NCBI RefSeq assembly: GCF_011801125.1
Contig: NZ_CP046171.1
Location: 6,572,001 to 6,636,000 of the forward strand
DNA from: Nocardia brasiliensis
GTDB lineage: Bacteria > Actinomycetota > Actinomycetes > Mycobacteriales > Mycobacteriaceae
DNA length: 64,000 nucleotides
Direction: 5' to 3'
The notes beneath the pieces were generated by a model, which saw only the letters and a program-made list of their open reading frames with translations, was not told the origin of the DNA and did not search any database. This document shows positions 1 to 64,000 of the stretch, in pieces. The position numbers and the translations under genes were made by a program. Numbering within the stretch: position 1 is the first letter of the stretch; every line of letters begins with the position of its first letter.

Positions 1-1908
1 ATGTTCGGCGACAACGAGATCGAGGTCTCGCTCACCGCCAACCCGTCGCACCTGGAAGCGGTCGACCCGGTGCTCGAGGGCCTGGTCCGCGCCAAGCAGG
101 ACCTGCTGGACAAGGGTGACGGTGCGGAGGGCTACTCCGTGATGCCGCTGATGCTGCACGGTGACGCCGCGTTCGCGGGTCAGGGTGTGGTCGCGGAGAC
201 GCTGAACCTGTCCGGGCTGCGCGGCTACCGCGTCGGCGGCACCATCCACATCGTGGTGAACAACCAGATCGGCTTCACCACCGCGCCGGAGAACAGCCGC
301 TCCACCGAATACTCCACCGACATCGCGAAGTTCATCGGCGCGCCGATCTTCCACGTGAACGGTGACGACCCGGAGGCCTGTGACTGGGTCGCCCGCCTCG
401 CGGTCGACTTCCGGCAGAAGTTCCGCAAGGACGTCGTCATCGACATGGTCTGCTACCGCCGTCGCGGCCACAACGAGGGCGACGATCCGTCGATGACCCA
501 GCCGTCGATGTACGACGTCATCGACACCAAGCGCTCGGTGCGCAAGGCCTACACCGAGAGCCTGATCGGCCGTGGCGACATCTCGCTGAAAGAGGCCGAG
601 GACGCGCTGCGCGACTACCAGGGTCAGCTGGAGCGGGTGTTCAACGAGGTCCGCGAGCTGGAGAAGTACACCCCGGAGCCGAGTGAGTCGGTCGAGGACG
701 ACCAGAAGGTCCCGACCACCGTGCAGACGGCCGTGGACAAGACGGTGCTGCAGCGCATCGGCGACGCGTTCCTGAACGTGCCCGACGGCTTCAACGTGCA
801 CCCGCGCGTCAAGCCGGTGCTGGAGAAGCGTCGCGAGATGGCCTACGAGGGCAAGGTCGACTGGGCCTTCGCCGAGCTGATGGCGTTCGGCACGCTCATC
901 GACGAGGGTCGCGCGGTGCGCCTCACCGGTCAGGACTCCCGGCGCGGCACCTTCACCCAGCGGCACGCGGTGATCATCGACCGCAAGACCGGCGGCGAGT
1001 ACACCCCGCTGCACAACATCGGCAGCAAGGACCCGGGCTGGTTCGCGGTGCACGACTCGGCGCTGAGCGAATACGCCGCGGTCGGCTTCGAATACGGCTA
1101 CTCGCTGGGCAACCCGAACGCACTCGTGCTGTGGGAGGCGCAGTTCGGTGACTTCGTCAACGGCGCGCAGTCGATCATCGACGAGTTCATCTCCTCCGGT
1201 GAGGCCAAGTGGGGCCAGCTCTCCGACGTCGTGCTGCTGCTGCCGCACGGCCACGAGGGTCAGGGCCCGGACCACACCTCCGGTCGCATCGAGCGGTTCC
1301 TGCAGCTGTGCGCCGAAGGGTCGATGACGGTCGCCGTGCCGTCCACCCCGGCGAACTACTTCCACCTGCTGCGCCGCCACGCGTTGGACGGCATCCGCCG
1401 CCCGATGATCGTCTTCACCCCGAAGTCGATGCTGCGCAACAAGGCGGTCGTGTCGGATCTGAAGGACTTCACCGAGAGCAAGTTCCGCTCGGTGTTCGAC
1501 GAGCCCGCCTACGAGCAGGGCGTCGGCGACCGCAGCAAGGTGAAGCGGATCCTGATGACCAGCGGCAAGCTGTACTACGAGCTGGCCGCCGAGAAGGCGA
1601 AGCAGAAGCGCGAAGACGTCGCGATCGTGCGGATCGAGCAGCTCTACCCGCTGCCCACCTACCGCCTGAACGAGTCGCTGGAGCGCTACACCAACGCCAC
1701 CGACATCGTGTGGGTCCAGGAGGAACCGGCCAACCAGGGCGCCTGGCCCTTCTTCGGCCTCAACCTCCCGGAGGTCCTGCCCGAACGCCTCGGCAAGCTC
1801 CGCCGCATCTCCCGCCGTGCCATGTCGGCCCCCTCCTCGGGTTCCAGCAAGGTCCACGCCGTCGAGCAAGCGGAAATCATCGCCGAAGCCTTCGAACCCA
1901 CTGCCTGA
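1..1908 (+). CDS. kgd: Multifunctional 2-oxoglutarate dehydrogenase E1 / decarboxylase, C-terminal part
   Basis: This is the 3' half of Kgd, the large thiamine-diphosphate enzyme that decarboxylates 2-oxoglutarate in the actinobacterial TCA cycle. The 635 visible residues begin in mid-protein ([20 protein letters not shown]) and contain [18 protein letters not shown] and the [17 protein letters not shown] block typical of oxoglutarate dehydrogenase E1, then the transketolase-like C-terminal domain ([20 protein letters not shown]). Full-length actinobacterial Kgd is about 1200 residues and adds an N-terminal succinyltransferase domain, so the true start lies upstream of this window. The ATG at base 1 is an internal Met. 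The gene ends at TGA 1906 and is followed by a strong terminator. Confidence 0.97.
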
Positions 1909-1920
1909 CCCTCTCCCCTC

Positions 1921-1955
1921 CGACGCCGGGCCGAATCCCCTTCGGCCCGGCGTCG
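1921..1955 (+). terminator. Terminator after kgd
   Basis: A perfect 15-bp inverted repeat (CGACGCCGGGCCGAA, loop TCCCC, TTCGGCCCGGCGTCG) starts 12 bases after the kgd stop. It has no U-run, as is common in high-GC actinobacteria. It separates kgd from the WXG100 gene. Confidence 0.85.
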
Positions 1956-2005
1956 CTGTCTCTACCTCGTCGACACTGCCCACGACCACCCGTAGACTCG
2001 CCGCA

Positions 2006-2082
2006 GTGAGCGAGCGAAGCGAGAGAAGCGTGTCACAGCGCCCCTCGCGCATGTCTGTGGTGAGCGCCAGCGAAGCACAGAC
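2006..2082 (+). repeat. 77-bp start-codon repeat, copy A (encodes a 26-residue leader ORF)
   Basis: First of three copies of a 77-bp unit that ends exactly at the start codon of a gene (here ATG 2083). It reads GTG AGC GAG CGA AGC GAG and continues in frame for 26 codons (MSERSERSVSQR...SASEAQT). Its TGA (2084-2086) overlaps the ATG of the WXG100 gene. A purine-rich GAAG lies 7 bases before the ATG. The bases TGAGCGA occur at both borders (2007-2013 and 2084-2090). The other copies are at 8645 and 43155. Whether the peptide is made is unknown. Confidence 0.7.
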
Positions 2083-2415
2083 ATGAGCGACGGGGGTGCG
2101 CCAGGACAGCACGTATATGTGCTACCCGACCGTGTCCGTGAGGTCGGCACCTACGTCTACGAGTTGGCCGAGGCGTTGCGGTCCGCGTTGAATGCCGCGG
2201 CCAAGGACGTCGACGCGCTGACCGCGGGCAGCTGGACAGGCGATTCGGCCACCGAGTTCGCCAACGGCTGGACCGCTGTGCGCGACGGCGGCATCCAGAT
2301 CATGTCCGCGCTGACCGGCATGGCCGAGAAGCTCGGCGTCACCGCAGACACCTATCAGCACCGCGACGACAGCAACGCGGCCGCGCTGCACACCTCCAGC
2401 CTGGATCTGCCATGA
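2083..2415 (+). CDS. WXG100-like type VII secretion substrate
   Basis: This 110-residue helical protein has the size and helix-turn-helix plan of the WXG100/ESAT-6 family. A SWTGDSA turn (WxG) falls near residues 48-54, between two predicted helices. Such proteins are exported by ESX/type VII machines and often sit just before polymorphic toxins as partners or carriers. The start ATG 2083 overlaps the stop of the upstream 26-codon leader. Its own stop overlaps the next gene by ATGA at 2412, so the two are probably translationally coupled. No ESX apparatus gene is visible in the window. Confidence 0.8.
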   Translation: MSDGGAPGQHVYVLPDRVREVGTYVYELAEALRSALNAAAKDVDALTAGSWTGDSATEFANGWTAVRDGGIQIMSALTGMAEKLGVTADTYQHRDDSNAAALHTSSLDLP

Positions 2416-2711
2416 GCTCCGAGTTCTCGGTGGACCTCGAGCACCTGGACCAGATCGTGTCGCGACTGTCCGGGCTGGCCGGATTCGTCGCCGACCATCT
2501 CGACGAAATCGACGATCGCGTCGCCGGTTTGCACGGTACCGGCTGGGAAAGTGTTGCGGCCCAGGCCTACGCCGACGCCCACCGCCAATGGGCCACGGGT
2601 GCACGCGAGTTCGTCGAAGGGGTCCGCGAGATGAGCGATGCGGCCAAGCAGGCCCACGCACGCTACACCCGCGCCATCGAACTCAACAGCAAGATGCTGG
2701 GCGGGGCCTGA
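2412..2711 (+). CDS. Second WXG100-like protein
   Basis: This 99-residue helical hairpin protein has a GWES turn near residues 40-43, where the canonical WXG glycine is replaced, followed by a long second helix (AAQAYADAHRQWATGAREF...). It is probably the partner of the preceding WXG100 protein in a heterodimer, or of the N-terminal domain of the following toxin. It overlaps the previous gene by 4 bases (ATGA), and its stop lies 3 bases before the toxin start at 2715, so the three genes form one operon. Confidence 0.78.
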   Translation: MSSEFSVDLEHLDQIVSRLSGLAGFVADHLDEIDDRVAGLHGTGWESVAAQAYADAHRQWATGAREFVEGVREMSDAAKQAHARYTRAIELNSKMLGGA

Positions 2712-2714
2712 GCC

Positions 2715-4081
2715 ATGCGCATCGACTGGCAGGTCTACTACGACGCCGCCAAGCGATGCCACGATCTCGCCGCCGATCTACGCCGCGCCGACAGGCCGGT
2801 GCACGACGCGGTCAAAGGCGAATGCGCCGGTATGGCCGGTGACGCGCCCGGTTGCAAGGAATGGGGCGAGAAGTACGACGCCACCGCCCGCGACACGATG
2901 CAGGCGTGCACGAACCTCGCCGACGCACTCACCAACTTCGGCTACGTGCTCTACGCCGCCGGTTACAACTACGGCATCAGCAACAAGAGCAATCCGGCGC
3001 CGGAACGGCCCGACGTGCGCGAGATGACCGAACACCGGGTGAGCATCCCGACTTCGGTGCGCGACAACGGAATCGGCATCGAGCACCACGGCGGCGTTCA
3101 AGAACTCTTCGATGCGCTGATCGCGAAGATCCTGACCACCTTCGGAAAGCTTCCCAACGGTGACATCGAGAAACTGAAGAAGGCCTCGACCACTTGGACG
3201 ACATTCGCCAACCACGAGACCGTCACCGGCGCGGCAGCCCGCATCACCACCATCATCGGCCTGTTCGACAGGATCGAGGACAAGACCAACCTGCCGCCGC
3301 TGCTCGCCCACCTCGAAACCTTGCGCGGCGGAGCCGATCAGGTCGCGGCCGCAGCCCAGAATCTCGCGACCCCGTCGCCGACTATCACGCCGGAACCGTC
3401 GAGGTGCGCGGCAACATCGAATCATCGATCACCCAGGCCGAGTGGGCCATCGGCCTCACCGTGGTCGCCGCGGCGGCCGCAGCCTGGTTCACCTTCGGCG
3501 GTAGCGCCGCAGCGGGCGCAGGCGGTGTCGGCGTCATCGTCACCAACACCGTCAACACCATCCGCACCGTCTACCAGGGCAGCAACCTCCTCAAAGCCGT
3601 AGGCCTGGCAACAGCCGCCGCCGGCGCCGTAGGCCTGATCAAATCCTTCGACAAAGTCCCCGACCTCGGCACCACCCTCACCTCCCTCGCCACCATCATC
3701 GCCATGCGGGTGTTGATCGAGGATGATGGAGAGTCGACCTCGGACACGACGCCACCGGCAACGGCGGCTGCTTTCCCACCGCAGCAAGCGGTCGACAAGA
3801 TCCCGACCGAGTGGGGCGAAGGTCAGCCGAATAGGAAGAAGGACGGCGAACGCTGGCACGATCCGGAAAATCCGAACGGCGCCGGCGTTCGGATCGATAA
3901 GGGAGATCCGAACAGCCCGAATCAGTCTCAGCGAGTAGACCATGTAGTCGTTCGGTCGGACGGTAAGGTTCTGGGGCCTGATGGTCAACCGATACCGCCC
4001 GGCTCCTCGATCAAAGAACACCCAGAAGCGCACATACCTCTCGAAGAGTGGCTCAAATGGAAGAGTTGGGATCACCCGTGA
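2715..4081 (+). pseudogene. Frameshifted type VII polymorphic toxin
   Basis: Two overlapping reading frames make one protein. The first (from ATG 2715) gives an N-terminal secretion-type helical domain through ...QVAAAAQNLAT. The second continues from about 3370 as VADYHAGTVEVRGNIESSITQAEW, then a hydrophobic Ala/Gly-rich stretch (AAAAWFTFGGSAAAGAGG), and ends in an effector domain of roughly 90 residues with GERWHDP, GAGVRIDKGDP, QRVDHVVV and AHIPLEEWLKW. That tail resembles the Ntox28-type nuclease domain of polymorphic toxins; this comes from memory of the family, not a search. Reading the CCCC run at 3370-3373 as five Cs restores one frame of about 455 residues. It could be a real mutation, phase variation or a sequencing error. 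Immunity-type genes follow directly. Confidence 0.75.
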
Positions 4082-4458
4082 CAAGAGTCCGCTACCCAGA
4101 AGCCCGGAGAGCTGTAATCAACGCGGTAGCAGCACTGTCGGATCTCGAGTACCAGAAGAGGGTTTGGCTGGAAAGGGTATATCCGCATGAGAATTTCTAT
4201 GACGATCTCGACACGAACGTCCATATTCTCTACGACGACTATCGAATATTGCCGGATGCGGAATCAGCACTGGGCGACGTCCTGGTACCCGGGGACGAAA
4301 TAGAACGTCTTCGCACCCTCGGCCGAGTGCTGGATCCCGTGATCGAAGAACTCGGCGATTGCCCGGACTCGCGGTACGTAGCCCATAAGCAGTGGCCGGT
4401 AGTCACTCGTGCCGCAAGCGCTGCTCTGTCAGCGATGGTGCTTTCCGGCGGGCTGTGA
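4078..4458 (+). CDS. SCO4402-like small protein, candidate immunity factor
   Basis: This protein of about 126 residues starts RVRYPEARRAVINAVAALSD and contains VYPHENFYDDLDTNVHILYDDYRILPDA. I associate that pattern with the SCO4402-like hypothetical family of actinomycetes. GTG 4078 is the preferred start because it overlaps the toxin stop by GTGA; an in-frame ATG at 4048 would overlap the toxin much further. A position directly after a toxin C-terminus suggests immunity, but the biochemical role is not known. Confidence 0.7.
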   Translation: MTRVRYPEARRAVINAVAALSDLEYQKRVWLERVYPHENFYDDLDTNVHILYDDYRILPDAESALGDVLVPGDEIERLRTLGRVLDPVIEELGDCPDSRYVAHKQWPVVTRAASAALSAMVLSGGL

Positions 4459-4464
4459 GCAAGC

Positions 4465-4911
4465 ATGACCGTTGGGGACCAGCCAATCAGCGATAGCGAC
4501 AACTTTTCGCTTGAGCAACTCGAAGGTGTCGCCTGGCCGCAACCACCCGAGAACGCCACGCGTGTGATGCGGTTGGTGTACGAGCTTCGCCGGAGACCGA
4601 TCCGCAAATTGACCCCGGAGGACCTGAGAGTCCTACTGAGGCAGCGTGAAGGCATCGCCGCACTGCTGCCCCGCACACTACGCCTCCTCGGGGAAAACCC
4701 ACTGGCCGAGGGCGACTACTTCCCCGGCGACTTACTCGTAGCCGCGCTCGGCCTGGCCACGTCATTTTGGCGCAATAACCCCGAATATGTCCCTCAGCTG
4801 TGCCAGATAATCAGAAAGGTCGAAGCAATGGGCAATCTCGATGACCTCGGCGCCCCGCACGACGGGATCTGGGAAGTAATCGAAAGTTTTCGCACCAATA
4901 CAGCGCGATAG
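4465..4911 (+). CDS. CdiI-type contact-dependent inhibition immunity protein
   Basis: This 148-residue acidic protein has the family pattern LEQLEGVAWPQPPENATRV, LRRRPIRKLTPEDLRVLLRQREGI and NPLAEGDYFPGDLLVAAL. I recognise it as the CdiI immunity family linked to contact-dependent growth inhibition. It starts 6 bases after the preceding gene and belongs to the same transcript. It is a strong candidate for neutralising the toxin at 2715-4081, or is a second, orphan immunity gene, since two different immunity types follow a single toxin. Confidence 0.8.
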   Translation: MTVGDQPISDSDNFSLEQLEGVAWPQPPENATRVMRLVYELRRRPIRKLTPEDLRVLLRQREGIAALLPRTLRLLGENPLAEGDYFPGDLLVAALGLATSFWRNNPEYVPQLCQIIRKVEAMGNLDDLGAPHDGIWEVIESFRTNTAR

Positions 4912-4928
4912 TACGTTGAACCTCTGCA

Positions 4929-5360
4929 GTGGCCAGCTGCCGCCAGACCGCAGAGGCCGCGCAGTCCCCCGATGACGCTGGCCGGTACGCGCGAACGAGA
5001 TGTTGGAGACTTCGATGGGAACTAGGTGACGACGATCAGCTTTCGCTCAAGGAAGGGGATGCCTTCAGTGTGCGCAAGGCGATCTACCGGATGATCCTCA
5101 CGCGCGCCAAGCGCAGTCTGGAAGATCCAGGCGACCTGCACGAACTCGAACTCAGCGAGTACTGCGAGGGGATCTCGCTGTTTTCGATGCCGCCCGCTCA
5201 GCGAGCGCGCGTCGGGCGCGCTCTACTGGCCGGGGTGGTCGTGCTTCGAGCAGACATCGCTGCAGGGTGCACGACGGAAGAGCCGACCCGCATCGGGATC
5301 GAGGAAAGACTCAGCGAACTGGTCGAATTCATGAAATTGCACCTCGAAGCGGCCGGATAG
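4929..5360 (+). CDS. Hypothetical protein of the toxin island, start uncertain
   Basis: The convincing part runs from about GDDDQLSLKEGDAFSVRKAIYRMILTRAK to LVEFMKLHLEAAG. The first 30 residues after GTG 4929 (MASCRQTAEAAQSPDD...) look like out-of-frame translation. The true start may be the GTG near 5070, or an ATG at 5000 (MLETSMGTR) joined by a frameshift. The C-terminal 60 residues match the next gene (SLFSMPPAQRARVGRALL...LRADIAAG.TTEEP versus SLFRLPEDQRSRIGGALL...LRADIAAG.ATEEP), so these are tandem paralogues. The function is unknown; position suggests an immunity family. Confidence 0.55.
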   Translation: MASCRQTAEAAQSPDDAGRYARTRCWRLRWELGDDDQLSLKEGDAFSVRKAIYRMILTRAKRSLEDPGDLHELELSEYCEGISLFSMPPAQRARVGRALLAGVVVLRADIAAGCTTEEPTRIGIEERLSELVEFMKLHLEAAG

Positions 5361-5449
5361 GCAGCGTCGAGACGCTACCGGGGCGGTGGGTGGTTCAGCC
5401 CCGTGTGCGGATTCGGCGGTTTCGGGAGTAGTCGCCTTGGTGGAATTCG

Positions 5450-5701
5450 GTGATGTCGCCGGAGGTGGCTTGGAAGCGGGCACAGGAGAGGGCTGCCGTG
5501 GGTGACGAGTCACTCTTCCGCTTGCCTGAAGACCAGCGTTCGCGCATCGGCGGTGCGCTGCTGCACGGTGCGCAGAAACTACGCGCCGACATCGCAGCGG
5601 GCAACGCGACCGAGGAGCCCGTTCGCGAGGGTATCGAGAGCGTCCTCGACGACCTCGTCGAGTTCATGACGACGCGCCTCGACGCCCCGGCCCCGGGTTA
5701 A
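5450..5701 (+). CDS. Truncated paralogue of the preceding gene
   Basis: This reading frame of about 83 residues has a C-terminal 60 that parallels the gene at 4929-5360, including LRADIAAGNATEEP and LVEFMTTRLD. The N-terminal half of its neighbour is missing. The region 5361-5449 shows no matching frame, so this is probably a partial duplicate or decayed orphan immunity gene. GTG 5450 or GTG 5501 (GDESLFRLPEDQ) could start it. Function not recognised. Confidence 0.45.
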   Translation: MMSPEVAWKRAQERAAVGDESLFRLPEDQRSRIGGALLHGAQKLRADIAAGNATEEPVREGIESVLDDLVEFMTTRLDAPAPG

Positions 5702-5723
5702 GCGTAGGGGCAAGGTACTGCAC

Positions 5724-6243
5724 GTGGAGCGGGTCGTCGAATACACCGGCAGGTTGTTCATCAACTTTCGCGAATTCGAATTCGAGGACGGGCACAGCCA
5801 CTGCTACCGGTGGATAGACGCGAAGCAGTACGCATTGACGACATCGGGGTCCGACGACCGGACCATTTTGGCTGATCTGATAGCAAGCGCCGCGTATCGC
5901 GACGACTATGTCGGCAGTGGGTGGATACGGATGGGATCCGCCATGGGCCGTATTGGCTGGATCGGATCTCGAGCGAATCTATTCCGCCGTCGACGTAACC
6001 ACCGCCAGCGACGTGCTGGAGCGGTGGTTGCGCGGCTGCGGGGTCGTCCCTGAACAGTTGCGTGAAGTGGTTCAGCGGCGCATTGTCGAGCCCTTGTGTT
6101 CCGCCACGAGCCGGTACCTACTGCGCGATCTCGGCTCGTCCGCTGTCAACGACTACGGCGACCTGCACCGCGAGTTCCACGAGATCGTGCTCATCGACAA
6201 GAAGGAGCGGTCGGTGCTACTCACCGTCCTCTCCGACGACTGA
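5724..6243 (+). pseudogene. Frameshifted hypothetical protein, last gene of the toxin island
   Basis: Two frames abut. The first (GTG 5724: RVVEYTGRLFINFREFEFEDGHSHCYRW) runs credibly to about DDYVGSG. The second, entered near 5910-5925, gives WDPPWAVLAGSDLERIYSAVD and ends HREFHEIVLIDKKERSVLLTVLSDD. A single +1 shift makes one protein of about 173 residues. Past the junction the first frame turns into Arg-rich shadow sequence. It is small, acidic and in the tail of the toxin operon, so a broken immunity protein is likely, but no family is recognised. Confidence 0.5.
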
Positions 6244-6261
6244 CGGCGACCGAGTTCCACC

Positions 6262-6286
6262 AAAAAGTTTGTCCCGCCGGGGGACA
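6262..6286 (-). terminator. Terminator after the TetR gene
   Basis: TGTCCC (6270-6275), loop GCCGG, GGGACA (6281-6286) form a hairpin. Read on the minus strand it is followed by AACTTTTTGG, a U-rich tail. It lies between the convergent toxin island and the TetR gene. The flank 6287-6405 shows no gene. Confidence 0.5.
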
Positions 6287-6405
6287 CGACGTTGTGGCAC
6301 CTGGGCGGGTGTTCCATGGGACGTTTGTGTTCGGATGCCCAGGGCGGCAATGAGGTTGGGTTGCGCCGTAGGGGTTGAGGTTTCGGGGGTGGGGAGGGCG
6401 CAAGG

Positions 6406-7047
6406 TTAGGGGGTGGGTTGGCTGGGGCGTAGGGCGGCGGTCAGTTCGGGGCTGAGGGCCAGGGCGGGGAGGGATTCGACTATCAGCTCGATGAGTTGTT
6501 CGCGAGAGACGGGCTTGTCGCTGATCCAGGTGAGGATTGTTTCCTCGACGAAGGCGATCCAGCCGCGGACGGCGAGGGCGAGGCGGGGGCGGTCGGGGTC
6601 GTCGAGCGGGATGGGCGTCTCGGCGAGCACGATTTCGGCTATCGCGGAACGGGATTCGTTGACCAGGGTGAGCGTGCCCGGTTTGTAACTGAACGGACCG
6701 CGCAGGACGGCGTGGTAGGCGGCCTGGTTTTCTTCGACGTAGGCGACGTAGCGTTCGACGGCGTCGCGCAGCATGTCGAACAGGCCGAGGCTGCGGTCGG
6801 GCGCGATGGCGGTCAGGAATTCACTGTTGACGTGCAGGGCGATGGCCTCGTGGAACTCGTTTTTCGAGGCGAAGTAGTGGAACAGCAGGCCGCGGGAGAT
6901 CCCGGCCTGCTTGGCGATGTCGTCGACGGAGATGTCTTCGAGCGCCCGTTCGGCGAGCATTTCGGCGCCCAGGGTGATCAGTTGCACTCGGCGCTCGTCC
7001 GGGCTGAGCCGGACGCGCTTGGTCTCTGCTGAACTACTGGAACTCAC
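6406..7047 (-). CDS. TetR/AcrR family transcriptional regulator
   Basis: This 213-residue repressor has an N-terminal helix-turn-helix (about residues 30-65) containing ISVDDIAKQAGISRGLLFHYFASKNEF, the classical TetR DNA-binding signature, and a divergent ligand-binding C-terminus. It starts at GTG 7047. The gene is divergent from the flavin monooxygenase cluster across 68 bases that include a TGAA-N5-TTCA inverted repeat, so it most likely represses that cluster and itself. In M. tuberculosis the comparable mymA operon is controlled by an AraC-type regulator (VirS) instead. Confidence 0.92.
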   Translation of the reverse strand: MSSSSSAETKRVRLSPDERRVQLITLGAEMLAERALEDISVDDIAKQAGISRGLLFHYFASKNEFHEAIALHVNSEFLTAIAPDRSLGLFDMLRDAVERYVAYVEENQAAYHAVLRGPFSYKPGTLTLVNESRSAIAEIVLAETPIPLDDPDRPRLALAVRGWIAFVEETILTWISDKPVSREQLIELIVESLPALALSPELTAALRPSQPTP

Positions 7048-7060
7048 ATCGTCATCCTAC

Positions 7061-7073
7061 TGAACGTGATTCA
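7061..7073. promoter_or_regulatory. Candidate TetR operator in the divergent promoter
   Basis: TGAACGTGATTCA has inverted TGAA/TTCA arms around CGTGA. It sits between the TetR start (7047) and the monooxygenase start (7116). A further CAATA/TTGAC-rich stretch follows. The site is short, so the assignment is tentative. Confidence 0.45.
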
Positions 7074-7115
7074 ATACTGTTGACTGCCGCTCAATAAGCA
7101 TCTACCCTTCGGTAT

Positions 7116-8642
7116 ATGAGTCGCAAGGTTACAGACAAAGCTGTCGGCGACCGGTCCGCCCGCCGCGTCAAGACAATCATCATCGGTGGTGGGTTCTCAG
7201 GGCTCGGGCTGGCGATCCGGTTGAGCCAGCAGGGCAGAGACGACTACCTGGTGCTGGAGCGTGGCCACGATGTCGGCGGCACCTGGCGGGACAACACCTA
7301 CCCCGGTGCGGCCTGCGACGTCCCCTCGCACCTGTACTCGTATTCCTTCGCGTTGAACCCGGACTGGTCGCGCTCGTTCTCCCGGCAGGGCGAGATCCAG
7401 AAGTACATCCGCGGCGTCGCGGAGAAGTACAACGTGCTGGGCAACCACGTCTTCGACTGCGACGTGACCAGCGTGCGCTGGAACAACGAGGACGCCCAGT
7501 GGGAGATCGAGTCGTCCAAGGGCAGCTTCGTCGCCGACACCGTGGTCTCCGCGATCGGCGCGCTGTGCGAGCCCGCGCTGCCGGATATCAAGGGCATCAA
7601 CGACTTCCAGGGCGAGATCTGCCACTCAGCGCGGTGGAACCATGAGCTCGACCTCACCGGCAAGCGGGTCGCGATCATCGGCACCGGCGCCTCGTCGATC
7701 CAGATCGTGCCCGAGATCGCGCCCAAGGTGGCGCATTTGGATGTCTACCAGCGCACCGCCCCGTGGCTGCTGCCCCGGATGGACCGCCCGTACACCAAGG
7801 CCGAGCGACTCGCCTTCAAATACGTCCCCGGCGTCCAGCGCCTGTCCCGGGCCGCGATCTACGCCGCCCGCGAGACCCAGGTCGTCGGCCTGGCCAAGTT
7901 CCCCGCGCTGATGCAGGCGTTCGAACTGGTCGCGAAGGCCAAGCTGCGGCACGAGGTGCGCGATCCGCAACTGCGCGCCAAGGTGACTCCGGACTTCCGG
8001 ATCGGCTGCAAGCGCATGCTGATCTCGAACAACTACTACCCCGCGCTCAGCAGGGACAACGTGGACGTCGTCACCGACGGCATCGCCGAGATCCGCCCGC
8101 ACTCGATCGTCACCAAGGACGGCACCGAGCGTGCGATCGACGTGCTCATCGTGGCGACCGGCTTCCACGTCACCGACTCACCGGCGTTCAACACCATCGT
8201 CGGCCGCGACGGCCGCACGCTCAGCGAGGTGTACGACGAGGCGGGCCAGCAGGGCTACAAGGGCTGCGCCACCGCGAACTTCCCGAACATGTTCACCCTG
8301 CTCGGCCCGAATGTCGGCCTCGGCCACACCTCTATGGTGTTCATGATCGAGTCGCAGCTCAACTACATCGCCGACGCGCTGGCCACGATCGACCGGCTGC
8401 GGTTGCGCACGGTCGAGGTGCGCCGCGACGCGCAGCAGAAATACAATCTCGACCTGCAGCGCAAGCTCAGCAAGAGTGTCTGGCTCACCGGCGGCTGCGC
8501 CAGCTGGTATCTGGACAAGCACGGCAACAACACCACGCTGTGGCCGGACTTCACCTTCGAATTCCGTAGGCTGACGCGCAATTTCGACCTGTCCGCGTAT
8601 GAAACGACCTCGGCACGAGCCGAACTGAAAGTGGGAGCGTAG
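7116..8642 (+). CDS. Flavin-containing (Baeyer-Villiger type) monooxygenase, MymA-like
   Basis: This 508-residue FAD/NADPH enzyme inserts oxygen into a carbonyl or hydroxylates a hydrophobic substrate. Residues 21-31 give the FAD motif (IIIGGGFSGLG). GGTWRDNTYPGAACDVPSHLYSYSF follows. The BVMO fingerprint appears near 164-175 as FQGEICHSARWN, and the NADPH motif as IIGTGASSIQ. The order monooxygenase, SDR, HSL esterase resembles the mymA (Rv3083)-lipR-sadH operon of M. tuberculosis, linked there to envelope lipid modification under acid stress. The stop at 8640 is followed at once by repeat copy B. Confidence 0.9.
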   Translation: MSRKVTDKAVGDRSARRVKTIIIGGGFSGLGLAIRLSQQGRDDYLVLERGHDVGGTWRDNTYPGAACDVPSHLYSYSFALNPDWSRSFSRQGEIQKYIRGVAEKYNVLGNHVFDCDVTSVRWNNEDAQWEIESSKGSFVADTVVSAIGALCEPALPDIKGINDFQGEICHSARWNHELDLTGKRVAIIGTGASSIQIVPEIAPKVAHLDVYQRTAPWLLPRMDRPYTKAERLAFKYVPGVQRLSRAAIYAARETQVVGLAKFPALMQAFELVAKAKLRHEVRDPQLRAKVTPDFRIGCKRMLISNNYYPALSRDNVDVVTDGIAEIRPHSIVTKDGTERAIDVLIVATGFHVTDSPAFNTIVGRDGRTLSEVYDEAGQQGYKGCATANFPNMFTLLGPNVGLGHTSMVFMIESQLNYIADALATIDRLRLRTVEVRRDAQQKYNLDLQRKLSKSVWLTGGCASWYLDKHGNNTTLWPDFTFEFRRLTRNFDLSAYETTSARAELKVGA

Positions 8643-8644
8643 CA

Positions 8645-8721
8645 GTGAGTGAGCGAAGCGAACGAACCATGTGCCAGCGCGCTTTGCGCACTGCGGAGCC
8701 GAGCGCTAGCGAGGTGCAGCA
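8645..8721 (+). repeat. 77-bp start-codon repeat, copy B (26-residue leader ORF)
   Basis: The second copy is GTG AGT GAG CGA AGC GAA CGA ... GCT AGC GAG, reading 26 codons (MSERSERTMCQR...SASEVQQ). Its TGA overlaps GTG 8722 of the SDR gene. It starts 3 bases after the monooxygenase stop. GAGG lies 7 bases before GTG 8722. A perfect 12-base direct repeat (AGCAGTGAGTGA) borders it at 8641-8652 and 8718-8729. A GGGAG at about 8633-8637 gives the leader GTG a good ribosome-binding site, which was perhaps the original SDR site. Confidence 0.75.
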
Positions 8722-9552
8722 GTGAGTGATGATGTTTACTTCAAGGGCAAAGTCTGTGTGATCACCGGCGCCGGGTCCGGCATCGGCCGCGCACTCGCCG
8801 AGAATCTGGCCAAGCGCGGCGCCAAGCTCGCGCTCTCCGATATCGACACCGACGGTCTCGCCGAGACCGTGGCGCGCTGCGAAAAGCTGGGCGCCGAGGT
8901 GAAATCCGATCGGATCAACGTCGCCGAGCGCGAGGCCGTGCTGCTCTACGCCGACGCGGTGAAGGCGCATTTCGGTGTGGTGCACCAGATTTACAACAAC
9001 GCGGGCATCGCCTACCACGGTGACGTCGTCAAGACCGAGTTCAAGGACTTCGATCGGGTCATGGACGTCGATTTCTGGGGCGTCGTGAACGGCACCAAAG
9101 CGTTCCTGCCGTTCCTGATCGAGTCCGGCGCGGGCCATGTGGTGAACGTGTCCAGCCTGTTCGGTCTGATCGCGGTACCCGGCCAAAGTGCCTACAACTC
9201 GGCGAAATTCGCGGTGCGCGGCTTCACCGAGGCGCTGCGCCAGGAGATGCTGGTCGGCAGGCACCCGGTCAAGGTCACCTGCGTGCATCCCGGCGGAATC
9301 AAGACCGCGGTCGCCCGCAACGCCGGCTACGCCGAAGGTATCGACGGCAAGCAGGCGGCCTCGCTGTTCGATTCGAAGCTGGCCATACACAGCCCGGAGA
9401 TGGCCGCGCAGACCATCACCGAGGGGGTGCGCAAAGGCCACGGCCGGGTGCTGATCGGATTCGAAGCAAAGCTGATCGACCTGTTCGTGCGGGTCACCGC
9501 GTCCGGCTATCAGCGCCTCGCCACCGTCGTGAACCGCCAGATCCTACCCTGA
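8722..9552 (+). CDS. Short-chain dehydrogenase/reductase
   Basis: This 276-residue classical SDR has the cofactor motif TGAGSGIG at residues 15-22, YNNAGIAYHG with NNAG at 92-95, a serine in VNVSSLFG, and the catalytic Y158xxxK162 (AYNSAKFA). It probably oxidises or reduces an alcohol/ketone made by the neighbouring monooxygenase, as SadH does in the mymA operon. It starts at GTG 8722, preceded by GAGG 7 bases upstream inside repeat copy B and overlapping the leader stop. The esterase follows after 14 bases. Confidence 0.92.
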   Translation: MSDDVYFKGKVCVITGAGSGIGRALAENLAKRGAKLALSDIDTDGLAETVARCEKLGAEVKSDRINVAEREAVLLYADAVKAHFGVVHQIYNNAGIAYHGDVVKTEFKDFDRVMDVDFWGVVNGTKAFLPFLIESGAGHVVNVSSLFGLIAVPGQSAYNSAKFAVRGFTEALRQEMLVGRHPVKVTCVHPGGIKTAVARNAGYAEGIDGKQAASLFDSKLAIHSPEMAAQTITEGVRKGHGRVLIGFEAKLIDLFVRVTASGYQRLATVVNRQILP

Positions 9553-9566
9553 TTCGAGAATTACCC

Positions 9567-10481
9567 ATGCGGGATGTCAATCTTCCGCTGCCTGTCGCAC
9601 GGACGCTGCTGTGGCCTGTTTTTCGTGTCTCGATGAATGTCCGGACACCGTGGCCACTGCAGCGTCTGCTGCTGGACACCGGCGCGAGAGCCCAGTTCGT
9701 GCCCGCGGGCACCACCGTGCACCGGCTGCGGCTCGGCGGCAGGCCCGCCGAAAAGCTCACGGCCACCGCCGATCCCACGGGCGCGGTGCTCTATCTACAC
9801 GGGGGCGGCTACACCGTCGGCTCGCCGACCACGCATCGTTCCCTCGCCGCCCGGCTCGCTCACGAAACCGGTTGTGCCGTCTATGTTCTCGACTACCGGC
9901 TGGCACCGGAGCACCCCTTCCCGGCCGCGCTCGACGATGCCGAGGCGGCCTTCCTCGAACTTGTGCGGAGCGCGGGCTACCGCCCGGACCAGATCGCGCT
10001 CTCGGGTGATTCCGCGGGCGGCGGCCTCTCGATGGCGACCGCGCAACGGTTGATCGCGCGGCACGGGCACACCCCGGCCGCGCTCGGGTTGATCGCACCG
10101 TGGACCGACCCCAACCAGGTTTCGCCGCGCAACGCGGACCTGGTGATCAATCGCGACTGGTCGCGCGCCTGCGCGGCCGCCTACCTCGGCGATGGCGATT
10201 CGAGTGATCCCGGTTACGCCCCGCTCACCGGCGTATTGACCGGACTGCCGCCGACCTATGTCCAGGTCGATGTCAGCGAGCTGCTGCACGCGCAATGCCT
10301 GGAACTGGTGGCCGCGTTGCGCGACGCCGGTGTGTCGGTCCGCTACAGCGAGACCCGAGAGCTGTGGCACGTCGCCCAATTGCAAGCGGCGCTGGTCGCA
10401 CCGGCGGCCGCGGTGCTCAGCGAGCTGGCCGAATTCCTGCGCGAAGCGATTCAACCTGCCGCACTGCGGGATTTAGGATAA
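9567..10481 (+). CDS. HSL-family alpha/beta hydrolase (LipR-like esterase)
   Basis: This 304-residue esterase of the hormone-sensitive lipase family has the oxyanion motif HGGG at 78-81, YRLAPEHPFPAAL, nucleophile Ser149 in GDSAGG, a likely Asp near 235 (QVDVSELL) and His268 (ELWHVAQ). It hydrolyses ester bonds of small acyl or aryl esters. It is the last gene of the monooxygenase-SDR-hydrolase cluster. The lactone or ester from a Baeyer-Villiger step would be its natural substrate, which is an inference from context. No signal peptide is seen. Confidence 0.9.
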   Translation: MRDVNLPLPVARTLLWPVFRVSMNVRTPWPLQRLLLDTGARAQFVPAGTTVHRLRLGGRPAEKLTATADPTGAVLYLHGGGYTVGSPTTHRSLAARLAHETGCAVYVLDYRLAPEHPFPAALDDAEAAFLELVRSAGYRPDQIALSGDSAGGGLSMATAQRLIARHGHTPAALGLIAPWTDPNQVSPRNADLVINRDWSRACAAAYLGDGDSSDPGYAPLTGVLTGLPPTYVQVDVSELLHAQCLELVAALRDAGVSVRYSETRELWHVAQLQAALVAPAAAVLSELAEFLREAIQPAALRDLG

Positions 10482-10565
10482 CCGGGAAGCGGATCCGAGC
10501 CGGACAGTCGCGCCCGGGTCCGTTTCTGGTGGTCGACCTCACGGCCCTGACCCAGGTGTCGTAGA

Positions 10566-10579
10566 TTACTCACGAGTAA
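10566..10579. promoter_or_regulatory. Palindrome before the FadD15-like gene
   Basis: TTACTC-AC-GAGTAA is a perfect 6+6 inverted repeat 21 bases before ATG 10600, overlapping a possible -10 (TAGATT, 10562-10567). It is a candidate operator for a fatty-acid-responsive regulator; the regulator is not identified. Confidence 0.5.
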
Positions 10580-10599
10580 ACCCACGTGGAAGGGCACTG

Positions 10600-12393
10600 A
10601 TGCGAGAGTTCGAAGTCCCGGCTTCCTACACTATCCCGGAAGACGCGAACAATTCCGACAACGTCTTCCGTCATGCCGAGCAGTCGCCCGACGCGGTGCT
10701 GTTCAACAAGCCGGACGGCAACGGCGGCTGGCAGGATGTGCGGGCCGCGGAGTTCGCGAAGGCGGTCACCGGTGTCGCGAAGGGCCTGATCGCCTCGGGT
10801 ATCGAACTCGGCGATCGCGTCGCCATCATGGCGCCCACCCGCTACGAGTGGGCACTGCTCGACTTCGCCATCTGGTCTGTCGGCGGCTGCACCGTCGCGA
10901 TCTACGACAGCTCCGCGGCCGAGCAGGCCAAGTGGATCCTGCAGGACTCGGCCACCAAGTTGCTGATCGTAGACAGCGACAAGCATCGGGCCACCATCGA
11001 GGAGATCGAGGCGGGCGCGCTGCCCGAGCTGAAGGAGACCCTGCAGATCGACAAGGGCGCGGTCGAGGAACTCACCAGCCGCGGTACCGACCTCGACGAC
11101 CAAGCCGTGCACGACCGGCGCAAGCAGGTCAACGCGAACTCCCCCGCCACCCTGATCTACACCTCCGGCACCACCGGGCGACCCAAGGGCGTCATGCTCT
11201 CGCACGCCAACCTGTACGCCGAGTCGCGCTCCGACCGGATCGCGCTGGCCAAGTTCATCCAGCCGGGCAAGAAGACCCTGATGTTCCTGCCGCTGGCGCA
11301 CGTCTTCGCGCGCGCGGTGGCGCTGGTGGCCTTCGACGCGAAGGTGATCGTCGCGCACACCTCCGACTGGTCGACCCTGGTCGAGCAGTTCGCCACCTAC
11401 CGCCCGCACTTCATCCTCTCGGTGCCGCGGGTGTTCGAGAAGGTGTTCAACGGCGCCAAGCAGAAGGCGCACGACGGCGGCAAGGGCAAGATCTTCGACG
11501 CGGCCGCCGAGACCGCCGTCGCCTACAGCGAGGCGCTCGACAACGGCGGCGCCGGGCTGGTCCTCAAGCTCAAGCACGCGCTGTTCGACAAGCTGGTCTA
11601 CAGCAAGCTGCGGGTCGCGCTCGGCGGCCAGTGCGACGCGGCCGTCTCCGGCGGCGGCCCGCTCGGCGCGCGCCTCGGCCACTTCTTCCGCGGCGTCGGC
11701 GTCACCATCTTCGAGGGCTACGGACTCACCGAGACCACCGCGGCCGTCACCGTGAACACCCCGGAGCAGATCCGGGTCGGCACGGTGGGCAGGCCGATCG
11801 AGGGCCACAGTGCCAAGATCGCCGATGACGGCGAGCTGCTGCTGCGCGGCTCGGTCGTGTTCGACGGGTACTGGGGCAACGCCGAGGCCACCGAGGACGC
11901 CTTCGTGGACGGCTGGTTCAAGACCGGCGACCTCGGAGCCATCGACGCCGACGGCTTCGTCACGATCACCGGCCGCAAGAAGGAACTCATCGTCACCGCG
12001 GGCGGCAAGAACGTCTCGCCCGCGCTGCTCGAGGACTCGCTGCGGGCGCACCCGCTGATCAGCCAGGTGATGGTGGTCGGGGACGGGCAGCCGTTCATCG
12101 GCGCACTGATCACCCTCGACCCCGAGGCGCTGCCGGGCTGGCAGAAGAACCACAACGTGCCCGCGGACAACCCGATCGAGCAGCTGATCGAGAACCAGGA
12201 ACTGGTCGCCGAGATCGAGGCCGCGGTGGCCGAGACCAACAAGAAGGTCTCCCACGCCGAGCAGATCAAGAAGATCCGCATCCTGCCGGTGGACTGGACC
12301 CAGGAGACCGGCGAGCTGACCCCGAAGATGTCGCTGAAGCGGGCCGTCGTGATGAAGCAGCACGCCGACGACGTCGCCAAGATCTACAGCTAG
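10600..12393 (+). CDS. Long-chain fatty-acid-CoA ligase, FadD15-like
   Basis: This 597-residue adenylate-forming enzyme activates long-chain fatty acids to acyl-CoA through acyl-AMP. The P-loop TLIYTSGTTGRPKGVMLSH lies near residue 183, the GYGLTETTAAVTVN motif near 376, DGWFKTGDLG and GRKKELIVTAGGKNVSP near the hinge, and a C-terminal lysine in LTPKMSLKR. Length and motifs fit the FadD15 group (Rv2187) rather than FATP-type enzymes. It starts at ATG 10600 with GGAAGGG upstream. Its own promoter region carries a 14-bp palindrome, and a strong terminator follows. Confidence 0.93.
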   Translation: MREFEVPASYTIPEDANNSDNVFRHAEQSPDAVLFNKPDGNGGWQDVRAAEFAKAVTGVAKGLIASGIELGDRVAIMAPTRYEWALLDFAIWSVGGCTVAIYDSSAAEQAKWILQDSATKLLIVDSDKHRATIEEIEAGALPELKETLQIDKGAVEELTSRGTDLDDQAVHDRRKQVNANSPATLIYTSGTTGRPKGVMLSHANLYAESRSDRIALAKFIQPGKKTLMFLPLAHVFARAVALVAFDAKVIVAHTSDWSTLVEQFATYRPHFILSVPRVFEKVFNGAKQKAHDGGKGKIFDAAAETAVAYSEALDNGGAGLVLKLKHALFDKLVYSKLRVALGGQCDAAVSGGGPLGARLGHFFRGVGVTIFEGYGLTETTAAVTVNTPEQIRVGTVGRPIEGHSAKIADDGELLLRGSVVFDGYWGNAEATEDAFVDGWFKTGDLGAIDADGFVTITGRKKELIVTAGGKNVSPALLEDSLRAHPLISQVMVVGDGQPFIGALITLDPEALPGWQKNHNVPADNPIEQLIENQELVAEIEAAVAETNKKVSHAEQIKKIRILPVDWTQETGELTPKMSLKRAVVMKQHADDVAKIYS

Positions 12394-12403
12394 CGGCTTT
12401 GCC

Positions 12404-12437
12404 GAAGAGCGGGCTCGGCGTGCCGAGCCCGCTCTTC
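12404..12437 (+). terminator. Terminator after the FadD15-like gene
   Basis: A perfect 16-bp inverted repeat (GAAGAGCGGGCTCGGC / GCCGAGCCCGCTCTTC) separated by GT begins 11 bases after the ligase stop. Confidence 0.85.
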
Positions 12438-12506
12438 TGCGTCCGCAGCCGGGGCGTCAGTGAATGGTCATATTCTGCGGCCGTGCCCGGCAGTAGGCTC
12501 GAATTC

Positions 12507-14096
12507 ATGGCCGATCTGCGACTGCGAGCGCTGGCTGGGATCGTTTCGGCGGGCGCGGCGCTGGGTGTCGCTGAGCTGTTCGCGTCCTTCTTCGAGGCGC
12601 AGAGCGCGCCGCTGGCCGCGCTCGGCGCGACCGTGGTCGATCACACTCCCGACGGCGTGCGCGAGTGGGCGATAAACACCTTCGGCACCGATGACAAGAC
12701 GGTGCTCTACCTCTGCATGGGCGTGGTCGCGGCGCTGGTGGCCTGCCTCGCCGGCGCGCTCGAACGGACCACGCGCCCAGTGGGGTCGGCGCTGCTGGCC
12801 GTGATCGGCCTGCTGACCGCGAGCGCCGCGGTGGCGCGCACCGGTGCCGCGGGCGCGGTACCGACGATCGCCGGAGTCGCGGTGGGCTGCTACGCGCTAC
12901 GCCTGCTGACCGAGCGCATCGAGACCGCCGCATCGACCGCGCGAGCGATCGAAACACCCACTGCCGCAAACAGACCCATCACCGCGCCGCCGAGCGCGCC
13001 CGCCGGGCCGACGCACGCGGAGGTGGCGGCGGGGCGGCGGCGCGTATTGCGGGGGATGGTGCTCGTCGGCGGGGTGGCCATGGTCACCGGCGTCGGCGGC
13101 AGGCTGCTCGGCACGGGCCGCCGCGACGTGTCCGGCGAGCGGGCCGCGGTCGAACTGCCGCAGCCCAGCGCGCCGCAGGCGCCGCTCGCGCCGGGCGCGG
13201 ATCTGCGGGTTCCCGGGCTCACGCCGTACCTCACCTCGAACAGCGACTTCTACCGCATCGACACCGCGTTGATCGTGCCGCAGGTGTCCAAGGACAACTG
13301 GTCGCTGCGCATCCACGGCATGGTGGATCGCGAAATCCGGCTCACCTGGGCCGATTTGGCGAATCGGCCAGCGGTGGAACGGCTGGTGACGCTGGCGTGC
13401 GTGTCGAACCCGGTCGGGGGCGACCTGATCGGCAACGCGCGCTGGCTCGGCTACCGGCTCGACGAACTGCTGGCCGAGGCGGGCCCGCATCCCGACGCGG
13501 ACATGGTGCTCTCGCACAGCACCGACGGCTGGACCGCGGGCACCCCGCTGTCGGTGCTCACCGATGGCCGCGACGCGCTGCTCGCGGTCGGCATGAACGG
13601 CGAGCCGCTGCCCGTCGCGCACGGCTATCCCGCGCGCCTGGTGGTGCCCGGCCTCTACGGTTACGTCTCGGCCACCAAGTGGGTGACCGAACTCGAGGTC
13701 ACCCGTTTCGACCGGGCCACCGCCTACTGGACCCGCCGCGGCTGGTCGGCCCTCGGCCCGATCAAGACGGGGACCCGGATCGACACTCCGCGTCCGCGCG
13801 GCCGAATCAGCCAGGGCCGCATCACCGTTGCCGGCGTCGCCTGGGCCCAGCACCGCGGCGTCCGCGGCGTCGAGGTCCAAATAGACAGCGGCCCTTGGCA
13901 ACCCGCGCGCCTGGCCGACGAGCAATCCGTCGACACCTGGCGCCAGTGGGTCTACGAGTGGGACGCGACGCCGGGCACCCACACCGTGCGCGCCCGCGCC
14001 ACCGACGCCACCGGCGAAACCCAGACCGCCGAGCGCCGCGACGTCGTCCCCGACGGCGCCACCGGCCACCCCGCCGTCACCGTTCAGGTGAGCTGA
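12507..14096 (+). CDS. Membrane-anchored molybdopterin-dependent oxidoreductase (sulfite oxidase/MsrP fold)
   Basis: About 529 residues. The N-terminus carries several hydrophobic helices (about 1-150 and one near 185) and a following Pro/Ala linker. Then comes a sulfite-oxidase-type molybdopterin domain (DFYRIDTALIVPQVSKDNWSLRIHG) with the likely Mo ligand Cys298 in TLACVSNPVGGDLIG. A C-terminal Ig-like dimerisation domain (ITVAGVAWAQHRGVRGVEVQIDSGPW) completes it. It would act on the outer face of the membrane; the substrate is unknown. ATG 12507 is chosen because the 36 residues before it lie over the terminator and are not membrane-like. Confidence 0.88.
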   Translation: MADLRLRALAGIVSAGAALGVAELFASFFEAQSAPLAALGATVVDHTPDGVREWAINTFGTDDKTVLYLCMGVVAALVACLAGALERTTRPVGSALLAVIGLLTASAAVARTGAAGAVPTIAGVAVGCYALRLLTERIETAASTARAIETPTAANRPITAPPSAPAGPTHAEVAAGRRRVLRGMVLVGGVAMVTGVGGRLLGTGRRDVSGERAAVELPQPSAPQAPLAPGADLRVPGLTPYLTSNSDFYRIDTALIVPQVSKDNWSLRIHGMVDREIRLTWADLANRPAVERLVTLACVSNPVGGDLIGNARWLGYRLDELLAEAGPHPDADMVLSHSTDGWTAGTPLSVLTDGRDALLAVGMNGEPLPVAHGYPARLVVPGLYGYVSATKWVTELEVTRFDRATAYWTRRGWSALGPIKTGTRIDTPRPRGRISQGRITVAGVAWAQHRGVRGVEVQIDSGPWQPARLADEQSVDTWRQWVYEWDATPGTHTVRARATDATGETQTAERRDVVPDGATGHPAVTVQVS

Positions 14097-14102
14097 TCCG
14101 CG

Positions 14103-15581
14103 TCAGGCGAGCGAATCGGCCTTGCGCGGTTCGGCTTTCGGCTCGGGGTCGGCGCTACGGCCGTGCCGGACGAACAGGGCCGAGGCCACCACGCCGATCA
14201 GCAGGATCCCTGCGGGAAGCAGGATGGCCTGGCTCAGCGCGGTGCTGAAACCATCCTTGACGAACTCCGGGATATCCCCTTGGCCCGCACCGCCTTCGCC
14301 GACTTGCCCGCCGGCGAGGCCGTGCGCGGACATGCGGGCGGCGATCAGCGCGCTGATCGCGGCACTGCCGAGCACCGAACCGATCTGGCGGGTGGTGTTG
14401 TAGACGCCCGCACCCGCACCGGCCAGCTGGACCGGCAGGTTGTGCGTTGCGGTCGCGGCCAGCGGCGCCCAGATGCAGGCGTTGCCGACACCGGCGAACA
14501 CCGCCGACACCATGATCCAGACGATCGAGGAATCCGGCGTCATCAGCGCGGCGAACCAGAACACCGACGCCGAGTAGAGCGCGAAGCCGAAAGCAGGCAC
14601 GATCCGCGGATGCAACCGGTCGGCGAACTTGCCGACGAACGGCGCGCAGACGCCGGTGACGATCGCCATCGGCGCGAACACCAGCGCCGACTCGGTCGGC
14701 GACATCTCGCGCACCGCCTGCAGGTAGAAGTATCCCGGCACGACGAACGCGGTGACCGTCGCGCCCATGGCCGCGATGGCGATGTTGGCCAGCGAGAAGT
14801 TGCGATCACGGAACAGGCTCAGCGGCAACAGCGGTTCACCGCGACTGCGCGACTGGTTCACCAGGAACACCGCGAGCACCACCAGGCCCGCGGCGATCAG
14901 CAGCCAGACGCGCGGCGACCAGTCGTAGGTGTTGCCCTCCTGGATGCCGAAGACCAGCAGGAACAATCCGATGCCGCTGAGCAGCACGCCGAGCAGGTCG
15001 AACTTGTGCTCATGCGTCGGCAGCGCGGGCACCAGCCACACCGCCAGCGCGAAGGCGAGCACGCCGACCGGGATGTTGACGAAGAAGATCCACTCCCAGC
15101 CGAGCCCGTCGACGAGCACACCGCCGAGAATCGGCCCGACCAGCGTCGCGAGTCCGGCCACCCCGCCCCACAGCCCCATGGCGGCGCCGCGCTGGTCCGG
15201 CGGGAACGTTCGGGTGATCACCGCCATGGTCTGCGGCGTCATCAGCGCGGCGCCGAGGCCCTGCACCGCCCGCGCGGCGATCAGCATCTCGATGCTGCCG
15301 GACAGGCCGCACCAGGCCGAGGCGACGGTGAAGATCGCCAGGCCGAGCAGGTAGATGTTCTTGGGGCCGAAGCGATCACCGAGGCGGCCGGTGACCAGCA
15401 GCGGCACCGCGTAGGCGAGCAGGTAGGCGCTGGTCACCCAGATCACCTTCGAGATGTCGGCGTGCAGCTCGGTCATGATGTCCGGGTTGGCGACCGCGAC
15501 GATCGTCATGTCCAGCAGGATCATGAAGAAGCCGACGACGAGCGCGATCAGCGCCAGCCACGGATTACGTTGAGTGGTCAT
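14103..15581 (-). CDS. DHA2-type MFS drug exporter
   Basis: This 492-residue, 14-helix proton-driven efflux pump is of the EmrB/QacA group. It has LDMTIVAVANPDI in helix 1, GRLGDRFGPK (motif A), VQGLGAALMTPQTMAVI, and antiporter motif C as GPILGGVLVDGLGWEWIFFVNIPVG. The tail is charged and cytoplasmic. It lies downstream of the PadR regulator on the same strand and is probably controlled by it. It converges on the molybdopterin oxidoreductase gene with 6 bases between stops. The substrate cannot be read from sequence. Confidence 0.93.
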   Translation of the reverse strand: MTTQRNPWLALIALVVGFFMILLDMTIVAVANPDIMTELHADISKVIWVTSAYLLAYAVPLLVTGRLGDRFGPKNIYLLGLAIFTVASAWCGLSGSIEMLIAARAVQGLGAALMTPQTMAVITRTFPPDQRGAAMGLWGGVAGLATLVGPILGGVLVDGLGWEWIFFVNIPVGVLAFALAVWLVPALPTHEHKFDLLGVLLSGIGLFLLVFGIQEGNTYDWSPRVWLLIAAGLVVLAVFLVNQSRSRGEPLLPLSLFRDRNFSLANIAIAAMGATVTAFVVPGYFYLQAVREMSPTESALVFAPMAIVTGVCAPFVGKFADRLHPRIVPAFGFALYSASVFWFAALMTPDSSIVWIMVSAVFAGVGNACIWAPLAATATHNLPVQLAGAGAGVYNTTRQIGSVLGSAAISALIAARMSAHGLAGGQVGEGGAGQGDIPEFVKDGFSTALSQAILLPAGILLIGVVASALFVRHGRSADPEPKAEPRKADSLA

Positions 15582-15662
15582 GGGATTCGAGGTTCCTGTC
15601 GTGCGATGGCGCCCAGTGGGCGGGAATCGGAGCTTCGGTGCGGCGCTCGCGCCGGGCCGGGA

Positions 15663-16352
15663 TCAAGGCGGGGGTGCAGTGCCGATCGCGCCGCGCCGGG
15701 CCACAGGCGCAGCGGCCTCGGTACCGGACGACCAGACGTGATGGTGGTCGGTCTCGCGCGTACCGGTGTGCGCGTCGAAGGTCTCCCACGGCATCGCGCC
15801 GCCGGCCAACTCGTCGAGAAAGCCGTTCACCCAGGCGATCTCGGCATCGAGCATGGCGTGTAGGTACGGCAGGGTGACGACGTAGCGGCGCGGCACCCGG
15901 CGTTCGTCGGCCCAGGTGATCATGGTCGCGACATCGGCGCGATCGGCTTCCAGATGGCCGACCCGCTCGCGCAGCAATGCGATCACCTCCGCCAGGGGCA
16001 GGTTGTGCAGCTCGGCGAGGGCGACCGGGAACATCGGATACTCCGGCGCCGGATAGCGCACGATCTCGGCGATCCTGGCGCGCAACGCCGTTCGGCCGCC
16101 CTCGGTGATCCGGTAGGTGGTGCGCTCGGGCCGGTTGCCGTCCCGATCGACGCCGTCGGCCTGTACCATCTGCTGCTCGGCCAGCCGGGCCACGGTGTGA
16201 TACAGCGAGCCCGGCCGCACCTTGACCAGCACGTCTTCCCGCCGCGCGATCAGCAGCTGAAACATCTCGTACGGATGCATGGGCCGCTCCTCGAGCAGCG
16301 CCAGCACGGCGATCCCCAGCGGGGTCACCGCTGGACGCGCCTGCTGTCCCAT
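15663..16352 (-). CDS. PadR family transcriptional regulator
   Basis: A 229-residue regulator. The N-terminal winged helix (about residues 10-85) contains LGIAVLALLEERPMHPYEMFQLL and VRPGSLYHTVARLAEQQMV, typical of PadR. The C-terminal part is a helical dimerisation domain (PadR C-terminal type) ending in a variable tail. The start ATG 16352 is preferred (GAAGG upstream). A longer frame would run through the palindrome at 16440-16465. Position and family predict autorepression and control of the downstream MFS exporter in response to a drug or phenolic ligand. Confidence 0.92.
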   Translation of the reverse strand: MGQQARPAVTPLGIAVLALLEERPMHPYEMFQLLIARREDVLVKVRPGSLYHTVARLAEQQMVQADGVDRDGNRPERTTYRITEGGRTALRARIAEIVRYPAPEYPMFPVALAELHNLPLAEVIALLRERVGHLEADRADVATMITWADERRVPRRYVVTLPYLHAMLDAEIAWVNGFLDELAGGAMPWETFDAHTGTRETDHHHVWSSGTEAAAPVARRGAIGTAPPP

Positions 16353-16439
16353 GTCGTCGCCTTCCCGTCGAACGCTCGCGCGGCGTGCGCGCCCGAGCCT
16401 GGGAACTGTCGGCAGACCCGTCCGCCGATATGTCCCATT

Positions 16440-16465
16440 CCGTATATTCCACGTGGAATATACGG
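16440..16465. promoter_or_regulatory. 26-bp perfect palindromic operator of the padR-MFS operon
   Basis: CCGTATATTCCAC and its exact reverse complement GTGGAATATACGG meet at a central CACGTG. The site lies 88 bases before the PadR start in otherwise GC-rich DNA. It is the obvious binding site for PadR, whose known boxes are AT-rich palindromes. Confidence 0.8.
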
Positions 16466-16574
16466 CGTGGAACAACCGGACCGCAAGGGGCCCGGTGCGG
16501 CGAAACGGATGACCACGGCCACACCCGGCCGAGCCGCGGGCCTGGATCAGCGGCTCAGCGCGACGTGTGCCGGA

Positions 16575-17291
16575 TCAGTTCGTGGCGGGAACGCTCAGAT
16601 CGGGAGCGATGGGCAGGGAACCGGTCCGGCGCAACCGCCCGGTCCCCGGCGTACTCACCCAGACGACGAAGGCGAGCAGCCCGTCAAGGGCCATGGCCAG
16701 CACCGCGACGAGCAGCGCGCCCACCAGCACGCGGTCGTACCGGTACAGGCTGATGCCGTCGAAGATGTAGCGGCCGAGCCCGCCGAGGTTGACGTAGGCC
16801 GCGATGGTCGCGGTGGCGACCACCTGCAGCGTCGCGCCGCGCAGGCCGGTGAGCAGGATGGGCAGCGCGTTGGGCACCTCGACCCGGAACAGGATCTGCC
16901 GCTCGGTCATGCCCATCGCCCGCGACGCGTCCACCACGTCGGCGGGCACGTTGGCGATGCCAGCGTAGGCGCCGGCCAGCAGCGGCGGAATGCCGACGGT
17001 GATCAGCGCGAGCAGCGGCGGAATCAGGCCGAGGCCGAGCAGTAGCACCAGAAACGTGAGCAGGCCGAGGGTCGGCAGTGCGCGCATGGCATTGGCGAAC
17101 CCGACGAGCAGCGCGGAGCCGCGCCGGGTGTGCCCGATCACCAGACCGAGCGGCAGCGCCACCACAGCGGACAGCGCCACGGTCAGGAAGCTGTACCAAA
17201 GATGTTGCGCGATACGGGTTCCGATGCCCGCGGGCCCGCTCCAGTTGGCACCGTCGGTGAAGTAGTGCCACGCGTCGAGGAAGAGGTTCAC
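16575..17291 (-). CDS. proZ: Osmolyte ABC transporter permease
   Basis: A 238-residue BPD-type inner-membrane permease with five to six hydrophobic segments and the ABC-interaction loop (GIANVPADVVDASRAMGMTERQILFRVEVPNALPILLTGLR). It completes the glycine betaine/choline importer as the second permease. GTG 17291 is chosen because it overlaps the stop of the upstream permease by GTGA. This is the last gene of proX-proV-proW-proZ, the same order as Rv3759c-Rv3756c in M. tuberculosis. Confidence 0.88.
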   Translation of the reverse strand: MNLFLDAWHYFTDGANWSGPAGIGTRIAQHLWYSFLTVALSAVVALPLGLVIGHTRRGSALLVGFANAMRALPTLGLLTFLVLLLGLGLIPPLLALITVGIPPLLAGAYAGIANVPADVVDASRAMGMTERQILFRVEVPNALPILLTGLRGATLQVVATATIAAYVNLGGLGRYIFDGISLYRYDRVLVGALLVAVLAMALDGLLAFVVWVSTPGTGRLRRTGSLPIAPDLSVPATN

Positions 17292-17956
17292 GAGGCTGTT
17301 CCTTTCGCCCGCGCGGTCCGGACATCGGCGCGGACCCACGGCGTCGACCAGCGGCCGAGCGCGTAGACCAGGCGGTCGAAGATCAAGGCCAGCGCCAGGA
17401 TCACCAGGATGCCCGCGACGATCTCGTCGGGATAGTCACGCTGGTAGCCCTGGGTGAACAGCTTGCCGACGCCGCCGACGCCGATCAGCGCGCCCACCGA
17501 CACCATCGCGATGTTGGTCACCACGACGACCCGCAGGCTGGAGACGAAAACCGGGATGGCCAACGGCATCTCGACGGTCAGCGTGCGCCGCAGCGCGCTG
17601 AAGCCGACCGCGTCGGCGGCGTCGACCACCTCGGCGGGCACCGAATCCAGCGCCGCGGGCACGGCGATCACGAGCAGCGCGGTCGAGTACATGGTCAGCG
17701 CGATGATCACGTTGAGCGGATCGATCGCGGAGATCCCGACCAACGGCGGGATGATCACGAACAGCGCCAGCGACGGAATCGTGTACGCCAGGCTGGCCAC
17801 GGTCACCGTCACCCGGCGCAGCCAGGCCACCCGGCGGACCAACGCGCCCAACGGGATCGCGATCACCAGGCCGAGCAACAGCGGCACCAGAGCCAAGTAC
17901 AGGTGGGTCTTGCTGAACCCCATGATCTCGGCGAAGTTGTCGATCAGGTACCGCAC
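17288..17956 (-). CDS. proW: Osmolyte ABC transporter permease
   Basis: A 222-residue permease (starting VRYLIDNFAEIMGFSKTHLYLALVPLLLGL) with about five membrane spans and the EAA-like loop SVPAEVVDAADAVGFSALRRTLTVEMPLAIPVFVSSLR. It pairs with ProZ to form the channel of a quaternary-amine/betaine importer. GTG 17956 is preferred; upstream in-frame sequence is Arg/Pro-rich shadow of proV. It is separated from proV by 16 bases and overlaps proZ by 4. Confidence 0.88.
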   Translation of the reverse strand: MRYLIDNFAEIMGFSKTHLYLALVPLLLGLVIAIPLGALVRRVAWLRRVTVTVASLAYTIPSLALFVIIPPLVGISAIDPLNVIIALTMYSTALLVIAVPAALDSVPAEVVDAADAVGFSALRRTLTVEMPLAIPVFVSSLRVVVVTNIAMVSVGALIGVGGVGKLFTQGYQRDYPDEIVAGILVILALALIFDRLVYALGRWSTPWVRADVRTARAKGTAS

Positions 17957-17972
17957 GCGGGCCTCCCCCGGC

Positions 17973-19124
17973 TCACCGCGCGTCTTCCTGCTCGAAGAAG
18001 TGCCGGTTGCGTTCGGCGTCCTCGGTGGCACGCTGGCCCGCCAACTGTCGCAGCACCTCGGTGGCGAGCACGCCGCCGCGTACCGCGCCCGAATCATCCA
18101 CCGCCACACCGATGCCGGAGGGCGAGGAGATCGCGGCGTCGAGTGCCTGGCGCAGATCGCCGCTCGGGGTGAACAGCGAACCACCCGCGGAAGTGCTGTC
18201 CACCAGCGCGTGCCCGGCGCGAACCGACTCCACACCGGTGACATCGATCCAGCCGACGGGCTTGCGGTCGGCGTCGACGATCAGCACCCACTCCCCGCGA
18301 TCCAACCGCAGCGTGGGTATCTGCACGGCCGTCGCGGTCCGAAGCTCCTGCAGCGGCACGTCTTTCGCGGTGCGGAAGGACAGGCCACGGTAGCCGCGGT
18401 CGCGGCCGACGAAGTCGGCGACGAAATCGGTGGCGGGCTGGGCGAGTACGTGATCGGGCGGGTCGTACTGCTGCAGCACGCCGCCTCTGCCGAAGACCGC
18501 GACCCGGTCACCGAGGGTGATGGCCTCATCGATGTCGTGCGTGACGAACACGATGGTCTTGCGCAATTCGGCTTGCAGCCTTTGCATTTCGACCTGCAAC
18601 TCGGCCCGCACCACCGGGTCGACGGCACTGAACGGCTCGTCCATCAACAGCACCGGCGGGTCGGCGGCCAGTGCCCGCGCCACCCCGACCCGCTGCTGTT
18701 GCCCACCGGAGAGCTGGGCCGGGTACCGCCCGGCCAGCGACCGATCGAGACCGACCCGGTCCAGGACGTCCATGGCGGCGGCGCGCGCCGCCTTGCGCGA
18801 ATCACCGCGCAGCACCGGCACGGTCGCGACGTTGTCCACGACCGTGCGGTGCGGCAGCAGTCCGCCACTCTGGATGACGTAGCCGATACCGAGCCGCAGC
18901 TCGACCGGGTCCACCCGGGAAATGTCCTGTCCGGCAATGGTGATCGTGCCCGAGCTGGGCGTGATCATGCGATTGATCATCCGCATCGAGGTGGTCTTGC
19001 CGCAGCCGGACGGGCCGACGAAGACGGTGAACGAACCGGACTCGATGCGCAGATCGAGGTCGGTGACGGCGTGCGTGCCGTCCGGATAGGTCTTGCTGAT
19101 ACCGCGGAACTCGATATCGGACAA
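17973..19124 (-). CDS. proV: Osmolyte ABC transporter ATP-binding protein with CBS domains
   Basis: A 383-residue ATPase energising glycine betaine-type uptake. Walker A GPSGCGKTT is at 37-45, the Q-loop in GYVIQSGGLLPHR, the signature LSGGQQQ at 138-144, Walker B VLLMDEP at 158-164, and the H-loop in FVTHDIDEA. The C-terminal third looks like a CBS pair (EWVLIVDADRKPVGWIDV; ISSPSGIGVAVDDSGAVRGGVLATEVL), which in OpuA-type ATPases senses ionic strength or nucleotides. The gene follows proX after 13 bases. Confidence 0.94.
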   Translation of the reverse strand: MSDIEFRGISKTYPDGTHAVTDLDLRIESGSFTVFVGPSGCGKTTSMRMINRMITPSSGTITIAGQDISRVDPVELRLGIGYVIQSGGLLPHRTVVDNVATVPVLRGDSRKAARAAAMDVLDRVGLDRSLAGRYPAQLSGGQQQRVGVARALAADPPVLLMDEPFSAVDPVVRAELQVEMQRLQAELRKTIVFVTHDIDEAITLGDRVAVFGRGGVLQQYDPPDHVLAQPATDFVADFVGRDRGYRGLSFRTAKDVPLQELRTATAVQIPTLRLDRGEWVLIVDADRKPVGWIDVTGVESVRAGHALVDSTSAGGSLFTPSGDLRQALDAAISSPSGIGVAVDDSGAVRGGVLATEVLRQLAGQRATEDAERNRHFFEQEDAR

Positions 19125-19137
19125 CGCTGTTACCTCT

Positions 19138-20130
19138 TTATCCGGTCGGCGTGTTCAGCCCCTGGGCGGCGACCCAGGCCACGGCCGCGGCCTTCGGTTC
19201 GGTCTTGGCCGCGCCGGAGACGGCCTCGTTCAGCTCGATCAGCTCCGCGGTAGTCAGCTTCGCCGAGACGGCGTTCAGCGCGGCGAGCGCCTTGTCTGTC
19301 TTCTTCGCCGCGTTGAACAGCGGCACCACGTTCTGCGCCGGGAAGTTGTGCTTCGGGTCCGCCAGCACCACCAGGTCGTTCTGCGTGATGGCGGGCGAGG
19401 TGGTGAAGATGTCGGCCGCGGTCACCTGGCCCTCGAGCAGGGCGCGCACGGTCGCGGGGCCACCGCCGTCGGCGATCGGCACGAAATTGTTCGCGGCGAT
19501 GTCGAGGTTGTAGTTCTTCTTCAAGCCGGGCAGGCCGCCGGCACGCTCCTGGAATTCGGCGGGCGCACCGAATTTCACCTCGGCCGAGTGCGCGGCCAGA
19601 TCCGCGATGGTGCGCAGGTTCCAGCGCTCGGCGGTGGCCTTGGTGACGACCACCGCGTCGGAATCCTCGCCGGGCGCCGGGGTGCCGATCGCGAGTTCGC
19701 TGCCGAGCGCCGCGGTGAGCGCGCTGTTCACCTCGGCGGCGGCGGTCGCGGTCGCGTTCTTGTCCAGGTACTGCAGCAGGTTGCCGTTGTACTCCGGGAT
19801 CACCGAGATCGCGCACTGGCGCACCGCGGGGACGTAGGCCTCCCTGCTGCCGATGTTCAGCTTGGTGTCGACCTGGAAACCGTTGACCCGCAGCACCTCC
19901 GCGTAGATCTCCGCGACGGTCTCGGACTCAGGGAAGTTCGCCGACCCGACGATGAGACCGTCGCCGTCGCAGTCACCCTTGCTCGCCAGTGGGTCGGAGT
20001 TGCCACAGGCGGACAGGATCATGGCGACGGCCAACGCGGCGGCGGCGAAGAGGAACCGGGCGGCGCGCAGCGCCAGCCGCAGCGCCGACCGCCCGTGCCG
20101 CGCGGCATCGGGGGTGATCGAGGTGTTCAC
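19138..20130 (-). CDS. proX: Osmolyte-binding lipoprotein
   Basis: A 330-residue extracytoplasmic solute-binding protein. The signal peptide ends in the lipobox LSAC with Cys42, so it is lipid-anchored. The mature part (LIVGSANFPESETVAEIYAEVLRVNGFQVDTKLNIGSREAYVPAV) is the OpuAC fold that binds glycine betaine, choline or related quaternary amines. It is the first gene of the proXVWZ operon. The promoter is shared with a divergent second binding protein across about 136 bases. Confidence 0.92.
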   Translation of the reverse strand: MNTSITPDAARHGRSALRLALRAARFLFAAAALAVAMILSACGNSDPLASKGDCDGDGLIVGSANFPESETVAEIYAEVLRVNGFQVDTKLNIGSREAYVPAVRQCAISVIPEYNGNLLQYLDKNATATAAAEVNSALTAALGSELAIGTPAPGEDSDAVVVTKATAERWNLRTIADLAAHSAEVKFGAPAEFQERAGGLPGLKKNYNLDIAANNFVPIADGGGPATVRALLEGQVTAADIFTTSPAITQNDLVVLADPKHNFPAQNVVPLFNAAKKTDKALAALNAVSAKLTTAELIELNEAVSGAAKTEPKAAAVAWVAAQGLNTPTG

Positions 20131-20266
20131 GGGAGTCCTTCCGGCCTAACGAGCAATGCGAGGTCCCGGCGCAGCACAGCCACCGGTACATTCTGGGAGT
20201 CCATACTGCCCGCTCCAGGGTGTTCCTGTTAGCTCTGTCGATCTCTCGGAGAGTTGGTGTCGCCGG

Positions 20267-21154
20267 ATGATGGTGGCCGCGTCGCTGCGGATGCTGGCTC
20301 GAATAGTGCTGGTCGCGACCGCCGTTACGGCCGTGTCCTGCGGCAACGGTGAGCAGGCCGCACCGATCGCGGTCGGCGCGGGCGACTCGGCCGAGTCGGT
20401 GGTGCTCGCCGAAATCTATGCGGGCGCGCTGGCCCGCACCGGCGCGCGCACCGCCGTCACCACCGGACTGGGCGGGCGCGCCGACACGCTGGCCGCGCTC
20501 GACGCGGGCCGGATCACGCTGCTGGCCGAGCACAGCGGCGCGCTGCTGACCCACCTCGACGCGCATGCCGCCGACCGCACTCCCAAAGACGTTGCTGCCG
20601 CACTGAGCAAGTCGCTGCCCGAGGGGCTGGTGATCTCCGACGTCGCCGACGGCACGGACCTGCGCGCGCGGGTGCTGCTCACCACCGAGACGGCCACACA
20701 CGACGGTCTGAAGTCCGTGCGCGATCTCGGCCCGAGCTGCGCCGCGCGCACCGCGGGCGTGGCTCCCGCGCCCGGCCTGATCACCGCGCCACCGGCGGCG
20801 AACACGGTGACCGACTGCGCGTTCGCCGCGACTATCCCGTACGCCGACCTGGCCGCACTGCGAAAGGCCCTGCTGGACGGGCAGATCCAGGCGGGTGTGC
20901 TGATCGGCCCGCCCGCCGCCGACGCCACCGACGGGCTGACCGTCCTGTCCGACGACGACTACGCCGTGCGCGCGGAGAACGTGCTGCCGCTGTTCCGCAA
21001 GGGCACCCTCGACCAGATCCAGATCAAGAAGCTGAATTACGTTGCGGGCGAGCTCACCACCGCCGACCTCGCCGAGCTGATCCGCCGCGTCCGCGACGAA
21101 CGGCGCGATCCCGGCGAGGTGGCGCGCGCCTGGCTCGACGACCACGCGCTGTAA
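20267..21154 (+). CDS. Second OpuAC-like binding lipoprotein, divergent from proX
   Basis: About 295 residues from ATG 20267 (or 20270). The signal peptide MLARIVLVATAVTAVSC is followed by CGNGEQ, a probable lipobox with Cys25, although Ala replaces Leu at -3. The mature region (SAESVVLAEIYAGALARTGARTAVTTGLGGRADTLAALDAGRI, ...YAVRAENVLPLFRKGTLD) parallels ProX (ETVAEIYAEVLRVNGFQV; FPAQNVVPLFNAA). It may provide an alternative specificity for the ProVWZ importer. An 11-bp CTCTC-G-GAGAG palindrome lies just upstream at 20243-20253. Confidence 0.8.
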   Translation: MMVAASLRMLARIVLVATAVTAVSCGNGEQAAPIAVGAGDSAESVVLAEIYAGALARTGARTAVTTGLGGRADTLAALDAGRITLLAEHSGALLTHLDAHAADRTPKDVAAALSKSLPEGLVISDVADGTDLRARVLLTTETATHDGLKSVRDLGPSCAARTAGVAPAPGLITAPPAANTVTDCAFAATIPYADLAALRKALLDGQIQAGVLIGPPAADATDGLTVLSDDDYAVRAENVLPLFRKGTLDQIQIKKLNYVAGELTTADLAELIRRVRDERRDPGEVARAWLDDHAL

Positions 21155-21195
21155 ATTTCCTCCGCCGCCGCCCTGACCCGGTTAACGTCTGGTCG

Positions 21196-21417
21196 GTGAG
21201 TATCAGGTTCATCGGCGGCTATGTGGCGATCGTGGCGTTGTTGCTGTACGTCTGGACCACCCTGCCCGAGAAGAATCCGCTGTTCGCGGTGTCCCTGCTG
21301 GGTGCGCTCGCCGCGATGGTCGCGCTGAACCTCTGGATCAGGGTGTCGGCGCGGCGCGCGGAGAACGCGCGCAAGGCGGCGCGCGCCGACCGGAAACCGG
21401 TGCCCTCCGGCGACTAG
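21196..21417 (+). CDS. Small two-helix membrane protein
   Basis: 73 residues with two predicted membrane spans (FIGGYVAIVALLLYVW and LFAVSLLGALAAMVALNLWI) and a basic, Arg/Lys-rich cytoplasmic tail (RRAENARKAARADRK). It starts at GTG 21196, 42 bases after the lipoprotein stop, and may be cotranscribed. It resembles no family I can name. Confidence 0.7.
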   Translation: MSIRFIGGYVAIVALLLYVWTTLPEKNPLFAVSLLGALAAMVALNLWIRVSARRAENARKAARADRKPVPSGD

Positions 21418-21448
21418 CGCGGGCAACCCTTCGGACACATACGAAAGG

Positions 21449-21476
21449 GCGCCCCGTTCGCCGTTGAACGGGACGC
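21449..21476. terminator. Bidirectional terminator
   Basis: GCGCCCCGTTC (21449-21459), loop GCCGTT, GAACGGGACGC (21466-21476), with one mismatch. ACTTTA follows on plus and CCCTTTCG on minus. It lies between the convergent small membrane protein and malic enzyme. Confidence 0.7.
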
Positions 21477-21498
21477 ACTTTATCTGTGACAGCTATTG

Positions 21499-22719
21499 CT
21501 AGGCAACACCTTCGGCCCGCGCGGCGGCCGCGACGGCCTCGGCGACGGCCGGTGCGACCCGCGGGTCGAGCGGGCTCGGCACGATCTTGTCCGGACCGAG
21601 CTCGTCGGCGACGACGCTGAGGATCGCCTCGGCGGCGGCGATCTTCATGCCCTCGGTGATCCGGCGGGCGCCCGCGTCCAGCGCGCCCTTGAAGACGCCG
21701 GGGAAGGCGAGCACGTTGTTGATCTGGTTCGGGAAGTCGCTGCGTCCGGTGGCGACGATCGCGGCGTACTTGCGCGCGACCTCGGGGTGGATCTCCGGGT
21801 CCGGGTTGGACATGGCGAACACGATCGAATCCGGTGCCATCGAGGCGATGAGCTCCTCGGCGATCAGACCGGCGGACAGGCCGAGGAACACGTCGGCGCC
21901 GTTGAGCGCTTCCGCGGCACCGCCGTTGAGGCCGCGCGGGTTGGTGCGGGTGGCCAGTTCGGCCTTCACCGCGTTGAGGTCGGTGCGCTCGCGGCTGACG
22001 ATGCCCTTCGAGTCGAGCACGGTCACGTCCCGCACGCCGGCGGCGAGCAGGATGTTCGTGCACGCGACACCGGCCGCGCCCGCGCCGGACACGACGACCT
22101 TCAGATCGGCGATGCCGCGGCCCTGCACCTTGGCCGCGCCGTTGAGGGCGGCGAGCACCACGATGGCGGTGCCGTGCTGGTCGTCGTGCATGACCGGGCA
22201 GTCCAGCGCCTCGATGACGCGCTTCTCGATCTCGAAGCAGCGCGGGGCCGAAATGTCTTCCAGGTTCACCGCGCCGAAGCTCGGGCGCAGCTTCACCAGC
22301 AGGTCGACGATCTCGTCGACGTCCTTGGTATCCACCACGATCGGGATCGAGTTCAGGCCGGCGAACTTCTTGAACAGCGCCGCCTTGCCCTCCATCACCG
22401 GCAGCGAGGCGCGCGGGCCGATGTCACCGAGGCCGAGCACCGCGGTGCCGTCGCTGACCACGACGACGAGCCGGTCGGTCCAGGTGTAGCGCTTGGACAG
22501 TTCGTCGTCCTGCGCGATGGCCCGGCTCACCTGGGCGACACCCGGGGTGTAGGCGATGGAGAGGTCGCGCTGGGTTTCCAACGGCGAGCTGAGTTCCACC
22601 GAGAGCTTGCCGCCAAGGTGTCCCGCGAAAATCTCGTCGTGCGTAATAGCGGAAAGGCTCGCTGCGTCGTCTGCGCGGGGGGCCGTGGTGGCATTCGGTG
22701 CGTCAGTCACAGGTGACAC
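21499..22719 (-). CDS. NAD(P)-dependent malic enzyme
   Basis: A 406-residue malic enzyme (malate to pyruvate + CO2 + NAD(P)H). Motifs: SIAYTPGVAQVSRAI, VVSDGTAVLGLGDIGPRASLPVMEGKAALFKKFAG, MHDDQHGTAIV (divalent metal/substrate), the nucleotide fold VVSGAGAAGVAC, and AMSNPDPEI. The length fits the short bacterial form without a phosphotransacetylase tail. GTG 22719 is chosen because AGGAG lies 7 bases before it; the longer frame begins only at a TTG. It stands alone, with a long untranscribed-looking leader upstream. Confidence 0.95.
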   Translation of the reverse strand: MSPVTDAPNATTAPRADDAASLSAITHDEIFAGHLGGKLSVELSSPLETQRDLSIAYTPGVAQVSRAIAQDDELSKRYTWTDRLVVVVSDGTAVLGLGDIGPRASLPVMEGKAALFKKFAGLNSIPIVVDTKDVDEIVDLLVKLRPSFGAVNLEDISAPRCFEIEKRVIEALDCPVMHDDQHGTAIVVLAALNGAAKVQGRGIADLKVVVSGAGAAGVACTNILLAAGVRDVTVLDSKGIVSRERTDLNAVKAELATRTNPRGLNGGAAEALNGADVFLGLSAGLIAEELIASMAPDSIVFAMSNPDPEIHPEVARKYAAIVATGRSDFPNQINNVLAFPGVFKGALDAGARRITEGMKIAAAEAILSVVADELGPDKIVPSPLDPRVAPAVAEAVAAAARAEGVA

Positions 22720-23289
22720 GATTTCACTCCTGCTCGGATCGGACAAACCGGTGGACGGTTACCGCCGGGTATTTAGGTATTAGGGTCTTTGGTCGCTCCG
22801 CAGGCTCTGCACCTGTGGATTCATTTCGCTCATCGAGTGCGCTGAACGGTACGTTTCGCGGCGATCGGCGAGTCACGAAAACTCGTTGCCGATTTCGCTG
22901 ACGTGGCGCGGCACTGATCCGCGGAGCGAGAGGCCGGACGGGTGGGCCCGGACAGAACATGCGGCGTGATCCTCGGGTCACGACGGTGCGTCGCGAGGCG
23001 GAGATCTCCGTAATCCCAGTACCCGGCGGTGGCTTGGGTAAGGAATCCGACACATTCTGCCAGCATGATCCGCGACTTGCCAAACCGGTCTGGTCTGCGT
23101 CGTGTCGCGCGCCTGTCTCCAGGCTAGCGGGCCGGAATTACCGAGCCGTAAGCGAAAACTCGCACCTCGTCGCGACCGCGCGGTGAGTTGTCCGAACGTC
23201 GTCGCGTCCGGCGGTGTGAGCGCGGCACGCGTCGCCGGGTCCCGGCGCGCCGCAGTGCCGCAGTGCCCCTGTGCCGGAGTGCCGCCGCG
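22720..23289. other. Non-coding stretch upstream of malic enzyme
   Basis: No convincing gene is seen on either strand. The part next to malic enzyme must carry its promoter (AT-richer TACCTAAATACC near 22770-22790 on the plus strand). From about 23250 degenerate CCGCAGTG octamers begin, leading into the tandem array. Confidence 0.5.
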
Positions 23290-23401
23290 CCGCAGTGCCG
23301 CAGTGCCGCAGTGCCGCAGTGCCGCAGTGCCGCAGTACCGCAGTACCGCAGTACCGCAGTACCGCAGTACCGCAGTACCGCAGTACCGCAGTGCCGCAGT
23401 A
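23290..23401. repeat. Octamer tandem array, 14 units of CCGCAGTR
   Basis: Fourteen uninterrupted 8-bp units: five CCGCAGTG, seven CCGCAGTA, one CCGCAGTG, one CCGCAGTA. Degenerate units extend upstream to about 23250. Because 8 is not a multiple of 3, all frames read a repeating 8-residue peptide, which explains spurious open frames here. The array ends 30 bases beyond the stop of the FAD enzyme gene. Slippage would make it highly variable between strains. Confidence 0.9.
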
Positions 23402-23431
23402 CCGCCGGTCGGCCGCGACGCGGTGGCGCGT

Positions 23432-25171
23432 TCAGTGCGACGGTGTCGTCAACCGCGCGGCGACCGGGGCGGGCGCGGGTTCGGGCACGATCTCCGGTGC
23501 GTCCGGAATCGCCGCGGATCGCGCGCTGAGCACACCCGGCACGCGCGGATAGGCCGGGACCACCTGCTCCTCGTGGGCGCCGAGCACGATGGCCTCCGGC
23601 CTGCGCCGGGCGAGCGGGTCGCGCGCGAGCGGCACCGGCACCGGCGCGCGCGCGGCGAGCCCGTGCGCGTCGGGGCGCACCCACACCGCGTCGAGGCCGC
23701 CCGACATCAACCGCACCCGCCAGTCCGCTTCGGCCCCAGGATGATCCGTGCGCCGGTGCATGCCGCGGGTCTCGGTGCGGGCCAGCGCGCTGTACTTGGT
23801 CCAGCGCGCGACCGCGAGCAAGGCCGCCGCCTGCCTGGCCCGCAGCCGGTCCAGTCCGCTACCGCCGAGCTCGAATTCGGCGCCCGGCCACATCGCGTCG
23901 AGTTCGCCGATGCTGTCGCGCAGGCTGCCCGCGCTGCGCCAATAGCTGCGTCGCAGCGGCAGCGTGTGCTCCTGGACGAGACCGACCACCGCGCGCGGGT
24001 CGATCCGCGCCACGGCGTTGAGCCCGGCGCCGGGCACCTCGCGTGCCGTGGCCGCGAGCTCGGCCGTACGCGCGTACGCGGCCGCGCCCGCGCCGGCCCA
24101 CACCCCCGAGGCAATGGCCCAGGCGCCGCCCTGCCCACCGAACCCGCTGACCGCGCCGGTGATCGGCTCCCGCGTGGTGACATCGCCCGCACCGAACAGC
24201 CCCTCGACGGTGGTCGCGCAGTCGCGACCGGTGATCCGCAGGCCGCCGGTGCCGCGCACGGTGCCCTCCAGCACGGCGCGCAGCGCCACCCGACCGGCGT
24301 GATCGACCAGGCCGAGTTTCGCGAGCCCGCCGCGCAGCAGCGCCGGGATGTCGTCCAGGGACGCGAACACCCGCCTGCCGTCGGCGATCGCGGCGAAGGC
24401 CGCCGCGCGGCCCGCCAGGACCGTGCCCGACTCGTCGGTGAAGGTGGCGAAATGCAATGCCAGACCGCCCGGATTCGCCCAGCCGCTGGGCACGGGCGCG
24501 TTCGGCGCCGGGACCAGGCTGTACGCGCTGGAGAACTCCATGCCGGACAGTTCGGCGCCCGCCTCGGCCGCGAACAGCAGACCGTCGCCGGTGTCGACAT
24601 CGGTGCCCGCGCCACCGGACAGGAACGCACAGCCACCGGTCGCTACCACCACCGCGCCCGCGCGGACGGACCAGGGCAGGCAGTTGTCGAGCCTGCGCAC
24701 CCCGGCCGCACCCGCGACCCGGCCGTCCCGATCGACGAGCAGTTGCAGGGCGGGATGATGATCGAGCACCCGCACGCCCGCGGCGAGCACGCTGCGGCGC
24801 ATCCGGCGCAGATAGCTCGCGCCGTCCAGGTAGACCCGCAACGAGGAGCCGGGATCCGAACCGGGGAAGCGATACCCCCACCCGGCCAACTGCTCGACCC
24901 GATGATGGGTCTCGTCCAAGACGCGGTGCATCCACTCCGGGTCGCCGAGCCCGCCGCCGTGCAGGTATCCCCGATCGACGGCCTCGTCCCTGGCCGGTCC
25001 GGGTGGAATGTTCCACAGCGAGGTGGTGCCGTGCGCGGTCGGTCCGCTGGTGCCGCATCGGGCCTTGTCGGCGAGCACGACGCGCGCGCCGTTCGCGGCG
25101 GCGGAGACGGCGGCCCAGGTTCCGGCGGGGCCTCCGCCCAGAACCAGTACGTCCGTCTCGAGTTGCGTCAC
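23432..25171 (-). CDS. FAD-dependent oxidoreductase of the fumarate reductase/AprA type
   Basis: A flavoprotein of about 579 residues with the N-terminal FAD motif DVLVLGGGPAGTWAA, GTSGPTAHGTTSLWN, GAVVVATGGCAFLSGGAGTDVDTGDGLLFAAEAGAEL, and GLFGAGDVTTREPITGAVSGFGGQGGA. This is the succinate dehydrogenase/L-aspartate oxidase/adenylylsulfate reductase alpha fold, followed by a helical C-terminal domain. No iron-sulfur partner gene is adjacent, so the electron partner is unknown. GTG 25171 (VTQLETDVLVLGG) is preferred; a GTG at 25198 is possible. The last 30 residues are Pro/Ala-rich and abut the octamer array. Confidence 0.85.
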   Translation of the reverse strand: MTQLETDVLVLGGGPAGTWAAVSAAANGARVVLADKARCGTSGPTAHGTTSLWNIPPGPARDEAVDRGYLHGGGLGDPEWMHRVLDETHHRVEQLAGWGYRFPGSDPGSSLRVYLDGASYLRRMRRSVLAAGVRVLDHHPALQLLVDRDGRVAGAAGVRRLDNCLPWSVRAGAVVVATGGCAFLSGGAGTDVDTGDGLLFAAEAGAELSGMEFSSAYSLVPAPNAPVPSGWANPGGLALHFATFTDESGTVLAGRAAAFAAIADGRRVFASLDDIPALLRGGLAKLGLVDHAGRVALRAVLEGTVRGTGGLRITGRDCATTVEGLFGAGDVTTREPITGAVSGFGGQGGAWAIASGVWAGAGAAAYARTAELAATAREVPGAGLNAVARIDPRAVVGLVQEHTLPLRRSYWRSAGSLRDSIGELDAMWPGAEFELGGSGLDRLRARQAAALLAVARWTKYSALARTETRGMHRRTDHPGAEADWRVRLMSGGLDAVWVRPDAHGLAARAPVPVPLARDPLARRRPEAIVLGAHEEQVVPAYPRVPGVLSARSAAIPDAPEIVPEPAPAPVAARLTTPSH

Positions 25172-25222
25172 AAAGAGAAATATTCGGCCACAATTCACGA
25201 AGCCGCAACCATTACCGCTATT

Positions 25223-25489
25223 TCAACTCCACCATTGTGTCCAAAGCAGCAATCCAGCCGCAACGAAAACAACCGCAGATCCACAAAATGCGACAAAACC
25301 CCGACTCTTATCCGAATAAATCTGCGCCGCAATGGCAATCACCGACGCCGCCACGTGCCAGGCGACCGATTCGGGACCGGGTCCGGGAAAATCGCGCCGC
25401 GCCGCGATGACCGCGGTGCCGACGACGACGAGCATCAGGGCGAAGGTGCCCGCGGCGAAGATGCCGCTGAGTCCGCGCAGCACCTTCAC
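25223..25489 (-). CDS. Small membrane protein
   Basis: 88 residues with three hydrophobic segments (GIFAAGTFALMLVVVGTAVIAA, WHVAASVIAIAAQIY, FVAFCGSAVVFVAAGLLLW). The family resembles the small uncharacterised membrane proteins found beside PHP phosphoesterases in Nocardia-like genomes. Its ATG overlaps the stop of the PHP gene by 4 bases (ATGA), so the two are cotranscribed and coupled. The DNA at its 3' end (25172-25320) is noticeably AT-richer than the surroundings. Confidence 0.75.
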   Translation of the reverse strand: MKVLRGLSGIFAAGTFALMLVVVGTAVIAARRDFPGPGPESVAWHVAASVIAIAAQIYSDKSRGFVAFCGSAVVFVAAGLLLWTQWWS

Positions 25490-26340
25490 GAGGCGACCAC
25501 CGGCACACCGGTCGCCTTGCCCACGATCACCTCGAATTGCTCGGGATCGGTGGTGAACTCGCCGAGCCGGATGGTCTTGTTGGCGCCGTGATAGTCCGAC
25601 GAGCCCGTGGTGAGCAGGCCTAGTTCGGCGGCCAGGTCGCCGAGGATCGCACGGTCGGCGGCGGAATGATCGATGTGGTCGACCTCGAGCCCGCCGAGTC
25701 CGAGCGGGGCGAGTTCCCGGATGGCGTCGAGCGCGAGCATCCGGCCGCGCTTGCGCGCCCGCGCGTGCGCGAGCACGCTCACCCCGCCCGCGGCGGCGAT
25801 CATCTCGACCGCCCTGGCCAGCGGCGTGTCGGCCTTCTCGACGTAATAGGGGCCGTGCGGCGCGAGCAGTTCCTCGAACGCCGCGTCGACGCTCGCCACC
25901 ACACCCGCGGCGACCAGTGCCCTGGCCAGATGCGGCCGCCCCGCCGAGGGGCCCGCCGCCGCCAGCACCGCGTCGGGATCAATCGGCAAGCCGTCGGCAA
26001 CCATGCGATCGGCCATCGCGCGCACCCGCTCGGCCCGCTCGCCACGCAACCGTTCCCGCTCCTCGGCGAAGCTGCGATCGGCCGGATCGAACAGGTAGGC
26101 CAGCAGGTGCACCGGCACCGGCCAGCCGTCCTCGCCCAACCCCAGGCACGACATCTCCATGCCCCGAACCAGCGTGAGCCCCTTCGGTAACGCCTCGACC
26201 GCCTCCGCCCAGCCCGCGGTGGTGTCGTGGTCGGTGATCGCGATGACGTCGAGACCGGCGGTGGCCGCGTTCCGGACCAGTTCGGCCGGAGAGTCGGTAC
26301 CGTCGGACGCGGTCGAATGGGTATGCAGGTCGATGCGCAC
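25486..26340 (-). CDS. PHP-domain metal-dependent phosphoesterase
   Basis: A 284-residue PHP-superfamily enzyme with the metal-binding motifs DLHTHSTASDGT (residues 4-15), AITDHDTTAGW, MEMSC, LAHARARKRG and TGSSDYHGANK. Relatives (YciV/TrpH, RNase AM) remove 5' phosphates from short RNA or hydrolyse 3',5'-nucleoside bisphosphate. The start ATG 26340 is followed immediately by MRIDLHTH, so the N-terminus is well fixed. It is divergent from corA, with 62 bases between starts. Confidence 0.92.
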   Translation of the reverse strand: MRIDLHTHSTASDGTDSPAELVRNAATAGLDVIAITDHDTTAGWAEAVEALPKGLTLVRGMEMSCLGLGEDGWPVPVHLLAYLFDPADRSFAEERERLRGERAERVRAMADRMVADGLPIDPDAVLAAAGPSAGRPHLARALVAAGVVASVDAAFEELLAPHGPYYVEKADTPLARAVEMIAAAGGVSVLAHARARKRGRMLALDAIRELAPLGLGGLEVDHIDHSAADRAILGDLAAELGLLTTGSSDYHGANKTIRLGEFTTDPEQFEVIVGKATGVPVVAS

Positions 26341-26402
26341 GCCTCCAGTCTTACAGTGCCGCCGACCGGTCCCGCAGCGGCAGGCGACGTAGCATCGCCG
26401 AG

Positions 26403-27479
26403 GTGCCGTCCATTCCGCCGCTACCGTCGTTCCGCGGCCCCAACCGGGAACCGCGCAAACTCCCGCGCATCCCGATTCCGACGGCGCGGGCCATCGTCGA
26501 CTGCGGTGTCTATGTCGAAGGCCGTCGACTGCCCGGCAGATTCACCCATCGCGACGCGCTGGCCGAGGTGCGCACCCGGGGCGCCGGCTTCGTCTGGGTC
26601 GGCCTGCGCGATCCGGACGAGGCCCAGATGGCCGATATCGCCGAGGTTTTCGGCCTGCACGCGCTGGCCGCCGAGGACGCGGTCGCCGCCCACCAGCGCC
26701 CGAAGCTCGAGCGCTACGACGACACCCTGATCCTCGTGATGCGCACCGTCGCCTACGTCGAGCACGAATTGCACAGTGTCAGTGAGATCGTCGAGACCGG
26801 CGAGATCATGATCTTCGTCGCGCCCGAGTTCGTGGTGACGGTGCGGCACGGCGAACACGCCGAACTCGCCTCGCTGCGCAGGGAACTCGAGGCCGACCCG
26901 GCCAGGCTGATGCTCGGCACCGGCACGGTGCTGCACGCGATCGCCGACCACGTGGTGGACTCCTACATCGACGTCACGCAATCGATCGAACTCGACATCG
27001 ACGCGATGGAGGAGGCGGTCTTCTCGCCGGGCAACCGGGTCTCGATCGAATCGATCTACCAGCTCAAGCGCGAGGTGGTCGAGCTACGCCGGGCGGTGAA
27101 CCCGCTGGCGGTCCCCCTGCAACTGCTCGGCCACAAGCCGGAGATCCCGCTGCCCAAGGAGATTCGGCGCTACATGCGCGACGTGGCCGATCACCACGCG
27201 GGCGTGGCCGAGCGGGTCACCGATTTCGACGAGGCGCTCAGCGCGTTGATCAGTGCCGCGCTGGCGAAGATCGGCGTGCAGCAGAACACCGACATGCGCA
27301 AGATCTCGGCCTGGGTCGCGATCGCCGCGGTGCCGACGATGATCGCGGGCATCTACGGCATGAACTTCACCCATATCCCGGGATTGGAAGCGAGCTGGGG
27401 TTTCTGGCTCGTCATCGTGGTCACCCTCGGCATCTGCGGCGGGCTGTACTTCACCTTCCACCGCAACAACTGGCTATAG
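26403..27479 (+). CDS. corA: Magnesium/cobalt transporter CorA
   Basis: A 358-residue CorA channel. It has a large N-terminal cytoplasmic domain rich in alpha/beta structure, a long stalk helix (NTDMRKISAWVAIAAVPTMIAGIYGMNF) with the signature GMN at 319-321, and a second membrane helix (WGFWLVIVVTLGICGGLYFTFHRNNWL) ending in the cytoplasm. It imports Mg2+ as a pentamer. It corresponds to Rv1239c. GTG 26403 is the start. Its last 6 bases overlap the convergent SUFU-domain gene. Confidence 0.94.
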   Translation: MPSIPPLPSFRGPNREPRKLPRIPIPTARAIVDCGVYVEGRRLPGRFTHRDALAEVRTRGAGFVWVGLRDPDEAQMADIAEVFGLHALAAEDAVAAHQRPKLERYDDTLILVMRTVAYVEHELHSVSEIVETGEIMIFVAPEFVVTVRHGEHAELASLRRELEADPARLMLGTGTVLHAIADHVVDSYIDVTQSIELDIDAMEEAVFSPGNRVSIESIYQLKREVVELRRAVNPLAVPLQLLGHKPEIPLPKEIRRYMRDVADHHAGVAERVTDFDEALSALISAALAKIGVQQNTDMRKISAWVAIAAVPTMIAGIYGMNFTHIPGLEASWGFWLVIVVTLGICGGLYFTFHRNNWL

Positions 27480-28055
27480 GCTCGCCGCCCCGCGGGCGGG
27501 GTCGCGGACGTCGATGCCCGCCTCGGCCCATGCCTCACGCAGCGCCTGTGCGCCGCGCACGCGCACCCAGGCCGCCTCGGTGGCGGTCACGGGTGTCACC
27601 GCGAAGTAGCGAACCGGCTCCGCGGGCTCGGGCAAGGCCACCTCGGGAATTCCGCTGTCGCCGAGTAGGACCGCGGTGAACGGCGCGTTGTGCCACATCG
27701 GCTCACCCAGGTCCATCAGCGCATCGGCTTGCAGCACAACCCCTTCCACCGCGGGCGCGGCGACGAGCACGCCGAGCGTCTTGGCCAGGCCCGACGCCGC
27801 GCCGGTGCCCGCGCGCAGCGTCAGCACCAACTCCGCGCGCGGACCGCGCACCGGATCGGCAAGCAGCGCAGCGGGATCGGTCATCGGATGGCGGGATCCG
27901 CCCACCGTGGCGTAGTGCACCACATCGCCGTCGACGATCCGCAGGATCTCGATCGGCTCCAACCCGAGAAAGGTCACCGACGCCGAGTCGACACCGGTCG
28001 CCGCCACCCCGAAATGGTCCAGCACTCCGGTGCGGACCGTCTCCAACACACCCAT
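27474..28055 (-). CDS. Suppressor-of-fused-domain protein
   Basis: A 193-residue cytosolic protein that I assign to the bacterial suppressor-of-fused (SUFU) domain family, from ILRIVDGDVVHYATVGGSRHPM, RAELVLTLRAG, LGEPMWHNAPFTAVLLGDSG and FAVTPVTATEAAWVRVRGAQAL. These proteins are often immunity-like or of unknown role in bacteria. It lies 3 bases downstream of the stress-type membrane protein gene on the same strand, so the two form a small operon convergent with corA. Confidence 0.75.
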   Translation of the reverse strand: MGVLETVRTGVLDHFGVAATGVDSASVTFLGLEPIEILRIVDGDVVHYATVGGSRHPMTDPAALLADPVRGPRAELVLTLRAGTGAASGLAKTLGVLVAAPAVEGVVLQADALMDLGEPMWHNAPFTAVLLGDSGIPEVALPEPAEPVRYFAVTPVTATEAAWVRVRGAQALREAWAEAGIDVRDPARGAASL

Positions 28056-28058
28056 GCG

Positions 28059-28550
28059 TCAGATGGCCAGCCGCGCAAGCATGTCCCGCGCCTGTTCGGC
28101 CGACTTCGGGTCGCACAGCACGTCGTAGCGCCCGGCCACCAGTTGCATGGTGGAGGCGAAGTCGCGCTGCCCCTTGGTCGCCGCGTACGGGATCGAGGTG
28201 GAGATGACACCGAAGATGATGCCGCCGACCAGGCCGACCAGCAGCGGACCGAGCGCGCCGTTGGTGGTGAACAGGCTCAGCAGCAGACCGAGGAACAGGC
28301 CGAGCCAGGCGCCGCTGACCACACCGCCGCCGATCACCTTGCCCCAGGTCAACCGGTAGAGCACGCGCTCGACCTGCATCAGATCGACGCCCACGATGGT
28401 CACGTCCTGCACCGGGAACTGGCTGTCGGCGAGAAAATCGACCGCCTTCTGCGCCTCGGCATAGGTGGGATAGGAGCCGACCGGCCAGCCGGACGGCGGC
28501 GTCGGCAAGCCCTGCCGTGCGCGATTCGAGTTCCCTAAGGGATTCGTCAT
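28059..28550 (-). CDS. General-stress-protein-17M-like membrane protein
   Basis: 163 residues. A soluble N-terminal domain (VGSYPTYAEAQKAVDFLADSQFPVQDVTIVG) matches the GSP17M pattern. Glycine-rich membrane segments follow (GVVSGAWLGLFLGLLLSLFTTNGALGPLLVGLVGGIIFGVI), then a short tail. It corresponds to Rv1234, whose function is unsettled but which is stress-associated by family. It is the first gene of a two-gene minus operon. Confidence 0.82.
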   Translation of the reverse strand: MTNPLGNSNRARQGLPTPPSGWPVGSYPTYAEAQKAVDFLADSQFPVQDVTIVGVDLMQVERVLYRLTWGKVIGGGVVSGAWLGLFLGLLLSLFTTNGALGPLLVGLVGGIIFGVISTSIPYAATKGQRDFASTMQLVAGRYDVLCDPKSAEQARDMLARLAI

Positions 28551-28606
28551 GTCTCTATTCTGCTATTCCGCCCGGTTCCGGGGTGCACCGAAACGCGTGG
28601 CCCACC

Positions 28607-29548
28607 TCATTCGGCCGAGCGCCGCATTCCGGCGGCCCGGCCTTTTTCGGCGATTACCCGGGCCATTTTCGCACTCGCCTCATCGATCATCTCGTCACCG
28701 AGCATGACCGCGCCGCGGGCGCCGCCCTCGACCGAGGTGTGAAAAGCGTAGGCGTCCAGGATCTGCTCGGCGCGGTCGTAATCGGCCTGGCGCGGGCTGA
28801 AGACCTCGTTGGCCGCCTCGATCTGCCCTGGATGCAGCACCCACTTGCCGTCGAAGCCGAGCGCCGCGGTGCGCGCGGCGGCCCTTCGGAACCCGTCCAC
28901 GTCCCGGATCTGCAGATAGGGGCCGTCGATGGCCTGCAATCCGTGCGCGCGGGCGGTGATCAGGATGCTCATCAGGATGTGGTGGTACGCGTCGCCGGTG
29001 TCGTAGCCCTCCGGCTGTTCACCGACCACCAGGGTGCGCATATTGAGGCTCGCCATGAAGTCGGCCGGGCCGAAAACCAGCGCCTGCACCCGCGGGCTCG
29101 CGGTGGCGATCTCGTCGATATTGCGCAGCCCGAGCGCGTTCTCCAGCTGCGGCTCGATACCGATCCGGCCCTGCTCGAGCCCGCATACCTGCTCCAGCTG
29201 GGTGAGCAGCAGATCCAGCGCGCGGACCTGGCCCGCGTCGGTCACCTTGGGCAGCAGGATCGCGTCCAGATGCGCGCCCGCCCCCTCGACCACGGTGATC
29301 ACGTCCGCGTAGGTCCACGCCGTGGTCCAGTCGTTGACCCGGACCACGCGCAGTTGCGACCCCCAGTCGGTGTCGTTGAGCGCCGCCACGATGTTCGCGC
29401 GCGCCTCGGCCTTGGCGGCGGGCGCGACGGCGTCCTCCAGATCGAGGAACACCTCGTCGACGGGCAGCCCCTTGGCCTTGTCGATCATCTTCTTGTTGCT
29501 GCCGGGACAGGCGAGTACCGAACGGCGCGGCTTCAAGATCACTCCCAT
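28607..29548 (-). CDS. HpcH/HpaI aldolase / CitE-like CoA-ester lyase
   Basis: A 313-residue TIM-barrel lyase of the CitE/malyl-CoA lyase family. It begins KPRRSVLACPGSNKKMIDKAKGLPVDEVFLDLEDAVAP (acidic metal ligands in the DLEDAV motif). It also has RVNDWTTAWTYADV, LLPKVTDAGQV, IEPQLENALGLRNIDEIA (metal-binding Glu region), VFGPADFMASL and GKWVLHPGQIEAANEVFSP. It probably cleaves or hydrolyses a (S)-malyl- or citramalyl-type CoA ester. The start is ATG 29548; a much longer open frame upstream is antisense to the MgtE-N gene and is not real. Confidence 0.92.
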   Translation of the reverse strand: MGVILKPRRSVLACPGSNKKMIDKAKGLPVDEVFLDLEDAVAPAAKAEARANIVAALNDTDWGSQLRVVRVNDWTTAWTYADVITVVEGAGAHLDAILLPKVTDAGQVRALDLLLTQLEQVCGLEQGRIGIEPQLENALGLRNIDEIATASPRVQALVFGPADFMASLNMRTLVVGEQPEGYDTGDAYHHILMSILITARAHGLQAIDGPYLQIRDVDGFRRAAARTAALGFDGKWVLHPGQIEAANEVFSPRQADYDRAEQILDAYAFHTSVEGGARGAVMLGDEMIDEASAKMARVIAEKGRAAGMRRSAE

Positions 29549-29599
29549 CGATCGTGGCGCGGGTACGAGACCCGGCCGCGAACCTCTAGCCTGGCAAGC

Positions 29600-30886
29600 A
29601 TGGCAGCTACCAGGGTGTACGTCGCCAGGCTGGCTGGCCTGGTGGTGTTGGGGCCGGACGGCGAGTCTATCGGCCGGGTCCGTGACGTCGTCGTGGCCAT
29701 CCGCTACGACCGCCAGCAACCCAGGGTGCACGGTCTGGTCGTCGAATTGCCGACGCGGCGCCGCATTTTCGTGCCGATGCTGCGGGTCACCGCGATCGAG
29801 CCGGGGGTGGTCACGCTCAATACCGGCACGGTGAGCCTGCGCCGGTTCCATCAGCGCCCCGGTGAGCTGCTCGCGCTCGCGCAGATCGTGGATTCGTCGG
29901 TGCGGGTGGAAGATCCCGACCTGCCCGACCTGCACGGGGTGGACGTCTTCGTGGTCGATCTCGGCATCGAACTGACCCGCACCAGGGACTGGCGGGTGAA
30001 CCGGGTCGCGGTGCGCGGGCATCGCAGGCTCGGCCGCCGCCGCACCGTGCACGTGGTGGATTGGACCCATGTCGCCGGGCTCACCCCGTACGAGATCGGC
30101 AGGCCCGGCCAGGACGTCACCCAGCTGCTGGAGCAGTTCGAGGGCATGCGACCCGCCGACGTCGCCCACCTGCTGCGCGAGCTGCCGGACAAGCGCAGGC
30201 TCGAGGTGGCCATCGCGCTGGACGACGAACGCCTCGCCGACGTCGTGCAGGAGCTCCCCGACGACGAGCAGGTCGAGCTGCTCGGTCGGCTGGAGGTGCG
30301 CCGCGCCGCCGACGTACTCGAGGCGATGGACCCCGACGACGCGGCCGACCTGCTCGGCGAGTTGCCCGTCGGCGAGGCCGAATCGCTGCTGGCGCTGATG
30401 GACCCGCAGGAGTCGGAACCGGTCCGCAGGCTGCTCGAGCATTCGCCGTACAGCGCGGGCGGTCTGATGACACCCAAGCCGGTGATCCTCACACCGTCCA
30501 CCACGGTCGCCGAGGCGCTGGCCCGGGTGCGCAACCCGGACCTGACGCCCGCGCTGGCCTCGATGGTGTTCGTGGTCCGGCCGCCCACCGCCACACCGAC
30601 CGGGCGCTACCTCGGTTCGGTCCATATCCAGCAGCTGTTGCGGGAACCACCGGCGCATCTGGTCGGCGGCATCCTCGACGCCGACCTGGCCCCGCTGCGT
30701 CCTGAGGTGCCGCTGGCCGCGGTGACCCGCTACTTCGCGACCTACAACCTGGTCTGCGGGCCGGTGGTGGACGACGAGAACCATCTGCTCGGCGCCGTCA
30801 GCGTGGACGACGTGCTGGACCATCTGCTACCCGACGACTGGCGCGACCAGGAAGAGCTGCACGAGGGGGTATCGGGACATGAGTGA
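29600..30886 (+). CDS. PRC-barrel / MgtE-N / CBS-domain protein
   Basis: A 428-residue cytosolic protein. Residues 1-90 look like a PRC barrel (LVVLGPDGESIGRVRDVVVAIRYD). Residues about 170-300 carry MgtE-N helical repeats (FEGMRPADVAHLLRELPDKRRLEVAIALDDERLADVV..., MDPDDAADLLGELP). The C-terminal part is a CBS pair beginning SAGGLMTPKPVILTP. It lacks the membrane channel of true MgtE, as does Rv1232c. It may be a Mg2+ or nucleotide sensor working with CorA. ATG 29600 is the first plausible start after the divergent CitE gene. Confidence 0.9.
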   Translation: MAATRVYVARLAGLVVLGPDGESIGRVRDVVVAIRYDRQQPRVHGLVVELPTRRRIFVPMLRVTAIEPGVVTLNTGTVSLRRFHQRPGELLALAQIVDSSVRVEDPDLPDLHGVDVFVVDLGIELTRTRDWRVNRVAVRGHRRLGRRRTVHVVDWTHVAGLTPYEIGRPGQDVTQLLEQFEGMRPADVAHLLRELPDKRRLEVAIALDDERLADVVQELPDDEQVELLGRLEVRRAADVLEAMDPDDAADLLGELPVGEAESLLALMDPQESEPVRRLLEHSPYSAGGLMTPKPVILTPSTTVAEALARVRNPDLTPALASMVFVVRPPTATPTGRYLGSVHIQQLLREPPAHLVGGILDADLAPLRPEVPLAAVTRYFATYNLVCGPVVDDENHLLGAVSVDDVLDHLLPDDWRDQEELHEGVSGHE

Positions 30887-30919
30887 TACGGCGCGATCGA
30901 CCGCCGGCGAGGTGCGGTC

Positions 30920-31483
30920 ATGACCGAAAAGCTCGGCGGCGCCCGGCAGCGGCTGGAGACGCCGGTCGAAGGCCGGTTCCGGATCGACTGGGATGCCGAG
31001 GCGCTCGCGCGCAGCAGCGAACGCGTCGCCCGCTTCCTCGGTACCGGCCGCTACCTGGCCATACAGACGATCGTCGTGGTTGTTTGGATCGCGTTAAATG
31101 TTTCGGTCGTGGCGTTGCGCTGGGATCCGTATCCCTTCATTCTGTTGAATCTGGCGTTCTCGACCCAGGCGGCCTACGCCGCGCCGCTGATCCTGCTGGC
31201 GCAGAACCGGCAGGACAACCGGGACCGGGTCTCGCTGGAGGAAGACCGGATGCGGGCCGCGCAGACCAAGGCGGACACCGAATTTCTGGCCAGGGAACTC
31301 GCCGCGCTGCGGATCGCGGTCGGTGAAGTGGCGACGCGCGACTATCTGCGCCGGGAATTGGAGGAGCTGAAGGAGGTACTCGACCGGATCGAGGGCGCGG
31401 GCGCCGAGAAGACCCGGCGCAAGAAAAACTCCGCCCGAAAGCAGGCTCAGATCCAGGTTTCGCCACCTGTAGCTGATGATTGA
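30920..31483 (+). CDS. DUF1003 membrane protein
   Basis: 187 residues with two membrane spans (YLAIQTIVVVVWIALNVSVV and PFILLNLAFSTQAAYAAPLILLAQNRQ, the DUF1003 signature) and a long charged coiled-coil tail ending in Lys/Arg-rich sequence. It corresponds to Rv1231c. ATG 30920 overlaps the TGA of a 14-codon mini-ORF (30879-30923, MSDTARSTAGEVRS) that itself overlaps the previous stop, giving a chained start/stop linkage between the two genes. Confidence 0.88.
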   Translation: MTEKLGGARQRLETPVEGRFRIDWDAEALARSSERVARFLGTGRYLAIQTIVVVVWIALNVSVVALRWDPYPFILLNLAFSTQAAYAAPLILLAQNRQDNRDRVSLEEDRMRAAQTKADTEFLARELAALRIAVGEVATRDYLRRELEELKEVLDRIEGAGAEKTRRKKNSARKQAQIQVSPPVADD

Positions 31484-31495
31484 CCGGGATTACGT

Positions 31496-31530
31496 AACAA
31501 CTACCTGCTGGAAATGCGAACAACTACCTG
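31496..31530 (+). repeat. 12-bp direct repeat before the first transglycosylase
   Basis: AACAACTACCTG occurs at 31496-31507 and 31519-31530, with a 23-bp period. It lies in the 176-base gap before the lytic transglycosylase gene and includes GTAAC at 31494-31498. It may be an activator site. Confidence 0.5.
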
Positions 31531-31659
31531 ACTGGTGGGTAACCTGGACAGCGTTGTCCTGAGCGGCGGCAGGCCAGGGACCGGGTGAGGACGCGAATCC
31601 GACCCCGACGAGCACCCCACCGAAGCCGCTTCCACGACGTAGAGGATTGGTGTGGCCGA

Positions 31660-33123
31660 ATGCGAATTTCTACCCCGATAACCGTCTCGGCCCTGGTCGT
31701 AGCTGGTCTTGTGGCCAGCGGCTCGGCTTCCAACCTCTCCGCCTCGAGCACAACGCCCAAAGCCCCCGAGGCGTTGTTGGCCGCGTCCACAAACCCAGCA
31801 AATTCCGGTAACTCGAGCAACACCGGCTCGACCGGTCTGTCTCGGACAGTTGGCCTACTTCCGGTAACTCAGGACGTTCCCCGCAAACTTCGAGCTATGA
31901 CTCCGGGCGCCAACGGCACCGCCCCGTTCGCCGGGACCATCCCACTCCAGGAGATCTCGCTCCCACTGGTCGGCGGGGCACTCGGCATTCCGGAGATCGT
32001 GCTCGCCGCCTACCGCAACGCCGAGCTCGCGATGGAGTCCTCCACACCTGGTTGCGGGCTTTCCTGGAGCCTGCTCGCCGGGATCGGCCGGATCGAATCG
32101 GGACACGCGGGCGGCGGTCGCACCGACGCGGCGGGCACCACGGTCACCCCGATCTACGGCCCCGCGCTGGACGGCACGCTGCCCGGCAACGAGATCATCA
32201 AGTCGGCCAGCGGCGGTTACGTGCGCGCGGTCGGGCCCATGCAGTTCCTTCCCGGCACCTGGGCCCAGTACGCGGCCGACGGCAACGGCGACGGCGTCTC
32301 CGATCCCAACAACGTCTTCGACGCCGCGCTCGGCGCGGCCAAGTACCTCTGCTCCGGCGGGCTCGACCTGCGCGACCCGGCCCAGGAACTGCGCTCGGTG
32401 CTGCGCTACAACAACTCGACCGCGTACGCGGCGAACGTGCTGAGCTGGGCCGCGGCCTACCGCACCGGCGGCTCGCCGACCCAGGTGACCATCGCCCCCG
32501 ACATCATCCCGCCGGGCAGTGCCCCGATCCAGGTGGCGGACATGCAGGCGGTCGACACCACGAAGGTGACCTACACGTCGCCGCCCGCGACACCGGAGAC
32601 CGGCACCACCACGCAGGCCGCCCCGGCACCGACCGAGGTGATGATCACCATCCCCGGCCTGCCCCCGATCCCCTGCGGCATCTTCTGTCCGCCGCCGAAG
32701 CCGCTGAATCCCTGTGAGCAGGTGACGGTTCCGGCGCCGATGCCGCGACCGGGCGACCCGGCCCCGACCGTCGCGGTGCCCGGCGCGGCCGAGCAGAGCT
32801 TCGGCGTGGGTGTCGCGGCGCCCAAGGACCCGGCGCATCCGGACCAGGCCGTGGATCCGGCACACCCGGACCAGGCCGTCGCGCCGGTCTGCACGACGCC
32901 GCAGGCGGGGCCCGAGGTCCAGGCGCAGGCGCCGCAGCAGCAGGCGCCCGAGCAGGCCCAGCAGCCGGGGCCGGACTCGGCGCCCACGGTCGCGGCCGAG
33001 TCCGCACCGACCGTCACGGGCGAACCGCCTGTCGCGCCCGCCCCCGCGGCCGCGCCGCCCCCGCCGCCCGCCATCACGCTGCCGTTCGGTGTCGTGATCC
33101 CGTTGCCTGCCCCCCAGGGCTGA
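31660..33123 (+). CDS. Secreted lytic transglycosylase with Pro/Ala-rich tail
   Basis: 487 residues. A signal peptide (ISTPITVSALVVAGLVASGSAS) precedes a low-complexity Ser/Asn linker. A soluble lytic transglycosylase domain (about 105-280) follows with catalytic Glu146 in GIGRIESGH, GPMQFLPGTWAQYAADGNGDG (the last part a calcium-loop-like DGNGDG) and LRYNNSTAYAANVLSW. The C-terminal 200 residues are Pro/Ala/Gln-rich with a DPAHPDQAV duplication, probably spanning the wall. It cleaves peptidoglycan glycan strands. ATG 31660 is chosen because the signal peptide begins there. Confidence 0.9.
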   Translation: MRISTPITVSALVVAGLVASGSASNLSASSTTPKAPEALLAASTNPANSGNSSNTGSTGLSRTVGLLPVTQDVPRKLRAMTPGANGTAPFAGTIPLQEISLPLVGGALGIPEIVLAAYRNAELAMESSTPGCGLSWSLLAGIGRIESGHAGGGRTDAAGTTVTPIYGPALDGTLPGNEIIKSASGGYVRAVGPMQFLPGTWAQYAADGNGDGVSDPNNVFDAALGAAKYLCSGGLDLRDPAQELRSVLRYNNSTAYAANVLSWAAAYRTGGSPTQVTIAPDIIPPGSAPIQVADMQAVDTTKVTYTSPPATPETGTTTQAAPAPTEVMITIPGLPPIPCGIFCPPPKPLNPCEQVTVPAPMPRPGDPAPTVAVPGAAEQSFGVGVAAPKDPAHPDQAVDPAHPDQAVAPVCTTPQAGPEVQAQAPQQQAPEQAQQPGPDSAPTVAAESAPTVTGEPPVAPAPAAAPPPPPAITLPFGVVIPLPAPQG

Positions 33124-33141
33124 AAAGACACCTCGATTCAG

Positions 33142-33157
33142 GTCACGAAGGAGTAAC
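33142..33157 (+). promoter_or_regulatory. MtrA-like box before the second transglycosylase
   Basis: GTCAC-gaagga-GTAAC is a direct repeat of GTNAC with 6 bases between. A second, weaker copy (ATCAC-gaaggg-CTCAC) follows at about 33195-33210. The spacing agrees with what I recall of MtrA sites upstream of actinobacterial wall-hydrolase genes. Confidence 0.5.
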
Positions 33158-33236
33158 AAACAGGTCTCGAATGCGGTAGCCTTCTCTTCGTCAGATCACG
33201 AAGGGCTCACGAGAGCCATTGGAGGGTCACCGCACA

Positions 33237-34094
33237 GTGGGGCGTCACCGAAAACCACCGACTGTCACCATCCGACGCAGCTCGGTTCTCGCGCTAACCG
33301 GTTTGGTTCCCGCTGGCCTCACGGCCGTCGGCGCCGCGTCCGAGATGGGCGATGGGACTCATGCCGCCGCGGCGGTCCAGCAGCTCCCCGGCGAGGAGTC
33401 CGCGCTGGGGGCGCGGACCCAGAACGACGATGAGCCGATCGAATTCGTCATGCACGCCATGGCGCAGCAGCGGGTCGCGCCGCCACCGATCGTGAAAACC
33501 GTTGCGCTGCCGGAGGGTAGGCAGAAGGCGGAGCTGCCCGCAGGCCCGATGGGCGTGCCCGGCATCGCCGTCGCGGCCTACCAGAACGCCGAGCGCGTGC
33601 TCGGCGCCGAGAACCCCACGTGCAACATGCCGTGGACCATGCTTGCCGGTATCGGCCGGGTCGAATCCACCCACGACTACGGCGGCAAGGCCGACAGCGA
33701 CGGCAACTCCCTCGCCCCGGTCTACGGCCCCGTGCTCGACGGATCGCTCTACGGCAACAACGTCATTCACGATTCCGACGGCGGCGAGCTGGACGGCCTG
33801 GCCGGCTACGACCGCGCGATCGGGCCGATGCAGTTCCTGCCGCAGACGTGGAAGCACTACGCGGCCGACGGCAACGGTGACGGCATCGCCGATCCGCAGA
33901 ACCTGTTCGACGCGGCGCTGACCGCCGGAAAGTATCTGTGCGACGGCGGGTTGAACATGCGCGATCTGTCCCAGCAGTCCAAGGCGATCCTGCGCTACAA
34001 CAACTCGATGGCCTACGTCGCGAACGTGATGGCCTGGGAGACCTCCTACGCCAGCGGCGTCGCACCCCGGCCCGGAGATCTGCCCAAAATTTGA
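33237..34094 (+). CDS. Secreted lytic transglycosylase, paralogue of the previous gene
   Basis: 285 residues from GTG 33237 (MGRHRKPPTVTIRRSSVLALTGLVPAGL), the usual GRHRK start of mycobacterial Rpf-like secreted hydrolases. A GGAGG at about 33220 precedes it. The catalytic domain (GVPGIAVAAYQNAERVLG, GIGRVESTHDYGG, GPMQFLPQTWKHYAADGNGDG, LRYNNSMAYVANVMAWE) aligns closely with the upstream gene, but there is no Pro-rich tail. It corresponds to Rv1230c. The two are tandem duplicates acting on peptidoglycan outside the cell. Confidence 0.9.
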   Translation: MGRHRKPPTVTIRRSSVLALTGLVPAGLTAVGAASEMGDGTHAAAAVQQLPGEESALGARTQNDDEPIEFVMHAMAQQRVAPPPIVKTVALPEGRQKAELPAGPMGVPGIAVAAYQNAERVLGAENPTCNMPWTMLAGIGRVESTHDYGGKADSDGNSLAPVYGPVLDGSLYGNNVIHDSDGGELDGLAGYDRAIGPMQFLPQTWKHYAADGNGDGIADPQNLFDAALTAGKYLCDGGLNMRDLSQQSKAILRYNNSMAYVANVMAWETSYASGVAPRPGDLPKI

Positions 34095-34113
34095 CACGCC
34101 TAAAATTCCTGCC

Positions 34114-35247
34114 ATGTCTGTAGTTACGGAATCGGATGTGCGGGGCGCCCTCGCGAAGGTCGACGATCCGGAGATCCGCAAGCCGATCACCGAACTAGGC
34201 ATGGTGAAAAGCATCGAGATCGGCAGCGACAGCAATGTCCATGTCGAGATCTACCTGACGACGGCGGGCTGCCCGCTGCGCACCGAGATCACGCAGCGGG
34301 TCACCAAGGCCGTCGCCGACGTCGCCGGGGTCGGCGCGGTCACCGTCGAGCTCGACGTGATGAACGACGAGCAGCGCACCAACCTGCGCAAGCAGTTGCG
34401 CGGCGACTCGGCCGACCCGGTCATCCCCTTCGCCCAGCCCGGCTCGCTGACCAGGGTGTACGCGGTCGCTTCCGGTAAGGGCGGGGTCGGAAAGTCCAGC
34501 GTCACAGTCAATCTCGCGGCCGCCATGGCCGCGCGCGGTCTCTCGGTCGGCGTGCTCGACGCCGACATCTACGGGCACTCGATCCCGCGCATGCTCGGCA
34601 CCGACGCGCGCCCGACCCAGGTCGAGAAGATGATCATGCCGCCGCAGGCGCACGGCGTGAAGATGATCTCGATCGCGCAATTCACCAAGGGCAATACGCC
34701 CGTGGTATGGCGCGGCCCGATGCTGCACCGCGCGCTGCAGCAGTTCCTCGCCGACGTGTTCTGGGGCGATCTGGACGTACTGCTGCTCGATCTGCCGCCC
34801 GGCACCGGCGATATCGCCATCTCGATCGCCCAGCTGATTCCCGGCGCGGAGATCCTCGTGGTCACCACCCCGCAGATCGCGGCCGCCGAGGTGGCCGAGC
34901 GCGCGGGCGCCATCGCGTTGCAGACCAGGCAGCGGATCGCGGGCGTGGTGGAGAACATGTCCTGGCTCGATCTGCCCGACGGCAGCCGGATGGAGCTCTA
35001 CGGCGCGGGCGGCGGACAGGTGGTCGCCGACCGGCTGACCCGCGCGGTCGGCGCCGAGGTGCCGCTGCTCGGCCAGGTCCCGATCGAGCAGGCCGTGCGG
35101 GAGGCGGGCGACGAGGGCAACCCGATCGTGCTGCGCGATCCGGAGACCCCCGCGGCCAAGGCGCTGCTCGCGGTCGCCGACAAACTCGCCGTGCGTCGCC
35201 GCGGGCTCGCGGGCATGTCGCTCAGCATCGACACCACTCGGCGTTAA
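34114..35247 (+). CDS. mrp: Mrp/NBP35 family iron-sulfur carrier ATPase
   Basis: 377 residues. The N-terminal MIP18/DUF59 domain (SDVRGALAKVDDPEIRKPITELGMV, YLTTAGCPLRTEI) is followed by a deviant Walker A ATPase (ASGKGGVGKSSVTVNLAAA) with DADIYGHSIPRMLG and DLPPGTGDIAIS. The family carries Fe-S clusters at a C-terminal CxxC. Here the region after ENMSWLDLPDGSRMELYGAGGG has none, which I believe is normal for actinobacterial Mrp. It corresponds to Rv1229c. ATG 34114 starts 19 bases after the transglycosylase stop. Confidence 0.92.
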   Translation: MSVVTESDVRGALAKVDDPEIRKPITELGMVKSIEIGSDSNVHVEIYLTTAGCPLRTEITQRVTKAVADVAGVGAVTVELDVMNDEQRTNLRKQLRGDSADPVIPFAQPGSLTRVYAVASGKGGVGKSSVTVNLAAAMAARGLSVGVLDADIYGHSIPRMLGTDARPTQVEKMIMPPQAHGVKMISIAQFTKGNTPVVWRGPMLHRALQQFLADVFWGDLDVLLLDLPPGTGDIAISIAQLIPGAEILVVTTPQIAAAEVAERAGAIALQTRQRIAGVVENMSWLDLPDGSRMELYGAGGGQVVADRLTRAVGAEVPLLGQVPIEQAVREAGDEGNPIVLRDPETPAAKALLAVADKLAVRRRGLAGMSLSIDTTRR

Positions 35248-35324
35248 CGGGTAGTCGAGAGCGAGGTCCGTTTTCCGCCGGGCGGTCTGCGCCGGGTGTC
35301 GGCCCCTGCCAATAAGCTTGGCGC

Positions 35325-35651
35325 ATGCTCACGTTACTGCTGTACGTGTTGATCGTCGGTCTGGTGGCCGCGGTGCTGTTCCTGCTCGCCAGCGCGGTGT
35401 TCGGCCGCGCCGAGGAACTGGGCCCGCTGCCGGAGGGCGCCACCGCAACCGTGCTGCCCGCCGAGGGCATCAGCGGGGCCGACGTCCGGTCCCTGCGCTT
35501 CCAGCAGGTGGTGCGCGGCTACAAGGCGGGCGAGGTGGACTGGGCGCTGGCCCGGCTCGCCGCCCGCATCGACGAACTGCAACACCAACTGGCCGAGGCG
35601 CAGGCCAACACCGGCCGGTGGCAGACCCCGGTCGCGCCCGAACCGAAATGA
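35325..35651 (+). CDS. Membrane-anchored DivIVA-like small protein
   Basis: 108 residues: one N-terminal membrane helix (LLLYVLIVGLVAAVLFLLASAVFG), then a DivIVA/GpsB-type short motif (DVRSLRFQQVVRGYKAGEVDWALARLAARIDELQHQL) predicted as a coiled coil. It corresponds to Rv1209 and may localise to the pole or septum. In M. tuberculosis it follows gpgS; here it follows mrp. It overlaps tagA by ATGA. Confidence 0.83.
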   Translation: MLTLLLYVLIVGLVAAVLFLLASAVFGRAEELGPLPEGATATVLPAEGISGADVRSLRFQQVVRGYKAGEVDWALARLAARIDELQHQLAEAQANTGRWQTPVAPEPK

Positions 35652-36259
35652 CCCGCCCCGCCGATCTGGCCCCGGCCGAGGACGACGGCCGCGTCCGGTG
35701 CGCCTGGCCGCTGCAGACCCGGCTCTACCGCGACTATCACGATTTCGAGTGGGGCAAGCCGCTGCACGGTGACGACGCGATGTTCGAGCGGATGTGCCTG
35801 GAGGCCTTCCAATCGGGGCTGTCCTGGATCACGATCCTGCGCAAGCGGCCCGCCTTCCGGGCGGCGTTCGCCGATTTCTCCATCGCCCGCGTCGCCGAGT
35901 TCGACGACGCGGATGTGGCCCGGCTGCTCGCCGACCCCGGCATCGTCCGCAACCGATCGAAGATCGACGCGGCGATCAGCAACGCCCGGGTTGCCAGGGA
36001 ACTCGATAACGGACTGGACAAGCTGCTGTGGTCGTTCGCGCCACCGCCGCGACCGCGCCCGGCGACGGCGGCCGACGTACCCGCCAGCACACCCGAATCC
36101 ATAGCTCTGGCAAAAGAATTGAAGCGGAGAGGGTTCCGTTTCGTCGGCCCGACCACGGCCTACGCACTCATGCAGGCGACCGGGATGGTAGACGATCACC
36201 TGGCCGATTGCTGGGTCGATAGCGAGGTGTCCGGCACAGGCCGACCGGTCACTTTTTGA
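35648..36259 (+). CDS. tagA: DNA-3-methyladenine glycosylase I
   Basis: A 203-residue base-excision repair enzyme removing 3-methyladenine. Motifs: RCAWP...YRDYHDFEWGKPLHGDDAMFERMCLEAFQSGLSW, ILRKRPAFRAAFADF and RGFRFVGPTTAYALMQATGMVDDHLADCW. The His and Cys of the Zn snap (near C-terminal HLADCW and N-terminal RCAWP) are visible. Start ATG 35648 overlaps the previous stop by 4 bases. It corresponds to Rv1210. Confidence 0.95.
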   Translation: MTRPADLAPAEDDGRVRCAWPLQTRLYRDYHDFEWGKPLHGDDAMFERMCLEAFQSGLSWITILRKRPAFRAAFADFSIARVAEFDDADVARLLADPGIVRNRSKIDAAISNARVARELDNGLDKLLWSFAPPPRPRPATAADVPASTPESIALAKELKRRGFRFVGPTTAYALMQATGMVDDHLADCWVDSEVSGTGRPVTF

Positions 36260-36307
36260 ACTCAGGTATCCGTCCACATCCGCGATAGGGAAGAATGGGA
36301 CGGGTGT

Positions 36308-36330
36308 AGCTCGCCAAATGCCGGCGAGCT
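36308..36330 (+). terminator. Small hairpin after tagA
   Basis: AGCTCGCC, loop AAATGCC, GGCGAGCT form a perfect 8-bp stem 49 bases after the tagA stop. It could be a weak terminator or part of the DUF3117 leader; there is no U-run. Confidence 0.4.
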
Positions 36331-36400
36331 CGCTGGTTGGTGACAACTGGAGTTCCAAGAAAGTGCGCAGCATATCGCGCAGATCTGGAGGGAGCAGAGG

Positions 36401-36568
36401 ATGGCGGCCATGAAGCCCCGTACCGGGGACGGTCCCCTCGAGGCAACCAAGGAAGGGCGTGGAATCGTCATGCGGGTTCCACTCGAGGGTGGCGGGCGTC
36501 TGGTCGTCGAACTCACGCCGGACGAGGCCGCGGCACTCGGCGACGAACTGAAGAGTGTCACCAGCTAA
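36401..36568 (+). CDS. DUF3117 small protein (Rv1211-like)
   Basis: A short 55-residue gene. The protein starts AAMKPRTGDGPLEATKEGRG and ends RLVVELTPDEAAALGDELKSVTS, a highly conserved actinobacterial protein of unknown function. GGAGGGAGCAGAGG precedes ATG 36401. It has been proposed to bind metal or calcium in mycobacteria, but the sequence has no obvious motif. The next gene starts inside its 3' end (GTG 36555), a 14-base overlap. Confidence 0.9.
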   Translation: MAAMKPRTGDGPLEATKEGRGIVMRVPLEGGGRLVVELTPDEAAALGDELKSVTS

Positions 36569-37406
36569 CCAGCAGGCACTCGATGAGGTGGCCGATCTGC
36601 TGGCCTGCCCGGAATGCGCGCTCGGCCTCGAGCCGCACGACCGGGCGCTGCGCTGCGGACACGGGCACAGTTTCGACATTGCCAAGCAGGGCTATGTCAG
36701 TCTGCTGACGGGCGCCTCGACCAAAATGACCGGCGACACCGCGACCATGCTGGACGCGCGTGCCGCCTTTCAGGGCGGGGGACATTTCGCTCCGATTGCT
36801 GCCGCGACCGCAGCGGCGATCGGGCCGCACGACCCTGCGTCCGGCACGGTGCTGGAGGTGGGCGCGGGCACCGGCTACTACCTGGCCGGAGCGCTCGACG
36901 CCATGCCTGCGGCCCGAGGTATCGCGCTGGACGTGGCCAAGCCCGCCGCGCGCCGCTGTGCGCGCGCCCACCCGCGGGCCGCGTCGGTGCTGGCCGATGC
37001 CTGGCGTGGACTACCGGTCCGCGACGGCACCCTGCGCGCGGTGCTGTCGGTCTTCGCGCCGCGCAACCCCGCCGAGGTCGCGCGGGTGCTCGCCGACCAC
37101 GGTGTGTTCGTCGTCGTCACGCCCACCGAGCGGCACCTCGGCGAGTTGATCGGACCGCTCGACATGATCCGCGTGGACCCGGACAAGGATCGCAAGCTCG
37201 ATGCCGCGATGTCGGGTCATTTCACCGTCGCCGATCGGGTGCCGATCGAGTACCCGATGAAGCTCGGCCACTCCGATATCGCGAATGTGGTCGGCATGGG
37301 CCCGTCCGCCCATCACGCGGCCGCGGAGCACGCCCGCATCGCCGCCCTCCCCGCCGCCATGGAGGTCACCGCCTCGGTCGTAGTCTCCGCGTACCACCGC
37401 GCATAA
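36555..37406 (+). CDS. RlmA-like 23S rRNA guanine-N1 methyltransferase
   Basis: 283 residues. An N-terminal zinc finger LLACPECALGL...ALRCGHGHSFDIAKQGYVSLL (Cys18, Cys21, Cys34, His38) is the hallmark of the RlmA family. A Rossmann SAM domain follows (VLEVGAGTGYYLAGAL, IALDVAKPAARRCARAHP, VLSVFAPRNPAEVARVL). Homologues methylate G745 or G748 of 23S rRNA, and the latter gives tylosin/mycinamycin resistance. Which base is modified cannot be read here. The GTG start overlaps the DUF3117 stop by 14 bases. Confidence 0.88.
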   Translation: MSPANQQALDEVADLLACPECALGLEPHDRALRCGHGHSFDIAKQGYVSLLTGASTKMTGDTATMLDARAAFQGGGHFAPIAAATAAAIGPHDPASGTVLEVGAGTGYYLAGALDAMPAARGIALDVAKPAARRCARAHPRAASVLADAWRGLPVRDGTLRAVLSVFAPRNPAEVARVLADHGVFVVVTPTERHLGELIGPLDMIRVDPDKDRKLDAAMSGHFTVADRVPIEYPMKLGHSDIANVVGMGPSAHHAAAEHARIAALPAAMEVTASVVVSAYHRA

Positions 37407-37554
37407 GCGCCGACCGGTTCAGCACCCCGACTCCCCCACACACCTGCCAGGTCCGGATACGCCCGGCACAGCCCGCGGATGGGCACACGAGGGCCGTTGG
37501 CACTGCCTTCGGTGGTGAGGGGCTTCGCCGAGCCAGTGGCCTGCCGTATCGGGT

Positions 37555-38781
37555 TCAGAGTTTGCGGACCTGGTCGTAGACCTGGACGGTGCGGGCCGCG
37601 ATATGGGACCAGTCGAATTCGGCGATCGCGCGGGCGCGACCCGCGGCGCCGAATTCCGCGGCCAGCACCGGGTCGCCCGCGACCTCGTTGATCGCGGTCG
37701 CCAAGGCCTGCTCGTAGGCCTCGGGCGCGGCCGGGTCGTAGTGCACCAGGCGTCCGGTCGTCCCGTCGGCGACCACCTCGGGGATGCCGCCGACATCGGA
37801 GGCGACCACCGCGGTCGCGCAGGCCATAGCCTCCAGGTTGACGATGCCGAGCGGCTCGTACACCGACGGGCAGACGAATACCGTGGCGGCGGCGAGGATC
37901 TGCCGGATCTGTTCGGTGGGCAGCATCTCGCGCACCCAGAACACGTTGCCGCGCCGCCGCTGCAACTCCTCGACCGCCGCGGCCGTCTCCTGCTCGAGTT
38001 CCTTGGTGTCCGGCGCGCCCGCGCACAAGACCAGCTGGATGTCCGGATCGAAATCGCGGGCCGCGGCGAGCAGGTGCCCGACGCCCTTCTGCCGGGTGAT
38101 CCGCCCGACGAACGCGACGATCGGCCGATCGGGTCGCACCCCGAGTACGGCGAGCACCGGCCGCGCGCCCGCCGCCACCGGGCCGGGATACCAGATGCCC
38201 GCGTCGATCCCGTTGTGCACCACGTGCACCCGATCGGGGTCGACGGACGGGTAGGCGTCGAGCACGTCGTGGCGCATGCCCGCGCTCACCGCGATGATCG
38301 CGTCCGCGTGCTCGACCGCGTTGCGTTCCGACCACGACGAGAGCCGGTAGCCGCCGCCGAGTTGTTCGGCCTTCCACGGCCTGCGCGGTTCGAGCGAGTG
38401 CGCGGTCAGCACGTGCGGGATGCCGTAGAGGGTGGCGGCCAGATGCCCGGCCAAGCCGCTGTACCAGGTGTGTGAGTGCACGACGTCCACCTGCCCGGCG
38501 GCGTCGGCCATCCGCAACTGCGCGGACATCATCTGCAACGCGGCGTTGGCGGCGTAGAGCTGCGGATCGGGCTGGTGCACCACGGCGTCGGTGCGCGCGA
38601 CACCCATGCAGTGCACGGTGACATCGCACAGTTGGCGCAACTGCGCGGTCAACTGCGTCACATGTACCCCGGCGCCGCCATACACCTCCGGCGGGTACTC
38701 ACGAGTCAGCATTGCGACCCGAAGCCGGTCCGGTGCGCCGGATTCCACGCTCGCCCGCCCGGTGTCCGTGCCGAAACTCAC
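37555..38781 (-). CDS. glgM: Alpha-1,4-glucosyltransferase / glycogen synthase
   Basis: About 408 residues, GT4 family. The N-terminal LRVAMLTREYPPEVYGGAGVHVTQL is the signature of the actinobacterial GlgM (Rv1212c), which makes maltose-1-phosphate from ADP-glucose and glucose-1-phosphate for alpha-glucan and MGLP synthesis. The GT-B nucleotide domain shows FVGRITRQKGVGHLL, EMLPTEQIRQILAAATVFVCPSVYEPLGIVNLEAMACATAV. GTG 38781 is the likely start; a start nearer LRVAML is possible. It is divergent from glgC, which supplies ADP-glucose. Confidence 0.92.
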   Translation of the reverse strand: MSFGTDTGRASVESGAPDRLRVAMLTREYPPEVYGGAGVHVTQLTAQLRQLCDVTVHCMGVARTDAVVHQPDPQLYAANAALQMMSAQLRMADAAGQVDVVHSHTWYSGLAGHLAATLYGIPHVLTAHSLEPRRPWKAEQLGGGYRLSSWSERNAVEHADAIIAVSAGMRHDVLDAYPSVDPDRVHVVHNGIDAGIWYPGPVAAGARPVLAVLGVRPDRPIVAFVGRITRQKGVGHLLAAARDFDPDIQLVLCAGAPDTKELEQETAAAVEELQRRRGNVFWVREMLPTEQIRQILAAATVFVCPSVYEPLGIVNLEAMACATAVVASDVGGIPEVVADGTTGRLVHYDPAAPEAYEQALATAINEVAGDPVLAAEFGAAGRARAIAEFDWSHIAARTVQVYDQVRKL

Positions 38782-38850
38782 CCGCTTCAAAGTAGACGTT
38801 CAACTCCGCAGGGGCCACTCACCCGCCGGTAACCCGGTAGTTTGGCAGGT

Positions 38851-40065
38851 GTGAGGAGCCAGCCGCACGTACTCGGGATCGTGCTCGCCGGTGGCGAGGG
38901 CAAGCGACTCTTTCCACTCACCGCGGACCGCGCGAAACCTGCGGTGCCCTTCGGTGGCGCGTATCGACTGATCGACTTCGTGCTCAGCAACCTGGTCAAC
39001 GCCGGTTTCCTGCGACTATGCGTGCTGACCCAGTACAAGTCGCATTCGCTGGACCGCCATATCTCCCAGACCTGGCGGTTGTCCGGGTTCGGCGGGGAGT
39101 ACATCACCCCGGTGCCCGCCCAGCAGCGGCTCGGGCCGCGCTGGTACACCGGCAGCGCCGACGCGATCATGCAGTCGCTCAACCTGATCTTCGACGAGGA
39201 CCCGGACTACATCGTGGTTTTCGGCGCCGACCACGTGTATCGGATGGACCCGGAACAGATGGTGGCCCACCACATCGAGTCCGGCGCCGGCGTCACCGTC
39301 GCGGGCATCCGGGTGCCGCGCAGCGAGGCGAGCGCGTTCGGCTGCATCGACTCCGACGAGTCCGGCCGGATCACCCAGTTCCTGGAGAAGCCCGCGCATC
39401 CGCCCGGCACGCCCGATGATCCCAATGTCACTTTCGCGTCGATGGGCAACTACGTCTTCACCACCAAGGTGCTGGTGGATTCGATCAAGGCCGATGCCGA
39501 CAACTCCGATTCCGATCACGACATGGGCGGCGACATCATTCCCTCGCTGGTCGCCGCGGGTCAGGCCGGGGTCTACGACTTCGCCGACAACGAGGTGCCC
39601 GGCGCGACCGAGCGCGACCGCGGCTACTGGCGCGACGTCGGCACCATCGACGCGTTCTACGACGCGCACATGGACCTGGTTTCGGTGCACCCGGTGTTCA
39701 ACCTCTACAACCGGCACTGGCCGATTCGCGGCGCCGCCGAGAACCTGCCGCCCGCCAAGTTCGCCCAGGGTGGGCTGGCCCAGGAGTGCATCGTCGGCGC
39801 GGGCAGCATCCTCTCGGCGGCCACCGTCCGCAATTCGGTGCTCAGCTCCAACGTGGTGGTCGACGACGGCGCCACGGTCGAGGGCAGCGTGCTGATGCCG
39901 GGCGTGCGCATCGGCCGTGGCGCGGTGGTCCGCCGAGCCATCCTGGACAAGAACGTCGTCGTCGGCGAGGGCGAGATCATCGGCGTGGATCTCGACCGCG
40001 ATCGCGACCGCTTCGCGGTCAGCAACGGCGGCGTGGTGACCGTGGGCAAAGGCGTCTGGGTCTGA
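38851..40065 (+). CDS. glgC: Glucose-1-phosphate adenylyltransferase
   Basis: 404 residues. [41 protein letters not shown] is the nucleotide-binding start. [32 protein letters not shown] and [24 protein letters not shown] follow, with a C-terminal left-handed beta-helix ([41 protein letters not shown]). It makes ADP-glucose. GTG 38851 ([10 protein letters not shown]) matches the mycobacterial N-terminus. The 69-base divergent region with glgM holds both promoters. Confidence 0.97.
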
Positions 40066-40083
40066 TCCCGCGCGGCCCGGCGT

Positions 40084-40302
40084 TCACCGCGGGACGGGGG
40101 TGGCCGGGCAGAACGGCGCGCAGGGCCCAGGGGTTCGGGGGACAGTGCTCTCGGCCGGGTCGCCGAAGTCGGCGGTGCTGACGAGATAGACCATCAGGAT
40201 CGCACCGAGCAGGACCAGGGCGAAGGCGATCGTCGCACCGCCCCAGTGGATCGGACGGCGGCCGTTCTCGTCGTTGTTGTAGTTCAGGATGTAGTAGATC
40301 AC
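40084..40302 (-). CDS. Small membrane protein with C-terminal GPCAPFC motif
   Basis: 72 residues from GTG 40302 (VIYYILNYNNDENGRRPIHWGG). One membrane helix (ATIAFALVLLGAILMVYLVSTADFG) is followed by an extracytoplasmic tail ending GPCAPFCPATPVPR. A related tail (GPCAPFCTAPAAPP) is present in the gene at 40741-40974. No family is recognised. The two cysteines could form a disulfide or be lipid/metal-modified. Confidence 0.65.
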   Translation of the reverse strand: MIYYILNYNNDENGRRPIHWGGATIAFALVLLGAILMVYLVSTADFGDPAESTVPRTPGPCAPFCPATPVPR

Positions 40303-40740
40303 TCGGGTGACACCTCTTCCGCAGGCCCGGAACAGGCAGTACCGGCGCGGGTACCGGTTCGTGCTGTGAGCAGCATGCGCCTCGGATCGCCGCGGCGCGG
40401 CCGTTTCGCGCACCTGGGCGCGACGACGCGGCCGGTGACCGGCCCACCCCTCCCGGGTCGGTCACCGACGGTGCCGAACGCCGACGGGCGCGTGCGTGCC
40501 CGACCTCCCTGCTCGAACACGAACACCCGAAGGCGAACCGGACATCGTACATCGGCAAGAAGCTTTCAGGACTGGTGATCCACGCCACAAATGGTCAGGC
40601 AATCCCCAGTGCGACAAGCGAATTCAAGACCGGACGGCGAGCGCCAGCGACGGGGCCTAGCTTGTGCCTCGTCTAGGGGTCGGCGCGTTTCGCGACTTCT
40701 CAGGCCGGCGAGAGGCGTGCCGAGGTTCGTGAACGCGGTG
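40303..40740. other. Gap between the two small membrane-protein genes
   Basis: No supported gene. Open frames here are GC-rich shadows. The 12-base sequence GAGCGCCAGCGA at 40639-40650 is also found in the 3' part of repeat copy A, but no full repeat is present. Confidence 0.4.
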
Positions 40741-40974
40741 CTACTGCCCGGGTGGCGCGGCCGGAGCCGTGCAGAAGGGCGCACAGGGCCCGGGCGGTGG
40801 CGTCACCTTCGTCGGCCCGGTGTCGAAATCGGCGTTGCTGACCACCACCATCACCAGGATCGCGGCAACGATCACGAAGCCGAAAATCAGCAGCGTCGGC
40901 CGCAGCCAACTGGACCGACGCTCGGTCACCACATGGCCGACATGGCCACCTTCGAAATATTCGTACCCACGCAT
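40741..40974 (-). CDS. Small membrane protein, paralogue with GPCAPFC motif
   Basis: 77 residues with a cytoplasmic N-terminus (MRGYEYFEGGHVGHVVTERRSSWLR), one membrane helix (PTLLIFGFVIVAAILVMVVVSNADFD) and a tail ending PPGPCAPFCTAPAAPPGQ. The VSNADFD/VSTADFG junction and the GPCAPFC tail are shared with the gene at 40084-40302, so they are paralogues. Function unknown. Confidence 0.7.
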   Translation of the reverse strand: MRGYEYFEGGHVGHVVTERRSSWLRPTLLIFGFVIVAAILVMVVVSNADFDTGPTKVTPPPGPCAPFCTAPAAPPGQ

Positions 40975-41091
40975 TGTCTACCTCCGCCGCCGGGCTGCGC
41001 TGGGTATACCCCGCGCGGGGCGGCGGAATCAGCGACCGCGAATCACGCGGTCACACAGCAACTGTCACGCTGTGCGTGCGATAGGGCGGCG

Positions 41092-41724
41092 CTAACCACG
41101 TGAGGCGCAGAGCAATCCGTCACCGACCGGAATCAGCACGCTGGTGAGTTCCGGGTCCTCGGCGATCGCGCGGGTCGCCGCGCGCACCGCCTGGGTGGCC
41201 GGATCACGTTGCGCCGCATCGGGTACCCGGCCGCCGAGCAGCGCGTTGTGCAGCAGGATGGCGCCGCCGGCCCGCAGCAGCCGCACCGCCTGACCTACGT
41301 ACTGCGGATGCTCGAGCGGTGCCGCGTCGATGAACACCAGATCGTAGGCGCCGTCGGCGAGGCGGGGCAGCACGTCGAGCGCACGGCCGTTGATCAGCCG
41401 GGTGCGCGCCGGCGGGATATCCGCGGCACGGAAGGCCTCCTTGGCCGCGCGCTGATGCTCCGGCTCGGAATCGATCGTGGTCAGCGTGCCGTCCTCGCGC
41501 ATGCCGTCGAGCAGCCACAGGCCGCTGATGCCCGCGCCGGTGCCGACCTCGACCACCGCTTTGGCCCCGAGCAACTGGGCGTACATGCTGAGCAGTGCGC
41601 CGACCGAGGGCGGCACCGGTACCGCACCGAGCTCGGTGGCCCGTTCACGCGCGCTGACGAGGATCTCGTCTTCCACGACGGATTCCTCCACGTAGGCGAG
41701 ATTTCGCTCCAAATTCGATGCCAC
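41092..41724 (-). CDS. SAM-dependent O-methyltransferase
   Basis: 210 residues of the class I O-methyltransferase 3 family, corresponding to Rv1220c beside sigE in M. tuberculosis. The SAM-binding motif is [20 protein letters not shown], then [18 protein letters not shown], and the metal-binding Asp in [17 protein letters not shown]. Substrates of this family include catechol-type or lipid hydroxyls. It is divergent from sigE over 299 bases. Confidence 0.92.
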
Positions 41725-41901
41725 GCCTATGAGGTTAGTGCTGGCCGCCGGTTATCGGCGTTCCGAACAACACGCCCCGCCGAGCAATCTGCGAGTCTGT
41801 TTTTTCTCAGGTAGCCCTCAGCATCTCCATACACAGGCCATATCAGGACAGGAAAGAGTAGGGGCAACGCAAGACCACCGACCGTATCGACGCGGGACGC
41901 G

Positions 41902-41928
41902 GGAACAACGACAGACAGCTTGTCGGTT
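41902..41928 (+). promoter_or_regulatory. Predicted ECF sigma promoter before sigE
   Basis: GGAAC (41902-41906), 19 bases, then GTT (41926-41928). This fits the GGAAC/GTT pattern of SigH/SigE-type promoters, about 95 bases before ATG 42024. M. tuberculosis sigE is known to have a SigH-dependent promoter. Confidence 0.55.
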
Positions 41929-42023
41929 GTATCCGTACGTAACGGCTCCGGGTCCGAAAGAGATTTCGGAGCGGAGCGAAGTTTCCGAGTTTACGGTCCC
42001 TAGTAGGAGGTAGCCCCATCCAC

Positions 42024-42680
42024 ATGGTCGATGCGGCGCGTGAGCACGCCACCCTGCCCGAGCAGATCCTGCCGATCGAGTCCGAGGCCGCCGAGGCCGC
42101 CGACCTGACCGGTACCGCTGCCTTCGACGCCACCGGTGACCGGTCGGCGATGCCGTCCTGGGACGAACTGGTCCGCGAGCACGCCGACCGCGTGTACCGC
42201 CTGGCTTACCGTCTCTCCGGCGACGCGCAGGACGCCGAGGATCTCACCCAGGAAACATTCATCCGGGTATTCCGTTCGCTGTCCAATTACCAGCCGGGCA
42301 CGTTCGAGGGCTGGCTGCATCGCATCACCACGAACCTGTTCCTGGACATGGTCCGCAGGCGCAATCGCATCCGGATGGAAGCGCTGCCCGAGGATTACGA
42401 TCGGGTGCCGTCCGAGGGCCCCGACCCGGAACAGGCCTACCACGACGCCCGACTCGATCCGGATCTGCAATCCGCCCTGGATTCGCTGGCCCCGGAATTC
42501 CGCGCCGCGGTGGTGCTCTGTGACATCGAGGGCCTGTCCTACGAGGAGATCGGCGCTACGCTCGGGGTGAAACTCGGCACCGTGCGCAGCCGGATTCACC
42601 GTGGGCGGCAGGCACTGCGCGACCACCTTGCGCATAATGGAAGTGAGCAGCGGCTCGCCGCTGAAGCGAATATCGGGTGA
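42024..42680 (+). CDS. sigE: ECF sigma factor SigE
   Basis: 218 residues. Region 2 ([69 protein letters not shown]) and region 4 ([32 protein letters not shown]) are well preserved. SigE directs envelope, heat and phosphate stress responses. An AGGAGG at 42005-42010 is 13 bases from ATG 42024, a longer spacing than usual, so the start could be slightly different. It is followed by rseA, htrA and tatB, as in mycobacteria. Confidence 0.96.
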
Positions 42681-42742
42681 GCCGGACAACGCCGGCATCG
42701 CCCTACGGATCGGATGATGTCGGTTGGAAGGGTGAACACCGA

Positions 42743-43144
42743 ATGAGTGGCGACTCCAGCACGCCCGGTCGTCGTCCGCCTCGTTTCCGTCCCACCGAGC
42801 ATCTGGCCAGCGAAGCGATCGCGGCCTATGTGGACGGCGAGCTGCGGATGAACGCCTATCTGCGTGCCGCCCAACATCTTTCCCAGTGCCCGGAATGCGC
42901 GGCCGAGGTGGACGCGCAGCAGCAGGCACGGATCGCCCTGCGCCAGTCCGGCCCGATCCAGTTGCCTACCGGCCTGCACGACAGCCTGAACCGTATTCCG
43001 CTGGCGGAATTGCCGGGCAGCGCGACGAATCAGCCGAATCAATCGCCCGGCGGTTCGCACGCGACGCCCCGCAACGAGGCAGTTTTCGGATTTCTCACCG
43101 ATTCGTTCACCGCGACCCGGTGGACCACGTGGTGGCGCAAGTAG
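42743..43144 (+). CDS. rseA: Anti-sigma-E factor RseA
   Basis: About 133 residues from ATG 42743. The central zinc-binding anti-sigma motif HLSQCPEC (His45, Cys49, Cys52) defines the ZAS class, preceded by EHLASEAIAAYVDGELRMNAYLRAAQ. It binds and inhibits SigE until stress or degradation frees it. An in-frame GTG at 42677 overlaps the sigE stop by GTGA and would add 22 residues. GGAAGG before 42743 and mycobacterial homology favour the shorter form. Repeat copy C lies between it and htrA. Confidence 0.92.
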   Translation: MSGDSSTPGRRPPRFRPTEHLASEAIAAYVDGELRMNAYLRAAQHLSQCPECAAEVDAQQQARIALRQSGPIQLPTGLHDSLNRIPLAELPGSATNQPNQSPGGSHATPRNEAVFGFLTDSFTATRWTTWWRK

Positions 43145-43154
43145 AGTTCCCCCC

Positions 43155-43231
43155 GTGACTGAGCGGAGCGAGGGAACCATTGGCACAGCACGCCTCGGCA
43201 CGACGCAGCCGAGCGTCAGCGAGGCGGGGTC
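43155..43231 (+). repeat. 77-bp start-codon repeat, copy C (26-residue leader ORF)
   Basis: The third copy, between rseA and htrA, reads GTG ACT GAG CGG AGC GAG GGA ... GTC AGC GAG for 26 codons (MTERSEGTIGTA...SVSEAGS). Its TGA overlaps GTG 43232 of htrA. GAGG is 7 bases before that GTG. CGTGACTGA repeats at 43154-43162 and 43231-43239. It starts 10 bases after the rseA stop and has no clear ribosome-binding site of its own. Confidence 0.72.
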
Positions 43232-44779
43232 GTGACTGAATCGACGAATAGCGGATCGCCTGAAGCTGCGGATCACATCCAGGACAGGCCTTCGGATTCG
43301 GCGCCCAGGGGAACGCTGCGGCCGCCGGACGCGCCCGTGCTCGGCCCGCGCCCGGTGTATCGCCCGCATGTCGACACCCATACCGCCCGCGCGTTCCGCA
43401 GGCCGTCCGGGCAGTCGGGTTCGTTCGCCGAACCACTGCCCCGCGGTACGGCTCCGATCGCGGACGCGGATCTGCAGAACCGCCCGCCGGACGCGGTGCT
43501 GGCCGAGGCGTTCGGCCGCCCGGCCGGTTCCAGCGAACTGCTGCAACGTGACCCCGACGCGACCGAGGACACCCCGACCGTCGCGGGCCCGGTCGATCCG
43601 TGGCGCGATCCGGCGGCGGCCGCGCGGCTCGGCGCCCCCGCCGTGCCCACCCCCGTGACCGCGGCGCTGCCCGAGGCACCGCGGTTGAGCGCCCGCGAGG
43701 TGCTCTTCGGTTCCCGGGTCGCGCCCAAGTCGCTCGCGCTGCTCGCCGTCGTAGCCCTCGCGATCGGCGTGCTCGGCGGCCTGGTCGGCAGGCTGACCGC
43801 CGAACAGGCCTCGGTGCTCACCTCGCGCGGCGTCGAACTGAAGCAGACCGGCGGCATCGAGCAGCCGCACAGCCAGATCGCCAAAGTGGCCAACGCCGTG
43901 CTGCCCGCGGTGGTGTCCATCCGGGTCACCGTCGGCGACAACGGCGCGACCGGTTCCGGCGTGGTGATCGACGGCGCGGGTTTCATCACCACCAACAACC
44001 ACGTGGTGTCGATGGCCGCCCAGGACAAGACCAACCGGGCGACCATCCAGGTCACCTTCTCCGACGGCACCAAGGTGCCTGCCAACATCGTGGGCCGCGA
44101 CCCGAAGTCCGACCTCGCGGTGCTCAAGGTGGACGTCAAGAACCTCACCGTGGCCAAACTCGGCAAGTCCGACGACGTCCAAGTCGGTGACGAGGTGCTG
44201 GCCATCGGTTCGCCGCTCGGGTTGAGCAAGACGGTGACCTCCGGCATCGTCAGTGCGCTGCACCGTCCGGTGGCGCTCGAGGGCGAGGGCAGCGACACCA
44301 AGGCGGTGATCGACGCGGTGCAGACCGATGCCTCGATCAACCCCGGCAACTCCGGCGGCGCGCTGGTGGACATGGAAGGCCGGTTGATCGGCATCAACAC
44401 CGCGATCCGCAGCGAGTCCGGCGGCTCGGTCGGTCTCGGCTTCGCCATTCCGATCGATCAGGTGACCACGGTCGCACAGACCCTGATCCGCGACGGCGTC
44501 GTGCATCACCCGCAGCTCGGTGTCAGCGCGCAGACCAAGAACGTCGCCAACGAGGTGATGTCGGGAGCGCGCGTCGCCGATGTCGTGCCGGGCAGCCCCG
44601 CGGCCCGAGCAGGCATCGTCGAGGGCGATGTCATCGTCAAGGTCGGCGACCGCGACGTGACCTCGCGCGACGAGCTGGTGCTCGCGGTACAGCTGAACAA
44701 GATCGGCGACACGGTCACCGTGCAGCTGATCCGCGACGGCAGGCGGGTGGACGTGCAGGCCACGCTGGAGTCCGACTGA
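43232..44779 (+). CDS. htrA: Membrane-bound serine protease HtrA (DegP family)
   Basis: 515 residues. A Pro-rich cytoplasmic N-terminus of about 160 residues precedes one membrane helix (SLALLAVVALAIGVLGGLVG). The trypsin-like protease has His257 (TTNNHVV), Asp294 (PKSDLAVLKV) and Ser374 (NPGNSGGALV), and a C-terminal PDZ domain ends in VTVQLIRDGRRVDVQ. It degrades or chaperones misfolded envelope proteins and belongs to the SigE regulon in mycobacteria. GTG 43232 is preceded by GAGG within repeat copy C. Confidence 0.95.
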   Translation: MTESTNSGSPEAADHIQDRPSDSAPRGTLRPPDAPVLGPRPVYRPHVDTHTARAFRRPSGQSGSFAEPLPRGTAPIADADLQNRPPDAVLAEAFGRPAGSSELLQRDPDATEDTPTVAGPVDPWRDPAAAARLGAPAVPTPVTAALPEAPRLSAREVLFGSRVAPKSLALLAVVALAIGVLGGLVGRLTAEQASVLTSRGVELKQTGGIEQPHSQIAKVANAVLPAVVSIRVTVGDNGATGSGVVIDGAGFITTNNHVVSMAAQDKTNRATIQVTFSDGTKVPANIVGRDPKSDLAVLKVDVKNLTVAKLGKSDDVQVGDEVLAIGSPLGLSKTVTSGIVSALHRPVALEGEGSDTKAVIDAVQTDASINPGNSGGALVDMEGRLIGINTAIRSESGGSVGLGFAIPIDQVTTVAQTLIRDGVVHHPQLGVSAQTKNVANEVMSGARVADVVPGSPAARAGIVEGDVIVKVGDRDVTSRDELVLAVQLNKIGDTVTVQLIRDGRRVDVQATLESD

Positions 44780-44857
44780 GCCGGCTGCGACCGTGCTGTT
44801 ACCCACACGTCCCCACTCGATGCGAGGACACCGTGGTCAGCCGGTAGCCTGGGACAG

Positions 44858-45274
44858 GTGTTCAGCAACATCGGCTGGAGCGAGATGATGATCTTGCTCG
44901 TCGCCGCCCTCGTGATCCTCGGACCGGAGCGACTGCCCGGCGCGGTTCGCTGGACCACGCGCAGCCTGCGTCAGGTGCGCGACTACGCCAGCGGCGCCAC
45001 CGCGCAGCTGAAGGACGAGCTCGGTCCGGAGTTCGAGGATCTGCGCAAGCCGCTGGCCGACCTGAACGAACTGCGCGGTATGACTCCGCGCTCGATGGTG
45101 ACCAAACACCTTCTGAACGGCGACGATTCGATCCTGAAGAATCTGGAGAGCGCACTGCCGGACAAGAAGGACATCTACGGCACCGGCGGCGCGATGCCGG
45201 ACTATCCGATGCCGAAGCTGGAAAAACCGTTGGAGCGCAACGAACGTCCGCCGATCGACACCGACGCCACTTAG
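44858..45274 (+). CDS. tatB: Twin-arginine translocase component TatB
   Basis: 138 residues. The short N-terminal membrane helix [32 protein letters not shown] (Glu8 and the GPERLP hinge) is followed by an amphipathic helix and a charged tail. With TatA and TatC it forms the receptor for folded Tat substrates. GTG 44858 begins directly with FSNIGW, so the start is secure. It corresponds to Rv1224 after sigE-rseA-htrA. A terminator overlaps its stop. Confidence 0.95.
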
Positions 45275-45327
45275 GTTCTGCCTCGAAGCCCCATCCGGCG
45301 TATCCGGCCGGGCTTCCAGGCAGAACC
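45274..45327 (+). terminator. Terminator after tatB
   Basis: GGTTCTGCCT and GAAGCCC pair with GGGCTTC and AGGCAGAACC around one mismatch, a stem of about 17 bp. Smaller CCGG repeats lie in the loop. It ends the sigE-tatB run. Confidence 0.8.
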
Positions 45328-45392
45328 TCACCGCGACAAGATCATCGCGTCGGCCCGAACGAGTTACGAGTAGGGCTCAGTGTCAAGAAAGC

Positions 45393-45412
45393 TGGACACC
45401 TTGGCGTGTCCA
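45393..45412. promoter_or_regulatory. 20-bp inverted repeat before the HTH gene
   Basis: TGGACAC, spacer CTTGGC, GTGTCCA is a perfect 7-bp inverted repeat 18 bases before ATG 45431. It is a candidate autoregulatory operator of the downstream HTH protein. Confidence 0.6.
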
Positions 45413-45430
45413 CCTGTCTAGACTTCGCAC

Positions 45431-46288
45431 ATGTCGGCCGATGACGTGGCGCGGGTTTTCGCGATCGAAGACAAGGTCGAGCGACTGAAGGCGGCCACCG
45501 ATGGAGTGGCGGCGGCCCAGCAGACGATCAACGAACTCACCAGGATTCGCCGAGCCGTGATCCGGGAACTCCACGCCGAGGGCTGGACGTTCGCGAGAAT
45601 CGGTGCGGCAGCCGGGCTTTCCCGTGCGCGAATCCATCAGGTCAGCACCCAGGGGCCCGCACCGGAGGGATTGTTCTTCGGGCACGGCACGCTGACCGTG
45701 CTGGTGCCGGAGGTACGGGCGGGCCGGGTGATCGGCGCGCCCGATCCGGCGGCGCCGCACCGATTGGTCGAGCTGCTGCGCGAACTCGGCTTCAGCGCTT
45801 CGATAGAACACTTCCTGCCGGGCAGACCGGTCGACCTGGCCAGGGACGGGCTGATCGTGCTCGGCGGCCCCGAGCTCTCGCCGAGCCTGCGCCAGCTCAT
45901 CGCCGCGGACCCGCGGTTGCGGCGCGCGGTGGCCCGAGCAGGTGACGCGCGACGCGGCATCGAGGATCGCGCGGCCCGGCGGGTCTACCGGCCCGGCGGA
46001 CCCGATCCGCACGACATCGCCTACCTGGCCCGGCTGCCGCGGCCGGACGGGCGCGGCACGGTGCTGATGATCGACGGCATGCACCCGCCCGGCTCACTCG
46101 GTGCCATTCGTTTGCTCGCCACCCGGTTGGCCACGCTGCACGAACGCGCCGCGACCCACCTGTTCTCGGTGCTCGTCGCGTGCCGGTTCGATCGGGCGAC
46201 CGGCGAGCCGCTGGAGGCCGAACTGCTCACGCCGGTCTACCGGCACGACCCTGAAACCCGTTTGCCCGCACCGGGTCTGCGCCGCTGA
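45431..46288 (+). CDS. Sigma-like helix-turn-helix protein of unknown function
   Basis: 285 residues. The N-terminal part is a charged helix then a region-4-like HTH (EGWTFARIGAAAGLSRARIHQVS, about residues 51-73). The rest (LLRELGFSASIEHFLPGRPVDLARDGLIVLGGPELSPSL, YLARLPRPDGRGTVLMIDGMHPPGSLGAIRLLATRL) looks like an alpha/beta effector domain that I cannot name; the GGPELS...GMHPPGS layout recalls TIR-like or nucleotide-binding sensor folds only loosely. A perfect inverted repeat lies in its promoter. Confidence 0.75.
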   Translation: MSADDVARVFAIEDKVERLKAATDGVAAAQQTINELTRIRRAVIRELHAEGWTFARIGAAAGLSRARIHQVSTQGPAPEGLFFGHGTLTVLVPEVRAGRVIGAPDPAAPHRLVELLRELGFSASIEHFLPGRPVDLARDGLIVLGGPELSPSLRQLIAADPRLRRAVARAGDARRGIEDRAARRVYRPGGPDPHDIAYLARLPRPDGRGTVLMIDGMHPPGSLGAIRLLATRLATLHERAATHLFSVLVACRFDRATGEPLEAELLTPVYRHDPETRLPAPGLRR

Positions 46289-46439
46289 CCAGCGACGTTT
46301 CCCGGCCTGGCGCCGCCGCGGTCTCATGCACGCGAACCGTCGAATGTGGCGCAGGTCACGCCGCTCTTCCATTCGGGAATTCTCGATGCGATGCTTGAAT
46401 AGCTAGAAGATAACTAAGCATTGATAGGTGACAGTTCGC

Positions 46440-47012
46440 ATGAGTGTTCCAGGTTCGTTTGCAGCCAGTTCCGCACCCACGATCCGCACGGTGCGGCGCA
46501 CACCGCCGGAACCGACGGACGGATCCATCGTCGACGCGACGGAGCCAACCATCACCACCCATCGGGTCACCTACAGCGATCGGCTGAAACTGTTCGTCGG
46601 CGCGGGCGAAACGATCGAAAGCTACCTGCGCCCGCTCCGCAGGCTCGACGGTCACCACCGCTACTCGGTGCAGCTGACCCGACTGCCAGTAGCTATGCGC
46701 TCCACCGAGATCAGCCCGGCGATCAGCTCCGCGCCCGGCACCAACTACCTGCTCTGCACCGGCTCCGCGGACGCGGTGGTCATCGAGCTCTGCCACACGG
46801 TCGACGCCGTCACCCGGCGGTTCACCGTCGGACGCGCGGGCAACCGCGACGGCGAGCCCGGCATCTGCGTCCAGGTGCCCGACGCTGTGCCCGCACCATG
46901 GATCTACCAGGACGAAGTGTGGACCGCCGAGGCGGCGGCCGACATCTTCGCCGGTTATTTCCGCACCGGTACGGTCCCCACCGGACTGGTGCTCCGCGAA
47001 TCGACCGACTGA
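46440..47012 (+). CDS. Hypothetical protein, possible Imm1-like immunity domain
   Basis: About 190 residues (ATG 46440; GTG 46428 also possible). The C-terminal part PAPWIYQDEVWTAEAAADIFAGYFRTGTVPTGLVL recalls the Imm1-type ending in which an aromatic residue, a helix and a YFxTGxxP loop close the fold. The N-terminal 40 residues are disordered. No toxin gene is next to it. The family assignment is weak. Confidence 0.6.
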   Translation: MSVPGSFAASSAPTIRTVRRTPPEPTDGSIVDATEPTITTHRVTYSDRLKLFVGAGETIESYLRPLRRLDGHHRYSVQLTRLPVAMRSTEISPAISSAPGTNYLLCTGSADAVVIELCHTVDAVTRRFTVGRAGNRDGEPGICVQVPDAVPAPWIYQDEVWTAEAAADIFAGYFRTGTVPTGLVLRESTD

Positions 47013-47034
47013 CGCGTCAATCGAGGAGGCAGTG

Positions 47035-47250
47035 ATGAATCCGCTCATCATCGTCGGCGGCACCGTTCTGGCGTTCGGCCTGCTCGTTCTTGTCGTGACC
47101 GTCCTGCGCCGACCCACCGCCCCGTACGGCCAGCTGACCGTGGCCGCCCTGCAGGCGCGACTCGCCGAGGAGAACTCGCCGAGCGCGCGCGAATCCGAAG
47201 AACGTCTCATCGAGCTACCGATCCGCGAGGCGCTCGAAAAATCCTCCTGA
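47035..47250 (+). CDS. Small single-helix membrane protein
   Basis: 71 residues from ATG 47035, with AGGAGG (47024-47029) at ideal distance. One N-terminal membrane helix (LIIVGGTVLAFGLLVLVVTVL) then a charged cytoplasmic tail (ARLAEENSPSARESEERLIELPIREAL). It follows the previous gene by 22 bases and may be cotranscribed. Function unknown. Confidence 0.7.
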   Translation: MNPLIIVGGTVLAFGLLVLVVTVLRRPTAPYGQLTVAALQARLAEENSPSARESEERLIELPIREALEKSS

Positions 47251-47408
47251 CTACCGCTTTTCCGTCGGCTTCCGCGCGCACGGACCGCAGCGTGGCGGGC
47301 GCCAGCGAACCGCGGGGCACACCCGCGTGCACGGCCACTCAGCTTCCGGATAGCTACCCTGAGTAGTACGGCGGCAATATTTGTCGACGTTGAGCTCGAG
47401 GGAGGAGT

Positions 47409-48491
47409 GTGCCCATGCGAGCAATGCTCGAGCAACTCATCGCCTCGCTGGCGCAGGGCCCGGTGGCGCTGGCCAGGGTGGTCGACACCACCGGCCCCGG
47501 CCCGCGCGAGCTGGGCGCCGCGATGCTCGTCACCGCGTCCGGCGCGGTCATCGGCTCCCTGTCCGGCGGCTGTGTGGAGGCCGCCGTTGTCGAGTCCGCG
47601 CGCCAGGTGCTCGATTCCGGCCAGCCGGTGCTCGACCGGTTCGGCTACGCCGACGGTGACGGGATCGCGGTCGGCTTGACCTGCGGCGGCGAGATCGAGG
47701 TGTGCGTCGAGCCGGTCGGGCGCGCGTTGCTCCCGATACTCACCCGGCTGCAACAGGACATCGCGGCGGGCACGCCGGTCGCGCTGGCCACCAGGATGGA
47801 CACGGCGGGCGAGTGGCGGCTGGTGTACTCCGCCGCGGGCGAACCGTGGTACGGCGTCGACCATGATGCCCGCGCGCTGCTCGACGCGGGCCGCAGCGGT
47901 TTGGTCGGGGCGGACGAGTGCGAGCTGGAGAGTTCACCGCGCCCGCGCGTGTTCGTCCAGGTCTTCGCCGCGCCCGCCCGCATGATCCTGGCCGGTGCCA
48001 ACGACTTCGTCCGGGCGCTCAGCCGCACCGGCAGGCAGCTCGGCTATCGCGTCACGGTCGTGGACGCGCGCGAAACCTTCGCCACCGCGGCCCGATTCCC
48101 GGCCGCGCACGAGGTGGTCGTGGACTGGCCGCACCGGTACCTGCGCACCGAGCACGAGGCCGGGCGGATCGACGGCCGCACCGTGGTCTGTGTGCTCACC
48201 CACGACACCAAGTTCGACGTGCCGACCATCGTGGCCGCGCTCGACCTCGACGAGATCGGCTTCGTCGGCGCCCTCGGCTCCCGGCGCACCCACGCCGAGC
48301 GCACCGAGCGACTGCGCGCCGCCGGTGTCACCGAGAGCCGCCTGGCCCGGTTGAAGAGCCCGCTGGGCCTCGACCTCAACGCGCGTACGCCGGACGAGAC
48401 CGCGATCTCCATCGCCGCCCAGATCCTCGCCGAGCGCGGCGGCGCGTCGGGCCGCCCGCTACACCGCCTCGACGGCCCCATCCACCACTGA
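47409..48491 (+). CDS. XdhC/CoxI family molybdenum-enzyme maturation factor
   Basis: 360 residues (GTG 47409 or ATG 47415). XdhC proteins bind molybdopterin and insert sulfurated cofactor into xanthine dehydrogenase-type enzymes. Motifs: ARVVDTTGPGPRELGAAMLVTASGAVIGSLSGGCVEAAV, LTCGGEIEVCVEPVG, the Rossmann half RMILAGANDFVRALSRTGRQLGYRVTVVDARE, and FVGALGSRRTHAERTERLRAAGV. It converges on the paoABC-like operon, whose product is its probable client. Confidence 0.92.
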   Translation: MPMRAMLEQLIASLAQGPVALARVVDTTGPGPRELGAAMLVTASGAVIGSLSGGCVEAAVVESARQVLDSGQPVLDRFGYADGDGIAVGLTCGGEIEVCVEPVGRALLPILTRLQQDIAAGTPVALATRMDTAGEWRLVYSAAGEPWYGVDHDARALLDAGRSGLVGADECELESSPRPRVFVQVFAAPARMILAGANDFVRALSRTGRQLGYRVTVVDARETFATAARFPAAHEVVVDWPHRYLRTEHEAGRIDGRTVVCVLTHDTKFDVPTIVAALDLDEIGFVGALGSRRTHAERTERLRAAGVTESRLARLKSPLGLDLNARTPDETAISIAAQILAERGGASGRPLHRLDGPIHH

Positions 48492-48574
48492 ACGCGGCGC
48501 ACCCCGGATCGATCGGTGGCCGCCGCGCCGGTCCCGACGAATCCAGCGGTGCCCGTATCGGATCCGCGCGTCGT

Positions 48575-50818
48575 TCAGAGCAGGTGTTCGATGCGCAGCG
48601 GAATATCGCGTAGGCGTTTGCCGGTGGCGTGGTGGACGGCGTTGACGATGGCCGCGGCGGCGCCGATCATGCCGAGTTCGCCGATGCCCTTGACGCCCAA
48701 GGGGTTCACCACCGCGTCGGCGACCTCGACGAACGAGATGTCGACGGCGGGGGCGTCGGCGTTCACCGGGAGCAGGTATTCCAGCAGCGAGGCGTTGGCC
48801 CACCGACCGTCCCGGATGTCGGGCACGCTGCCCTCCATCAACGCTTGGGACAGGCCCCAGTTCATGCCGCCGAGCACCTGGCTGCGGGCCAGCTTCACAT
48901 TGAGCACCCGCCCCGGCGCGAACGCGCCGACCATGCGCCGGACCCGGATCAGCCCGAGCTCCGGATCGACCGCGACCTCGGCGAACTGCGCGCCGAAGCT
49001 CATCTTTCCGTAGGGCGCCGGGGTGGTCGCCGGCCGCCAGCTGCCCGTCGTCTCGATATCCGAAAGGTGGTTACGGGCAAGGACATCGGCGTACGAGTCG
49101 GACACCGACGGATCCTCGGCCAATCGCAGCACACCCCCGACGCCCTCGATCTCGTCGGGTGTGCGACCCCGTAACGGGGAATCGATGTCGGCGACCGCGA
49201 GGTCGACGAGCTGGCGGAGCAGGTCGGTGCAGGCGTTGTGCACCGCGGCGCTCACCGCGCTCGCACCGATCGACCCGACCGTCGCGGCCACGTTCGGATA
49301 GTCGGTGTTGCCGATCTCGAATCGGATGCGGTCGAACGGCATTCCCATCGCGTCGCCGGCGACCTGGGTCATCGCCGTCGCGACACCGGTGCCGAACTCC
49401 TGGGTGCCCGCCTGCACCACCAGTGACCCGTCCGAGCGCAGCCGCGCGTGCGCGCGCTGCGGCTGGCCCGGCTCGTACACCGGGTAGCCCGCGGTGCCGA
49501 CGCCCCAGCCGATAAGCCAGTTGCCCTCGACGTGCGAGCCCGGCTGCCGCTTGCGCCCGTCCCAGCCGAACCGCTGCGCGGCCAGCCGCAGGCAATCGAG
49601 GTAACCGTCGGAGCTCCACGGGTTCCCGCTCTCCGGGTCGACCGCGGCGTGGTTACGCATCCGCAGTTCCACCGGGTCGGCGCCGAGTTGCGCGGCGAGC
49701 TCGTCGATCGCGCATTCCAGCGCGACCATGCCCGAGGCCTCACCGGGACCGCGCATGAAGGTCGGCGTCATGGTGTTGCCCTTGATCAGCCGATACTGCC
49801 CCTCCCAGTGCGGGATTCCGTAGGCCTTGCTCGCCACCTCGAGCGAGGGCTCGGCCCAGTCGTCGAAATGCGAAGTGACGGAGAGCTTGTGGTGGCGCAG
49901 GCCGGTAAACCGGCCGTCGGCGTCGCTCACCAGGGTGACGCGCTGCTCCTGCTCCTCCCGTAAACCGGTGCCGTAGAACATCTGCTCGCGGTTCAGGATC
50001 ACCCGGATCGGCCTGCCCAGCTCCCGCGCGATCAGCGGCGCGAGCGTCACGTGCGGCCACATCATGGCTTTGGCGCCGAAGCCGCCGCCGACGTAATCGG
50101 CCACCACCCGCACCTTGCTCGGCGAGATGCCGAGATGGGCGGCGATGGTCAGCTGGCTGGCCACGATGCCCTGGGTGGCGTCGTAGACGGTGACCGAATC
50201 CCCGTTCCACATCGCGGCGGTGACCGAGCATTCGATGGGATTGTGATGGTTGGCGGCGAACCGGAAGGTGGCGTCGACGGTGTGCGCCGCCGCGGCGGCC
50301 GCACCGGCGAAGTCCCCGCGCGACTGGGTGGCCGGGACGAAACCGGCGAAGATCGTCTCCGGCACATACTGTTCGTCGCGGCCGTCGTCGAGTCGCACCA
50401 GCGCGGGCCGCTCGTCGTAGGTCGCCTCGACCAGTCGGGCGGCGTGCTGGGCGACCTCGAAGGTATCCGCCACCACGACCGCGATCGGCTGGCCGAAGTA
50501 GTGGATCGTGGTGTCCTGCATCGGAAAGTAGGTCTGTCCCGGCGCGGGCTGGCCGAACAGCGACGGCACCAGTGGCACGGTGGTGACCCTGGGCAGATTC
50601 TCGTGGGTGTACACGGCGACCGCGCCGGCCCGCAGCGCGCCGGTGACATCGAGCGAAGTCAGTGTGCCGTTGCCGATCTCGGCACCGACGAGCACGCCGT
50701 AGGCGGCATTCGGCATCGGGATCTCGGCGGTGTAGCGCGCCGCGCCGGTGACCTTCGCGTGCCCGTCGATGCGATCGCGTCCCTGGCCGATCAGCTTGTC
50801 GGCGGACGGCGCGCTCAT
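48575..50818 (-). CDS. Molybdenum-binding subunit of aldehyde oxidoreductase (PaoC-like)
   Basis: 747 residues. An N-terminal substrate domain (LIGQGRDRIDGHAKVTGAARYTAEIPMPNAAYGVLVGAEIG) leads into molybdopterin-binding segments (FTGLRHHKLSVT, MRGPGEASGMVALECAIDELA, GVGTAGYPVYEP, GTQEFGTGVATAM), ending in GVKGIGELGMIGAA, where the catalytic Glu sits. It corresponds to PaoC of the E. coli PaoABC aldehyde oxidase. ATG 50818 overlaps the FAD-subunit stop (ATGA). A longer in-frame extension runs antisense-like and is excluded. Confidence 0.92.
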   Translation of the reverse strand: MSAPSADKLIGQGRDRIDGHAKVTGAARYTAEIPMPNAAYGVLVGAEIGNGTLTSLDVTGALRAGAVAVYTHENLPRVTTVPLVPSLFGQPAPGQTYFPMQDTTIHYFGQPIAVVVADTFEVAQHAARLVEATYDERPALVRLDDGRDEQYVPETIFAGFVPATQSRGDFAGAAAAAAHTVDATFRFAANHHNPIECSVTAAMWNGDSVTVYDATQGIVASQLTIAAHLGISPSKVRVVADYVGGGFGAKAMMWPHVTLAPLIARELGRPIRVILNREQMFYGTGLREEQEQRVTLVSDADGRFTGLRHHKLSVTSHFDDWAEPSLEVASKAYGIPHWEGQYRLIKGNTMTPTFMRGPGEASGMVALECAIDELAAQLGADPVELRMRNHAAVDPESGNPWSSDGYLDCLRLAAQRFGWDGRKRQPGSHVEGNWLIGWGVGTAGYPVYEPGQPQRAHARLRSDGSLVVQAGTQEFGTGVATAMTQVAGDAMGMPFDRIRFEIGNTDYPNVAATVGSIGASAVSAAVHNACTDLLRQLVDLAVADIDSPLRGRTPDEIEGVGGVLRLAEDPSVSDSYADVLARNHLSDIETTGSWRPATTPAPYGKMSFGAQFAEVAVDPELGLIRVRRMVGAFAPGRVLNVKLARSQVLGGMNWGLSQALMEGSVPDIRDGRWANASLLEYLLPVNADAPAVDISFVEVADAVVNPLGVKGIGELGMIGAAAAIVNAVHHATGKRLRDIPLRIEHLL

Positions 50819-51813
50819 TCGCCTGCTCCCCGCGCGGCGACGGTTTCCAGCGTGCGCACCAGGGTGCGTTGCGCCAGTTCGATTTTGAAGCGGTTCATCG
50901 GGTGACTGCCGTCGGCGGCCGCGAGTTCGGTGGCGGCCGCGGCGGCGAAGTTCTGCTTCGTCGCCGGTTTGCCGGTCAGCAGGTCCTCGGCCATTCTGGC
51001 CCGCCACGGTTTGGTCGCCACGCCGCCCAGGCCGATGCGGACATCGCGCACGACGCCGTCGGCCAGGTCGAGCGCCACGGCCGCGGAAGCGGCGGCGAAC
51101 TCATAGGATTCGCGGTCGCGCACCTTCAGGTAGTGCGAGTTCTGCGCGAACGGCAAGGGCGGCACGTCGATCCGGACGATGAGCTCGTCGCTGGTGATCG
51201 GATGCTCCAGATGCGGTGTGTCACCGGGCAACAGGAAGAAGTCGTCGAAGGGGATGCTGCGGATGCCGCGTGGTCCCTGGACCTGGATCACGGCGTCGAG
51301 CGCGGTGAGCGGGTTGGCCATATCGGAGGGGTGCATCGCGAAACAGTGCTCGCTGGTACCCAATACGGCGTTGCCGCGATGCAGGCCCTCGTGCGCGCCG
51401 CAGCCGCTGCCAGGGTTGCGCTTGTTGCAGGCGTAGGCGATGTCGCGGAACTGGGGACAGCGCACCTTCTGCATCAGGTTGCCGCCCATCGACGCCATAT
51501 TGCGGATCTGCGCGGACGCGCCCTTCCACAGCGCGATGGACAGGAACGGAAACTTCTGCCGCACAACGGGGTCGGCGGCGACCTCGCTCATCCGGACCAT
51601 CGCGCCGATGCGCAGCCCGCCCTCCGGGGTGTGCTCCAGCTCGGTCAGCGGCAGCCGGTTGATGTCGACGACGTTGTCCGGTTCCATCGCGCCGATGCGC
51701 AGCATGTCCACCAAAGTGGTGCCGCCGGCGAGGAATACGGTGTTGGGGCGGGCGGCGATCGCGACCAGCGCCTCGTCCACCGTCTCGGCGCGCGCGAAGG
51801 CGATGGGCTTCAT
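50815..51813 (-). CDS. FAD-binding subunit of aldehyde oxidoreductase, with extra Fe-S cysteines (PaoB-like)
   Basis: 332 residues. The FAD-binding motif FLAGGTTLVDMLRIGAMEPDNVVDI and RNMASMGGNLMQKVRCPQF are typical of this family. The following YACNKRNPGSGCGAHEG block, with the preceding CPQF, gives the [4Fe-4S] cysteine cluster that distinguishes PaoB-type subunits from plain xanthine dehydrogenase FAD subunits. It overlaps the 2Fe-2S subunit gene by ATGA at 51810 and the Mo subunit at 50815. Confidence 0.92.
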   Translation of the reverse strand: MKPIAFARAETVDEALVAIAARPNTVFLAGGTTLVDMLRIGAMEPDNVVDINRLPLTELEHTPEGGLRIGAMVRMSEVAADPVVRQKFPFLSIALWKGASAQIRNMASMGGNLMQKVRCPQFRDIAYACNKRNPGSGCGAHEGLHRGNAVLGTSEHCFAMHPSDMANPLTALDAVIQVQGPRGIRSIPFDDFFLLPGDTPHLEHPITSDELIVRIDVPPLPFAQNSHYLKVRDRESYEFAAASAAVALDLADGVVRDVRIGLGGVATKPWRARMAEDLLTGKPATKQNFAAAAATELAAADGSHPMNRFKIELAQRTLVRTLETVAARGAGE

Positions 51814-52343
51814 CGGGTCTCCCCCATTTCACCCTCCGCGGTCTTTATCGCGTCCCGGATGTTCTGGTAGGCGGCGCAGCGGCAGATATTGCCGCTCATC
51901 CATTCGGCGATCTCCTCGTCGCTGCCGGTATGGCCCTCTTCGATGCATTTGATCGCCGACATGATCTGACCCGGCGTGCAATAACCGCATTGGAAACCGT
52001 CGCAGCTGATGAACGCGCGCTGCACCGGATGCAGCTCCTCCCCCTGCGCGACCCCCTCGATCGTCGTTATCTCCCTACCCTGCGCGCTCAATGCCAAGGT
52101 GAGGCAGGACAATTCGCGCCGCCCGTCGACCCAGACCGTACACGCGCCGCAGGCGCCCTGGTCGCACCCCTTTTTCGTGCCGGTGAGGCGCAAATATTCG
52201 CGCAGGGCGTCGAGCAGGCTGACCCTGGGTTCGAGCGCGACGGGAAAATCGTGACCGTTCACCCGCAAGGTGGCCAGCGTGTAATCGGGACCGGCAAACT
52301 CGGGTTGACGCGTGTCCTGCTTGGGTAGCTCACCAATAGTCAT
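51810..52343 (-). CDS. 2Fe-2S subunit of aldehyde oxidoreductase (PaoA-like)
   Basis: 177 residues with two [2Fe-2S] clusters: plant-ferredoxin type (KKGCDQGACGACTVWVDGRRELSC) and the helical domain (CGYCTPGQIMSAIKCIEEG, SGNICRCAAYQNI). E. coli PaoA has a Tat signal for periplasmic export; here the N-terminus (MTIGELPKQDTRQPEF) shows none, so the complex is probably cytoplasmic. AGGAG precedes ATG 52343. First gene of the paoABC-like operon. Confidence 0.93.
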   Translation of the reverse strand: MTIGELPKQDTRQPEFAGPDYTLATLRVNGHDFPVALEPRVSLLDALREYLRLTGTKKGCDQGACGACTVWVDGRRELSCLTLALSAQGREITTIEGVAQGEELHPVQRAFISCDGFQCGYCTPGQIMSAIKCIEEGHTGSDEEIAEWMSGNICRCAAYQNIRDAIKTAEGEMGETR

Positions 52344-52517
52344 AGACGTATCTCCTGCTCATGAGCGCGCGGTGGACGCGTATCTCGTATACAGCATGCG
52401 AACGTAAGACCTGGCAAATATCGTAGCGTCTGCTCAGCAAACCTGCTTGCGAATAAAATCGCCGATCAGATCGCCTTGGCGGACCGGCGAATTCGAATAA
52501 CGCGCCTGCCCGCACAG

Positions 52518-52555
52518 CAGCGAACCCGGGGCCGAGTCGGCACCCGGGTTCGCTG
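52518..52555 (-). terminator. Terminator after gpgS
   Basis: CAGCGAACCCGGG (52518-52530) pairs perfectly with CCCGGGTTCGCTG (52543-52555) around a 12-base loop, just beyond the gpgS stop. It separates the gpgS run from the paoABC-like promoter region; 52344-52517 holds no gene. Confidence 0.8.
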
Positions 52556-52579
52556 CGAGAACTCGGCGGGAATAGTGGT

Positions 52580-53533
52580 TCAGGCGGCAGCCCAGGCGGG
52601 GCGCAGCGTGTTCATCGGCGGACGATCGGCCAGCGACACCTCGGTGTGCTGCGCGGTGAAGGCGTCCCCGATCAGCGGGAACTGGGTGAGCGCGGCGCCG
52701 GAGTCCTGCACGCCGCTTCGGCCGAGCACGGTGCCGAGGATCTGCCTGCTCATCACGCCCAGGTCGGCCAGCGGCCGGTTGCGGTGCGTGCGCACGCCGA
52801 GGTTCACCTGGCCGATCGCGGATAGCCCGACCTGGTCGTAGGTGTCGAGCAGCAGCCCGATCTCCACGCCGTAGCCGGGGGCGAACGGGACCGCGGTGAG
52901 CAGTTCCCTGGTGCCCGCGTACTCGCCGCCCAGCGGTTGCAGCACCTGGGAGAGCTCGGGCCGCAGCGCGGCGAGCAACGGGCGGGCGACGAGTTCGGTG
53001 ACCCGGCCGCCGCCGTGCGCGTCCACCGCGCCGCCCTGGCGCAACGGCCTGCGGTAGTAGGCCTTGACCAGGTGCATGTCCTCGACGGTGAGCAGCGGCC
53101 CGAGCAGCTTGGGCACGAACGCCGGGTCGGGGTCGATCAGGTCGGAGTCGACGAAGGCGATGAGGTCGCCGCTGGTCACGGCCAGCGACCGCCACAGCAC
53201 CTCGCCCTTGCCCGGCACCGGGTCGAGTTCGGGCACCGCCTGCTCCCGCGTGATCACCTGCGCGCCCGCGGCGCGGGCCCGCTCGGCGGTGGCGTCGGTC
53301 GAGCCGGAGTCGAGCACGATCAGCTCGTCGACCAGGGTGCCGAGCAGCGGCCGGATGCTGGCCACCACGTCGGCGACGGTGTTCTCCTCGTTGAGCGCGG
53401 GCAGCACCACCGATACGGTGCGGTCCGCCTTGGCGGCGACGAGCTCGTCCACCGTCCAGTTCGGGGTGTCCCAGGTGTTCGTCGTGGCCCATGGCGGGCC
53501 GTATTCGCGGCTGTGGGGGTGGTGAAAGTTCAT
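52580..53533 (-). CDS. gpgS: Glucosyl-3-phosphoglycerate synthase
   Basis: 317 residues, GT-A fold, first step of methylglucose lipopolysaccharide synthesis (UDP-glucose + 3-phosphoglycerate). VSVVLPALNEENTVADVV, VLDSGSTDAT, the metal-binding FVDSDLIDPDP (DSD at 129-131), MHLVKAYYRRPL and QPLGGEYAGTRELL are present. ATG 53533 overlaps the folP2 stop by ATGA. It corresponds to Rv1208. In M. tuberculosis the Rv1209 and tagA genes follow; here they are about 17 kb away and inverted. Confidence 0.95.
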   Translation of the reverse strand: MNFHHPHSREYGPPWATTNTWDTPNWTVDELVAAKADRTVSVVLPALNEENTVADVVASIRPLLGTLVDELIVLDSGSTDATAERARAAGAQVITREQAVPELDPVPGKGEVLWRSLAVTSGDLIAFVDSDLIDPDPAFVPKLLGPLLTVEDMHLVKAYYRRPLRQGGAVDAHGGGRVTELVARPLLAALRPELSQVLQPLGGEYAGTRELLTAVPFAPGYGVEIGLLLDTYDQVGLSAIGQVNLGVRTHRNRPLADLGVMSRQILGTVLGRSGVQDSGAALTQFPLIGDAFTAQHTEVSLADRPPMNTLRPAWAAA

Positions 53534-54414
53534 ACCAAACCTCGCAGGGTGCGTGCTGGGGGCCGGATGCCCTGGATGGCGGCGATCATGTCCACTACCC
53601 GCCGGGTCGCGGCGACTTCGTGAACGCGGAAGACGCGGGCACCGGCGGCGGCCGACCATGCCGTTGCCGCCAATGTGCCCTCCAACCGCTCGGATAGATC
53701 GACACCTAGAGTCTCCCCGATGAAGTCCTTGTTGCTGAGGGCCATCAGGACCGGCCACCCGGTATTTACAAGAACGTCCACTCCGCGCAACAACTCGAGC
53801 CCGTGATAGGTGTTCTTGCCGAAATCGTGAGTCGGATCGATCAGAATCGAATCTTCGCGCACCCCCGCCGCGGCCGCGTGTTCGGCCGCACGCACCAGGG
53901 TGGCGGTCACTTCGGCCAGGATATCGGCGTAGCGGACCCGGTGCGGCCTGGTGCGCGGCACCGCGCCGCCGGTGTGGCTGCACACGATGCCGACGCCCTG
54001 TTCGGCGGCCACCGGCACCAGATCCGGGTCGGCGCCTGCCCAGGTGTCGTTGATCAGGTCCGCGCCCTCGCCCACCGCGGCCAGCGCCACCTCGGCGCGC
54101 CAGGTGTCGATGCTGATCAATAACTCCGGGAACTTCGCGCGGATGGCGGCGACGAACGGGACCACCCGCCGGGCTTCCTCCGCGGCGTCGACCAGCGACC
54201 CCGGCCCCGCCTTGACCCCGCCGATGTCGACGAGATCGGCGCCCTCGTCCACCGCGCGCAACACCGCGTCCATCGCGGCGGCATCGGTGAACGTGGCGCC
54301 CCGGTCGTAGAAGGAATCGGGGGTGCGGTTCACGATCGCCATGACCAGCGCCCGATCCGTCGCCACCGGCTTGCCGCACAAGGTCGGAAGAGGTGAAACG
54401 GCGGCGCTGAACAT
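53530..54414 (-). CDS. folP2: Dihydropteroate synthase homologue FolP2
   Basis: 294 residues, TIM barrel. MAIVNRTPDSFYDRGATF, ADLVDIGGVKAGPG, LISIDTWRAEVA, LINDTWAGADPDL, LIDPTHDFGKNTYHGLELLR, ALSNKDFIGETLG and FRVHEVAATR are close to dihydropteroate synthase. FolP2 proteins (Rv1207) lack demonstrated DHPS activity, so a role with gpgS in methylglucose lipopolysaccharide is as likely as folate synthesis. It overlaps gpgS by 4 bases and follows fadD6. Confidence 0.92.
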   Translation of the reverse strand: MFSAAVSPLPTLCGKPVATDRALVMAIVNRTPDSFYDRGATFTDAAAMDAVLRAVDEGADLVDIGGVKAGPGSLVDAAEEARRVVPFVAAIRAKFPELLISIDTWRAEVALAAVGEGADLINDTWAGADPDLVPVAAEQGVGIVCSHTGGAVPRTRPHRVRYADILAEVTATLVRAAEHAAAAGVREDSILIDPTHDFGKNTYHGLELLRGVDVLVNTGWPVLMALSNKDFIGETLGVDLSERLEGTLAATAWSAAAGARVFRVHEVAATRRVVDMIAAIQGIRPPARTLRGLV

Positions 54415-54476
54415 CCCCCGACTGTAGCCAGCGATCCCGTCCTCGGGTATTCAGGCCCGTGCCCGCGGCGGTCGGC

Positions 54477-56246
54477 TCAGCCCTTCGGGGCCTGGCCGGC
54501 GGCTACCTCCTCCGGGTATTCCGGATAGAAGGGGACGTAGCCCTTCGCACGGCCCGCGAGGACATAGAGGGCGTGATCGTCGTCGGGGGTGTAGCCCTGC
54601 TTGCGCAGTTCCACCTTGCGGCTCTTGAAGGTGGAGGTCTGTTCGAGTTCCTCGACCACCCGCACGAACAGCGGGACCGCGTAGCCGGGCAGCTGCCGGT
54701 AGGCGAGCTCGCCGAGCGCCGCCCCGTCGAACTCCGCGCCGGGACTCAGCGTCACCGCCGCCATGCCCGCCTTGCCGTCGGTACCCGGGATATCCACACC
54801 GTAGACAACCGCCTGCGAGATCGCGTCTGACCTGGTCAGCGCGGCCTCGACCTCGGTGGTCGCGACATTCTCGCCCTTCCAGCGGAAGGTGTCGCCGAGC
54901 CGGTCCACGAACGCGATGTGATGCCAGCCCTGATCGCGCACCAGGTCACCGGTGTCGAACCAGAGATCGCCCCGCTTGAAGCCGTCGCGCACCAGCTTCG
55001 CGTCGGAGGCCGCCTTGTCGGTGTAGCCGTCGAACGGCGACCGGTCGGTGATCTTCGACAGCAGCAGGCCGACCCCGCCGGTACCGACCCTGCGCAGTCG
55101 ACCGTTGCTGTCCCGCTTGGCTTTTCCGGTCTCGTCGTCGTAGTCGACCACGGCGTAGGGCAGCGGCCCGAAGCCCGCGGTGCGATCAACGCCGAACGCG
55201 TTGATGAAGGCGATATTGACCTCGCTCGCCCCGTAGAACTCGACGATCCTCTTGATCCCGAACCGCGTCTTGAACTCGTCCCACAGCTCCGGGCGCAGCC
55301 CGTTGCCGACGGCGAGCCGGACCTTGTGCCTGCGATCGGTCGCCTTCGGCGATTGGTTGAGCAGATACCGGCACAGCTCGCCGATATAGATGAACGCCGT
55401 CGCCTCTTCCCGGATGACCTCGTCCCAGAACCGCGACACCGAGAACTGCCTGCCGAGCGCGAACGTGGCGCCCGCGCTCAGCACCGCCGACAACGCGACG
55501 GTCAGCGCGTTGTTGTGATAGAGCGGCAGGCAGCAGTACAGCGTGTCGTTGCCGCGCAGGCGAATACCGAGCCCGCCGAGGCCGACCATGCTCTTGGTCC
55601 AGCGCAGATGCGTCATCACGCTGGCCTTCGGCAGGCCCGTGGTGCCGGAGGTGAAGATCAGGAAGGCCCGCTCCTTGGCGGTGATCCGCGCGCACACCGG
55701 CGGATCGCCGTCCGGCGCGTCCTGGGCCTCTGCCTGTAAATCCTTGCTGTACAGCACGTTGGACGGCGGCTCAGGCAGCGAGTCGAGCGCCTGCGCGCAT
55801 TCCTCGCCGACCACGTTCAGCACGCTGTTCAGCAGACCGAAGCTGTGCGCGAGCACTTGGTCGCGCTGGTGATGGTTGAGCAGGCCGACGGTGGCGCCCA
55901 GCTTCGCCGCGGCCAGCACCACGAACAGGGTCTGCGGCCGGTTGGTCATCAACACACCCACCACGTCACCGCGCCGCACCCCGCGCGCGGCGAGCACCGC
56001 GGCATACCGGTTCACCTCGTCGTTGGCCTGACGATAGGTGCAGCCCGCCCCCTCGAAGCGCAGGAAGATCCGGTTCGGATGCCGGTGCGCGGCGCGCTGG
56101 AAGTACAGCCCCACCGAGGATTTGGCGTCCGGCCCGACCAGCATGCCCGGCGCGTTGCGCAGCATGCCCGGCGCGTCGAGCGCCATCGCGGGAAGATTTT
56201 TGGCCAGGTCTAGCAAACTCACCGTCGAACGACCGTCGGAACTCAC
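54477..56246 (-). CDS. fadD6: FATP-type acyl-CoA synthetase FadD6
   Basis: 589 residues. The AMP-binding loop FLIFTSGTTGLPKASVMTH, VEFYGASEVN, FDTGDLVRDQGWHHIAFVDRLGDTFRWKGENVATTEVEAAL and the C-terminal TFKSRKVELRKQGY define very-long-chain/FATP-like ligases. It corresponds to Rv1206. GTG 56246 is preceded by GGAGAG. A short internal repeat (DAPGMLRNAPGMLVG) occurs in the N-terminus. It is probably cotranscribed with folP2 and gpgS. Confidence 0.93.
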   Translation of the reverse strand: MSSDGRSTVSLLDLAKNLPAMALDAPGMLRNAPGMLVGPDAKSSVGLYFQRAAHRHPNRIFLRFEGAGCTYRQANDEVNRYAAVLAARGVRRGDVVGVLMTNRPQTLFVVLAAAKLGATVGLLNHHQRDQVLAHSFGLLNSVLNVVGEECAQALDSLPEPPSNVLYSKDLQAEAQDAPDGDPPVCARITAKERAFLIFTSGTTGLPKASVMTHLRWTKSMVGLGGLGIRLRGNDTLYCCLPLYHNNALTVALSAVLSAGATFALGRQFSVSRFWDEVIREEATAFIYIGELCRYLLNQSPKATDRRHKVRLAVGNGLRPELWDEFKTRFGIKRIVEFYGASEVNIAFINAFGVDRTAGFGPLPYAVVDYDDETGKAKRDSNGRLRRVGTGGVGLLLSKITDRSPFDGYTDKAASDAKLVRDGFKRGDLWFDTGDLVRDQGWHHIAFVDRLGDTFRWKGENVATTEVEAALTRSDAISQAVVYGVDIPGTDGKAGMAAVTLSPGAEFDGAALGELAYRQLPGYAVPLFVRVVEELEQTSTFKSRKVELRKQGYTPDDDHALYVLAGRAKGYVPFYPEYPEEVAAGQAPKG

Positions 56247-56276
56247 AATCCCGCTCTCCTCATGAAAAACCGGTGC

Positions 56277-56822
56277 TCACGCCTCCAGCGCCGCGAAGGC
56301 GGAGGGTATGTCGGTGACCACGGTGACGCGGTCCATCGCGGGCTGAGGCACGAACTTACGGTCGTAGAGTTCGTCGAGCCACTGGAACAGGCCTCGGTAG
56401 AAGCCGTCCGGGTCCAGCACCACCACGGGCTTATTGTGCTGTCCCAGATAGCCTCCGGTCCAGGTTTCGAAGAACTCTTCCAGCGTGCCGATGCCGCCGG
56501 GCAGGGTCAGGAAGGCGTCCGCGCGATCCTCCATGATCTGCTTGCGCTGGCGCATGGTGTCGGTGACGACCAGTTCGTCGGCGTCGACATCGGCGACCTC
56601 GCGGTGCACCAGATGCTTCGGGATCACCCCGATGGTGTTCGCGCCGCCGGTCCGCGCCGCCGTCGCGATCGCGCCCATCATCGACACGTTGCCGCCACCG
56701 GAGACCAATTGCCAACCGCGCCGGGCGATCTCGGACCCGACCGCGGTGGCCAGATCCAGGTAGACGGGATTGACGGTGCTCGCGGAGCAGTAGACGCAGA
56801 CGGCGAAGGGCTGTCCGCTCAC
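56277..56822 (-). CDS. LOG family protein (cytokinin riboside phosphoribohydrolase type)
   Basis: About 181 residues. AVCVYCSASTVNPVYLDLATAVGSEIARRGWQLVSGGGNVSMMG, TDTMRQRKQIMEDRADAFLTLPGGIGTLEEFFETWT contain the PGGxGT phosphate-binding motif and the conserved Arg/Lys pair of LOG enzymes. In M. tuberculosis Rv1205 makes cytokinins. GTG 56822 overlaps the upstream gene's stop by GTGA; GTG 56825 is an alternative. Confidence 0.92.
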   Translation of the reverse strand: MSGQPFAVCVYCSASTVNPVYLDLATAVGSEIARRGWQLVSGGGNVSMMGAIATAARTGGANTIGVIPKHLVHREVADVDADELVVTDTMRQRKQIMEDRADAFLTLPGGIGTLEEFFETWTGGYLGQHNKPVVVLDPDGFYRGLFQWLDELYDRKFVPQPAMDRVTVVTDIPSAFAALEA

Positions 56823-57628
56823 CACTGGTCCTCCGTGCCGATCGCATCCGCCGCGCCGCCGGACTCGGCGTTGGACAGGATGATCTGCACGACCTCCTCC
56901 ACGCTGTCGGTCACGTGGATCAGGCCGAGGTCACCGGGTGAGATCTTGCCGGAACCGCCGAGCGAGTCCCGGATCCAGTCGACCAGCCCGGCCCAGTACC
57001 TGCTGCCGAACAGGATGATCGGGAAACGGGTGATCTTACGGGTCTGCACCAGGGTGAGCGCCTCGAACAGCTCGTCCAGGGTGCCGAACCCGCCGGGCAG
57101 GCAGATGAAGGCCTCCGAGTACTTCACGAACATCGTCTTGCGGACGAAGAAGTAGCGGAAGTTGATGCCCAGATCGACCCAGTCGTTGAGGCTCTGCTCG
57201 AACGGCAGCTCGATGCCGAGGCCGATCGAATAGCCGCCCGCCTCGCACGCGCCCCGGTTGACCGCCTCCATCGCGCCGGGACCGCCGCCGGTGATCACCG
57301 CGAAACCGGCCCGCGCCAGCGCGGCGCCGATGGCGAGGCCCGCCTGGTACTCGGGATGGTCCGGCTGGGTCCGCGCCGAACCGAACACCGTGACCGCGCG
57401 CGGCACCTCGGCTAGCGCGCCGAACCCCTCGACGAACTCGGCTTGGATGCGCAGCACCCGCCACGGATCGGTATGCACCCAGTCGGTGTCGCCGCGGCGG
57501 TCGAGCAGGTTGCGGTCGGCATTGCCGACCTCGCTCGCGCGCTCGCGCCGGAACATGACCGGTCCGCGGAACTTGGCTGTCGACTTCGGCTTGTTGGCAA
57601 CCTCGCGGTCAGCGGCGTCGGTGGACAT
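56819..57628 (-). CDS. Second LOG/TIGR00730-type protein, longer form
   Basis: 269 residues from ATG 57628. AVTVFGSARTQPDHPEYQAGLAIGAALARAGFAVITGGGPGAMEAVNRGACEAGG, NFRYFFVRKTMFVKYSEAFICLPGGFGTLDELFEALTLVQT give the LOG fold with an extra N-terminal segment of about 80 residues. These longer proteins are usually nucleoside 5'-monophosphate phosphoribohydrolases. It overlaps the shorter LOG gene by 4 bases. Confidence 0.9.
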   Translation of the reverse strand: MSTDAADREVANKPKSTAKFRGPVMFRRERASEVGNADRNLLDRRGDTDWVHTDPWRVLRIQAEFVEGFGALAEVPRAVTVFGSARTQPDHPEYQAGLAIGAALARAGFAVITGGGPGAMEAVNRGACEAGGYSIGLGIELPFEQSLNDWVDLGINFRYFFVRKTMFVKYSEAFICLPGGFGTLDELFEALTLVQTRKITRFPIILFGSRYWAGLVDWIRDSLGGSGKISPGDLGLIHVTDSVEEVVQIILSNAESGGAADAIGTEDQW

Positions 57629-57718
57629 GCGATCCAAACTACCGGCAGGTTGTCGAGGCAACCGACCCGAGCCGGGAAGCTCACCCGCTTTTCGCCGGGA
57701 ATTCCGGTGCCGGTCGAT

Positions 57719-58831
57719 TCAGTCCGCGTCCTGCCGGTTTCCAGTGAGGTAGGCGCGCAGCATGGCGGTGACCGCGGTGATCTGGTCGACCGGGACGTGC
57801 TCGTCGCGCTTGTGCGCGAGATTGGGATCGCCGGGACCGAAGTTCACCGCGGGGATGCCGCGGGCCGCGAACCGGGCGACATCGGTCCAGCCGTACTTGG
57901 CGCGCACCCCGCCGCCGCCATGGTTGTGCACCGAGGCGATCAGGTCCTTCGCGGCCGGCGCGGTCAGGCCGGGCAGCGCGCCAGGAGCCGAGTCCGTCAC
58001 CTCGAAGCTCACGTCCAGGCCGGCGAAGACCTCGTGCACGTGCTCGATCGCCTGCTCGACCGTGCGGTCCGGCGCGAAACGGAAGTTCACGTCCACCTCG
58101 GCGGCGTCGGGCACCACATTGCCCGCCACCCCGCCCGCGACGCGCACCGCGGACAACCCCTCGCGGTAGACACAGCCGTCGATGTCGACCTCGCGGGCCC
58201 GATACTCGGCGAGCCGGTGCAGGACCGGCGCGAGACGGTGAATCGCGTTGTCGCCGAGCCACGCCCGCGCCGAATGCGCGCGCACGCCCGCCGTCGACAG
58301 CCGAACCCGCAGCGTCCCTTGGCAACCCGCCTCGATCCAACCGCCGGAGGGTTCGCCGAGCACGGCCAGATCGCCGTCCAGCCACTGCGGCAGCTCCCGT
58401 TCGATATGCCCGAGTCCGTTGAACTCCGAGGCGATCTCCTCGCAGTCGTAGAAGATCAGGGTCAGCTCGTGCACCGGCTCGGCGACCGTCGCGGCCAGGT
58501 GCAGGAACACCGCGTCCCCGGACTTCATGTCCACCGCCCCGCAGCCGAACAGCACCCGCTCGCCCGCATCGTTCACCGCGAAATGGCTCGGGACATTGTC
58601 GGCGATCGGCACCGTGTCCAGGTGCCCGGCCAGCACCACCCGCGTGGGCAGGCCCCGATTCGTGCGCGCCAGCACCACATTGCCGTGCCTGCGCACCTCG
58701 AACCCCGTCGTCTGCTCGCGCAACGCCCGCTCGACGAGATCGGTGATCACCGCCTCGTCCCGCGACACACTCGGAATATCCACCAGAGCTTGGGTCAGCG
58801 CGATCGGGTCCGCCCGCAGATCAAGGGTCAC
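57719..58831 (-). CDS. dapE: Succinyl-diaminopimelate desuccinylase
   Basis: 370 residues, M20 dinuclear zinc hydrolase of the lysine/diaminopimelate pathway. Zinc ligands: His70 (LAGHLDTVP), Asp101 (GAVDMKSG), Glu131/132 (YDCEEIASE), and the C-terminal [18 protein letters not shown]-like dimerisation sequence ([14 protein letters not shown]) lies in the lid domain. GTG 58831 is the start. It is divergent from dapD, the preceding step but one; the 125-base gap holds both promoters. It corresponds to Rv1202. Confidence 0.94.
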
Positions 58832-58956
58832 ACCCCCACCCTACGACCGCACCCCACCCCCCACTCCCGCACCGGGCGGGTGTCCGGTTTCGGGATGTGG
58901 GGCGGGGCGGGAGGAGGGTCACCGTTGGCGGCAAAGGGTCGGTAACCTCTGTGGAC

Positions 58957-59904
58957 GTGAGTACTCAGGGAGCAGCAGCAGTCGGTATCGCCAACGTGAC
59001 CGCGGACGGGACCGTCCTGGACACCTGGTACCCGAATCCGGAGCTCGGCGCGTTCGCCGAGACCGGCACCAAACGGCTGGACGAGGCGCCGGCCGAATAC
59101 GCGGCGCTGCTCGGTTTCGACGAGGCGCGCGGGGTCGACGTGGTCGCGGTGCGTACCACGATCGCCGACCTGTCCGCCGCGCCGGTCGACGCGCACGACG
59201 TCTACCTGCGCCTGCACCTGCTCTCCCATCGCCTGGTCCGCCCGCACGAGGTGAGCCTGGACGGACAGTTCGGCCTGCTCAGCAACGTGGTGTGGACCAA
59301 CCACGGCCCCGCCGCGGTGGAGGGCTTCGAGGCCACCCGCGCCAAGCTGCGCGCCCGCGGCCCGGTCACCGTGTACAGCGTCGACAAGTTCCCGCGCATG
59401 GTCGACTACGTGGTGCCCTCCGGTGTGCGCATCGGCGACGCGGACCGGGTCCGCCTCGGCGCGCACCTGGCCGCGGGCACCACCGTCATGCACGAGGGCT
59501 TCGTCAACTTCAACGCGGGCACCCTGGGCAACTCCATGGTCGAGGGCCGCATCTCGGCAGGCGTTGTGGTCGGCGACGGCTCCGATATCGGGGGCGGCGC
59601 GTCCATCATGGGCACCCTGTCCGGCGGCGGCACCACCGTCATCTCGATCGGCGAGCGTTCGCTGCTCGGCGCGAACGCCGGCGTCGGCATCCCGCTCGGC
59701 GACGACTGCGTCGTCGAGGCGGGCCTCTACGTCACCGCGGGCACCAAGGTCACCGGCCCGGACGGCACCGTCGTCAAGGCCAGCACGCTCAGCGGACAGA
59801 ACAACCTGCTGTTCCGCCGCAACTCCGTCACCGGCGCGGTGGAAGTGGTGCCGCACAAGGGCACCGGCGTCGAACTCAACGCCGCCCTGCACGCCAACGA
59901 CTGA
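58957..59904 (+). CDS. dapD: Tetrahydrodipicolinate N-succinyltransferase
   Basis: 315 residues from GTG 58957 ([30 protein letters not shown], matching the mycobacterial start). A left-handed beta helix ([70 protein letters not shown]) identifies the succinyl-CoA-dependent trimeric enzyme of diaminopimelate synthesis. The N-terminal alpha/beta part ([36 protein letters not shown]) is the actinobacterial form. It corresponds to Rv1201c. Confidence 0.95.
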
Positions 59905-59913
59905 CCCCACCCG

Positions 59914-59939
59914 CCTGCGGTCGCACCGGCCACCGCAGG
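59914..59939. terminator. Bidirectional terminator between dapD and the FadD36-like gene
   Basis: CCTGCGGT and ACCGCAGG form an 8-bp stem around a 10-base loop, extendable with flanking CACC/GGTGG pairs. It lies in the 39-base gap between convergent genes. Confidence 0.6.
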
Positions 59940-59943
59940 TGGT

Positions 59944-61371
59944 TCAGGTGAGGCGCTTTTTCTGGACCTTGCCCATCGCGTTGCGGGGGAGGCTTTCGAC
60001 GAGGCGGACCTCGCGGGGGCGTTTGTGGACCGAAAGTTGTTCGGCTACATAGGCGATCAAGTCCGCAGGCAGCGTTTCCGGAGTGGGGACGCGAGGGACG
60101 ACGAAGGCGACAATGCGCTGGCCGAGGTCCGGATCGGGTAGGCCTGCCACCGCTACCTCGGCGACGCCGGGATGGCCGAGCAGCACGGTCTCCACCTCGC
60201 CCGCGCCGATGCGGTAGCCGCCGGACTTGATGAGATCCACCGACTCGCGGCCGACGATGCGGTGGAAGCCGTCGGCGTCGATGGCGGCGACGTCGCCGGT
60301 CTTGAACCAGCCGTCCTCGGTCCAGCTCTCGGCGGTCGCTTCGGCACGGTTCAGGTAGCCGTCGAACAGCATCGGGCCGCGCACCTGCAGCGCGCCGATG
60401 CTTTCCCCGTCGTGGGCGACCTCGCCGCCCGCCTCGTCGCGCAGCCGCGTCCGCACGCCGCGCACCGCGGTGCCGACCCAGCCGGGGCGGCGCTCGCCGT
60501 CGGCCCTGGTGGACAGGGTGATCATGGTTTCGCTCATCCCGTAACGCTCGATGGGCGCGTGACCGGTCAGTTCGCGCAGCTTCTCGAACACCGGGACGGG
60601 CAGCGGCGCGCTGCCCGAGACGAGCAGCCGGGCGGCAGCCAGTTCCTTTGCCGCCGCGGGGTCTTCGACGACTCGCGACCACACGGTCGGCACGCCGAAG
60701 TACAGGGTGCCGTGCGCGGCGGCGTAGGCCTGCGGGGTCGGCTTGCCGGTGTGCACCAGCGGGCTGCCCACCCGCAACGGACCGAGCAGCCCGAGGATCA
60801 GTCCGTGCACGTGGAACAGCGGAAGTCCGTGCACCAGAGTGTCGTTCGCGGTCCACGCCCACGCATCGGCGAGCGCGTCGAGCCCGGCGGCGATGGCGCC
60901 GCGACTCAACAGCACCCCCTTCGGCAGACCGGTGGTGCCGGAGGTGTAGAGCACGAAAGCCGTTGCCGCCGGGTCGGGTTCGGGATAGGTGTGCCACGAC
61001 CTGGCGTGCACCCGGACCGGAACCACCGGAAGTTCGCTGCCCTCGGGCGCCTTGCCGAGCCACGCCTGCGCGCCGGAGTCGGCCAGGATGTGCGCGAGTT
61101 CGGCGGTACCCGAGTCCGGCGGCACCGGCACCACGGTCACCCCCGCGATCAGACAGCCCACCACGGCGAGCACGGTGTCGACGGTCGGTTCGGCCAGCAC
61201 GGCGACCCGGTCGGCCCTGGCGACCCGTTCCGCCACCGAGGTCGCGGCGCCGAGCAGATCACTGCGCGACAGCGTCACCCCGTCGATGGTGACGGCATTC
61301 GGGATGTCCGCGCCGCCTGCGACGGCGAGCGGGTGCAGGGAGCGGAGCAACAGCGGCGGACCGAACGACAT
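59944..61371 (-). CDS. Acyl-CoA synthetase, FadD36/MatB-like
   Basis: 475 residues, shorter than ordinary FadD. AFVLYTSGTTGLPKGVLLSRGA, HGLPLFHVHGLILGLLGPL, ERYGMSETMI, WFKTGDVAAIDADGFHRIVGRESVDLIKSGGYRIGAGEVE and the C-terminal LPRNAMGKVQKK fit the malonyl-CoA synthetase/FadD36 clade (Rv1193). It would activate short or dicarboxylic acids. It converges on dapD. Confidence 0.9.
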   Translation of the reverse strand: MSFGPPLLLRSLHPLAVAGGADIPNAVTIDGVTLSRSDLLGAATSVAERVARADRVAVLAEPTVDTVLAVVGCLIAGVTVVPVPPDSGTAELAHILADSGAQAWLGKAPEGSELPVVPVRVHARSWHTYPEPDPAATAFVLYTSGTTGLPKGVLLSRGAIAAGLDALADAWAWTANDTLVHGLPLFHVHGLILGLLGPLRVGSPLVHTGKPTPQAYAAAHGTLYFGVPTVWSRVVEDPAAAKELAAARLLVSGSAPLPVPVFEKLRELTGHAPIERYGMSETMITLSTRADGERRPGWVGTAVRGVRTRLRDEAGGEVAHDGESIGALQVRGPMLFDGYLNRAEATAESWTEDGWFKTGDVAAIDADGFHRIVGRESVDLIKSGGYRIGAGEVETVLLGHPGVAEVAVAGLPDPDLGQRIVAFVVPRVPTPETLPADLIAYVAEQLSVHKRPREVRLVESLPRNAMGKVQKKRLT

Positions 61372-61578
61372 TCGCCCAAACTACTGCGCCGCACCCCGCC
61401 GCAGCGGCACCGGGCGCGAACCCCGATGTGACGGATGACACACAATCATGGCGGGCCTGCTCGCCTGCGACGGACACGAGTTCGCCACGACGGCATGTCA
61501 CGCCCGTCCGCACGGTCCGCACGGTGTTATCTCGACGGAGACGGGCATACCGCGCGAAGGGCACGGCAAGGAGAACTC

Positions 61579-62286
61579 GTGAACCGTGGCACCCTGGCGG
61601 TGCTCGCCATCGCACTCTGCTGTGCCGTACCGACGCCCACGACGGACGCGACACCGTTCGGCTCCGAGATAGTGCCGCCACGTACGGCCGTCACGCTGCG
61701 CACCGCGGCGGGCGGCGGCTGGAGCACCGCGAACGAGCACGAGTCCCGCGCGGCCCTGTCGCTGGTCAAGCTGTATCTCGCGGATTACGCCCTGCGCCAC
61801 GGTGACGGCGCGGCGAGTGATCGGGAATGGGCCGAGCGGATGATCCGCTACTCCGACGACGGCGCCGCGACCGCGACGGAGGCCAAGTATCCGCAGGCGA
61901 TCGCGGCCGTTGTCGCCGAATACCATCTGGTCGATACCCATCCCCACGGCGAGTGGGGCATGGCCGCGACGAGCACCGCGGATGTCGCCGAGTTCCTGAT
62001 CACCAAACTGCGCGCGGATCGCGGCTCGCCGATCTTCGAATGGATGGCCGCCGCGGGCGCGACGGCCGCCGATGGCACCGAACAGGATTGGGGCACCGCC
62101 CGCTGGCCGCTGGTGCTCGGCACCAAGTGGGGTTGGTCCGATCTGGGGCCGCTCGATGTCGCATCCGCTTCGTACGGAACAGGTTTCGTGGTGGTCGCGC
62201 ATACGCACGGCAGTCCGGCCGAGCAGACCCTCGACCTCATGGCCGCGTCGCCACTGGCCGCCGTCGGCACGCTCGTGCCGAGATAG
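61579..62286 (+). CDS. Secreted beta-lactamase-fold protein
   Basis: 235 residues. An N-terminal signal peptide (LAVLAIALCCAVPTPTTDA) precedes a serine hydrolase-like core: S61-L-V-K64 (SxxK) in AALSLVKLYLADYAL, S92-D-D94 in RYSDDGAATATEA (SxN equivalent) and K183-W-G185 in TKWGWSDLG (KTG equivalent). This is the penicillin-recognising/class A beta-lactamase plan with atypical second and third motifs. It may be an inactive relative or a wall-modifying enzyme. GTG 61579 has AAGGAG 5 bases upstream; the longer in-frame region before it is not signal-like. Confidence 0.8.
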   Translation: MNRGTLAVLAIALCCAVPTPTTDATPFGSEIVPPRTAVTLRTAAGGGWSTANEHESRAALSLVKLYLADYALRHGDGAASDREWAERMIRYSDDGAATATEAKYPQAIAAVVAEYHLVDTHPHGEWGMAATSTADVAEFLITKLRADRGSPIFEWMAAAGATAADGTEQDWGTARWPLVLGTKWGWSDLGPLDVASASYGTGFVVVAHTHGSPAEQTLDLMAASPLAAVGTLVPR

Positions 62287-62310
62287 CCGCCCTCACCGGC
62301 GATTACACGA

Positions 62311-62943
62311 CTACGGCACGCGGAACGAGACGACAATGTGATCGCGGGCGAACTGCCGGATCGCCGCGTCGTCGTGCAGCGGGATGACGGTCTGTGGCGT
62401 GAGCGCCAGCGACAGCGCGGTGCGCGCGATCATCTCCGCCAGCGGTTCCGGGTCGTACTCGGGCAGTTTTCCCTCGCGCTGGAGCCGAGTGATGAACTCG
62501 GAGAGATAGTCGCGGCCCAGTTCGATGATCGGGGCGCCCTTGATGGTCAGGAAGGGCAGCAGCAGTTCGGGTTCGGTGGCCAGCAGCCGATGCACGAGCC
62601 GGTTGTCGCGCAGGCCCGTGATGAACGCGGCGAAGAGCTCGACGATCTGCTCGTGCGCGCTCGCCTCCCGATCGACCTGCTGTTGCAGCGCCGCGTCGAC
62701 CTGCTCGACGAACTCTCTGGTCTGGCGAAGTCCGACCGCTTCGATCAGTTCGGACTTGCTCGCGAAGCGCCGGTACAGCGTGGCGAGCGAGAGCCCGCAG
62801 CGCCGCGCGACCTCGACCATGCTGGTGCGCTTGATGCCGAAGTCGAGGAACGCCAGCAGTGCGGCATCGAGCACCCGTGCCTGATTGCGATCCTCCGGAC
62901 CCGCGCTCCGGATCCGCGGCAGGAGTCTGGTCAACTTCGCCAT
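62311..62943 (-). CDS. TetR family transcriptional regulator
   Basis: 210 residues. The N-terminal HTH (RVLDAALLAFLDFGIKRTSMVEVARRCGLSLATLYRRFASKSELIEAV) is a clear TetR domain. The C-terminal helices form a ligand/dimer domain. It is divergent from the MpaB-like gene. A 33-bp perfect inverted repeat in the shared promoter region (63036-63068) is the likely operator, so it probably controls the MpaB-like gene and perhaps itself. Confidence 0.92.
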   Translation of the reverse strand: MAKLTRLLPRIRSAGPEDRNQARVLDAALLAFLDFGIKRTSMVEVARRCGLSLATLYRRFASKSELIEAVGLRQTREFVEQVDAALQQQVDREASAHEQIVELFAAFITGLRDNRLVHRLLATEPELLLPFLTIKGAPIIELGRDYLSEFITRLQREGKLPEYDPEPLAEMIARTALSLALTPQTVIPLHDDAAIRQFARDHIVVSFRVP

Positions 62944-63035
62944 TCCTCTACCCTAGCCCCGCTAGTGAAACGATGATGCACTAAGTATCGCAGCGACCCA
63001 ATCGTGGCCGCGTCGCCATTGACAGCCCATCTACT

Positions 63036-63068
63036 CGATGAGAAGGTGATATATAAACCTTCTCATCG
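63036..63068. promoter_or_regulatory. 33-bp palindromic operator between TetR and the MpaB-like gene
   Basis: CGATGAGAAGGT, spacer GATATATAA, ACCTTCTCATCG: a perfect 12-bp inverted repeat with an AT-rich centre, 46 bases before ATG 63115. A TTGACA is at 63019-63024. It is a strong TetR operator candidate. Confidence 0.75.
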
Positions 63069-63114
63069 TACGCAGGCGTCCCGCGCCGGCGGACACAGAA
63101 AGCCGAGGTCGACG

Positions 63115-63987
63115 ATGACCGCACTGCTGCGCGCCGACGAGCACGGGCCGGGCGAGGTTCAGCCCTTCGAGCCCCTCACACCCGAAACCATCCAGCCGTA
63201 CCTGGACGGCCTCGCGGCATTTCTCGGCGGCACCGCCAACGTGATCATGCAGCTGAGCCTGCGGCCGGTCGGGCGCGGCGTGCTGGAAAGCACGGTGGAC
63301 AGCGGCAAGGTCACCCTGCATCCGGTGAAGCGGCTGCGCACCACGCTCACCTATATCGCCGTCGCGATGATGGGCTCCGACGAGGAGCGCGCGGCCTACC
63401 GCGAGGCGGTCAATCGTTCGCATCGCCCGGTGCGCTCCGGCGCGCAGAGCCCGGTGAAATACAACGCCTTCGACCCGAAACTGCAACTGTGGGTGGCGGG
63501 CACGATCTACTGGGGCCTCGACGACCTGTACACCCGGATGCACGGCTCGCTCGATCCGGCCGACTCCGAGGCGCTCTACCAGTACAGCGCCCGGCTCGGC
63601 ACCACCCTCCAGATGCGCCAGGAGATGTGGCCCGCCGACCGCGCGAGCTTCCTCGCGTGGTGGGAGGAAAACCTGGTGCAGTACCGGATCGAGCCCGCGC
63701 TGCGCGACTACTTCGATGACCTCATCGACCTGCGGATGATGCCGCGACCGGTCCAGCTCGCCTTCGCCGGGCTGCAGCGCTTCATGGTGGCCGGGCTGCT
63801 GCCGCAGCATGTGCGCGACGAGATGCGGATGAGCTGGACCGAGCGTGATCAACGCCGATTCGACCAACTGCTGCGGGGTATCTCCCTGGTGCACAACCGG
63901 CTGCCCAAGCAGGCGCGGCTGTTTCCGTTGAACGCCTACATGTTCGACCTGCGCAGGCGGATGCGGCTCGGCAAGCCACTGGTATAG
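63115..63987 (+). CDS. MpaB-like (DUF2236) oxygenase
   Basis: 290 residues. The family (oxygenase MpaB/latex-clearing-protein-like, DUF2236) is recognised from FLGGTANVIMQLSLRPVGRGVLESTVDSGKVTLHPVKRLRTTLTYI, RSHRPVRSGAQ, FDPKLQLWVAGTIYWGLDDLY and the helical C-terminus. Members may bind haem and oxidise hydrophobic substrates; no activity is established here. ATG 63115 is preferred, because the longer frame would translate the palindrome. The 13 bases to the window end hold nothing. Confidence 0.85.
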   Translation: MTALLRADEHGPGEVQPFEPLTPETIQPYLDGLAAFLGGTANVIMQLSLRPVGRGVLESTVDSGKVTLHPVKRLRTTLTYIAVAMMGSDEERAAYREAVNRSHRPVRSGAQSPVKYNAFDPKLQLWVAGTIYWGLDDLYTRMHGSLDPADSEALYQYSARLGTTLQMRQEMWPADRASFLAWWEENLVQYRIEPALRDYFDDLIDLRMMPRPVQLAFAGLQRFMVAGLLPQHVRDEMRMSWTERDQRRFDQLLRGISLVHNRLPKQARLFPLNAYMFDLRRRMRLGKPLV

Positions 63988-64000
63988 GCCTGTCCGCCGG

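Follow-up and report, generated by a model that had tools for sequence, protein, structure and literature searches.

A probable MIRU-like mobile repeat at gene starts in Nocardia that may relay ribosomes through a stop/start overlap

Element copies in the window and across the genus

The window, a 64,000-nucleotide stretch of the Nocardia brasiliensis genome, contains three 77-bp copies of a short element (A, B, and C in Table 1). Each copy begins with GTG, and the next gene starts exactly 77 bases on, with ATG after copy A and GTG after copies B and C. The copies are themselves 26-residue reading frames (VSERSE... or VTERSE...) in which the TGA overlaps the next start codon as RTGA, and in all three a purine-rich GARG ends 7 bases 5′ of the gene start. 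The overlapping 26-codon frame and the spacing of the GARG had been described from the letters of this stretch alone (the sequence-only reading), and both are found in every one of these copies. That the three downstream genes are unrelated, as was also claimed, agrees with Pfam, which places their products in the WXG100/EspC (A), short-chain dehydrogenase (B), and trypsin plus PDZ, HtrA-type (C) families. A sequence-only profile (R1) built from 12 genome copies gives just three strong matches in the window, at 69–72 bits, and the next best match scores 14.2 bits. A weak profile match at 30889–30923 led to a fourth copy, shortened to 41 bp; the sequence-only reading was correct about the three copies that it placed but missed this one. 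An Rfam search of the window returned no match.

Table 1. Copies of the element in the 64,000-nucleotide window, with their leader frames and 3′ hairpins
Feature	Position	Strand	Remarks
Element copy A, 77 bp	2006–2082	+	Before WXG100/EspC-like gene 2083–2415; R1 69.4 bits
Leader ORF of copy A	2006–2086	+	26 codons plus TGA overlapping ATG 2083
3′ hairpin of copy A	2050–2085	+	Arms 2050–2059 and 2076–2085, the second containing start codon ATG 2083–2085; GAAG 2072–2075; predicted from RNA fold and family covariation
Element copy B, 77 bp	8645–8721	+	Before short-chain dehydrogenase gene 8722–9552; R1 71.6 bits
Leader ORF of copy B	8645–8725	+	26 codons plus TGA overlapping GTG 8722
3′ hairpin of copy B	8689–8724	+	Outer arms 8689–8694 and 8719–8724; start GTG 8722–8724; GAGG 8711–8714; predicted from RNA fold and family covariation
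Shortened element copy, 41 bp	30879–30919	+	14-codon leader ending on ATGA 30920; before DUF1003 gene 30920–31483; R1 13.6 bits, E 0.0054
Element copy C, 77 bp	43155–43231	+	Before trypsin-PDZ (HtrA-type) gene 43232–44779; R1 70.1 bits
Leader ORF of copy C	43155–43235	+	26 codons plus TGA overlapping GTG 43232
3′ hairpin of copy C	43199–43234	+	Outer arms 43199–43204 and 43229–43234; start GTG 43232–43234; GAGG 43221–43224; predicted from RNA fold and family covariation

The element recurs in the source genome, which is 7.95 Mb in one contig. With at most one mismatch, the start motif matches 28 times, some of these matches not being elements, compared with once for a reversed control pattern. 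Of 150 candidates scored with the profile, at least 65 match at E < 1e-4, and 79 do so at E ≤ 0.01. Together, the 28 matches against one and the 65 profile matches argue that this recurrence is not due to chance. Among 60 genomes, 45 match the profile at E ≤ 0.01: the source genome, 33 of 35 others in the genus, and 11 of 24 from other families, ten of which have only one to three weak matches. The eleventh (G050), from another family of the same order, has 11 profile matches, the best at E 8.2e-9. Within the genus, matches per genome range from 0 (G011 and G020) to at least 79 (G009), with 75 candidates scored per genome, such that the high counts are lower bounds.

An exact-pattern search of a named collection gave 91 stretches; among the 80 matches listed, 79 are from Nocardia, spread over about 21 named species, and the other is from Kribbella turkmenica (L292). 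The Kribbella copy is a full element with an open 27-codon leader ending on ATGA, and it may reflect horizontal transfer or a mislabeled or contaminating contig. R1 has matches at E ≤ 1e-5 in 26 of 301 sampled genomes of the family; 24 belong to the element's own genus and the rest to two other genera. Six of the seven matches in these two genera (L347–L353) have an open leader of 22–27 codons that ends on RTGA, with element lengths of 80, 80, 80, 77, 77, and 65, indicating that the plan of the element is not limited to Nocardia. The seven look like sibling elements that share the RTGA ends and the leader frame and differ in their middle letters.

Insertion sites, leader frame, and hairpins

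Each of the 11 genes compared at their starts, the three window genes included, has an empty site in one or more relatives. The relatives are G008 (the closest of those used), G017, which is sequence-identical to an N. ninae record, and G009, which is sequence-identical to an N. pseudovaccinii record. Genes outside the window were assigned by reading N-termini, and we take them to be nuoH, hisC, pyrB, purB, qcrB, and so on. The sites of copies A and B are empty in G008, G017, and G009; for copy C, at htrA, G008 and G009 were read, and both are empty. The nuoH start is filled in the source genome and empty in G008 and G017. At hisC, the source genome is filled and G008 is empty, and the left-end motif is present at 1 of 24 genus loci, that of the source genome; at pyrB, the source genome, G008, and G009 are filled and G017 is empty, and the motif is present at those 3 of 24 loci. 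The start comparison covered 3 of 30 nuoH, 29 of 30 hisC, and 24 of 30 pyrB loci. A shortened copy occupies the hisA start in G017, with G008 and G009 empty. The qcrB start is filled in G009 and empty in G008 and G017; fbiC is filled in G008 and G017 and empty in G009; and the gene at L031 has an array in G008 and empty sites in G017 and G009. Finally, similar copies precede purB in the source genome, G017, and G009, and the site in G008 (L209) is empty, an apparent precise loss of the element.

The insertion point is RTGA, the start codon plus A, and RTGA is then present on both sides. In 155 non-tandem copies, the two borders agree at base 1 of RTGA in 129 (shuffled, 76.1 ± 6.2). There is a slight excess at base 5 (130 versus 127.1 ± 1.2) and base 6 (90 versus 76.0 ± 5.2) and hardly any at base 7 (97 versus 96.1 ± 1.1) or base 8 (59 versus 57.8 ± 0.7). 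A border duplication of 7–12 bases had been suggested from the window, where the border repeats of A, B, and C do measure 7, 12, and 8 bases, respectively. Family-wide, however, the repeat is essentially RTGA, and a 7–12-base target duplication was rejected because only RTGA stands out from the shuffles, bases 5 and 6 exceeding them weakly. The right borders of copies B (at 8722, GTGAGTGA) and C (at 43232, GTGACTGA) are the same as the element's own left end, and the relatives differ there. These letters are not accounted for by a simple duplication of RTGA and are a point against the reading that we favor below.

Elsewhere, too, copies are found at gene starts: 144 of the 155 copies without a following copy precede an ORF of at least 60 codons or one running off the fetched stretch. 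The clean empty sites in orthologues, with RTGA common to both borders, the leader frames, and this placement all support the proposal of the sequence-only reading that a copied or mobile cassette is fused to start codons and puts genes behind a short leader frame. Placement, frame, and orthologues are the three points on which that reading had said its proposal could fail, and the proposal withstands all three. The unit also forms tandem arrays (L034, L043, L345, L318, and others). Of four pairs of neighboring units compared, three are identical, and the fourth agrees at 77 of 80.

To describe the leader frame, 239 matches in three sets were reduced to 176 distinct complete copies (44 from the source genome, 43 from other genomes, and 89 from named records) by dropping 50 partial copies, 7 duplicates, and 6 without a left start codon. 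One copy is cut by the end of its stretch, and the analyses after the frame count (borders, indels, and hairpin bases) use 175. Length is 2 mod 3 in 160 of the 176 complete copies, with 100 of 77 bp and 55 of 80 bp, and the leader stop falls exactly on the RTGA overlap in 158; the frame is lost in 16 copies and broken by an internal stop in a further 2. With 158 of 176 leaders open to the overlap, reading frames in the other copies are not random. The indels fall into 24 distinct combinations, 13 of which keep the frame, compared with 8.0 ± 2.3 after shuffling (in 5000 shuffles, 13 was reached 135 times). Frequent pairings are +1 with −1 and +1 with +2. Counted by copies, the frame is kept in 160 of 175 versus 79.5 ± 6.2 shuffled, but copies share ancestry, such that this count overstates independence and the excess on distinct combinations is modest. 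All 11 delimited shortened copies (26–71 nt, picked by eye) are 2 mod 3 and in frame. Nine of these (26, 41, 41, 59, 62, 65, 68, 71, and 71 nt) came from 47 rows, the remainder of which start at motifs within full-length copies or (L230) show no other element feature; the other two are 68 nt in L196 and 56 nt in L085.

From 12 copies, RNAalifold predicted a hairpin at the 3′ side that takes in the start codon of the following gene. The family structure consists of a 5′ mini-hairpin around GCGNAGC and a 3′ hairpin of the form CAYGNC...GCC-GA-GC-GNNA-GC-GA-GGC...GNCRTG. Among 77 source-genome matches, 92.1% of cells are paired and two-sided change is seen at 11 pairs; none of 500 shuffles reaches any of five measures, and slid controls drop to 15–47% paired. 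The named-record set is 97.0% paired, again with 0 of 500 shuffles on all five measures, although much of the 5′ hairpin and of the inner 3′ stem was set by the pattern used to find these records. The outer stem with the start codon, which is free of the search pattern, pairs in 94.7% of that set. In the other-genomes set, 96.6% is paired, and 0 of 500 shuffles reach three of the measures, with 67 and 103 of 500 reaching the other two. Paired positions hold 178 G-U versus 19 A-C combinations, an excess that identifies the sense strand as the folded strand. Single-copy fold z values are −3.41 for A, −0.45 for B, and −0.56 for C; one of seven copies (L048) folds otherwise, and copy C folded with DNA parameters differs from its RNA fold. 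Because single copies are not always unusually stable, the hairpin claim is carried by covariation. GAGG is present in 169 of 175 copies, and its 7-nt spacing to the start is kept in 173 of 175. Judged by this covariation, the 3′ half of the element is a sense-strand hairpin with the ribosome site and the start codon of the gene inside it.

In 81 of 169 copies, an open frame at least 80 codons long stops at the TGA of the left RTGA. For copies without a preceding copy, the count is 80 of 141, compared with 61 of 215 control upstream TGAs, but the other two frames of the same 141 copies are open for 80 or more codons in 18 and 44, such that chance contributes to these open frames. The left TGA of copy A ends an ORF at 1209–2009, which overlaps the gene at 1–1908. 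A −10 box (TANNNT, 5–9 nt before the leader start) is found in 26 of 143 copies versus 8 of 858 control windows, with TAGACT 7 nt before the leader start of copy A, and a purine-rich motif resembling a ribosome site lies 5′ of the leader start in 83 of 146 copies versus 75 of 438 control windows. From these two motifs, the leader seems to inherit the former initiation signals of the gene.

A proposed ribosome relay and its rivals

We propose, with a probability of roughly 0.8, that the element is a MIRU-like mobile repeat, itself non-autonomous, and that it takes over a gene start and relays ribosomes to the gene through a −4 stop/start overlap. The element would insert in the sense orientation at an RTGA in which RTG is the gene's start codon. 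A leader of 26–27 codons would then begin at the old start, along with the initiation signals that formerly served the gene, and the gene would start at the second RTGA, overlapping the stop codon of the leader. A GAGG ribosome site 7 nt 5′ of the new start would be brought by the element itself, and the sense-strand hairpin would cover both this site and the new start. A ribosome translating the leader could open the hairpin, end on the overlapping start codon, and re-initiate there with help from GAGG. If translation is relayed in this manner through the overlap, insertion would do little harm. Translation of the leader, its coupling to the gene, and the dependence of mobility on an enzyme are inferred.

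Could the leader act as a peptide instead? A regulatory, attenuator-like leader peptide, in which the 26 residues matter and the copies form a conserved regulon, would fit the recurrence of the MSERSE and EPS.SE parts. In three length classes, the synonymous share is 0.26, 0.30, and 0.37 in the leader frame and 0.25/0.31, 0.23/0.29, and 0.24/0.22 in the other frames. Only the third of these (77b, 34 copies) leans toward peptide selection (0.365 versus 0.238 and 0.224), whereas the two larger classes have no clear excess, and peptide-level selection as a rule was rejected because the excess is not consistent across the classes. Moreover, paired indels alter the reading of the middle while the end stays in frame, and copies are placed differently in close relatives, before unrelated genes. 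We consider a functional peptide very unlikely. By these comparisons, the leader frame is conserved and the peptide is not consistently so. The sequence-only reading had described a conserved 26-codon leader ORF with several synonymous base differences between copies; given the synonymous shares and the compensating indels, such differences are not the rule. A frame and a start-codon hairpin that are kept while the peptide drifts form a selection signature that separates a ribosome relay from a functional peptide, and the relay appears to have the better evidence. It is also highly improbable, in our estimation, that the element is a selfish repeat without any coupling, its frame and hairpin being by-products of a transposition signal and biased survival. 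Patchy copy numbers, identical tandem units, the existence of out-of-frame copies, and the commonness of open frames in the background would all be expected of such a repeat. However, intact leaders are more common before an ORF of at least 60 codons (136 intact and 6 not) than without one (22 intact, 16 of which precede another copy, and 11 not), and shortened copies keep the frame.

A different set of questions concerns how the element moves. The base of the hairpin arm (CAYGNC) opposite the first base of the start codon forms a Watson-Crick pair with the right R and is wobble-tolerant with the left R: arm T occurs with left and right start bases A,A in 69 copies and G,A in 18, and arm C occurs with G,G in 55 and A,G in 4. 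If an arm T element simply duplicated a GTGA target, arm T would be expected with G,G, a combination present in 2 copies. The right RTG would thus be either brought by the element or later adjusted by selection. This pattern at the right RTG is the basis of the idea that the arm is a guide, the element picking ATGA or GTGA starts by pairing of arm and target and carrying the right RTG with it, such that the hairpin that hides the start would also be a homing device. Arm T elements would then enter ATG and, by wobble, GTG sites, and arm C elements almost only GTG sites. We regard this guide role as rather unlikely. Less credible still is that the element is of the REP/IS200-IS605 type, in which a Y1 (TnpA/RAYT) transposase would bind the hairpins and move the element in single-stranded form, with CAYGNC as a guide pairing with RTG at the cleavage or target site and the leader frame secondary. 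Hairpins at both ends on one strand, the bias to the sense strand, and the fit of the arm base to the left (target) base if wobble is allowed speak for such an element, which by itself, however, predicts no conserved reading frame. In addition, Y1 transposase (PF01797) has no match in 9 of 10 Nocardia genomes searched, the source genome and copy-rich ones included, and the sole match among the ten is a 57-residue frame in G009; this search, confined to Y1/PF01797, found no mobilizing enzyme. A MITE of DDE transposons would have terminal inverted repeats and fits poorly: judged on the consensus, the two ends of the element, RTGAGCGAGC... and ...GTGCAGNCRTGA, show no inverted match to each other.

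Comparison with known systems

The ribosome relay proposed here has its nearest counterpart in the mycobacterial interspersed repetitive units (MIRUs), reportedly described by Supply et al. in 1997. MIRUs are used worldwide for typing, their insertion target is DTGA, and their role at start codons has so far been argued from architecture; they are not known to have dyad symmetry. A review describes MIRUs as inserting into gene starts, where their ORF is coupled through a −4 nt overlap, with probably minimal impact on the gene (PMC12548453). Elsewhere, MIRU units are 40–100 bp at dozens of loci (PMC2734929), MIRU04 has 77-bp tandem units and 53-bp units (PMC2453075), a 77-nt class I MIRU accounts for the entire 5′ UTR of a gene whose counterpart in a relative is leaderless (PMC4128351), and MIRUs between senX3 and regX3 can drive expression (PMC4213456). 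For a different repeat locus, PMC2734929 also relates mRNA level to the length of the repeat. PMC4213456 confines MIRUs to M. leprae and the M. tuberculosis complex, and PMC12548453 places them in many mycobacteria.

The Nocardia element is like a MIRU in its size (77 or 80 bp in 155 of 176 complete copies), in its number of loci (at least 65 in the genome at E < 1e-4), and in its tandem arrays. It is likewise a small ORF overlapping its neighbors, with 158 of 176 leaders ending on RTGA and the left TGA ending a frame of 80 or more codons in 80 of 141, and its empty sites at RTGA starts in 11 of 11 genes recall the DTGA target. It differs in its genus: in the sample of 301 family genomes, R1 matches at E ≤ 1e-5 were limited to its own genus and two others. 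It also has a covarying hairpin over the start codon. By analogy of architecture and description, not of letters, the element closely resembles a MIRU. The MIRU04 locus, sought with a published primer in 401, 59, and 396 genomes, was not found.

REP/RAYT and IS200/IS605-derived elements are short, interspersed, and hairpin-bearing and lack a transposase gene, as does the Nocardia element, which differs from them in its sense orientation at starts, its conserved open frame, and the absence of a Y1 transposase from the source genome. Coupled gene pairs, as reviewed in PMC12548453, have a −4 nt overlap and an occluded downstream ribosome site. The RTGA overlap and the placement of GAGG and the start codon in a hairpin that upstream translation would open are similar, but here the entire device is an interspersed repeat at many unrelated genes. 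Rickettsia palindromic elements and enterobacterial RU elements are reported as in-frame insertions inside genes or as intergenic units (PMC10969869). These are also small repeats with open frames that contact host genes, whereas the Nocardia element ends on a start overlap with no protein fusion. A shallow literature search, with most subscription journals outside its reach, found no report of such a family in Nocardia, of a hairpin over the start codon, or of indels that keep the frame.

The present family is MIRU-like but lies in another genus, with empty sites and dozens of copies per genome. Natural insertions are available at the starts of core genes (presumably nuoH, hisC, pyrB, purB, and qcrB, as read from N-termini), and the coupling idea becomes testable outside pathogens that are on control lists. 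The family would also account for some gene products with N-terminal extensions of the MSERSE type. In L092, near 1002–1043 on the minus strand, and in L132 (the hisC of G019), 5′ parts of the element are fused in frame as such extensions (MSERSERTEGTAG... and MSERGEGTIVTA...).
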